DNA of 24,493 nucleotides from the IMG/VR virus record IMGVR_UViG_3300009103_000148, positions 1 to 24,493 of that record; one strand, 5' to 3'. Position 1 is the first letter of the stretch; each line of letters begins with the position of its first letter. The translations under genes and the position numbers were made by a program. The notes beneath the pieces are model-generated. The model was not told the DNA's origin and ran no database searches. It saw only the letters and a list, made by a program, of their open reading frames with translations. Positions 1 to 24,493 of this stretch are shown here, one piece after another. The stretch comes from a virus.

Positions 1-534
1 GGCTGACTCACTATAAGCCGATGCAATAACATGGTCTTCCCCATTGGTTTCAGCGTCTACAAGAGAGCCGATAATCAAGGAAGCGGAAGTTGATTGCTGC
101 TTGAGCAAGATTTCCTGAGCAACCCGAGTAAAGGTTTTTCCTACGACGTCCAATCGAGATTGAGCGGCATAACGACGATCAAAGCTAACAGCGCTATCAA
201 GACGATAGGTCGTGAACTTCATTTCGCTCATGGTGGGAAGGACCTGATTGGTCGGAAGTCCCCCAGGAACGGAAGTGCTGTAAACTTTAATATAATCCTC
301 GGCATTGATGTCGTAATACAGATCCAGCGGAAGGCTAGGATTGCTGTCGGCATCAAACGTAAATGAGGTGAACAGGTTGCTGATTACATTAGCTTGATTA
401 ACTACTTCAGCGAGAACGGGGGCGAGGAATTCCGCTAATGCGGCTTGGGCCTCGTATGCGATGTCCCGATTATGGGAAGCCATCGCCTTCACCAGTTCTA
501 TTTGTTCGTCAGTTCTTTTTAGAGTAATATTCAT
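1..534 (-). CDS. Major capsid protein, N-terminal part (cut by window edge)
   Basis: The first 178 codons of a longer gene that runs off the left edge without a stop. The protein should form the icosahedral head shell. The segment with LPLDLYYD, GGLPTNQ, TYRLDSAVSF and the helix around AQEILLKQQ looks to me like capsid proteins of T4-related marine phages; this is recalled resemblance, not a search. Gene order supports it: portal, protease-scaffold, small head protein, then this gene. The start is the ATG at 534, preceded by a Shine-Dalgarno-like CGAGGAA at 544-550, one of the few clear ribosome sites in the window. It lies 26 bp after the stop of the preceding head gene, so the two are probably co-transcribed. 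Confidence 0.72.
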   Translation of the reverse strand, partial: MNITLKRTDEQIELVKAMASHNRDIAYEAQAALAEFLAPVLAEVVNQANVISNLFTSFTFDADSNPSLPLDLYYDINAEDYIKVYSTSVPGGLPTNQVLPTMSEMKFTTYRLDSAVSFDRRYAAQSRLDVVGKTFTRVAQEILLKQQSTSASLIIGSLVDAETNGEDHVIASAYSESA

Positions 535-560
535 TGTATTAAATTCCTCGTGTTAAAGGT

Positions 561-1271
561 TTAAACCTCTATTGCAAGTTCTCCCATTGAAGAGTTAATA
601 CAATCGAATTGCACGATTGCGTATGCTGCTCCTGCATTCGCGCCAGTTCCAATGGAAGCTCCAGCGAATTGGTCAGGTGCTACACCTCGGTTAACCCGAG
701 TGCCAGTAGCGATTACTCGACCAATAGCATGGATGCCTGTAAAAACGGTTCCTCCTGCATGATCATGAAAAGACTGCATAGAGCTTAACTTTCCTTCGCC
801 GCTGACAGCAACTGCGTTACCTACTGTGGCTTGTGTGGTATCGCTAAAAGCCGTTGGTACATCAAAGGTTAAAATTCCGCGAGTAAGAACGGGGACCGCC
901 TGACCCGACAGAACTGCCTGGTTTTCCAAAGCCTTCTGTGGGTAATACAGAAGCTTTTCGTCGTTTTCGTCCCTAAGGGCCGTTTGAAGTAGGGTGACTC
1001 CGAGGATCATATCCCCAGAAGCTCCCGCGTCAACCTTCAAGGGCACTTGCGGATATTGGTCGCGGCCAACAAACGGATAGTCAGTTTTACCTAAGTAATT
1101 ACTGGTAATATATTCCGTTGGGTCGTTGGCGTTGCCGTTCGTGACTTTAACAAACACTCCCGCATCCGCCGTCCCCGCCGTGGCTAACGTGGCGTTAGCG
1201 TTAAGAGAAGAAAACAGATTAACGACTTCGTGCTCGCTATATTGTCTAAATGGTAATAGTCTAATAGCCAT
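561..1271 (-). CDS. Putative head protein (decoration-like) between scaffold and capsid genes
   Basis: A 236-residue protein with no membrane segment, no long coiled coil and a composition rich in Gly, Ala, Thr and Val, as expected of a beta-rich virion protein. It sits exactly between the protease-scaffold and the major capsid protein, where many phages (lambda gpD, for example) encode a capsid decoration or stabilising protein. The ATG at 1271 follows the previous stop by only 5 bp and has no ribosome site, so translation is probably coupled. I do not recognise a named domain; the role is inferred from position. It could also be another minor head component. Confidence 0.5.
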   Translation of the reverse strand: MAIRLLPFRQYSEHEVVNLFSSLNANATLATAGTADAGVFVKVTNGNANDPTEYITSNYLGKTDYPFVGRDQYPQVPLKVDAGASGDMILGVTLLQTALRDENDEKLLYYPQKALENQAVLSGQAVPVLTRGILTFDVPTAFSDTTQATVGNAVAVSGEGKLSSMQSFHDHAGGTVFTGIHAIGRVIATGTRVNRGVAPDQFAGASIGTGANAGAAYAIVQFDCINSSMGELAIEV

Positions 1272-1276
1272 GATTG

Positions 1277-2860
1277 TCAGTATTTAATTGTTATGTTTTC
1301 TGTTGAAAATGCAGCTGCGAATTTGTCCCTGAGCGTTGGCTCGTCTTGGGAGGCTTCGGCTGTGTTGTTGGAAGCTTGCAATTCTTCGGTCTCAGCTTTT
1401 TCCAAAACTTCTTCGACCCCTTCTTCCTCCGTATCTTCGGAAGCTTGGGCATCCTTCATGGAAGCAAGGCGCTTTTCAATTTCTTCTTCCACCTTTTCCT
1501 TGAAGTTCTTTTCTTGTGCCTCGATGTGAGCCTTTGTTTTATGCTTCCACACTACAATGAGTTTGTCAACATAAGAAGAAAAGCTTTCTTCCTCGGAGTC
1601 AAGTTCGCTCAGTTCGGAAGCTACAATCTTCCAATCGTCTTCCTCCAACTGGAAACTTTCTTCCAGGGATGACATTCTTGTATTGAAAAGTTCCCTTGCG
1701 TCTCGTTGCCTGGTGTCTTCCTGAATTTCGGAAAGTTGTTGTTCAGCGACAGCAAGTTTGTCTTGTAGCTCGGAAAGATTTTCTTCAAATTCTTTCTTTT
1801 GAGCTTCTACTGTTTCAACAAGCTGGTCCTTAGCTTCTTTGGTAGCCTTATACTCTTCATCCTTCTGCTTGATGGCGTCTTGGATGAGCTGAGAGGCATT
1901 GGCAACGGTTTCGTGGGAATGCTTTTCTCCAAGCTTCTCAGTGAGGAGCTTTTCGAATTCTGTTATGAGATTTTGCGTATCCATGATAGTATCGTTTGTT
2001 TCAGTTACATCTAAATTCTTAGAAAGGGAACATTTTTTTTCTGATTCCAAGGATTTTTTTTCTATTTCTATTTGGTTGGGGTGAATATAAGCGGGAGAGT
2101 CCTTGAGCATTTCTTCTAGGTTTTCGGGCTTTGCGGTATAAACTCCCTCTACATCCGCCGCAGGGTTTGTGGTGAATCCAATACCCAAAGGATATACATC
2201 CCCAACGATAAGACGATGGACGGGAATACCGTCATCGGTTTTACCTGCTCCTTCATACGCCCTAAGATAGTGTTTAAACTCTTCTTTTTGTTTTTCGTCG
2301 GTTATAATTTCAGCCTCACTGAGATTGTCTCCTCCCACGGCAATGTGGTAATCATTGAAACCTAGCTCCCAGCTCGCGGAAATCATATTGTGATAGGATT
2401 CCCCCTCTTTGGTCTGTTCTAACATTCCCGCGAATGCAGGATTTACAGTTCTATATACTAGCGCACCCAAAGCAATATTGAAAGGGCCGTCTGGTGTATC
2501 CTCTTCATGCAATAGTTCGCTATTCTCAAAAGAACTGAAGGCACTTGAAATAATATGTCCGACTACTTTTTGCCTATTATGTTCTATATTAGTAGGTTTA
2601 TTGATGAAGTAGTCTTTTATCTCCTTGCCTAATTGAGAATCTATACCATCACCGTTTCGATTGAATCGATTAACTACGGCAGCGTTAAATGCAACCCCAA
2701 CTAAATCAATATTCTTATCCAGGTCCACAGACTCTGGAATTAATGGTTTTAATTGTTCTAACGAGGCTTTGGTAACCTCAAAGTCATCGCAACAATTTAA
2801 ACACGAGCCTTGGACTATACTATTAAATTTAGTAGTATACTTGAAATCCGCCTTGCTCAT
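1277..2860 (-). CDS. Prohead protease fused to a C-terminal scaffold domain
   Basis: A 527-residue two-part protein. Residues 1-240 look like a head maturation protease: VGVAFNAAVVNRFNRNGD (54-71), then KPTNIEHN with a candidate catalytic His at 94, VVGHI (99-103), and ISASWELGF (160-168) where a candidate catalytic Ser (161 or 163) precedes a conserved Trp-Glu. Residues about 295-520 are almost pure Glu/Lys/Gln/Ala heptad-like coiled coil, typical of internal scaffold proteins that shape the prohead and are then digested. The ATG at 2860 overlaps the stop of the upstream gene by 4 bp (ATGA). An in-frame ATG at 1984 (Met293) falls right at the domain boundary and could give a separate scaffold, as with lambda C/Nu3, but I see no good ribosome site there. 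Confidence 0.68.
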   Translation of the reverse strand: MSKADFKYTTKFNSIVQGSCLNCCDDFEVTKASLEQLKPLIPESVDLDKNIDLVGVAFNAAVVNRFNRNGDGIDSQLGKEIKDYFINKPTNIEHNRQKVVGHIISSAFSSFENSELLHEEDTPDGPFNIALGALVYRTVNPAFAGMLEQTKEGESYHNMISASWELGFNDYHIAVGGDNLSEAEIITDEKQKEEFKHYLRAYEGAGKTDDGIPVHRLIVGDVYPLGIGFTTNPAADVEGVYTAKPENLEEMLKDSPAYIHPNQIEIEKKSLESEKKCSLSKNLDVTETNDTIMDTQNLITEFEKLLTEKLGEKHSHETVANASQLIQDAIKQKDEEYKATKEAKDQLVETVEAQKKEFEENLSELQDKLAVAEQQLSEIQEDTRQRDARELFNTRMSSLEESFQLEEDDWKIVASELSELDSEEESFSSYVDKLIVVWKHKTKAHIEAQEKNFKEKVEEEIEKRLASMKDAQASEDTEEEGVEEVLEKAETEELQASNNTAEASQDEPTLRDKFAAAFSTENITIKY

Positions 2861-3672
2861 TTTTTAAGGTTTTTCTTGTCTTCCTTCTCGTCTTTCTTAA
2901 GGTCTTTTATTTGCTTCTTGTCGTCTTTGATGGCGTCTTTTTCGTGCTCCTTCTTTTCTTTCTTCGTGTCTTTCTTGAGCTCGTCTTCGTCCTCGTCTTC
3001 CCAAGGAGCGTCCTCAGCCTTGGACTCTTTGGCTTTGTCACCTTTTTTCTTCTGAATCATTTCGAGAAATTTTTCCTTGGCGCTTTTTTTCTTTTCGCCG
3101 TTCTTTTCACCGTTCTTTTCGCCTTTGGTGTATTTTACCTTATCCTCTTCGTCAAATTCTTCGTCCTTCTTTAAGTCGTGCTCTTCTACTTGCTTTTTTT
3201 CGGTTTGCTTGCCTTTTTTTAGCTTGTCGACTTTTGACTTATCGTCTTTGACTGCATCTTTTTCATGCTCGCCTTTTTCTTTTTTGGTGTCTCGATCAAG
3301 TTCTTTCTTGTCGGTCTTTTCCCAAGCCTCTTTGCTCTTGGCGTCTGCTTTCTCAGTCCAGCTTTTAGGGAGAGAACTTTCGCAACCGAGCTTTTTAGCG
3401 CGAGCAGTAAGCTTGGATTTAAAAGTCTCAAAGCTCATGGAACCTTTATACATGCCCCAGGTGCTGACGGCGGCTTTCACGTTTTTACATGAGACCACAG
3501 GAAAGGACCGTCGCTTGGGATCCAAAAAGTCACTATCCTTAAGAGCCCCTCTTTTCTTGCCGTCGAACCGTTCTGCGCCGATGGCAATTTCGTCGCCCTC
3601 TTCTATTGGATAAAATTTTGCATTGATTTGATCGGATAGATCAATTTCTACTTTTGGTATGATTTGTTTCAT
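2857..3672 (-). CDS. Lys/Glu-rich head-region protein with internal repeat
   Basis: A 271-residue protein between portal and protease. Residues 1-110 appear globular (DFLDPKRRSFPVV at 48-60, then a helical part ending near SLPKSW) and recall the small domains next to or fused with phage prohead proteases. Residues 115-271 are extremely charged, nearly all Lys, Glu and Asp, and probably disordered. Within this tail a block reading DTKKEK-EHEKDA-KDDK occurs twice (about 127-144 and 235-252), so the tail grew by duplication. The start ATG at 3672 has a strong Shine-Dalgarno (AAGGAG, 10 bp upstream). The stop overlaps the protease start. A role as internal head or core protein is inferred from position and composition. 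Confidence 0.55.
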   Translation of the reverse strand: MKQIIPKVEIDLSDQINAKFYPIEEGDEIAIGAERFDGKKRGALKDSDFLDPKRRSFPVVSCKNVKAAVSTWGMYKGSMSFETFKSKLTARAKKLGCESSLPKSWTEKADAKSKEAWEKTDKKELDRDTKKEKGEHEKDAVKDDKSKVDKLKKGKQTEKKQVEEHDLKKDEEFDEEDKVKYTKGEKNGEKNGEKKKSAKEKFLEMIQKKKGDKAKESKAEDAPWEDEDEDELKKDTKKEKKEHEKDAIKDDKKQIKDLKKDEKEDKKNLKK

Positions 3673-3707
3673 ATATAGATAACTCCTTACAGAAAGGATA
3701 CACTCAT

Positions 3708-5864
3708 TTATTTTTCAGGGGAATTTTTTTTATTTTTTTTCCCATGATACAGCAGGGAGGCAGCATAGGGCGCCAGTTCCATTTCTGCTGAAATCTCCAG
3801 TATCTCAGGTAATGTTTGTAAATCTGCAATTAACTTATTGTCTTTGATACAGCTAAGAGTGCGATCCTCCCATTTCTCCTGAGGGGTGGAAACGATAACA
3901 CTTTTGCACAATTCATCTATCAATTCCTTTCTAACCTTTGTCAGTCTTTTGATTTTGAACTGAGATCGAGTTTCTTTTTCAGCGAACTTGAATAAATCAT
4001 TCGTTAGTCCGACGGCTCCCTCTATTTCCTCAGGAGTTATCTGGGCGAAAGCAGGGGCAGGCTTCCCTTCTTTTGTGGTGCCTGCAGGACGCCCCTTGTC
4101 TTGTTTTAATTGTTTCTTCTTACCTCGTTTGGTGGGAAAACCTATTGTAACTGGCCCTGTGATGGGCTCAATACCTTCATCATCCACAACGTCTTGAACC
4201 TGAGGCGTTTTATCTTCTGGCTGATTGGTTTTAGTAGGCTCGCCCTTCATTCCTTCTTCTTCTTCTTCAGTTCCTATAAAAGGCGCTCCTCCCACTAGTG
4301 GCATATAATAACCTTTTTCCCTATCCTTCAAGAATTTGTCTTGGTCATGTTCAATATCATCTGAATGGGGATAGATTCCTGTTTTAATTGTCCGTATTCC
4401 TTCTTCAGGAGTAATGATTCCCAATTCCATAAGGCGAGTAGTTACTCTTTGGAGTTGTACTTCATCCTTAATATCCAGTTCTTCAAACCTCGGGGTAGGG
4501 TATTTTCTAAACCCAAGATTTTTACACACTAGTTTTATTTGAGGCTTTAAAAAATCATTCAAGAAAGCGTTGCGAGCTTCCTTTAGTCGTTCAAGAAAAA
4601 TCTGAGCCTTGACTTGTGTATTACTATAACGTTCGTGACCCACCACTACATTTTGCAAAGCCTCCTTGATGTCTTCATTGACTACTTCATACTTCTGTGG
4701 ACCGAGAACCTTATTAAGATCAGGAATCACAAAATCAGCCTTTGTAGTATAGTCGCTAACTAAAACACGCCCGATACTTTGATTACCAAACAATTGTTGC
4801 ATAGCGGTTAGATTATGTGGATTAATACCTCCTTTATCAGGAGTGTTACCCATTGTTATTAAAAGAATTACATTTTCTATGGTACGACAAATGGCCTGAT
4901 CAACCTTCTTTAGTTCTATTTTCCAATTAAGATCATCCAGGACAGGAAAACCAAAAGGGATAGCAAAAGGCTCGTAATCTTGTTTTTTATAAAAAGAGTA
5001 TACTAATTTTTTGGGTTCTAATTCCATTAGCACACCTGTAAGGCCGAATTCCCCTGACTTAATTCTTTTTCGAGTTTCTGGAGGAAACGACTGAAGTACT
5101 TCTTCGTCATAAGGGGTTTGGGGGTTTTTTAAACGAGCTAATTCAAATTCAGAAAGAACCTTCCTATAAATAAGCTCCATATGGATGCTGGTAGCCCTTA
5201 CAGCGATTATGTCATAAGGATTGAGAGTTATATATTTAATCGGGATTTGATTGGGCTTAAGGAATTGCCCTCCATAAATAGTATTAAACTTGGCGAAATC
5301 ATCTTCATTGAATTTACTATCCAACCTATATAAAAACACATTTCCAGACCTATAGTATTCCCTGAAATACTGATCTTTTAATGACCATATTTTTATATTT
5401 TGCATCCATTTATCAATGAAGTCCCTGGATTTTCGAGTGCCACCCTCTAACACTAAGTCTGTATTGGCGAACTCTGCCATAATGTCTATTACGTTCCGAA
5501 AAATGGCTATATTGGCATAAGCTTTCTGACATAGTAAAATAGCATCTCTTACATCAGCTTCACCACCTTTGGTGTAATTATAGGGTAATGCCCCTTCCCA
5601 TATATTATTATACTTATAAATCTTAGGGGCTATTGCCGCTCTATTTTGACGACTAGTAGTTCTGCCATCTGTAGCCGCGTTCCCACCTGACCCCGACCTA
5701 GAGTAAGCTTGCGTTTCGCTCTTATAAAAAGCCTCCCCAACGATCTTGGGTTCCCATGCCTCTGAGGTTAACTCTTGAGTGAGATCCTCTAGGGTTTTTT
5801 CGTGCTTCTTAAATTTATTCCAATAGTCAGACGTTTTAATGTATTTTCTTTTTTGTTCGGACAT
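3708..5864 (-). CDS. Portal protein
   Basis: A 718-residue protein encoded directly after TerL, as expected for the portal ring through which DNA enters the head. The N-terminal half holds a helical stretch with AYANIAIFRNVIDIMAEF followed by QYFREYYRSGNVFLYRL, similar to the region where portal proteins form the clip and stem. A long linker rich in Glu, Pro, Gly and Lys lies near residues 550-620. I place the start at the ATG at 5864 (MSEQKRKY). An in-frame codon 18 bp upstream would put the start inside the promoter, whose TATAAC (5871-5876) ends 6 bp before this ATG, with TGGACT 17 bp further upstream. Confidence 0.78.
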   Translation of the reverse strand: MSEQKRKYIKTSDYWNKFKKHEKTLEDLTQELTSEAWEPKIVGEAFYKSETQAYSRSGSGGNAATDGRTTSRQNRAAIAPKIYKYNNIWEGALPYNYTKGGEADVRDAILLCQKAYANIAIFRNVIDIMAEFANTDLVLEGGTRKSRDFIDKWMQNIKIWSLKDQYFREYYRSGNVFLYRLDSKFNEDDFAKFNTIYGGQFLKPNQIPIKYITLNPYDIIAVRATSIHMELIYRKVLSEFELARLKNPQTPYDEEVLQSFPPETRKRIKSGEFGLTGVLMELEPKKLVYSFYKKQDYEPFAIPFGFPVLDDLNWKIELKKVDQAICRTIENVILLITMGNTPDKGGINPHNLTAMQQLFGNQSIGRVLVSDYTTKADFVIPDLNKVLGPQKYEVVNEDIKEALQNVVVGHERYSNTQVKAQIFLERLKEARNAFLNDFLKPQIKLVCKNLGFRKYPTPRFEELDIKDEVQLQRVTTRLMELGIITPEEGIRTIKTGIYPHSDDIEHDQDKFLKDREKGYYMPLVGGAPFIGTEEEEEGMKGEPTKTNQPEDKTPQVQDVVDDEGIEPITGPVTIGFPTKRGKKKQLKQDKGRPAGTTKEGKPAPAFAQITPEEIEGAVGLTNDLFKFAEKETRSQFKIKRLTKVRKELIDELCKSVIVSTPQEKWEDRTLSCIKDNKLIADLQTLPEILEISAEMELAPYAASLLYHGKKNKKNSPEK

Positions 5865-5870
5865 ATTAAT

Positions 5871-5899
5871 GTTATACACCAAAGTTTATAAAAAGTCCA
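5871..5899 (-). promoter_or_regulatory. Promoter of the portal gene, leaderless geometry
   Basis: TGGACT (5894-5899), 17 bp, TATAAC (5871-5876), 6 bp, ATG. The same geometry as the accessory-gene promoters but a weaker -35. It sits in the 62 bp between TerL and portal. Confidence 0.5.
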
Positions 5900-5901
5900 T
5901 T

Positions 5902-5929
5902 AAAAGTTAAAAGTTAACTTTTGACTTTA
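5902..5929. repeat. AT-rich inverted repeat between TerL and portal
   Basis: An imperfect palindrome centred on AAAAGTTAACTTTT with AAAGT/ACTTT outer arms, overlapping the TerL stop. The stem is AT-only with no U-run after it, so it is a weak terminator candidate at best; it could be a protein site for the adjacent promoter. Confidence 0.4.
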
Positions 5930-7804
5930 GGCGATAAAGCGAGGGATGAATGTAGTGTCAACGGGATCTGCTTTCGCTACCGTTATGTCATAGTAAGTTT
6001 TTATCATCCAATTTCCGAGCAATAAAGCCGAATAAGAGTCTTTTCGAGCTTTGTCTGGACCCGTTTGTCTTTTTAGATTTAGGGGTAAATCGAATGTTTG
6101 GGTGCCTTGAGGTGTTGTGGAAACCTGGATTAAAGCACATTCATTCTTAGTGAGGTCTATCATGTCCTTTTGGTTTTCTACAAAATCAATCATTTTAGCT
6201 CCTCTACTTTGTTTTTCATTAAAATCAGCAGTTCGAAGAAATTTTAAGTTATCAATGGGGATTTTTTTGTTTCTTTGTTTTTGGTAATCATCGTTGATAG
6301 CACGAGAGGCAAAATATATTCTTTTATGGTCAATGTTCGCTTGGAGTAATTCGTTGGCTCTGCGTATCCATTGACTCGATGGTTTTCGTAAAACACAATA
6401 ATTACGTGTAGCAACATTGTATTGATTCTTGGCATCCAACAATCCCGCTGTGTAATTCTCTAAATTATCAAAATCTGCATCAATTAAACCGATTGTTATA
6501 TTATTCTCTTTAAAAAGACTGCTTTCATTAGCGGCCCTAATAAACTGTACCCCTCCATTATAATCACCTACCATAGCTACTACATTGAAGTTCGTTAATA
6601 TATAATAAAAGTAAAAAATATGATCCTTTAATCGTGTTCCAGATAACGCATAGCTATGAACTAAGGTCCCTGATTCGCTGGCATCATTTAACTTAAATAC
6701 CTGCATAGCAAAATCATCCGAGCTTTCTGATTCCGCCCAACTAGGGTCAAAGGAAACTAAATATTTATCTGATGCTTCACCCGCCACTTCCACACAAGGT
6801 TCTTCTCCATCGGCAATAGTACAGGCTGCCATTTTAGAAATTTTAAAGTATCCCGAACTATCATCAGTGAATACAGCGTTAAACTCCCTGTCGAACTGCG
6901 ATTGGCTCATTGTGGATTTCGCTTGATTAAGTAGGTTCTGGTCATAAAGCTGTACGGGAGCGCAGTCATAAGAGAATTTCATTACAGAACGCAAGGCGCG
7001 AGAGTCCTCTTCTTTAATATGTCCGCTAATCAATTGTTCGAATTTCTCATAAGTCTTGTACATGTATTCGAATTTATAGGATGCAGAAGAAAGAAGTATA
7101 AGCTTGTTATTTGGCCACTCAAAGCGATCCTCTTCCTTCATTTTCCCTTGAGCTATCATTTTCGTTTCTAAATTATACATATCCTCTCTTTCAGTAGGAT
7201 TTTGCACAACCGACAGGAAAGGTACTATAACTTCATTGTAAATGCGTTCTGGCATTAAGGCAAATTCGTCAATAATAATTCTATGAAATCTAAAGCCCCT
7301 CAGTTTTTCTCCGTCCCCCAATGGCAACGCATGAATAGTGGACCGCCCTATTTGCATAGTCCACTCATCATTTTTTTTAGATTTATGCGTAATACATTGA
7401 GCTAGGTATTGAGCTTCAGGCTTAGAAGCTATATCCTCTATCTTATTAAAGATCATTTTAGCCTGACGAAAGGACTTTGAGATGATACCTGTATGGACTC
7501 CTTGATTGAGGACCGCATCTAAGAAAGCAAAAACACCTGTAGTAAAGGACTTGGACATTCCTCTAGCCCACACCCCCATGAAATAATCAGTTTCCATCAT
7601 GGACTTTATCGCCATATGCTGAAAAGGAAATAATTTAACTCCACTTAATAAATCAGTAGTAAACGTAATGTTTCCCTTTAGAAACTGATATAATAGAAAT
7701 TTCGCTTCCCGTTCCTCAAGAAATCCCTTTTTAGACAGAATCTCTTGGTTGATTGAGGAAGAGTATTGAGCTCTACTCGCCTGTTTACCTGTTTCCCATG
7801 TCAT
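5927..7804 (-). CDS. terL: Terminase large subunit (packaging ATPase and nuclease)
   Basis: A 625-residue motor protein that pumps DNA into the prohead and cuts the concatemer. Visible motifs: adenine-binding LFPFQ (58-62); a deviant Walker A, WARGMSKSF (79-87); Walker B IIIDEF (176-181); coupling motif LLSSAS (236-241); RNase H-like nuclease with LVSFDPSW (Asp352), MVGDYNGG (Asp413) and a C-terminal acidic site near GPDKARKDSYSALLLG. The length is usual for T4-like TerL proteins. The start ATG lies inside the end of the upstream nuclease gene (20-bp overlap), so translation is coupled and needs no promoter. Portal follows directly. Confidence 0.93.
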   Translation of the reverse strand: MTWETGKQASRAQYSSSINQEILSKKGFLEEREAKFLLYQFLKGNITFTTDLLSGVKLFPFQHMAIKSMMETDYFMGVWARGMSKSFTTGVFAFLDAVLNQGVHTGIISKSFRQAKMIFNKIEDIASKPEAQYLAQCITHKSKKNDEWTMQIGRSTIHALPLGDGEKLRGFRFHRIIIDEFALMPERIYNEVIVPFLSVVQNPTEREDMYNLETKMIAQGKMKEEDRFEWPNNKLILLSSASYKFEYMYKTYEKFEQLISGHIKEEDSRALRSVMKFSYDCAPVQLYDQNLLNQAKSTMSQSQFDREFNAVFTDDSSGYFKISKMAACTIADGEEPCVEVAGEASDKYLVSFDPSWAESESSDDFAMQVFKLNDASESGTLVHSYALSGTRLKDHIFYFYYILTNFNVVAMVGDYNGGVQFIRAANESSLFKENNITIGLIDADFDNLENYTAGLLDAKNQYNVATRNYCVLRKPSSQWIRRANELLQANIDHKRIYFASRAINDDYQKQRNKKIPIDNLKFLRTADFNEKQSRGAKMIDFVENQKDMIDLTKNECALIQVSTTPQGTQTFDLPLNLKRQTGPDKARKDSYSALLLGNWMIKTYYDITVAKADPVDTTFIPRFIA

Positions 7805-8717
7805 GATTATCTATATAATATTGAAGATCTACGTTCCATAAATTTTTTCCATAGAACAGTAAACGGGGAATCAACCACTCTGAAGCGGACCTACTTCCAC
7901 TAAACACAAATTGACACGTCCCCGCGAATTCATGAGTAATCTCTCTCATGTTATGCCAAATATACCCAAGGTTTGATTTATGAGGTCCAAATAAATTCTG
8001 TTTTTTAATTTTAGAAATACTGCTTTCTATTACTATAAAAACATATGAATCAAATTTTTTAGCCCTTTTAATTTCATTTTTAAATCTTTTTAAACCAGTA
8101 CTGAGGGTGGACTTGAAGTCCGTTTCACTTTTGCGATCAACATAAGTATAGGAGTAATTTTCTCCTCCTGCAGTATAATCACCAAAGTCTAATTTCATTT
8201 TAGAGGAGTTATCAAATGACAAAGGTTTCTGTTCTCTAGTATCAATAAATATATTAATATTGTTTAATTTTTCGTCCCTCACAAAAAATTGTTTCATTAT
8301 AGGTTTATTAAATAAAGGAAGAACCTGTAGTTCTTCGCAGGCAGCTCCATAAGAGCCACACACCTGTTTAAAAAGCTCTATAGGGGGCAAGCCGTTCAGT
8401 TCTACCTCTAAATGGTTAGGAGCCCTTTTTAGGCCCTTTGAGCTAATTCTATTTTCAAGTTGCTTTAATATATATGATTTAACTTCTGCCTGCGGCGCTT
8501 GTTTGCTCCACTTTATCATTTGAGCACGAGTAGAAAAATCTTTATTGAAATAATCAAATTTATTCTTGAAGGGTAATGGGTCTCCCGTTAGCTTATTATA
8601 TCTAGGATAATGACTTGTATAATATTCAGATAGCAATACTCCATGCTTTTTGATGTGAGCATGGAGACTTCTCTCCGAACCGAACGCTTTAGCGCACTCT
8701 TTGCACGCAAATGTCAT
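7785..8717 (-). CDS. C2H2 zinc finger / ERCC4-type nuclease in the packaging operon
   Basis: A 310-residue protein with two readable parts. Residues 5-25 are a canonical C2H2 finger (C5-x2-C8-x12-H21-x3-H25). Residues 155-205 carry the ERCC4 (XPF/Mus81-type) nuclease signature: FIDTREQ (157-163), LDFGDY (176-181), VDRKS (193-197) and TDF (199-201); the ERCC4 consensus is V-D-x-R-E, G-D-Y, E/D-R-K, D-F. The enzyme should cut branched or structured DNA. The ATG at 8717 overlaps the upstream stop as TAATG; the longer reading frame is unlikely because its extra codons lie in the upstream gene. The gene lies between the probable small and large terminase genes, so resolving replication branches before packaging is a reasonable inferred job. 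It may also be a homing-type nuclease. Confidence 0.75.
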   Translation of the reverse strand: MTFACKECAKAFGSERSLHAHIKKHGVLLSEYYTSHYPRYNKLTGDPLPFKNKFDYFNKDFSTRAQMIKWSKQAPQAEVKSYILKQLENRISSKGLKRAPNHLEVELNGLPPIELFKQVCGSYGAACEELQVLPLFNKPIMKQFFVRDEKLNNINIFIDTREQKPLSFDNSSKMKLDFGDYTAGGENYSYTYVDRKSETDFKSTLSTGLKRFKNEIKRAKKFDSYVFIVIESSISKIKKQNLFGPHKSNLGYIWHNMREITHEFAGTCQFVFSGSRSASEWLIPRLLFYGKNLWNVDLQYYIDNHDMGNR

Positions 8718-9775
8718 TATATTACATCGTCTTTGCCGATACCCAGGACCCGAGCCTTCCATTCGGGCATTGACTCCAACCTGTCGGCTTCTTTCTTAAT
8801 TGTCGCCTTTTGCATTTCGGCAATCTTAACCATTACCTGCCTTTCCTCTTCACTTTGAAACATTTCGACCAAACTTAATATAGAAGCGTTTTCCTGGGTT
8901 CTGCTGGCTATGCGTTTGGCTCGATCACCATTGAGCTTGCTGATGAGACTTTCCATGCGTTTTTCGCACTGATTGTATTCTTCGCTTTTTGTTTTGAGAA
9001 TTTCCGCCAACCTTACTGTAAGGTCTTGTTGATCCTCGGCATCATTGAACATATCGTTTAACTTATCAACGGCGCCTTGAATATTTTTTAAATTAACATA
9101 ATCAATACAAACATTAATATATAAATTAACTTCATCAGAAGTTAAATCAGGCTTATCCCAAGTAGCCCTGATGAATTCAGCCTCAAAGAGATCGCGGTCA
9201 TCTTGATTGCGAAAATTGTTGATAACCAGACTGAATCGCGGCGATTGAATAAACTTTCCCACGGCTTCGATGCACTTTACCTTTTGTAGGTTAATTTTCG
9301 TGCAATCCAACTCCTGGGTGGTCGCGGCATTGACTCTACTTGTTATTTTTTCCAATCCCTCTGGTGGGCGATAAATATTACCCAATGCCGAATCCTCTGG
9401 ACTAACTCTCTCTGGAGCCTCTTTTCTTATAAGATCATTAATATCTATCACTTCTTTACTCAGTGGATATAAATGTTTTTCTGGAAAGACAAGTTGTGCT
9501 ATCTCAAAAGGTCGCATCTTGCCTTCTGCGCTGCTTAAAATGAATTCCTGTTGCTCTGTGGTGAATTTTGTTTTTTTCGCCTTCTCATGCTGCGTCGTCT
9601 TATATTTGGCTCCCTTGGATGCCAAATACTCCCTGACGGCGCGACCTTCCTTTGTGCGCCCATCTAAAGCCTGATTCATAAACGTGGCGCGAGTTAGTTC
9701 AATCAAATCCAATATATTGTCACAATTTTCATCTATAAAGGCTTCCTGCTCTTCTGTTAATTGTAATTTAGTCAT
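8717..9775 (-). CDS. Probable terminase small subunit / DNA-binding packaging protein
   Basis: A 352-residue protein encoded two genes before TerL. Its N-terminal 120 residues hold two related helical repeats: LTEEQEAFIDEN starting at 6 and FTTEQQEFILSS starting at about 71, each followed by a second helix and a loop with a Leu-rich third helix, consistent with paired helix-turn-helix units. The last 120 residues are helical and charged, suitable for coiled-coil oligomerisation. DNA-binding head plus oligomeric tail plus position fits a small terminase that recognises the packaging site, though at 352 residues it is large for that family. It overlaps the sigma-like gene by 8 bp. No direct family match was recognised, so this is an inference. 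Confidence 0.45.
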   Translation of the reverse strand: MTKLQLTEEQEAFIDENCDNILDLIELTRATFMNQALDGRTKEGRAVREYLASKGAKYKTTQHEKAKKTKFTTEQQEFILSSAEGKMRPFEIAQLVFPEKHLYPLSKEVIDINDLIRKEAPERVSPEDSALGNIYRPPEGLEKITSRVNAATTQELDCTKINLQKVKCIEAVGKFIQSPRFSLVINNFRNQDDRDLFEAEFIRATWDKPDLTSDEVNLYINVCIDYVNLKNIQGAVDKLNDMFNDAEDQQDLTVRLAEILKTKSEEYNQCEKRMESLISKLNGDRAKRIASRTQENASILSLVEMFQSEEERQVMVKIAEMQKATIKKEADRLESMPEWKARVLGIGKDDVI

Positions 9776-10502
9776 GATATATTATATCTGTGTTTTTTAA
9801 GATTCTTTCCGCTTTTGCTTTAAATTGCTTCTTTAAGTTCTTTATTTGCTTATAGCCCGCTTTTCTTCCTGATTCACTTGTCTTGTATCCCATCTTAACT
9901 GCAATCTCTTCATCAGTCATATTTTTTATAAAAAGCATCTCATATATTTCATACTGACGCGCATTAAGTACTTTCTTCATTGCTTTATGAAGTTTCCCTA
10001 CCGCTTTATCTATAATAAAGGTTCCAGATCCCAAGTGTTGCCTTTGTACATCATGGTGGTGGTTTTCCAGAGCCAGAGGCATTTTAACATCGTGAGCGGG
10101 TTTTTTAGTTTTTTCCCATTTGGCGTACAAGGGGCATTCACTACATTGCGTCCCACTCGGGGTAAAACCACACAATTCAGTAAAATCGCCTTTAGCTCCT
10201 GGGTCGGGATTTGGAGACTGGTTAAAAGGACAACTTAAACAGGGGCGTGCAAAATTACCATAGTAATTACGTAGAATATTTTTTAATTGGTTCGAAATTA
10301 ATCGATTCAACCATGGTTTTAGGGATCGTTCTTGATCCCATTGGTCCCATTTCACATAAACATGAAAACGTATAATTTGTTTAACATCATCAAAATCAAT
10401 CCAACTAACGGATTGCAAAAACCATCGACCCCTTCTTTTCTCTAATTCGGTGTCAACTGTTTTCGAGTGAAATTCGTAAGACTCTAATTTCTTTTTAGCC
10501 AC
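9768..10502 (-). CDS. Sigma-factor-like protein with a cysteine-rich insert
   Basis: A 244-residue protein. Residues 35-83 resemble sigma region 2: IDFDDVKQIIRFHVYVKW then LKPWLNRLISNQLKNILRNYY, matching the ECF pattern of DD-VQE followed by F-AWL-RI-N---D-LR. Residues 178-235 resemble region 4: LNARQYEIYEMLF, MTDEEIAVKMGY and a basic recognition helix. Between them five cysteines (88, 91, 111, 120, 123; two CxxC pairs) form a probable zinc or metal site not found in ordinary ECF sigmas. It probably redirects host RNA polymerase to phage promoters, possibly late ones. The start is a GTG at 10502 overlapping the zinc-ribbon gene stop. Position just upstream of the packaging genes supports a late-expression role; it could instead be a transcription cofactor. 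Confidence 0.6.
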   Translation of the reverse strand: MAKKKLESYEFHSKTVDTELEKRRGRWFLQSVSWIDFDDVKQIIRFHVYVKWDQWDQERSLKPWLNRLISNQLKNILRNYYGNFARPCLSCPFNQSPNPDPGAKGDFTELCGFTPSGTQCSECPLYAKWEKTKKPAHDVKMPLALENHHHDVQRQHLGSGTFIIDKAVGKLHKAMKKVLNARQYEIYEMLFIKNMTDEEIAVKMGYKTSESGRKAGYKQIKNLKKQFKAKAERILKNTDIIYHD

Positions 10503-10866
10503 CTATATCTTCGGATTGTCGTGAGGGGCGACAGGAGTCCATTGACTCCTCTAATGCATCCTTATCCGAAGGAGGAGGGGTTGGTCTATTGGTTCGCTGT
10601 ATATGAGCTTCGGGGGTTACTTGAGCCTCATTAATTAAGTCTCCTATCGTAGGCCGAGTAGCAGCCCCCTTACCTATATCATACTGCAAACCATTTTTCA
10701 ACCATTGACCCGCAGGGATCTCGGGTTTAGTTTCCTCTTCAATTACTTCCTGTTCTGAAGCTACCGCTTTTTCATGCATTGCATTACCGCAATTAGGACA
10801 AAAGTTAGGAGACTTCAGGCTATATTCCACCTTAAAACCACAATTCATGCAAAATTCGTGCGCCAT
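10495..10866 (-). CDS. Small zinc-ribbon protein, first gene of the packaging operon
   Basis: A 123-residue protein. Cys6-x2-Cys9 and Cys23-x2-Cys26 (FCMNCG, FCPNCG) form a classic zinc ribbon in the first 30 residues; the rest is acidic and Pro-rich and probably disordered. It overlaps the sigma-like gene by 8 bp and follows the best promoter in the left half, so it leads the operon that ends in TerL. A role beside the sigma-like factor, such as an RNA polymerase-binding partner, is a guess from adjacency. Confidence 0.65.
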   Translation of the reverse strand: MAHEFCMNCGFKVEYSLKSPNFCPNCGNAMHEKAVASEQEVIEEETKPEIPAGQWLKNGLQYDIGKGAATRPTIGDLINEAQVTPEAHIQRTNRPTPPPSDKDALEESMDSCRPSRQSEDIGG

Positions 10867-10872
10867 CTTATT

Positions 10873-10901
10873 ATTATATACTTTATAGGTTAAAAAATCA
10901 A
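10873..10901 (-). promoter_or_regulatory. Promoter of the packaging operon, leaderless geometry
   Basis: TTGATT (10896-10901), 17 bp, TATAAT (10873-10878, perfect consensus), 6 bp (AATAAG), ATG at 10866. Transcription should start at or next to the A of the ATG. Confidence 0.72.
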
Positions 10902-10923
10902 TTGAAATGGTGTTTCTATTATA

Positions 10924-11538
10924 CTATATTAAATATCCTGTTATTATTTTGGCTTGCTTCTTAAGGAATTCTTTGTTGTTTTCTGTACATTTTATATCGA
11001 ATCCTATTTCTTTGCATTTAGGTGAGGATTTTACATAGTCTACTCCTAAAATTCCTATTATTTTCCCATTTAAAGTTTTTAAGGGTACATTGGATATAGC
11101 CTCTACCCCTTTGTGTTGGAGCAATTGTACAAAAGAGACATCACTAATTGCCGAGATGTCGGAATAAGAATAATCACCTTCTTTTACTAGCTCACTAATA
11201 TAAGTGTGATAATTAGAGATTCTATGGTTTTGAGAATTTGAAGACTCCGCACTGATTCCGTGGCGCACCACCTCATAACTACAACTAAACTTTTGCTGCC
11301 CCCTACCCGAAAAATATTTTTCTCCATTATGAAATTCAAGAATATATGCCCTGTCCGCGCCTAACTCCTCAAGAGTAAACTGAAGAGCAGTATAAACATT
11401 GGCATTTTGAATGGTTTCACTTACCAAGCAGTTCTGTCGACGTTTTTCCATGTATTTCTTTCCCGCCCAAACACTAAATAAAGTAGCTCCAATAGAAACC
11501 AATGCAACTAATACTTCTGCTATCATTTCAATACCCAT
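10924..11538 (-). CDS. Membrane-anchored GAF-like protein
   Basis: A 204-residue protein. Residues 4-25 are one hydrophobic segment followed by KKYMEKRR, so the bulk should lie in the cytoplasm. Residues 50-200 look like a GAF-type small-molecule-binding fold: LGADRAYILEFHNG, then SYEVVRHGIS, and a final strand pair IGILGVDYV. GAF-like domains with one N-terminal helix occur in other phages, with unknown function. The gene is separated from its neighbours by 18 bp upstream and 57 bp downstream. A part in sensing or in lysis or exclusion at the membrane is possible; nothing in the sequence decides it. Confidence 0.55.
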   Translation of the reverse strand: MGIEMIAEVLVALVSIGATLFSVWAGKKYMEKRRQNCLVSETIQNANVYTALQFTLEELGADRAYILEFHNGEKYFSGRGQQKFSCSYEVVRHGISAESSNSQNHRISNYHTYISELVKEGDYSYSDISAISDVSFVQLLQHKGVEAISNVPLKTLNGKIIGILGVDYVKSSPKCKEIGFDIKCTENNKEFLKKQAKIITGYLI

Positions 11539-11556
11539 TAATTATTAATACACTTT

Positions 11557-11751
11557 TTATGTCGAAGGTGGTGGAGGAGGATCGTAGATTGTAGTTCCTG
11601 GATTATTTGACACCTTTAAGACTACCGCCGCTTTCTTTGCTACATATAAAATGGTTTTTTTTACTACGGCAACAACGACAGATATGGTTTCAGCTTTATT
11701 TTCAGACCCACGGGTAAGGTCTTCGGAAGGCTTTCTGGGATTTGCGCCCAT
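11557..11751 (-). CDS. Small protein with hydrophobic centre and poly-Pro tail
   Basis: A 64-residue product. Residues 22-46 are mainly Val, Ala, Ile and Leu interrupted by lysines (a possible amphipathic or weak membrane helix) and the end is YDPPPPPST. The ATG overlaps the upstream stop as TAATG, which supports the gene being real and translated by coupling. No family recognised. Confidence 0.5.
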   Translation of the reverse strand: MGANPRKPSEDLTRGSENKAETISVVVAVVKKTILYVAKKAAVVLKVSNNPGTTIYDPPPPPST

Positions 11752-12134
11752 TAGACATTATGCTTTTCCATGACGATAAAAAGGCCCGAACCTTCTTTTC
11801 CTGCAGTAGGATTTAAAACAGTACGAGCATAACTAAAGCCCCACGTGTCTGCATAAACTAATCCTGTTAATGTACTGTCTGTAATATCAAAAGCCGCAAC
11901 TTCCGTCCAGTAATCTTTCGTTTGGGAGACTTCTACTGTAAATTTTCCACTTACTGCATTTGGAGCACTGACTCCAGTTGGATTGGCAATACATTGATAA
12001 GAATGTAATGAATAAGGGGCCACATCAACGATTGTACCTGTTATAGGTATCTCTCCCGACGTTGTAATAACCGTTGATCTTAATGCTGTACCATCTGATT
12101 TATCGGCCCAAATATTATTACCAATTACTTTCAT
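11751..12134 (-). CDS. Small beta-rich protein, first gene of the left minus block
   Basis: A 127-residue protein rich in Thr, Val, Ser and Gly with alternating hydrophobic positions, as in a beta-sandwich virion or adsorption protein; there is no signal peptide or membrane helix. The pattern YARTVLNPTAGKEGSGLFIVM recalls small phage tail or head beta domains only in a general way. It is the promoter-proximal gene of the leftward block and overlaps the next gene. Function unknown. Confidence 0.5.
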   Translation of the reverse strand: MKVIGNNIWADKSDGTALRSTVITTSGEIPITGTIVDVAPYSLHSYQCIANPTGVSAPNAVSGKFTVEVSQTKDYWTEVAAFDITDSTLTGLVYADTWGFSYARTVLNPTAGKEGSGLFIVMEKHNV

Positions 12135-12196
12135 TCAATAATGATTACACAACGAGAGTGGTTTTTTCTTGAAAAAAGTGTATTATATATATGTAG
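12135..12196. promoter_or_regulatory. Divergent control region between left block and plus-strand genes
   Basis: 62 bp separate the leftward start at 12134 and the rightward start at 12197. It is AT-rich, with TATTAT at 12181-12186 in the rightward direction (10 bp before the ATG) and ATTACACAA-type AT blocks on the other side. Neither side shows the clean -35, 17 bp, -10, 6 bp geometry found elsewhere, so exact promoters are not assigned. Confidence 0.4.
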
Positions 12197-12430
12197 ATGA
12201 AAAAAAGGTTGCAAAAAGTCGCTGCACCGAACGGGAATGTCGAGGTCTTGATTGGAGACGAACCTCCTTCTAGTCACGATATAATGCAAGCCGTTGCAAA
12301 ATCTTTCAGTATTTATGAAGCTACCGTTTGGTTAAATACCCCAATGCAAGCGCTTCAAGATAAAACGCCCGCCGAGGCTATGAAAGAAGGCTTGATAGAT
12401 GAAGTATTTCAATTAGTTAAAAAACTATAA
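12197..12430 (+). CDS. Solitary toxin-binding-type (MbcA/ParS/Xre antitoxin C-terminal, DUF2384-like) protein
   Basis: A 77-residue protein. Residues 43-76 (AVWLNTPMQALQDKTPAEAM, then the helix LIDEVFQLVKKL) match the general pattern of the C-terminal domain of MbcA/ParS/Xre-type antitoxins: W-L-x-T-P-x-x-A-L-x-x-x-x-P-x-E, then a closing amphipathic helix. In toxin-antitoxin systems this domain binds a RES-type toxin. Here there is no N-terminal helix-turn-helix and no toxin beside it, so a free antitoxin that neutralises a host toxin is an attractive inference. The same pattern also occurs in other small phage proteins of unknown role. It stands alone after the divergent region. Confidence 0.5.
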   Translation: MKKRLQKVAAPNGNVEVLIGDEPPSSHDIMQAVAKSFSIYEATVWLNTPMQALQDKTPAEAMKEGLIDEVFQLVKKL

Positions 12431-12676
12431 ATACTTAGTTAGTTTAAATAGTCTGGAGGATATACCCCTTCGGATTTTTTTGGGTCCGACCATATTTCAC
12501 AAAACCCCTTTTCCCCGAGCGAGTGAGAATAACCACCCCCCACCTCACCACAAAAACACAAAAAACATTTTAATCTAAAAAAACGGGAGGGGTCATAAAA
12601 AAACATTTTCTCACCACATCTAATTTCGCGAAAAATAAATCTTGCAATCTCAGGCAAAATAGACGATAATATAGGC
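12431..12676. other. Intergenic region with short A-rich direct repeats and promoter
   Basis: 246 bp without a supported gene. It holds the first copies of an element reading AAAAAACATTTTCTCACCA (about 12560-12570, partial, and 12597-12616) and ends in the promoter of the next gene. No double palindrome is present here, unlike the other intergenic regions to the right. Confidence 0.5.
12642..12670 (+). promoter_or_regulatory. Promoter, leaderless geometry
   Basis: TTGCAA (12642-12647), 17 bp, GATAAT (12665-12670), 6 bp (ATAGGC), ATG at 12677. Confidence 0.6.
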
Positions 12677-12991
12677 ATGATTGAAAAATTCACAAATCCA
12701 ATAGAAACCCACGACTTGTTCGCCTCTCATCTAGATAAGGGTAACTTTTCCGTGGCTCAACAGCTCATCAACATTCGGGTGCAAGCTTCAGCAATAGCTC
12801 AACAGGCAGACGATAAACTCCAAGAAGATGGCGAATATGCAAAAGTCTACGCTGAACACATTGCCAACTGGCTTCTTGAAATCGCTTGCGTAGCAAACCA
12901 AGCAGTCGAGCAGTTAGTTATGACAAACGCAGATGTCATTCCCGAAAAACTGACACCACCACCACCAGCCGAAAACTGCTTAGTGCTATGA
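12677..12991 (+). CDS. Helical small protein, unknown function
   Basis: A 104-residue, mostly alpha-helical protein (long Ala/Gln/Glu-rich stretches between residues 20 and 85) with a Pro-rich tail (KLTPPPP). No domain recognised. It begins at a leaderless-type promoter and its stop overlaps the start of a 17-residue membrane microprotein (ATGA), making a two-gene unit that ends in a terminator. Confidence 0.6.
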   Translation: MIEKFTNPIETHDLFASHLDKGNFSVAQQLINIRVQASAIAQQADDKLQEDGEYAKVYAEHIANWLLEIACVANQAVEQLVMTNADVIPEKLTPPPPAENCLVL

Positions 12992-13041
12992 TACTGATAG
13001 CCGTAGCTGTTTTCTTCTTGTCGTTTCTAATAAAGCACTAG
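12988..13041 (+). CDS. 17-residue membrane microprotein, copy 1
   Basis: MILIAVAVFFLSFLIKH: one uninterrupted hydrophobic helix ending in Lys-His. The ATG overlaps the stop of the preceding gene (ATGA), so translation is coupled. Two other loci (15076-15129 and 16345-16398, opposite strand) encode products of the same length with the same pattern: MI at the start, VxVF in the middle, LS, and IKH at the end. Conservation of the protein with diverged DNA is the evidence that this very short frame is a gene. Probably a single-span inner-membrane peptide; function unknown. Confidence 0.7.
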   Translation: MILIAVAVFFLSFLIKH

Positions 13042-13057
13042 AAAAACATTAACTAAC

Positions 13058-13090
13058 CAAAAAGCCTCGCCTTAGTGCGAGGCTTTTTTA
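13058..13090 (+). terminator. Rho-independent terminator
   Basis: AAAGCCTCGC, loop CTTAGT, GCGAGGCTTTTTT: a GC-rich 9-10 bp stem followed by a U-run, 20 bp after the microprotein stop. Confidence 0.88.
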
Positions 13091-13178
13091 TGCACCACAT
13101 AAACACAATCTCACCACATAAACACAAACGCACCAAAAAAACATTTTCTCACCATCTATACTCTAGCATACTCCGTTA

Positions 13179-13249
13179 CCTAAGTGCCTGATAGGCAACG
13201 ACTTACGCACCTTGGGGCTTTGTAAACCCTTGATATACAACGACTTACG
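13179..13249. repeat. Double-palindrome repeat, copy 1
   Basis: Left arm pair GTGCCTGATAGGCAAC-type, spacer with CTTGGGGC, right arm pair CCCTTGATATACAA ending CGACTTACG. It lies 114 bp upstream of the plus-strand -35 at 13364; copy 2 has nearly the same distance (116 bp). Confidence 0.75.
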
Positions 13250-13363
13250 AATCTCCTACTAGGGTAGCGTACAATCTCACCACATAAACACAAACGCACC
13301 AAAAAAACATTTTCTCACCATTAATGTTTTCTGTAAAAAACTTTCACTAAAGCAAAAAAAAAC

Positions 13364-13392
13364 TTGTGTTTCTCGGCTAATTCCCTTACATT
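13364..13392 (+). promoter_or_regulatory. Promoter, leaderless geometry
   Basis: TTGTGT (13364-13369), 17 bp, TACATT (13387-13392), 6 bp (GTATGC), ATG at 13399. The segment upstream (AATGTTTTCTGTAAAAA, then CTTTCACTA) is shared with the promoter at 14103. Confidence 0.65.
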
Positions 13393-13398
13393 GTATGC

Positions 13399-13599
13399 AT
13401 GAACGAATTCAACAGAGCATATAGAATAATTGAGTTAATCAATCAACACAATAAACAAGGCGACTTTTGGACAAAATTCGCTAAGTCAACAGCTTCCATC
13501 GTAGGGCGAAAGATTCGCCTTGCTAAGGCACAAGAACATTTCGATACAGCCAAAGATCTCAATAAATCACTTCTTTTCTCTAACCTAAAAAACAGCTAA
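13399..13599 (+). CDS. Small basic helical protein, unknown function
   Basis: 66 residues, basic (many Lys and Arg), predicted helical, soluble. No family recognised. First of a two-gene unit; the next ATG follows its stop by 6 bp. Confidence 0.55.
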   Translation: MNEFNRAYRIIELINQHNKQGDFWTKFAKSTASIVGRKIRLAKAQEHFDTAKDLNKSLLFSNLKNS

Positions 13600-13605
13600 A
13601 ACATT

Positions 13606-13806
13606 ATGTACTATATAATCAGCTTAGACGGATTCTACTTCATAGGTAAAGCTTGCCAACAGCTAGCTAGCCAAGAACACGCTTTCAAGTTTCCCTTGTT
13701 GGCTCAAGCCAAAGAAGAACTTGCTCGGTGGCGTGGTAACCACCCCAACGCCCGAATCCTAGAGGTCAACCAATGGGAGCGTTACATGAAACCAGTCGTA
13801 GCCTAA
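13606..13806 (+). CDS. Small protein, unknown function
   Basis: 66 residues starting MYYIISLDGFYF, an alternating hydrophobic N-terminus like a beta hairpin, then a helix (LAQAKEELARWRG) and a closing strand (ARILEVNQWERYMKP). A small alpha/beta fold; similar small proteins with a Tyr-rich first strand are common in phage accessory regions but I cannot name a family. Followed within 25 bp by a terminator. Confidence 0.55.
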   Translation: MYYIISLDGFYFIGKACQQLASQEHAFKFPLLAQAKEELARWRGNHPNARILEVNQWERYMKPVVA

Positions 13807-13824
13807 AAAAACATTAACTAACCA

Positions 13825-13854
13825 AAAAGCCCCGCCTTAGTGCGGGGCTTTTTT
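13825..13854 (+). terminator. Rho-independent terminator
   Basis: AAAAAGCCCCGC, loop CTTAGT, GCGGGGCTTTTTT. Same loop as the terminator at 13058. Confidence 0.88.
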
Positions 13855-13915
13855 ATGCACCACATCTCACCAAAAAAACATTTTCTCACCACTTATACCT
13901 TACAATACCCTGTTG

Positions 13916-13986
13916 CGTAAGTGCCTGATAGGCAACGACTTACGAAGCCCCGAGTTTCGTAAACCCTTGATATACAACGACTTACG
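13916..13986. repeat. Double-palindrome repeat, copy 2
   Basis: CGTAAGTGCCTGATAGGCAA then CGACTTACG, spacer with CCCCGAGTTT, second palindrome through TTGATATACAA to CGACTTACG. Confidence 0.8.
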
Positions 13987-14102
13987 AATCTCTCCCCTGA
14001 GGGCAGAGTATAAACACACCACATAAACGCAAACGCACCAAAAAAACATTTTCTCACCAGAAATGTTTTCTGTAAAAACTTTCACTAGAGCGAAAATAAA
14101 TC

Positions 14103-14131
14103 TTGCGTTTAGGGGTAAATGCCCTTACATT
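14103..14131 (+). promoter_or_regulatory. Promoter, leaderless geometry
   Basis: TTGCGT (14103-14108), 17 bp, TACATT (14126-14131), 6 bp (GTTAAT), ATG at 14138. This fixes the gene start; a longer frame opening at 14063 would run through the promoter. Confidence 0.7.
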
Positions 14132-14137
14132 GTTAAT

Positions 14138-14317
14138 ATGATAACAAAGGGAAAAACCTTACTAAGAAAAGAATTCGAGTCTTTTAGCGATGCCATTGAC
14201 CGCTTGCTTTCCAAGTGGACAGCGGAAAGAATAGCTAGTGATAAATTCAAACACCTTAGAAGCAAAAACCACAGACCCAACCTTAAAAAAATAAGAGGAA
14301 TAAAAAATCATGACTAA
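14138..14317 (+). CDS. Small basic protein, unknown function
   Basis: 59 residues, strongly basic, particularly the tail (HLRSKNHRPNLKKIRG), which suggests nucleic-acid binding. First gene of a three-gene unit; its end overlaps the next gene by 8 bp. No family recognised. Confidence 0.55.
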   Translation: MITKGKTLLRKEFESFSDAIDRLLSKWTAERIASDKFKHLRSKNHRPNLKKIRGIKNHD

Positions 14318-14477
14318 ACGACACTTCGAAGCCATTGCCGAAACTTGTAACTTGTCTTATACTCACGCACCGAATCCGCTCGTAGTGGAAACGCTCATCG
14401 TTAACTTAGCGGATAGGTTCGAGAAATTCAACCCTAACTTCAATCGCTCAAAGTTCCTTGCCGCAGCCTTAGCCTAA
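14310..14477 (+). CDS. Short phage protein with NPNFNRSKFLAA motif
   Basis: 55 residues, MTKRHFEAIAE at the start and FNPNFNRSKFLAAALA at the end. Many tailed phages carry a short protein of this form (a basic start, a helix, then F-x-x-x-NPxFxRxxFLxA); its function is unknown. An AGAGG ribosome site lies 12 bp before the ATG at 14310, inside the end of the preceding gene. Confidence 0.65.
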   Translation: MTKRHFEAIAETCNLSYTHAPNPLVVETLIVNLADRFEKFNPNFNRSKFLAAALA

Positions 14478-14501
14478 AAAACATAAACCAACCAAAAAAT
14501 C

Positions 14502-14597
14502 ATGAATCATCTAGAAACACCTTTAAATATTCTTTCCGTTACTGCCGTTTTCTATGTCGTTCATATCGTTGTCATGGACTGGATGAGAATGCTATAA
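14502..14597 (+). CDS. 31-residue membrane microprotein
   Basis: Begins MNHLETPL; residues 8-25 (NILSVTAVFYVVHIVVMD) are one hydrophobic segment, ending WMRML. It sits between the preceding gene and the terminator at 14614, the same unit-terminal place taken by the 17-residue microproteins. No paralogue in the window, so support is position and composition only. Confidence 0.5.
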   Translation: MNHLETPLNILSVTAVFYVVHIVVMDWMRML

Positions 14598-14613
14598 AAA
14601 ACATTAACTCACC

Positions 14614-14645
14614 AAAAAGCCCTGCCTAAGTGCAGGGCTTTTTTT
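14614..14645 (+). terminator. Rho-independent terminator
   Basis: AAAAAGCCCTGC, loop CTAAGT, GCAGGGCTTTTTTT, ending the three-gene unit 14138-14597. Confidence 0.88.
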
Positions 14646-14703
14646 GCACCATATAAACACAAAAAACATTTTCTCACCATCTGTACCCTGACATACTCCG
14701 TTC

Positions 14704-14774
14704 TGTAAGTGCCTGATAGTCAACGACTTACGAAGCTCCGAGTTTCGTAAACCCTTGATATATAACGAGTTATA
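14704..14774. repeat. Double-palindrome repeat, copy 3
   Basis: First palindrome good (GTAAGTGCCTGATAGTCAAC, then GACTTACG); second degraded at its end (GAGTTATAA). Not next to a promoter. Confidence 0.75.
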
Positions 14775-14877
14775 AAAGTTCTCTAACCCACTGATAGTCA
14801 AGGGGTTGCAAAACCCCCAGAAAAAAAAAGAAAAGAAAAAAGACTTATTTAGTTTATTTAGATATTTGGAGCTGGCG

Positions 14878-14948
14878 GAACTCGCTGATACCCAATGACT
14901 TACGCACCTCCGAGCTTCGTAAGTCGTTGATAGGCAACGAGTTATGAA
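14878..14948. repeat. Double-palindrome repeat, copy 4
   Basis: First palindrome truncated on its left (AACTCGCTGATACCCAATG); second ends GAGTTATG. Its right half begins the 138-bp duplication. Confidence 0.65.
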
Positions 14949-15057
14949 ATGTACGAAAACGAAAGCCGCAAGGCGAAAAAAGGTTATTTAACACTATTTA
15001 ACGTAAGTCCTTCGGAATCAACCACTTATGAACCTCGGAGCTCCGTAAGCCGTTGAT
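14920..15057. repeat. 138-bp duplication, copy A
   Basis: Matches 15837-15974 at a constant offset of 917 bp with about two mismatches before it diverges. It includes half of one double palindrome, a 55-bp link containing AAAGCCGCAAGGCG, and most of the next palindrome. Confidence 0.85.
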
Positions 15058-15072
15058 AACCAACGAGTTATG
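15002..15072. repeat. Double-palindrome repeat, copy 5
   Basis: First loop changed to TTCGGAATCAACC, second palindrome CGTAAGCCGTTGATAACCAA. It lies just downstream of the leftward microprotein gene. Confidence 0.75.
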
Positions 15073-15075
15073 AAA

Positions 15076-15129
15076 CTAATGTTTAATAAAAAAGCTCAAA
15101 AAGAAAACGAGGACGCAGACTAGAATCAT
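15076..15129 (-). CDS. 17-residue membrane microprotein, copy 2
   Basis: MILVCVLVFFLSFFIKH, same length and pattern as the copies at 12988 and 16345. It starts 12 bp after the stop of the upstream 99-residue gene, with a purine-rich GGGGGAAATAGG just before the ATG acting as a likely ribosome site. It is the last gene before the convergent region. A single membrane-spanning helix with no room for another domain. Confidence 0.7.
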   Translation of the reverse strand: MILVCVLVFFLSFFIKH

Positions 15130-15141
15130 CCTATTTCCCCC

Positions 15142-15441
15142 TTAGAGCTTTACAGGAAAGTCCAGAATAGCGCTAGTGACCGCTTCCGCAGTTTCATACA
15201 TAGCATCTAATTTGGGTAGCTCTGCCTCTAGAGAGCAATCGTGTTCATCTTGTCGGAGCAACTGAATGGTGCGCCTCACTTCGCCAAGGCGATTAAGCAA
15301 TTGCGTTTCAAGCGTTTCTAAGTTAGAGCGACAATCAGAACAGAGTTGCTCCACTTCAGCTTGGCGATCTTCGACTACCGCATCTAAGGCATAAGTCTTG
15401 TCGTGTGCATCTTCGTCATAGAGAAATGTGTCAATGTTCAT
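15142..15441 (-). CDS. Coiled-coil small protein with MNIDT N-terminal module
   Basis: 99 residues. The first 20 (MNIDTFLYDEDAHDKTYALD) are shared in pattern with the start of the protein at 15995-16159 (MNIDTWLLDPEAHDAHFALP). The remainder is a Glu/Leu/Arg-rich coiled coil with two cysteines (LCSDC), whose LLNRLGEVRRTIQLLRQ part resembles the centre of the protein at 16955-17143. Function unknown. It begins directly at its promoter and is followed by a microprotein. Confidence 0.6.
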   Translation of the reverse strand: MNIDTFLYDEDAHDKTYALDAVVEDRQAEVEQLCSDCRSNLETLETQLLNRLGEVRRTIQLLRQDEHDCSLEAELPKLDAMYETAEAVTSAILDFPVKL

Positions 15442-15447
15442 ACCTAT

Positions 15448-15476
15448 AAACTAGGGCAGATCTCACTCAAAGTCAA
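15448..15476 (-). promoter_or_regulatory. Promoter, leaderless geometry
   Basis: TTGACT (15471-15476), 17 bp, TAGTTT (15448-15453), ATAGGT, ATG at 15441. An A-run with GATT precedes the -35. Confidence 0.72.
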
Positions 15477-15491
15477 ATCTTTTTTTTGTGC

Positions 15492-15563
15492 CGTAAGTCC
15501 TTGATAGTCAAGCACTTATGAACCTCCGAGCTCCGTAAGCCGTTGATAGACAACGACTTACGG
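15492..15563. repeat. Double-palindrome repeat, copy 6
   Basis: 15 bp upstream of the -35 of the gene at 15142. Both palindromes intact (CGTAAGTCCTTGATAGTCAA and CGTAAGCCGTTGATAGACAA). Confidence 0.82.
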
Positions 15564-15569
15564 CTCTTT

Positions 15570-15743
15570 TTAACCTAAGGAAGGGACGGAGAGAACGAAG
15601 CGTCTCATGGCTTCATCCTCATAAGCTTTCAGTAGCGTGGTGACCCACTCGACCATATAGGGAGGCAGACCCAGGTCGCTATAATTCTCGTTGTCCTCCA
15701 GCATGGCCTTGAGGAGGTCGTAGTGTTCTTTGGTTTTTATCAT
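15570..15743 (-). CDS. Small acidic protein, paralogue of 18473-18640
   Basis: 57 residues beginning MIKTKEHYDLLKAMLEDNEN and ending FVLSVPSLG. The gene at 18473-18640 encodes the same protein with about two substitutions and lacks the last two residues; the DNA is also nearly identical, so duplication is recent. A single helical domain, no family recognised. The start at 15743 is set by the promoter; frames opening further upstream cross the repeat. Confidence 0.65.
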   Translation of the reverse strand: MIKTKEHYDLLKAMLEDNENYSDLGLPPYMVEWVTTLLKAYEDEAMRRFVLSVPSLG

Positions 15744-15749
15744 ACCTAT

Positions 15750-15778
15750 ACAGTACCCCCCTTGTGCGCCAAAGTCAA
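15750..15778 (-). promoter_or_regulatory. Promoter, leaderless geometry
   Basis: TTGACT (15773-15778), 17 bp, TACTGT (15750-15755), ATAGGT, ATG at 15743. Confidence 0.72.
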
Positions 15779-15792
15779 ACTTTTTCTTGCGT

Positions 15793-15863
15793 CGTAAGTA
15801 CTTGATAGTCAACGGGTTACCAACCTCGGAGTTTCCTAAGTCGTTGATAGGCAACGAGTTATG
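15793..15863. repeat. Double-palindrome repeat, copy 7
   Basis: 14 bp upstream of the -35. First palindrome degraded on its right (GGGTTACC), second ends GAGTTATG. Confidence 0.78.
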
Positions 15864-15974
15864 AAATGTACGAAAACGAAAGCCGCAAGGCGAAAAAAGG
15901 TTATTTAACACTATTTAACGTAAGTCCTTCGGAATCAACCGCTTATGAACCTCCGAGCTCCGTAAGCCGTTGAT
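15837..15974. repeat. 138-bp duplication, copy B
   Basis: Second copy of the 14920-15057 segment. The two copies bracket the genes at 15076-15743, so the block may have been inserted or amplified by recombination between them. Confidence 0.85.
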
Positions 15975-15989
15975 AGGCAACGACTTACG
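15919..15989. repeat. Double-palindrome repeat, copy 8
   Basis: Lies directly downstream of the gene ending at 15995 and not beside a promoter. Shares the altered first loop TTCGGAATCAACC with copy 5. Confidence 0.78.
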
Positions 15990-15994
15990 AACTT

Positions 15995-16159
15995 TTAATG
16001 AGGTGCTTCGTATTCATAATGAATATCCTCTTCACCCTCGTCATCGCAGTCAGGGCATTCTCCCTCGGCAAGGATTTCCTCAAAGCAATGCGGACAAGTC
16101 GGCAAAGCAAAGTGAGCGTCGTGAGCTTCTGGATCGAGTAACCAAGTATCAATGTTCAT
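15995..16159 (-). CDS. Small zinc-binding-like protein with MNIDT and DEGEEDIH modules
   Basis: 54 residues. The start (MNIDTWLLDPEAHDAHFALP) resembles the start of the 15142-15441 product; CPHC (22-25) and CPDC (35-38) form a likely zinc knuckle; the end (DEGEEDIHYEYEAPH) resembles the end of the 16955-17143 product. It thus joins an N-terminal module of one neighbour with a C-terminal module of another. Start set by its promoter. Confidence 0.65.
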   Translation of the reverse strand: MNIDTWLLDPEAHDAHFALPTCPHCFEEILAEGECPDCDDEGEEDIHYEYEAPH

Positions 16160-16165
16160 ACCTAT

Positions 16166-16194
16166 ACAGTACGCCATGCTGCCCCCAAAGTCAA
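16166..16194 (-). promoter_or_regulatory. Promoter, leaderless geometry
   Basis: TTGACT (16189-16194), 17 bp, TACTGT (16166-16171), ATAGGT, ATG at 16159. Confidence 0.72.
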
Positions 16195-16208
16195 ATCTTT
16201 CTTTGCGT

Positions 16209-16279
16209 CGTAAGTTACTGATAACCAAGGACTTACGTACCTCCGAGCTTCGTAAGTCCTTGATAGTCAACGACTTACG
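16209..16279. repeat. Double-palindrome repeat, copy 9
   Basis: 14 bp upstream of the -35; second palindrome near perfect (CGTAAGTCCTTGATAGTCAA, then CGACTTACG). Confidence 0.85.
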
Positions 16280-16295
16280 AAACGATTGCTCTCAT

Positions 16296-16325
16296 AAAAA
16301 AGGCGGGGCAAAAGCCCCGCCTTTC
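16296..16325 (-). terminator. Rho-independent terminator
   Basis: AGGCGGGGC, loop of 4, GCCCCGCCT, with a U-run in the leftward direction. It ends the unit 16345-16805. The flanking GAAACGATTGCTCTCATAAA recurs beside the terminators at 17281 and 17941. Confidence 0.88.
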
Positions 16326-16344
16326 TATTTAGCTATTTGACTAT

Positions 16345-16398
16345 TTAATGTTTGATGAACCAACTAAGAATAAATACCGCCACGCAAAGATAAATCAT
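16345..16398 (-). CDS. 17-residue membrane microprotein, copy 3
   Basis: MIYLCVAVFILSWFIKH. The ATG overlaps the stop of the upstream gene (ATGA), exactly as in copy 1, and the terminator follows 20 bp later. The three copies keep MI, V-x-V-F, L-S and IKH while the DNA differs, which argues for selection on the peptide. Confidence 0.72.
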   Translation of the reverse strand: MIYLCVAVFILSWFIKH

Positions 16399-16562
16399 TC
16401 TTCTTCCTCCTGTTCTTCAGGGCATGAACAAAACCCAACGCCATTTTGAAAATCCTCAGTATGCAACCAGTCTCCGCAACCTTCGCACAATGTCCATCCT
16501 TCCCCCTTCTTTCTGGCAAGGTAAAGTTCCTCGGAATAATCATCGTCATAATAATCGTCCAT
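16395..16562 (-). CDS. Small acidic zinc-ribbon-like protein
   Basis: 55 residues. MDDYYDDDY start, then CEGC (26-29) and CSC (45-47) with His34 between, a likely metal site, and an all-acidic tail. Starts 3 bp after the stop of the upstream gene. This start is the only one giving a full frame. Function unknown. Confidence 0.6.
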   Translation of the reverse strand: MDDYYDDDYSEELYLARKKGEGWTLCEGCGDWLHTEDFQNGVGFCSCPEEQEEEE

Positions 16563-16565
16563 AAC

Positions 16566-16805
16566 TCAGTCCCAATCGCTGTAATAAAGGTCTTGACTCA
16601 AATCTGTTGCCCAATTGGTGGTGGGGTCATAAAGGAAGACATCATAAATGTCGTCTTTATCCCCGAAGCAATTTTTGAGGTCTTCCACGAGTGCGAAAGC
16701 CTCATCTAGCCCTGCGTTTGTTTTTGGGAATGCACCCTCAACAAAATTGTTGCGGAGCACTTCAATGCGTTCTTGGTTCTTGGTTTCATCTGTTAGGTTA
16801 ATCAT
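16566..16805 (-). CDS. Small acidic protein, unknown function
   Basis: 79 residues starting MINLTDETKNQERIEVLR. Helical N-terminal half, acidic C-terminal half rich in Asp and Tyr (DDIYDVFLYD). First of a three-gene unit with the zinc-ribbon-like protein and the microprotein. The start at 16805 is chosen because the promoter occupies the upstream codons. Confidence 0.6.
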   Translation of the reverse strand: MINLTDETKNQERIEVLRNNFVEGAFPKTNAGLDEAFALVEDLKNCFGDKDDIYDVFLYDPTTNWATDLSQDLYYSDWD

Positions 16806-16811
16806 GTATAT

Positions 16812-16840
16812 AATATAAGGGTAATCGGCTGAAAATGCAA
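16812..16840 (-). promoter_or_regulatory. Promoter, leaderless geometry
   Basis: TTGCAT (16835-16840), 17 bp, TATATT (16812-16817), ATATAC, ATG at 16805. A second -35-like TTGCTT lies at 16848-16853. Confidence 0.7.
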
Positions 16841-16877
16841 CCCCTAAAAGCAAGTTTCGTGAAAAAACTTTTTGTTT

Positions 16878-16948
16878 CGTAAGTCACTGTCACTCAACGA
16901 CTTACGAAGCTTGGAGCTTTGTAACTGGTTGACCATCAAGGAGTTACG
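16878..16948. repeat. Double-palindrome repeat, copy 10
   Basis: 37 bp upstream of the -35, the one promoter-linked copy that departs from the 14/28-bp spacing. Its loops are also altered (CACTGTCACTCAA, GACCATCAA). Confidence 0.72.
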
Positions 16949-16954
16949 CCTAGA

Positions 16955-17143
16955 TCAATAAGGCGGCTCAAATTCGTGGTGGATGTCCTCCTCCCCTTCA
17001 TCGGACGAGTTGGCCAGCTCGATTTCCATCCACATATCTTCAAGGAAGTGGATTTCACGGAGAATGCGGTCGCGTTCCTGCGGGAGGCGGTCGAGGAATA
17101 CGCGGAGATGAGAGAGGCGGGTGTCGATTTGGTGTTGTGTCAT
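16955..17143 (-). CDS. Small coiled-coil protein with DEGEEDIH C-terminal module
   Basis: 62 residues: a helical Arg/Leu-rich body (LSHLRVFLDRLPQERDRIL) and the end SSDEGEEDIHHEFEPPY, shared with the protein at 15995-16159. Single-gene unit; the start is fixed by the promoter. Unknown function. Confidence 0.6.
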   Translation of the reverse strand: MTQHQIDTRLSHLRVFLDRLPQERDRILREIHFLEDMWMEIELANSSDEGEEDIHHEFEPPY

Positions 17144-17149
17144 ACCTAT

Positions 17150-17178
17150 ACCCTACGGCAGGGGCAAGAAAAAGTCAA
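17150..17178 (-). promoter_or_regulatory. Promoter, leaderless geometry
   Basis: TTGACT (17173-17178), 17 bp, TAGGGT (17150-17155), ATAGGT, ATG at 17143. Confidence 0.7.
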
Positions 17179-17192
17179 TATCTTTTTGGCGT

Positions 17193-17263
17193 CGTAAGTT
17201 CCTGATAGCCAACGACTTAGGCACCTCGGAGGTTTGTAAATCCTTGATAGCCAACGAGTTATG
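17193..17263. repeat. Double-palindrome repeat, copy 11
   Basis: 14 bp upstream of the -35; right ends of both palindromes drift (GACTTAGG, GAGTTATG). Confidence 0.78.
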
Positions 17264-17280
17264 AAACGATTGCTCTCATA

Positions 17281-17306
17281 AAAAAAGGCGGGGCAAAGCC
17301 CCGCCT
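17281..17306 (-). terminator. Rho-independent terminator
   Basis: AGGCGGGGC, loop of 3, GCCCCGCCT, leftward U-run, ending the unit 17342-17800. Confidence 0.88.
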
Positions 17307-17341
17307 TTCTATTTGACTATTTAGAACCAACCTATTTAGAA

Positions 17342-17704
17342 CTACCATGGAGCTTTGTCTTGAGCTTGCCCAACGAGTAGCTCGCCCGCTTGAGCAGTTT
17401 GTTTGTTTGCACAAGTATAGACTGCGACCACCTTAACGCATTGACGCTTCCATTTGTCGCTTCCATCAAGCCCACGATACCAACGCTTAACTGCATCGAC
17501 TGGGGTCTTGCCGTAAGCTTGTACCCTAAAGGCGTGGCTACTGGTACGATTCTGTAAGTATAACACATAAGACTTACCACTGGTATAAGCAGCCCATTGA
17601 GCTTGTGCCTTGCGGTTAGCAGTCACTTGGTCTTTGTCTAGTACGGTAGTGGACTTGCATGGGCGAGAACCCCACAACTCACTTGGTGCATGGTGCTTTT
17701 TCAT
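17342..17704 (-). CDS. Small basic protein, unknown function
   Basis: 120 residues, Lys/Arg/Gln-rich, with YVLYLQNRTSSHAFRVQAYG and VDAVKRWYRG that suggest a strand-strand-helix unit. The tail is Ala/Gln-rich. Starts 6 bp after the stop of the upstream membrane microprotein with no ribosome site. Another frame over the same DNA (17332-17580) has no initiation signal and is less likely. Confidence 0.5.
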   Translation of the reverse strand: MKKHHAPSELWGSRPCKSTTVLDKDQVTANRKAQAQWAAYTSGKSYVLYLQNRTSSHAFRVQAYGKTPVDAVKRWYRGLDGSDKWKRQCVKVVAVYTCANKQTAQAGELLVGQAQDKAPW

Positions 17705-17710
17705 GATGTT

Positions 17711-17800
17711 TCAAAAGTATTTGTTAATCCAGTAAGTTAATCCGAAAAGGTACAGCACAACAAAAGAATTTACTGCTAAGACTAGTAATATATCCCACAT
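17711..17800 (-). CDS. 29-residue membrane microprotein
   Basis: MWDILLVLAVNSFVVLYLFG then nine more residues ending INKYF: one transmembrane helix. Here the microprotein is the first gene of its unit rather than the last. The start at 17800 lies 9 bp after the -10 box, so the transcript should have a leader of only 2-3 nt. Confidence 0.6.
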   Translation of the reverse strand: MWDILLVLAVNSFVVLYLFGLTYWINKYF

Positions 17801-17809
17801 TCTAATAAT

Positions 17810-17838
17810 ACAATACCCCTTTAAGTCCGCAAAGTCAA
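17810..17838 (-). promoter_or_regulatory. Promoter, near-leaderless variant
   Basis: TTGACT (17833-17838), 17 bp, TATTGT (17810-17815), then 9 bp instead of 6 before the ATG at 17800. Confidence 0.65.
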
Positions 17839-17852
17839 ATCTTTTTTTGGGT

Positions 17853-17923
17853 CGTAAGTTACTGATAACCAACGACTTAGGTACCTCCGAGCTTTGTAAG
17901 TCGTTGATAACCAACCACTTATG
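17853..17923. repeat. Double-palindrome repeat, copy 12
   Basis: 14 bp upstream of the -35; arms CGTAAGTTACTGATAACCAA and GTAAGTCGTTGATAACCAA. Confidence 0.8.
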
Positions 17924-17940
17924 AAACGATTGCTCTCATA

Positions 17941-17967
17941 AAAAAGGCGGGGCAAAAGCCCCGCCTT
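17941..17967 (-). terminator. Rho-independent terminator
   Basis: AGGCGGGGC, loop of 4, GCCCCGCCT, leftward U-run, ending the gene at 17996-18325. Confidence 0.88.
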
Positions 17968-17995
17968 TCTATTTGACTATTTAGAGCCGACCTAT

Positions 17996-18325
17996 TTAGA
18001 ACTCCTCACCACCAAAAGAACCGTAATCCTCATCAGTACCAAAGCCAGCTGACGCCATTCCTGAATCAAAATCGCCGTCCATACTTTCATCGTAATCCTC
18101 CACCTCACTAGGAACTTCAAACTCCTCGACGACCTCACAGGCAATTATCTTGCCAGTGGCATCGTAAGTCGAGCAAACGATTTCTAATTGCCACAGCTCC
18201 CAACCCTTATCGACAAGGGCTTGCTCGGCGTTCTGATGAGCTTGCTCTAAACCTTCACGACACTTTTCAAAAGAATTGTGAGGATAGCAAGTTCCGTTTT
18301 CAAGTAATTCATATCTTGTTTTCAT
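17996..18325 (-). CDS. Small acidic protein, unknown function
   Basis: 109 residues. The first 75 look like a small alpha/beta domain (LVDKGWELWQLEIVCSTYD, then GKIIACEVVEEFEV); the last 35 are Asp/Glu/Gly-rich and probably disordered. Single-gene unit. No family recognised. Confidence 0.6.
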   Translation of the reverse strand: MKTRYELLENGTCYPHNSFEKCREGLEQAHQNAEQALVDKGWELWQLEIVCSTYDATGKIIACEVVEEFEVPSEVEDYDESMDGDFDSGMASAGFGTDEDYGSFGGEEF

Positions 18326-18331
18326 AATAAT

Positions 18332-18360
18332 AAGATACGACCAAACGCCATGAAACGCAA
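18332..18360 (-). promoter_or_regulatory. Promoter, leaderless geometry
   Basis: TTGCGT (18355-18360), 17 bp, TATCTT (18332-18337), ATTATT, ATG at 18325. AAGTTTTTTC directly precedes the -35, as at 19301. Confidence 0.7.
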
Positions 18361-18388
18361 GAAAAAACTTAACTTTCTTTAAAATAGT

Positions 18389-18460
18389 CGTAAGTCCTTA
18401 CTGGTCAAAGACTTACAAACCTCCGAGCTCCGTAAGCCGTTGGTAGACAACGACTTACGG
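18389..18460. repeat. Double-palindrome repeat, copy 13
   Basis: 28 bp upstream of the -35. First loop altered (CTTACTGGTCAAAG). Confidence 0.78.
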
Positions 18461-18472
18461 CTCTTTTTAACC

Positions 18473-18640
18473 TCAGGAAGGGACAGAGAGAACGAAGCGT
18501 CTCATCGCCTCATCCTCATAAGCTTTCAGTAGCGTGGCGACCCACTCGACCATATGGGGAGGTAGACCCAGGTCGCTATAATTCTCGTTGTCCTCCAGCA
18601 TGGCCTTGAGGAGGTCGTAGTGTTCTTTCGTTTTTATCAT
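18473..18640 (-). CDS. Small acidic protein, paralogue of 15570-15743
   Basis: 55 residues, differing from its paralogue at Tyr29 to His and Thr35 to Ala and lacking the final Leu-Gly. The near identity extends into the 3' flank, where both stops lie beside a palindrome starting CTCTTTTTAACC. Confidence 0.65.
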   Translation of the reverse strand: MIKTKEHYDLLKAMLEDNENYSDLGLPPHMVEWVATLLKAYEDEAMRRFVLSVPS

Positions 18641-18646
18641 ACTTAT

Positions 18647-18675
18647 ACAATACCCCACTTCCTCACCAAAGTCAA
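18647..18675 (-). promoter_or_regulatory. Promoter, leaderless geometry
   Basis: TTGACT (18670-18675), 17 bp, TATTGT (18647-18652), ATAAGT, ATG at 18640. Confidence 0.7.
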
Positions 18676-18689
18676 ATTTTGTTTTGCAT

Positions 18690-18760
18690 TGTAAGTAGCT
18701 CATAGCCAACGGTTTACGCACCTCCGAGCTTCGTAAGTCGTTGATACTCAACGAGTTAGA
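18690..18760. repeat. Double-palindrome repeat, copy 14
   Basis: 14 bp upstream of the -35; first palindrome degraded (GTAGCTCATAGCCAACGG). Confidence 0.75.
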
Positions 18761-18763
18761 AAA

Positions 18764-18847
18764 CTATTCTGTGGGCAACAAGTCGAGTAGGATAACTACC
18801 AGACAAGGCAAAAGCAAAATAGTAAATGGTAAGACTATTTCAATCAT
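18764..18847 (-). CDS. 27-residue membrane microprotein
   Basis: MIEIVLPFTILLLPCLVVIL followed by LDLLPTE: one long hydrophobic helix. It overlaps the end of the upstream gene by 8 bp and is the last gene of a three-gene unit just before a double palindrome. No close paralogue here, though its MIEI start is like MTIEI in the 22-residue product at 21753. Confidence 0.58.
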   Translation of the reverse strand: MIEIVLPFTILLLPCLVVILLDLLPTE

Positions 18848-19079
18848 TTGATTTGAGTTTTTCTATGGTTCGTTTGATTGTATTGCAAATTTCTTTGTCG
18901 TTCTCACTTCCTGAAAACATAAAAAGCAAGTCAGAAAGGCTGTACTTCGGTTTGCTCAGTTTGGGTTTGCGAAATGCAAAGTTAAAAGGGCGTTGCAATT
19001 TACCCTCCGAAATTTTGCGTAAAGAGTCGGTATCGAGTTCTTCTAATTTCATGACTTTTAAGAATTTTTCTAGTTTCAC
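18840..19079 (-). CDS. Small basic protein, unknown function
   Basis: 79 residues, Lys-rich and helical (KLEKFLKVMKLEELDTDSL). The probable start is a GTG at 19079 overlapping the upstream stop (GTGA). An ATG ten codons inside could serve instead. Middle gene of its unit. Confidence 0.52.
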   Translation of the reverse strand: MKLEKFLKVMKLEELDTDSLRKISEGKLQRPFNFAFRKPKLSKPKYSLSDLLFMFSGSENDKEICNTIKRTIEKLKSND

Positions 19080-19294
19080 AGGTCGAGTAGTTTGCCGTTG
19101 GTTTTCATTTCATCGAGGATTTTGCAAAAGCCTTCTGTCGCTTCCTCGGTTTTAAAAAACTTTGCAGGTTTGCTTTCGGCATCGGTGACCATGCGTTCAG
19201 CTTCCCATTCCATCATGGGGTTTGTACCTAGTTTAACGATGTCCGCATAAAGTTGGTGGACAATGGCGAGAGCTTTCTTTTTGTTCATCTTCAT
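19076..19294 (-). CDS. Small helical protein, unknown function
   Basis: 72 residues, MKMNKKKALAIVHQLYADIV start, several helices, ending NGKLLDL. First gene of the unit; the start at 19294 is placed by the promoter. No family recognised. Confidence 0.58.
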   Translation of the reverse strand: MKMNKKKALAIVHQLYADIVKLGTNPMMEWEAERMVTDAESKPAKFFKTEEATEGFCKILDEMKTNGKLLDL

Positions 19295-19300
19295 ACTAAT

Positions 19301-19329
19301 AAGGTAAGCCCATTACCCCCCAAACGCAA
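19301..19329 (-). promoter_or_regulatory. Promoter, leaderless geometry
   Basis: TTGCGT (19324-19329), 17 bp, TACCTT (19301-19306), ATTAGT, ATG at 19294. Confidence 0.7.
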
Positions 19330-19357
19330 GAAAAAACTTTAGTTTGATGAAAATAGT

Positions 19358-19428
19358 CATAACCTCTTGATAACCAACGACTTACGAACCCCCGAGCTCC
19401 GTAAGTCCTTGATAGTCAACGACTTACG
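19358..19428. repeat. Double-palindrome repeat, copy 15
   Basis: 28 bp upstream of the -35. Left edge is CATAACC instead of CGTAAGT; second palindrome near perfect. Confidence 0.8.
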
Positions 19429-19443
19429 AAACATAACTGCCCA

Positions 19444-19470
19444 CAAAAAAGCGAGGAGCAAGCCCCTCGC
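19444..19470 (-). terminator. Rho-independent terminator
   Basis: GCGAGG-a-GC-aa-GC-c-CCTCGC with a leftward U-run, ending the gene at 19493-19891. Confidence 0.82.
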
Positions 19471-19492
19471 TAAATGTTTTATTTGACTCTAT

Positions 19493-19891
19493 TTACCAAG
19501 CCTGACGGGATTCTAAACGGCTTTCTATTTCCAGTTCTTCATGATAAGACTGAAACGCTTTAACAACATCGCCATTTTCAAATTCCTGTTGATTCAAATG
19601 TTCCTCAATAACGCTACTATACTCCTTTTCAAAGGCAAGCATCTTTTCTTTGTCTTGCCAATCAAATTCTTCTATGGTGTCATCTTCGTGATGCAATTCC
19701 ACAAAGTCAACCGAGCAATCTTCTACTTGAGCATAGTCGGGGAGCTTGCAAGTTCCCCCTCTCCCATGAGTGCAATGCGTTCCTGCATAATCAAAAGAAT
19801 CATTTTCAATCGTCCAGTCGGCAGTGCCTTGGATGAGGAAATAAGTTCCTTTGTAGTCAAAATCAATTTCGAATTCTGTTTGGTGTGTCAT
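19493..19891 (-). CDS. Acidic protein with Cys/His cluster, unknown function
   Basis: 132 residues, acidic. The N-terminal half is beta-like (TEFEIDFDYKGTYFLIQG) with a Cys/His group (THCTHGRGGTC, then DCSVDF) that could bind metal; the C-terminal half is helical. Single-gene unit beginning at its promoter. No family recognised. Confidence 0.6.
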   Translation of the reverse strand: MTHQTEFEIDFDYKGTYFLIQGTADWTIENDSFDYAGTHCTHGRGGTCKLPDYAQVEDCSVDFVELHHEDDTIEEFDWQDKEKMLAFEKEYSSVIEEHLNQQEFENGDVVKAFQSYHEELEIESRLESRQAW

Positions 19892-19897
19892 ATATAC

Positions 19898-19925
19898 AAT
19901 ATACTCTATCTACACGGAAAATCAA
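19898..19925 (-). promoter_or_regulatory. Promoter, leaderless geometry
   Basis: TTGATT (19920-19925), 16 bp, TATATT (19898-19903), 6 bp, ATG at 19891. The only member with a 16-bp spacer. Confidence 0.62.
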
Positions 19926-19953
19926 GTTTTATCTCATTTTTCGTGCAGTTAGT

Positions 19954-20024
19954 CATAAAGGCTTGATAGCCAACGACTTACAAACCTCCGAGCTTCGTAA
20001 GCCGCTGACAACCAACGACTTACG
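19954..20024. repeat. Double-palindrome repeat, copy 16
   Basis: 28 bp upstream of the -35; left edge CATAAAG. Confidence 0.78.
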
Positions 20025-20032
20025 AAACAAAC

Positions 20033-20314
20033 TTAGTTGGCGAAACCGTGTTCTAATTCTTTAGCGACCTGGCTAGCCTGACGCTCTATCCTTTCGTCAA
20101 GAGCCTTTCTTTTGTTAGCCACGGCAGTAGAGAGTTGATTAATCTGATTCTCCACAATCAAGTCAAGTTCATCCTCGGGAAAGTCGCGAGTTGGACTTGG
20201 AATGCCAGTCTCCAGAACTTGTAGACGCTCATCGAACTCATCTATGCGGTTTTGGGTTTTAGTCAATTCCTCTACCTGTGCGGCGAGGGCGGTAAGCTTT
20301 GTTGTTTTACTCAT
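20033..20314 (-). CDS. Small coiled-coil protein, unknown function
   Basis: 93 residues forming two helices rich in Glu, Gln, Arg and Leu (AAQVEELTKTQNRIDEFDER and VANKRKALDERIERQASQVA) joined by a Pro/Asp loop. Likely oligomeric. Single-gene unit. Confidence 0.6.
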   Translation of the reverse strand: MSKTTKLTALAAQVEELTKTQNRIDEFDERLQVLETGIPSPTRDFPEDELDLIVENQINQLSTAVANKRKALDERIERQASQVAKELEHGFAN

Positions 20315-20320
20315 GATAAT

Positions 20321-20349
20321 AATATACTCCTTTCCACCTCTTAAGTCAA
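20321..20349 (-). promoter_or_regulatory. Promoter, leaderless geometry
   Basis: TTGACT (20344-20349), 17 bp, TATATT (20321-20326), ATTATC, ATG at 20314. Confidence 0.7.
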
Positions 20350-20376
20350 ATTAAATTCACAGAAATTTAAAAAGGC

Positions 20377-20447
20377 CATAACCCTTTGATAACCAACAAC
20401 TTACAAACCTCCGAGCTCCGTAAGCCCTTGATGGTCAACGACTTACG
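20377..20447. repeat. Double-palindrome repeat, copy 17
   Basis: 27 bp upstream of the -35; arms CATAACCCTTTGATAACCAA and CGTAAGCCCTTGATGGTCAA. Confidence 0.78.
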
Positions 20448-20466
20448 CACTAGGTTATACGCAAAG

Positions 20467-20492
20467 AAAACGCGGGGCAAGCCCCGCGTTTT
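20467..20492 (-). terminator. Rho-independent terminator of the tRNA-like cluster
   Basis: AAAACGCGGGGC, loop AA, GCCCCGCGTTTT, 30 bp downstream of the tmRNA-like element. Symmetric, so it can work both ways. Confidence 0.85.
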
Positions 20493-20521
20493 ATCATCTA
20501 TTTATACCGACCTATTTGAAA

Positions 20522-20585
20522 TGGTGGAGGTGTTGGGAGTTGAACCCAAGTCTTGTGTCGCCACAATCGAATCCGATGCACCCCC
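20522..20585 (-). ncRNA. tmRNA tRNA-like domain without messenger domain (mini-tmRNA)
   Basis: A 64-nt element. Read 5' to 3' on the minus strand: acceptor GGGGGTG (20585-20579) pairs fully with CACCTCC (20532-20526), giving a G3-U70 wobble, then A73 and an encoded CCA (20525-20522). After the acceptor comes CATCGGATTCGA, the tmRNA D-loop signature GGATTCGA; then a 5-bp hairpin TTGTG-GCGA-CACAA (20566-20553) with a GNRA loop; then a canonical T arm TTGGG-TTCAACT-CCCAA (20549-20533). In tmRNA the hairpin position holds the 250-300 nt pseudoknot and messenger part. G3-U70 and A73 are the known identity elements for alanyl-tRNA synthetase, so the RNA should be charged with Ala. It lacks any anticodon. 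Likely co-transcribed with the two tRNA-like genes upstream. A decoy of trans-translation or an SmpB/AlaRS/EF-Tu ligand is inferred. Confidence 0.75.
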
Positions 20586-20611
20586 TTAATTGAATCATCT
20601 ACTGAAAGAGC

Positions 20612-20737
20612 AGGGGTAGGTTGGACTCGAACCAACGACCTCTCGCTTGCCTCCACGGGTAATTACTCCGTTCGCTAATTTATCTAGAATTTCACGATGA
20701 AGGAGGGACGATGCTCTACCGACTGAGCTACTACCCC
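20612..20737 (-). tRNA. tRNA-like gene with ~50-nt expansion in the anticodon region
   Basis: Acceptor GGGGTAG (20737-20731) pairs fully with CTACCCC (20619-20613); discriminator U, no CCA. D arm GCTC-AGTCGGTA-GAGC is canonical and the T arm GTTGG-TTCGAGT-CCAAC is perfect. Between D and T arms lie about 75 nt where a normal tRNA has about 22. This stretch can fold as TCGT/GCGA extended by CCTCC/GGAGG with a long loop that itself contains TTCA-TCG-TGAA and ACGG/CCGT hairpins. I cannot place a U33-anticodon-purine37 loop on a 5-bp stem, so no amino acid is assigned; U73 would fit Gly or Cys. It is either an intron-containing tRNA or a tRNA mimic. Confidence 0.6.
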
Positions 20738-20831
20738 ACAAATTGCTGTGTACCTCTTTCTCTCTCCCCGAAGGGTTGTAGGCGTGTACTGACGCCTCGT
20801 TGTTCAATGATTCCTCATCTACAAAAAGAGC
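20738..20831 (-). other. Structured spacer between the two tRNA-like genes
   Basis: 94 nt of transcript between the tRNA-like RNAs. It contains AGGCGT-CAGTAC-ACGCCT (6-bp hairpin) and CCC-TTC-GGG, and starts with TGCTCTTT..GTAGATGA, which recurs right after the 20612-20737 gene (TGCTCTTT..GTAGATGA). The repeated trailer probably marks 3' processing. Confidence 0.45.
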
Positions 20832-20942
20832 AGTCCCTTGGGAGATTCGAACTCACCTTCTCCATCAATCGGTAGCGAACCGACTTGCTCAGAGGTTAAC
20901 ATAAGCGTGATAGTGTTTTAACCCATTCTAAACTAAAGGGAC
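20832..20942 (-). tRNA. tRNA-like gene with 35-nt expansion of the anticodon loop
   Basis: Acceptor GTCCCTT (20942-20936) pairs fully with AAGGGAC (20839-20833), discriminator U, no CCA. D arm GTTT-AGAATGGGTTA-AAAC, anticodon stem CTATC/GATGG (5 bp, one G-U), 5-nt variable loop AGAAG and T arm GTGAG-TTCGAAT-CTCCC (one mismatch) are all in place. The anticodon loop is 42 nt instead of 7 and contains a TCGGT/ACCGA hairpin. The loop begins A-C and ends A-T-T, so removing one internal block cannot restore the universal U33; that argues against an ordinary intron with this stem. First RNA of the cluster transcript. Confidence 0.6.
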
Positions 20943-20972
20943 ACAAAATTGAAATGTTAAAGAACTATATAC

Positions 20973-21001
20973 AATATACCCCCATTTACGCCCAAATGCA
21001 A
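20973..21001 (-). promoter_or_regulatory. Promoter of the tRNA-like cluster
   Basis: TTGCAT (20996-21001), 17 bp, TATATT (20973-20978). Same boxes as the protein-gene promoters, with a predicted start near 20966, about 24 nt before the first tRNA-like 5' end. Confidence 0.72.
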
Positions 21002-21029
21002 GCTCTACGCCAAACTTTATGTAATTAGT

Positions 21030-21100
21030 CCTAACCTCTTGGTAGTCAACGACTTACAAAGCTCCGAGGTTCATAACTCGTTGATAGTCAATGACTTACA
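21030..21100. repeat. Double-palindrome repeat, copy 18
   Basis: 28 bp upstream of the tRNA-cluster -35, showing that the palindrome-promoter spacing also applies to an RNA-only unit. Second palindrome begins CATAACTCGTTGATAGTCAA. Confidence 0.78.
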
Positions 21101-21114
21101 TACCAATCGTACAC

Positions 21115-21147
21115 AATAAAAAGCCGCCGCCCCGCAGGGCGACGGCT
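21115..21147 (-). terminator. Rho-independent terminator
   Basis: AGCCGcCGCCC, loop CGCA, GGGCGaCGGCT, then a U-rich tract leftward. Ends the unit 21171-21617. Confidence 0.82.
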
Positions 21148-21170
21148 AAACCATGACCACACCAAATTAT

Positions 21171-21302
21171 TTAGTCTTTGTCAAATATGTCGTGAAACAA
21201 TGGTCGGTAGCCTTGCCGAATCCATTTAATTCTTTGTAATGTGCGTTGAACCTCTTTGGTTACTTCTGGGTCGAATTTAATTGTGCTTTTTTGTTTTTGC
21301 AT
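21171..21302 (-). CDS. 43-residue basic protein
   Basis: MQKQKSTIKFDPEVTKEVQR start, then a helix with RIKWIRQGYRP, ending FDKD. FDPEVTKEVQRTLQRIK resembles the strand-helix of ribbon-helix-helix (Arc/MetJ-like) regulators but is too short for certainty. An AGGAGA ribosome site lies 11 bp before the ATG. Last gene of a three-gene unit. Confidence 0.6.
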   Translation of the reverse strand: MQKQKSTIKFDPEVTKEVQRTLQRIKWIRQGYRPLFHDIFDKD

Positions 21303-21307
21303 TATGT

Positions 21308-21370
21308 TTAGTCTCCTGTGTATATGATGAAATACATTAGAATCCACGGAATCAAGATAAGTAAGTCCAT
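21308..21370 (-). CDS. 20-residue membrane microprotein
   Basis: MDLLILIPWILMYFIIYTGD: a single hydrophobic helix. GGAGA lies 7 bp before the ATG inside the end of the upstream gene, only 1 bp separates that stop and this start, and the stop is followed within 5 bp by the next gene's ATG. The tight packing with ribosome sites on both sides supports translation. Confidence 0.62.
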   Translation of the reverse strand: MDLLILIPWILMYFIIYTGD

Positions 21371-21371
21371 A

Positions 21372-21617
21372 TTAGTTTCTCCAATTTGAATCGCTCGGAG
21401 TTGAGCCGATTTGTTCGTGTTCCTGTTCATAAAGACTAGCCTTATGAGCCACAACCTTTAAAGTGATGCCGATTAGAGCAATCATGGATTGTTCCTCCTC
21501 GGTAAACTTTTCTTGATTGGGTGCAATAGCAATATCCCAAAGTGCCGACATGGCTTGAGAAGTTACATAGTTAGCGTCATGTTGCTCGTCTGTGTCGTCA
21601 TTGTTTAAGAAGTTCAT
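21372..21617 (-). CDS. Small acidic helical protein
   Basis: 81 residues starting MNFLNNDDTDEQHDANYVTS, with a helical hydrophobic middle (MIALIGITLKVVAHKASLYE), possibly amphipathic. The DDTDEQHDANY part recalls the Asp/His-rich starts of the MNIDT proteins. First gene of a three-gene unit; start fixed by the promoter. Confidence 0.6.
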   Translation of the reverse strand: MNFLNNDDTDEQHDANYVTSQAMSALWDIAIAPNQEKFTEEEQSMIALIGITLKVVAHKASLYEQEHEQIGSTPSDSNWRN

Positions 21618-21623
21618 ACCTAT

Positions 21624-21652
21624 AATATAAGCGACCCCACCCAAAAACGCAA
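21624..21652 (-). promoter_or_regulatory. Promoter, leaderless geometry
   Basis: TTGCGT (21647-21652), 17 bp, TATATT (21624-21629), ATAGGT, ATG at 21617. Confidence 0.72.
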
Positions 21653-21680
21653 GTCTTACAGAACTTTTTATGCAATTAGT

Positions 21681-21751
21681 TGTAACCCTCTGGTACTCAA
21701 CGACTTACAAAGCTCCGAGCTCCGTAAACCCTTGATAACCAAGGACTTACG
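21681..21751. repeat. Double-palindrome repeat, copy 19
   Basis: 28 bp upstream of the -35. Its right edge touches the stop of the 22-residue microprotein gene. Confidence 0.8.
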
Positions 21752-21752
21752 C

Positions 21753-21821
21753 TTACTTGGGGAAGTGCATCCAAGTCAGAAACAAAAGGAAATACAATAC
21801 AACTGCGATTTCTATTGTCAT
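21753..21821 (-). CDS. 22-residue membrane microprotein
   Basis: MTIEIAVVLYFLLFLTWMHF plus PK: one hydrophobic helix. Last gene of the unit that starts at 22653, ending 1 bp before a double palindrome. No clear ribosome site (AGGTAA is 10 bp upstream). Confidence 0.52.
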   Translation of the reverse strand: MTIEIAVVLYFLLFLTWMHFPK

Positions 21822-21846
21822 TTTATTTATTACCTATTTTCGCTCA

Positions 21847-21999
21847 TTAGTTAATGGGTGAATAGTTGAAACTAAAGGAAAGGCAAAGACCAAAGAACCA
21901 AACAACTAAGAAGTGTCTTTTAGTAACTAAGGTAATACAATCACTTTCCTTGTGTCTATGCAACTTGGAAACAATACGACAATTAATTATTTTATTCAT
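21847..21999 (-). CDS. 50-residue protein with one membrane segment
   Basis: Basic N-terminal half (MNKIINCRIVSKLHRHKESD) and a hydrophobic stretch FLVVWFFGLCLSFSF near the C-terminus. The ATG lies 2 bp after the upstream stop, and GGGGGAAAG, a weak ribosome site, lies about 11 bp before it. Weaker case than the other microproteins since the segment could be an untranslated link. Confidence 0.4.
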   Translation of the reverse strand: MNKIINCRIVSKLHRHKESDCITLVTKRHFLVVWFFGLCLSFSFNYSPIN

Positions 22000-22001
22000 A
22001 T

Positions 22002-22412
22002 TTATATCTTTCCCCCTTCGTTAAGTCCAAGTCGCTCCTTCATGGAAGTTAAGTCGTTTATAATATCGAGCAAGATTCCCTCGGCAGACTCAAGAGAGTA
22101 CGGAGGCGAACCATGCACAATGTTGTTTGTAACTATCTGGTCGATTTCTCTGAGTAAGTTTTGTTGCTCCTCGTTTCGCTCATAGTCCTCACCATTGTTT
22201 GTAGTCTCCAAGAAGTTACTCCAAGTCTCTTGTGCTTGCATGTGACGCTCGGCATTCTCAAGATTGCGTTCGTTTCTGCGATAACTAGCAATATCATCAT
22301 GTGTGATAGTAACCTTCTCTCGTTGCCTGTCTCGCAAGTTTTCTTCCGCGAATTGCCTTTGTAGCTCAGCGTATTCTCTTGCGTCTTGTTCGTTTTCTGC
22401 GTAACTACCCAT
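22002..22412 (-). CDS. Charged helical protein, unknown function
   Basis: 136 residues, long Glu/Arg/Asn-rich helices (ENLRDRQREKVTITHDDIAS). I choose the ATG at 22412 because GAAGGAG lies 9 bp upstream and the start overlaps the stop of the preceding gene; a TTG codon six triplets upstream would sit inside that ribosome site. Second gene of its unit. Confidence 0.62.
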   Translation of the reverse strand: MGSYAENEQDAREYAELQRQFAEENLRDRQREKVTITHDDIASYRRNERNLENAERHMQAQETWSNFLETTNNGEDYERNEEQQNLLREIDQIVTNNIVHGSPPYSLESAEGILLDIINDLTSMKERLGLNEGGKI

Positions 22413-22653
22413 TGTTTTGTTCTCCTTCAAATTGTTGAATGTCTGCGTCTAGTTGTTTAAAGTAAGCCTCGTACGCTTGCCAATCATCACAGAACCCTGC
22501 GTCATATACCTTCCCCATATACTCGGAGTATTCATCTGACATTAGAGATTCGTTTTTCATATCTTCCGCTTCACGCCAATAGCGTTCACGGATAGCATCG
22601 TCTTTTGCGAAATAGTCATCCCACATTTCTTCTCTGCGTTCATAGTAGTCCAT
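22405..22653 (-). CDS. Small acidic protein, unknown function
   Basis: 82 residues, rich in Asp, Glu, Tyr and Trp (MDYYERREEMWDDYFAKDDA). First gene of a unit of up to four. Start fixed by the promoter. The composition resembles other acidic small proteins of this block, such as 16395-16562. Confidence 0.6.
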   Translation of the reverse strand: MDYYERREEMWDDYFAKDDAIRERYWREAEDMKNESLMSDEYSEYMGKVYDAGFCDDWQAYEAYFKQLDADIQQFEGEQNNG

Positions 22654-22659
22654 GTATAT

Positions 22660-22688
22660 AATATACGCCAATAGGGGTGTAAATGCAA
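22660..22688 (-). promoter_or_regulatory. Promoter, leaderless geometry
   Basis: TTGCAT (22683-22688), 17 bp, TATATT (22660-22665), ATATAC, ATG at 22653. Confidence 0.72.
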
Positions 22689-22716
22689 ACGCCACGAGGT
22701 TTTTTGTGCAATTAGT

Positions 22717-22787
22717 TCTAACCCGCTGGTAGCCAACGACTTACAAAGCTCCGAGCTCCGTAAGTCCTTGATAGTCAACGACTTGCG
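22717..22787. repeat. Double-palindrome repeat, copy 20
   Basis: 28 bp upstream of the -35; second palindrome CGTAAGTCCTTGATAGTCAA with a single change at its end (CTTGCG). Confidence 0.8.
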
Positions 22788-22789
22788 AC

Positions 22790-22999
22790 TTAACTCTGGA
22801 TATATTCTTTAAAAGCGTAAACCCTTCCTTTGCTTCTTAGTTGAGCCGACACATCAATAAGGCGATGTCTATTTCTGTCAAAAGTCTCTCGATTCACTAC
22901 AATATCATTACGACCCACTTCGTAATCGGGATTATCCACAGAGGTAAAAATGGGATATTTCTTTTTCCCCAAAGTAGTGAGAACCCATTGCCTACTCAC
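22790..22999 (-). CDS. Small basic protein, unknown function
   Basis: 69 residues, basic, alternating hydrophobic pattern suggestive of beta strands (YPIFTSVDNPDYEVGRNDIV). The start appears to be a GTG at 22999 overlapping the upstream stop by 8 bp. Last gene of its unit, ending 3 bp before a double palindrome. Confidence 0.52.
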   Translation of the reverse strand: MSRQWVLTTLGKKKYPIFTSVDNPDYEVGRNDIVVNRETFDRNRHRLIDVSAQLRSKGRVYAFKEYIQS

Positions 23000-23201
23000 C
23001 GAAAATTTCCCTCATTTCAGGAGACATGGGGCTGTCAAATTCAGCGTCAACCCAATCCTGCTCGCCTTCATCATATTCTTCTTCTCTCATTAAGTCCTCA
23101 CGCAAAACATAAGGTGCTTCAAATTGGCTCGCCGCCAAGGACTTGAGCAGGTCTTTAATTTCTTCATCTATCGTAACAGAAGGATTTTTTTCTTGTTTCA
23201 T
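22992..23201 (-). CDS. Small acidic protein, unknown function
   Basis: 69 residues, MKQEKNPSVTIDEEIKDLLK start and an acidic middle (REEEYDEGEQDWVDAEF). The DEGEQDW segment is loosely like the DEGEEDIH module. Starts 6 bp after the upstream stop without ribosome site. Confidence 0.55.
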   Translation of the reverse strand: MKQEKNPSVTIDEEIKDLLKSLAASQFEAPYVLREDLMREEEYDEGEQDWVDAEFDSPMSPEMREIFGE

Positions 23202-23207
23202 AATGTT

Positions 23208-23405
23208 TTAGATTTTTGAGGGTTTACCATCAATGATAATATATCGGTTTTGATTTGTGCCGAAATGGTCTAGCGGAAAGTCCTCAGCAAGTTTCTTTGC
23301 CAACCTTATCGCCTTGCGTTTACTGGTGAATTGCTCCACCACATCGTTTCCCACTAGTACCGAAATCCACTGGGGAAAATTGTTGTCTCTTGTTACCTTA
23401 ACCAT
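23208..23405 (-). CDS. Small alpha/beta protein, unknown function
   Basis: 65 residues: strand (QWISVLVGNDVVEQF), helix (SKRKAIRLAKKLAEDF) and strand (RYIIIDGKP), a compact fold seen in many short phage proteins without known role. First gene of a three-gene unit; start fixed by the promoter. Confidence 0.62.
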   Translation of the reverse strand: MVKVTRDNNFPQWISVLVGNDVVEQFTSKRKAIRLAKKLAEDFPLDHFGTNQNRYIIIDGKPSKI

Positions 23406-23411
23406 GTATAT

Positions 23412-23440
23412 ACAATACGCTATATGGGGCAACAATGCAA
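23412..23440 (-). promoter_or_regulatory. Promoter, leaderless geometry
   Basis: TTGCAT (23435-23440), 17 bp, TATTGT (23412-23417), ATATAC, ATG at 23405. Confidence 0.72.
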
Positions 23441-23468
23441 GTCTGAGAAAAGTTTTTTTAAAAAAACT

Positions 23469-23539
23469 CGTAACCCTTTGATAACCAACGACTTACAAAC
23501 CTCCGAGCTCCGTAAGCCCTTGATAGTCAACGACTTACT
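23469..23539. repeat. Double-palindrome repeat, copy 21
   Basis: 28 bp upstream of the -35; arms CGTAACCCTTTGATAACCAA and CGTAAGCCCTTGATAGTCAA, each closed by CGACTTAC. Confidence 0.82.
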
Positions 23540-23542
23540 TAA

Positions 23543-23881
23543 TTAAGCCCAATTTTTGTGGTAAATATCTTCGATGACTGAATCAATGCAGATTGCTTGC
23601 CCGCTTGTTGTGCGTCCCCAGATGGTTAATCCCATAAATTCAATAACCATTTCGCCTTCTTCCCTTAGGCGGTTGCCTAACCAATCCGAAACAAGCCATT
23701 GCTCTAAAGCTTCATCAGGGTGACCATCTTGGCGGTTGGAATAGTTAACTTGAACTTCTATTAGCTCGTCCATGTATTTCTGTTGCTGAGATAGCTCTTG
23801 CACAAGGTAAGAAACATTGTGGTAAACATGATTGTCTACAAGCCGACGGCAATTGTCTTGAGTTGTTTCTGTTTCGTTCAT
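23543..23881 (-). CDS. Conserved phage small protein (WGRTTSGQAI type)
   Basis: 112 residues. EALEQWLVSDWLGNRLREEG followed by GEMVIEFMGLTIWGRTTSGQ and AICIDSVIEDIY matches a pattern I recall from many phage genomes (an acidic helix with W-LVSDWL, then WGR-T-GQAI). No function is known for it. Starts 4 bp after the upstream stop; last gene of its unit before a double palindrome. Confidence 0.65.
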   Translation of the reverse strand: MNETETTQDNCRRLVDNHVYHNVSYLVQELSQQQKYMDELIEVQVNYSNRQDGHPDEALEQWLVSDWLGNRLREEGEMVIEFMGLTIWGRTTSGQAICIDSVIEDIYHKNWA

Positions 23882-23885
23882 AGTT

Positions 23886-24203
23886 TTATAGGTTGGAGGT
23901 GTCGTGTCCGTGTTGTTTCATGTTTCGCAATGCTTCTTCACGAGTCATATTCCAACGACTCATTAAGTACATGAGGAGGGGTGCTCCAGTTAGTTCTGTT
24001 TCGTTATCCATAATCTGTTCCCTGTAATTATCAAATTTTCCTCCTTCTTCTGCAATAGTATAAGGAGAGTGTTGTTTGTATCTATCTATCATGGCTTCTA
24101 AATGTCTGACAACTGCTATCGCCATTTCTAAGGTGTCAGGCAAGAAAGATTCTAATCTTTCCCCTTTTTCTAGAATAATATACTTTTTAGCTTCTTGTTC
24201 CAT
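23886..24203 (-). CDS. Small helical protein, unknown function
   Basis: 105 residues, helical (DTLEMAIAVVRHLEAMIDRY), ending with WNMTREEALRNMKQHGHD. The ATG overlaps the upstream stop as TAATG, so translation is coupled. No family recognised. Confidence 0.58.
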   Translation of the reverse strand: MEQEAKKYIILEKGERLESFLPDTLEMAIAVVRHLEAMIDRYKQHSPYTIAEEGGKFDNYREQIMDNETELTGAPLLMYLMSRWNMTREEALRNMKQHGHDTSNL

Positions 24204-24493
24204 TAGTCAAGCTCCAGTTCGTTTCTTTCTTCATCTCTTGCAATGTAGAGATTAGCAATGAATTGTGCTCTAAAGTCGCCTTGAAGGTTAGCCATAAGCT
24301 CGTTCAACTCATCTTCAGTTTGCCACCCTAGAACATCATCGAAGGGAGAAAGAGGAACCATGTTTCCGTTATGAAAAACGGCAACTTCATAAGTTCCTGC
24401 AAGCACACTACCATACAAGCCACCAAATTCGGTTTCCTTGCCTTTCATGGAGACTACAGAAATCTCGGTGTTGTTGCCCAAGTCAAGCCTTGC
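24203..24493 (-). CDS. Small acidic protein, start beyond the window edge
   Basis: At least 92 residues. The frame stays open to the right edge, where the only candidate start (TTG at 24481) has no promoter or ribosome site, so the true start is probably outside. Visible features: GTYEVAVFHNGNMVPLSPFD (beta-like), an acidic helix near DELNELMANLQ, and a charged end. Unknown function. Confidence 0.55.
   Translation of the reverse strand, partial: ARLDLGNNTEISVVSMKGKETEFGGLYGSVLAGTYEVAVFHNGNMVPLSPFDDVLGWQTEDELNELMANLQGDFRAQFIANLYIARDEERNELELD

Follow-up and report, generated by a model that had tools for sequence, protein, structure and literature searches.

Bacteria rescue stalled ribosomes mainly by trans-translation, a nearly universal pathway among them in which tmRNA is the rescuing molecule. 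The locus described here raises the question of what a phage might gain from encoding only the tRNA-like domain (TLD) of that molecule, cut down to 64 nt. The window, by which the whole analysed stretch of 24,493 nucleotides (IMG/VR record IMGVR_UViG_3300009103_000148) is meant, is a partial, 24.5-kb sequence from a tailed phage, with a terminase gene present; the phage is large and uncultured, and its terminase has 331 relatives in IMG/VR.

Structure of the 64-nt element

The element lies on the minus strand at positions 20522-20585, where it reads, from 20585 to 20522, GGGGGTG-CATC-GGATTCGA-TTGTG-GCGA-CACAA-GAC-TTGGG-TTCAACT-CCCAA-CACCTCC-A-CCA. Its 7-bp acceptor stem is formed by the 5' strand GGGGGTG (20579-20585, with G3 at 20583) and the partner strand at 20526-20532, the whole 3' end, CACCTCC with U70 (20528), A73 and the encoded CCA, spanning 20522-20532. 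The tmRNA D-loop signature GGATTCGA occupies 20567-20574 and is placed as such by the alignment to the Rfam tmRNA model RF00023, and the T arm (TTGGG-TTCAACT-CCCAA, 20533-20549) has a perfect 5-bp stem, in keeping with T-stem pairing across the family described below. Only a 14-nt hairpin and a 3-nt linker separate the D loop from the T arm; this hairpin, TTGTG-GCGA-CACAA (20553-20566), is a shortened 5-bp P2, matched by P2 covariation in the family, and replaces the pseudoknots and the tag reading frame. The predicted fold comprises acceptor, hairpin and T arm, with a folding energy (z of -1.66) that is weak evidence taken alone.

A cmscan search with RF00023 gave 59.1 bits (E 5e-21) against a gathering cut-off of 47, in an alignment that covers model positions 1-374 and skips 316 of them, namely the pseudoknots and the tag; a custom model, R1, gave 82.1 bits, having been built in part from the window TLD itself. 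ARAGORN, run on the window, did not call the TLD at 20585-20522. The 7-bp acceptor, tmRNA D-loop signature, T arm, A73 and CCA by which a TLD-only tmRNA is recognised are all present, whereas the messenger-like domain, resume codon, tag and pseudoknots of a full functional tmRNA are absent, together with 316 of the 374 model positions. The element is a tmRNA that has lost its messenger-like domain and retains an entire TLD, which a short P2 hairpin closes off. A previous sequence-only reading of this DNA had called it a stand-alone tmRNA TLD, a claim borne out by the RF00023 score and the skipped positions; the 7-bp acceptor, G3-U70, A73, CCA, D-loop signature, GCGA hairpin and T arm that it listed within 64 nt are all found in the sequence, and the Infernal search with tmRNA models that it proposed cleared the cut-off.

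The same reading had named the edge of a longer tmRNA gene as the outcome that would overturn it. This origin is ruled out, since the 64 nt contain both halves of the acceptor and of the T arm, only 26 nt separate the element from the end of a tRNA-like gene upstream, and the permuted, two-piece tmRNA model (RF04321) reaches only 21.5 bits, as a truncated match below threshold. A tmRNA split by an intron was likewise rejected, no group I intron having been found in the window, and a chance match is ruled out by the E value of 5e-21 and by covariation in the family. Integration remnants of tmRNA genes carry one gene end. The window element has the full set of parts, from 5' acceptor, D loop and P2 to T arm and 3' acceptor, with a 14-nt hairpin connecting them; because both gene ends are in place, a left-over of an attachment site or of integration at a host tmRNA gene is rejected as extremely improbable, even though passages in PMC11915505 and PMC4383910 describe tmRNA genes as frequent integration targets.

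Genomic surroundings

Three tRNA-like genes lie in a row on the minus strand; the TLD comes last, 26 nt after its neighbor at 20737-20612. That neighbor (20612-20737, minus strand) carries an insert of about 51 nt in its anticodon arm, scores 47.4 bits with RF00005 and is called by ARAGORN only when introns are allowed; the other gene (20832-20942, minus strand), whose anticodon arm is also disrupted, is called with introns allowed as tRNA-Gln(ctg), score 51. Downstream of the TLD by 30 nt lies a terminator-like 11-bp hairpin, AAAACGCGGGG-CTTG-CCCCGCGTTTT followed by CTTT (20467-20492, minus strand; -18.5 kcal/mol), which a simple terminator scan did not list because the T run apparently falls within the stem.

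Several further features of these surroundings were observed. Structured anticodon-arm inserts of 15-71 nt occur in the window gene at 20612-20737 (minus strand) and in L332, as well as in L355, L356, L359 and L364; the insert of about 51 nt is identical in the window and L332 within tRNAs that differ around it, and several inserts carry a CTAGATAA-like loop. They resemble tRNA introns of no established class, or else noncoding RNAs with a tRNA-like form. Directly after T73 of tRNA-like genes there is, moreover, a conserved RNA of about 85 nt (window 20748-20832, minus strand; L330, L332 and L355-L373), present in 19 further phage contigs and nearly always right behind a tRNA-like gene. It forms a four-way junction in which the GAACAACGAGGCG and CTACAACCC stretches are invariant and the outer stem covaries (CTCTTT/AAAGAG, CTTTTT/AAAAAG, CTTACAC/GTGTAAG), as read by eye from an alignment; Rfam searches of the window and L330 copies returned no match at E<=1 on that strand. 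It may be a ribozyme that generates tRNA 3' ends in the manner of theta ribozymes (PMC10879173), or may belong to a larger tRNA-like RNA. A short, partly palindromic interspersed repeat around GTCAACGACTTACG is found at about 20418-20446 and in other intergenic stretches of the window, and recurs in intergenic regions of its relatives (L263, L256 and L242).

A family of stand-alone TLDs

Scans of viral contigs place the window element among at least about 49 distinct stand-alone TLD sequences of 62-109 nt, almost all from phage contigs, many of which are fragments (26 from a first scan and the window, 13 from a second, five longer ones, L082, three from Streptomyces phages and one from a MAG contig). 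The first scan combined the D-loop signature, a gap of 14-42 nt and then the T loop and acceptor end, with C70 allowed; it returned 39 contigs, which with the window give 26 distinct sequences, 25 having seven acceptor pairs and one having six. Over these 26, acceptor pairs are formed in 181 of 182 cases (best of 2000 shuffles, 156), P2 pairs in 126 of 130 (best, 86) and T-stem pairs in 130 of 130 (best, 103), counts for which conserved motifs fixed the positions and a few offsets could be chosen from, giving a slight bias toward pairing. The covariance across phages on which the sequence-only reading had staked its claim is accordingly strong, acceptor, P2 and T stems all lying above every shuffle.

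Acceptor pair 3 is G-U in all 26 sequences, although the pattern permitted C70, whereas pairs 4-6 show four or more standard pair types; the invariance of G3-U70 beside this variation therefore speaks for selection on the determinant read by alanyl-tRNA synthetase (AlaRS). A second scan, in which the D loop was left free and G3 was imposed, added 13 short TLDs, with U70 in 13 of 13 and the GG...TCGA of the tmRNA D loop kept in 12 of 13, and a scan for longer inserts added five TLDs of 88-109 nt with a longer P2. Judged by conservation, both the G3-U70 alanine identity and the GG...TCGA region appear to be kept by selection. Two groups can be distinguished, that of the window, with a P2 hairpin of 5-10 bp, and another of 79-85 nt whose P2 has an internal loop. 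Elsewhere, the TLD of many phages occupies an intergenic position, either flush with a stop codon or a few nucleotides ahead of a start codon. When the first-scan pattern was applied to 84,980 prokaryote genomes, 91 stretches were returned; haloarchaea account for many of them, nearly all of the 91 were discarded at the acceptor test, and one, on an actinomycete MAG contig, has a full acceptor. As far as sequence comparison can show, the window TLD is one member of a diverse family of phage RNAs under selection.

Various candidates were set aside along the way. A first, loose pattern matched many stretches that were pieces of ordinary tRNAs or arose by chance, and requiring the acceptor eliminated these. 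Permuted tmRNAs account for the candidates in Stenotrophomonas, Tunturiibacter, Acinetobacter, Alcaligenes, Pseudomonas and Xanthomonas phages, and full tmRNAs for those in Gordonia phage GMA2 and Mycobacterium phage PegLeg; none of these is a stand-alone TLD. The idea of a mini-tRNA without a D arm, considered for short tRNA-Ala-like matches, was dropped when L442 was found to lie in a normal tRNA-Ala called by ARAGORN. L009, L041 and L139 are ambiguous as stand-alone TLDs, ARAGORN calling a 343-nt tmRNA that ends at the TLD and the 85-nt TLD alone scoring 69.9 bits.

Some loci met in these scans are of separate interest. The L420 TLD (5423-5488) lies within loop L5 of a group I intron (5277-5565, minus strand; 82 bits), where it may be a passenger or may serve to bring AlaRS or SmpB to the intron. 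Group I introns were found in two of 47 records, the other being the record of L380; of the two, the L420 intron is the one that was placed relative to a TLD, and it gives the single overlap found. A match to the RAGATH-24 RNA (L377, 5029-5100, plus strand) shares its contig with a TLD. In Tunturiibacter phage Tunturi_4 (L237; 1118-1465 and 1470-1879), a permuted tmRNA follows by 4 nt the gene for an RF-1-domain protein of 115 aa, possibly an ArfB-like rescue factor; if it is, two ribosome-rescue genes are adjacent in one phage. Gordonia phage GMA2 (L240) has a Pistol ribozyme match of 56.8 bits at 1843-1899, 3 nt past the tRNA-Trp of a tRNA array.

The family extends to cultured phages. Unannotated 81-nt TLDs, which score 57-64 bits as tmRNA, are found in Streptomyces phages BRock (KX925554), LuckySocke (OR725497) and pSt2308 (PV588686), in each case within a tRNA array and just downstream of tRNA-Val; a search of the three genomes with RF00023 found no full tmRNA of standard form. 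These TLDs are of the same RNA kind as that of the window and keep G3-U70, but their P2 is longer and has an internal loop, which surrounds a conserved GAAAGCCGCACGCGGA stretch.

Full tmRNA genes and SmpB in the lineage

A search of 44 TLD-bearing records, among them both fragments and near-complete genomes, turned up no SmpB gene, so host SmpB would be needed. A full tmRNA occurs in addition to the TLD in only two of the 43 records searched with RF00023, G036 (211 kb) and G002 (99 kb), both of which are kin of the window phage, as the genes common to them and the window indicate. Four other records that share the window terminase (G042, G043, G044 and G046) encode a full tmRNA but lack the stand-alone TLD. 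The full tmRNA genes of G042, G043, G046, G044 and G002 (L321-L325) measure 364-401 nt, with tags called by ARAGORN such as ANNIVRFEDFTACGEELALAA and GNKNRVRALGFKNRLAAKRFGFKGRKLALAA.

Among the sequences compared, the closest to the window TLD is the TLD part of the full G002 tmRNA (50 of 60 positions), followed by the stand-alone TLD of G002/G036 and the G046 tmRNA, with 49 positions each. The window TLD has the P2 base TTGT...ACAAGAC in common with the tmRNA of the lineage, and its T stem, TTGGG/CCCAA against GCGGG/CCCGC in the G002 tmRNA, differs by two compensated pairs. Together, the shared P2 base and the compensated pairs suggest that the messenger part was lost from a tmRNA of the lineage and that the remainder then evolved under structural constraint. 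That the element is a relic, left by chance from a phage tmRNA in decay, is accordingly weighed against the same data: its nearest sequence is a full tmRNA of the lineage, and several large relatives with only the full tmRNA have no stand-alone TLD, yet all of its stems are intact, the T-stem changes are compensated, the family holds at least about 49 distinct, well-paired members of similar shape, and host genomes are almost free of them (one fully paired case in 84,980). We regard a relic as quite improbable.

Relation to known tmRNA forms

The sequence-only reading knew of no described phage RNA of this form, which was wrong: mycobacteriophage DS6A has a "TLD only" tmRNA, listed in PMC4131195, discussed in PMC11915505 and entered in the tmRNA Website as tmID 11587. 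Both RNAs are phage-encoded TLDs without a tag, the window containing a terminase gene, and the DS6A RNA, whose host is mycobacterial, is likened to the window TLD by its description; the literature treats DS6A as a single phage case, in contrast to the family of at least about 49 sequences found here. According to passages in PMC4131195 and PMC11915505, a TLD-only molecule strongly inhibits tmRNA in E. coli whether it is charged or not (Mao et al., 2009). Genes classed as "Standard, no CDS" number only nine among 97,179 (PMC11915505).

Relative to canonical tmRNA (RF00023), the window TLD keeps the G3-U70 acceptor, A73, CCA, GGATTCGA D loop, GAC linker and T arm, but has lost the pseudoknots, resume codon and tag, and its P2 is cut to 5 bp. 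The same loss of the messenger part with retention of the TLD is seen in organellar tmRNAs without a CDS, both mitochondrial (RF02544) and the plastid forms of about 65 bp in Mallomonadaceae (PMC11915505); these are organellar, the mitochondrial ones usually permuted, and presumably arose separately from the phage TLDs. Mitochondrial tmRNAs are conserved despite having no tag frame (PMC11915505). One phage TLD-only RNA, that of DS6A, is therefore already known; what appears to be new is the breadth of the family, the conservation of the alanine determinant, the occurrence of TLD and full tmRNA in one lineage, the unannotated TLDs of cultured Streptomyces phages and the TLD inside a group I intron.

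Proposed function

Having no resume codon, the TLD could act only as a competitor of tmRNA, as a dead-end substrate or as an adaptor that adds no tag. The reading preferred here, with little more belief than doubt, is that it is a competitive inhibitor or tuner of host trans-translation, a tmRNA competitor that binds SmpB and is still selected for alanylation. From established tmRNA biology, host RNase P and 3' exonucleases would trim the RNA, host AlaRS would recognise G3-U70 and charge it with alanine, and host SmpB and EF-Tu would bind it instead of tmRNA; supplying neither resume codon nor tag, it would inhibit or tune trans-translation, either because it titrates SmpB or because it goes into stalled ribosomes as a dead-end substrate, with the outcome that phage proteins may be spared tagging, or rescue may shift to other factors, during part of infection. 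The role proposed by the sequence-only reading, occupation of SmpB and a block of trans-translation, is plausible, the reported inhibition by a TLD-only molecule being an experimental precedent. A pure block is complicated by the full tmRNAs of the relatives and by the two forms in G036 and G002, since a block lasting the whole infection would hit the phage's own tmRNA, and pure SmpB titration leaves the invariant G3-U70 unexplained, because a TLD-like molecule inhibits charged or not (Mao et al., 2009, as reported in passages of PMC4131195). As these two observations sit badly with simple titration, belief in the competitor or tuner is held to that modest level, and a share is left to each of the alternatives, the relic included.

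One of these, possible though unlikely, is a rescue adaptor: the alanylated TLD would enter the stalled ribosome with SmpB and EF-Tu, the nascent chain would move to its alanine and other factors would release the complex, freeing the ribosome with no degradation tag, as suggested for tag-less organellar tmRNAs. Such a role would suit the invariant G3-U70 and A73, which imply that charging matters, and a TLD beside a full tmRNA in G036 and G002 is easier to accept if the TLD has a job of its own. The TLD has no resume codon, however, and without one we know of no route to normal termination. The conserved mitochondrial tmRNAs without a tag frame and the plastid forms of about 65 bp (PMC11915505) offer precedents, yet the only experiment on such a molecule cited in the relevant passages of PMC4131195 and PMC11915505 found inhibition. 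Somewhat less likely again is a tRNA-like element whose target is not SmpB, serving for example to capture AlaRS or EF-Tu or to aid mRNA processing or splicing. The L420 TLD in loop L5 of its intron and the many TLDs that abut stop and start codons would fit this role, whereas the GG...TCGA of tmRNA, kept even where the scan left the D loop free, would not be needed by a substrate of AlaRS or EF-Tu alone, and there is only one intron case in the 47 records examined. More speculatively, and in our view doubtful, many phages may independently use alanylated, message-less tmRNA heads as tag-free rescue adaptors or timed switches, one lineage doing so alongside its own full tmRNA, which would amount to a second, non-tagging, SmpB-dependent mode of rescue in infection.

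Implications

The data indicate a recurrent type of phage gene that ARAGORN mostly skips, with a conserved alanine determinant that SmpB titration alone does not explain. The cultured Streptomyces phages that bear such TLDs make the question of function testable. Should the TLD inhibit rescue, it would count as an RNA-based counter-measure to the quality control of the host; should it instead rescue ribosomes without tagging, SmpB would be used in a new mode.
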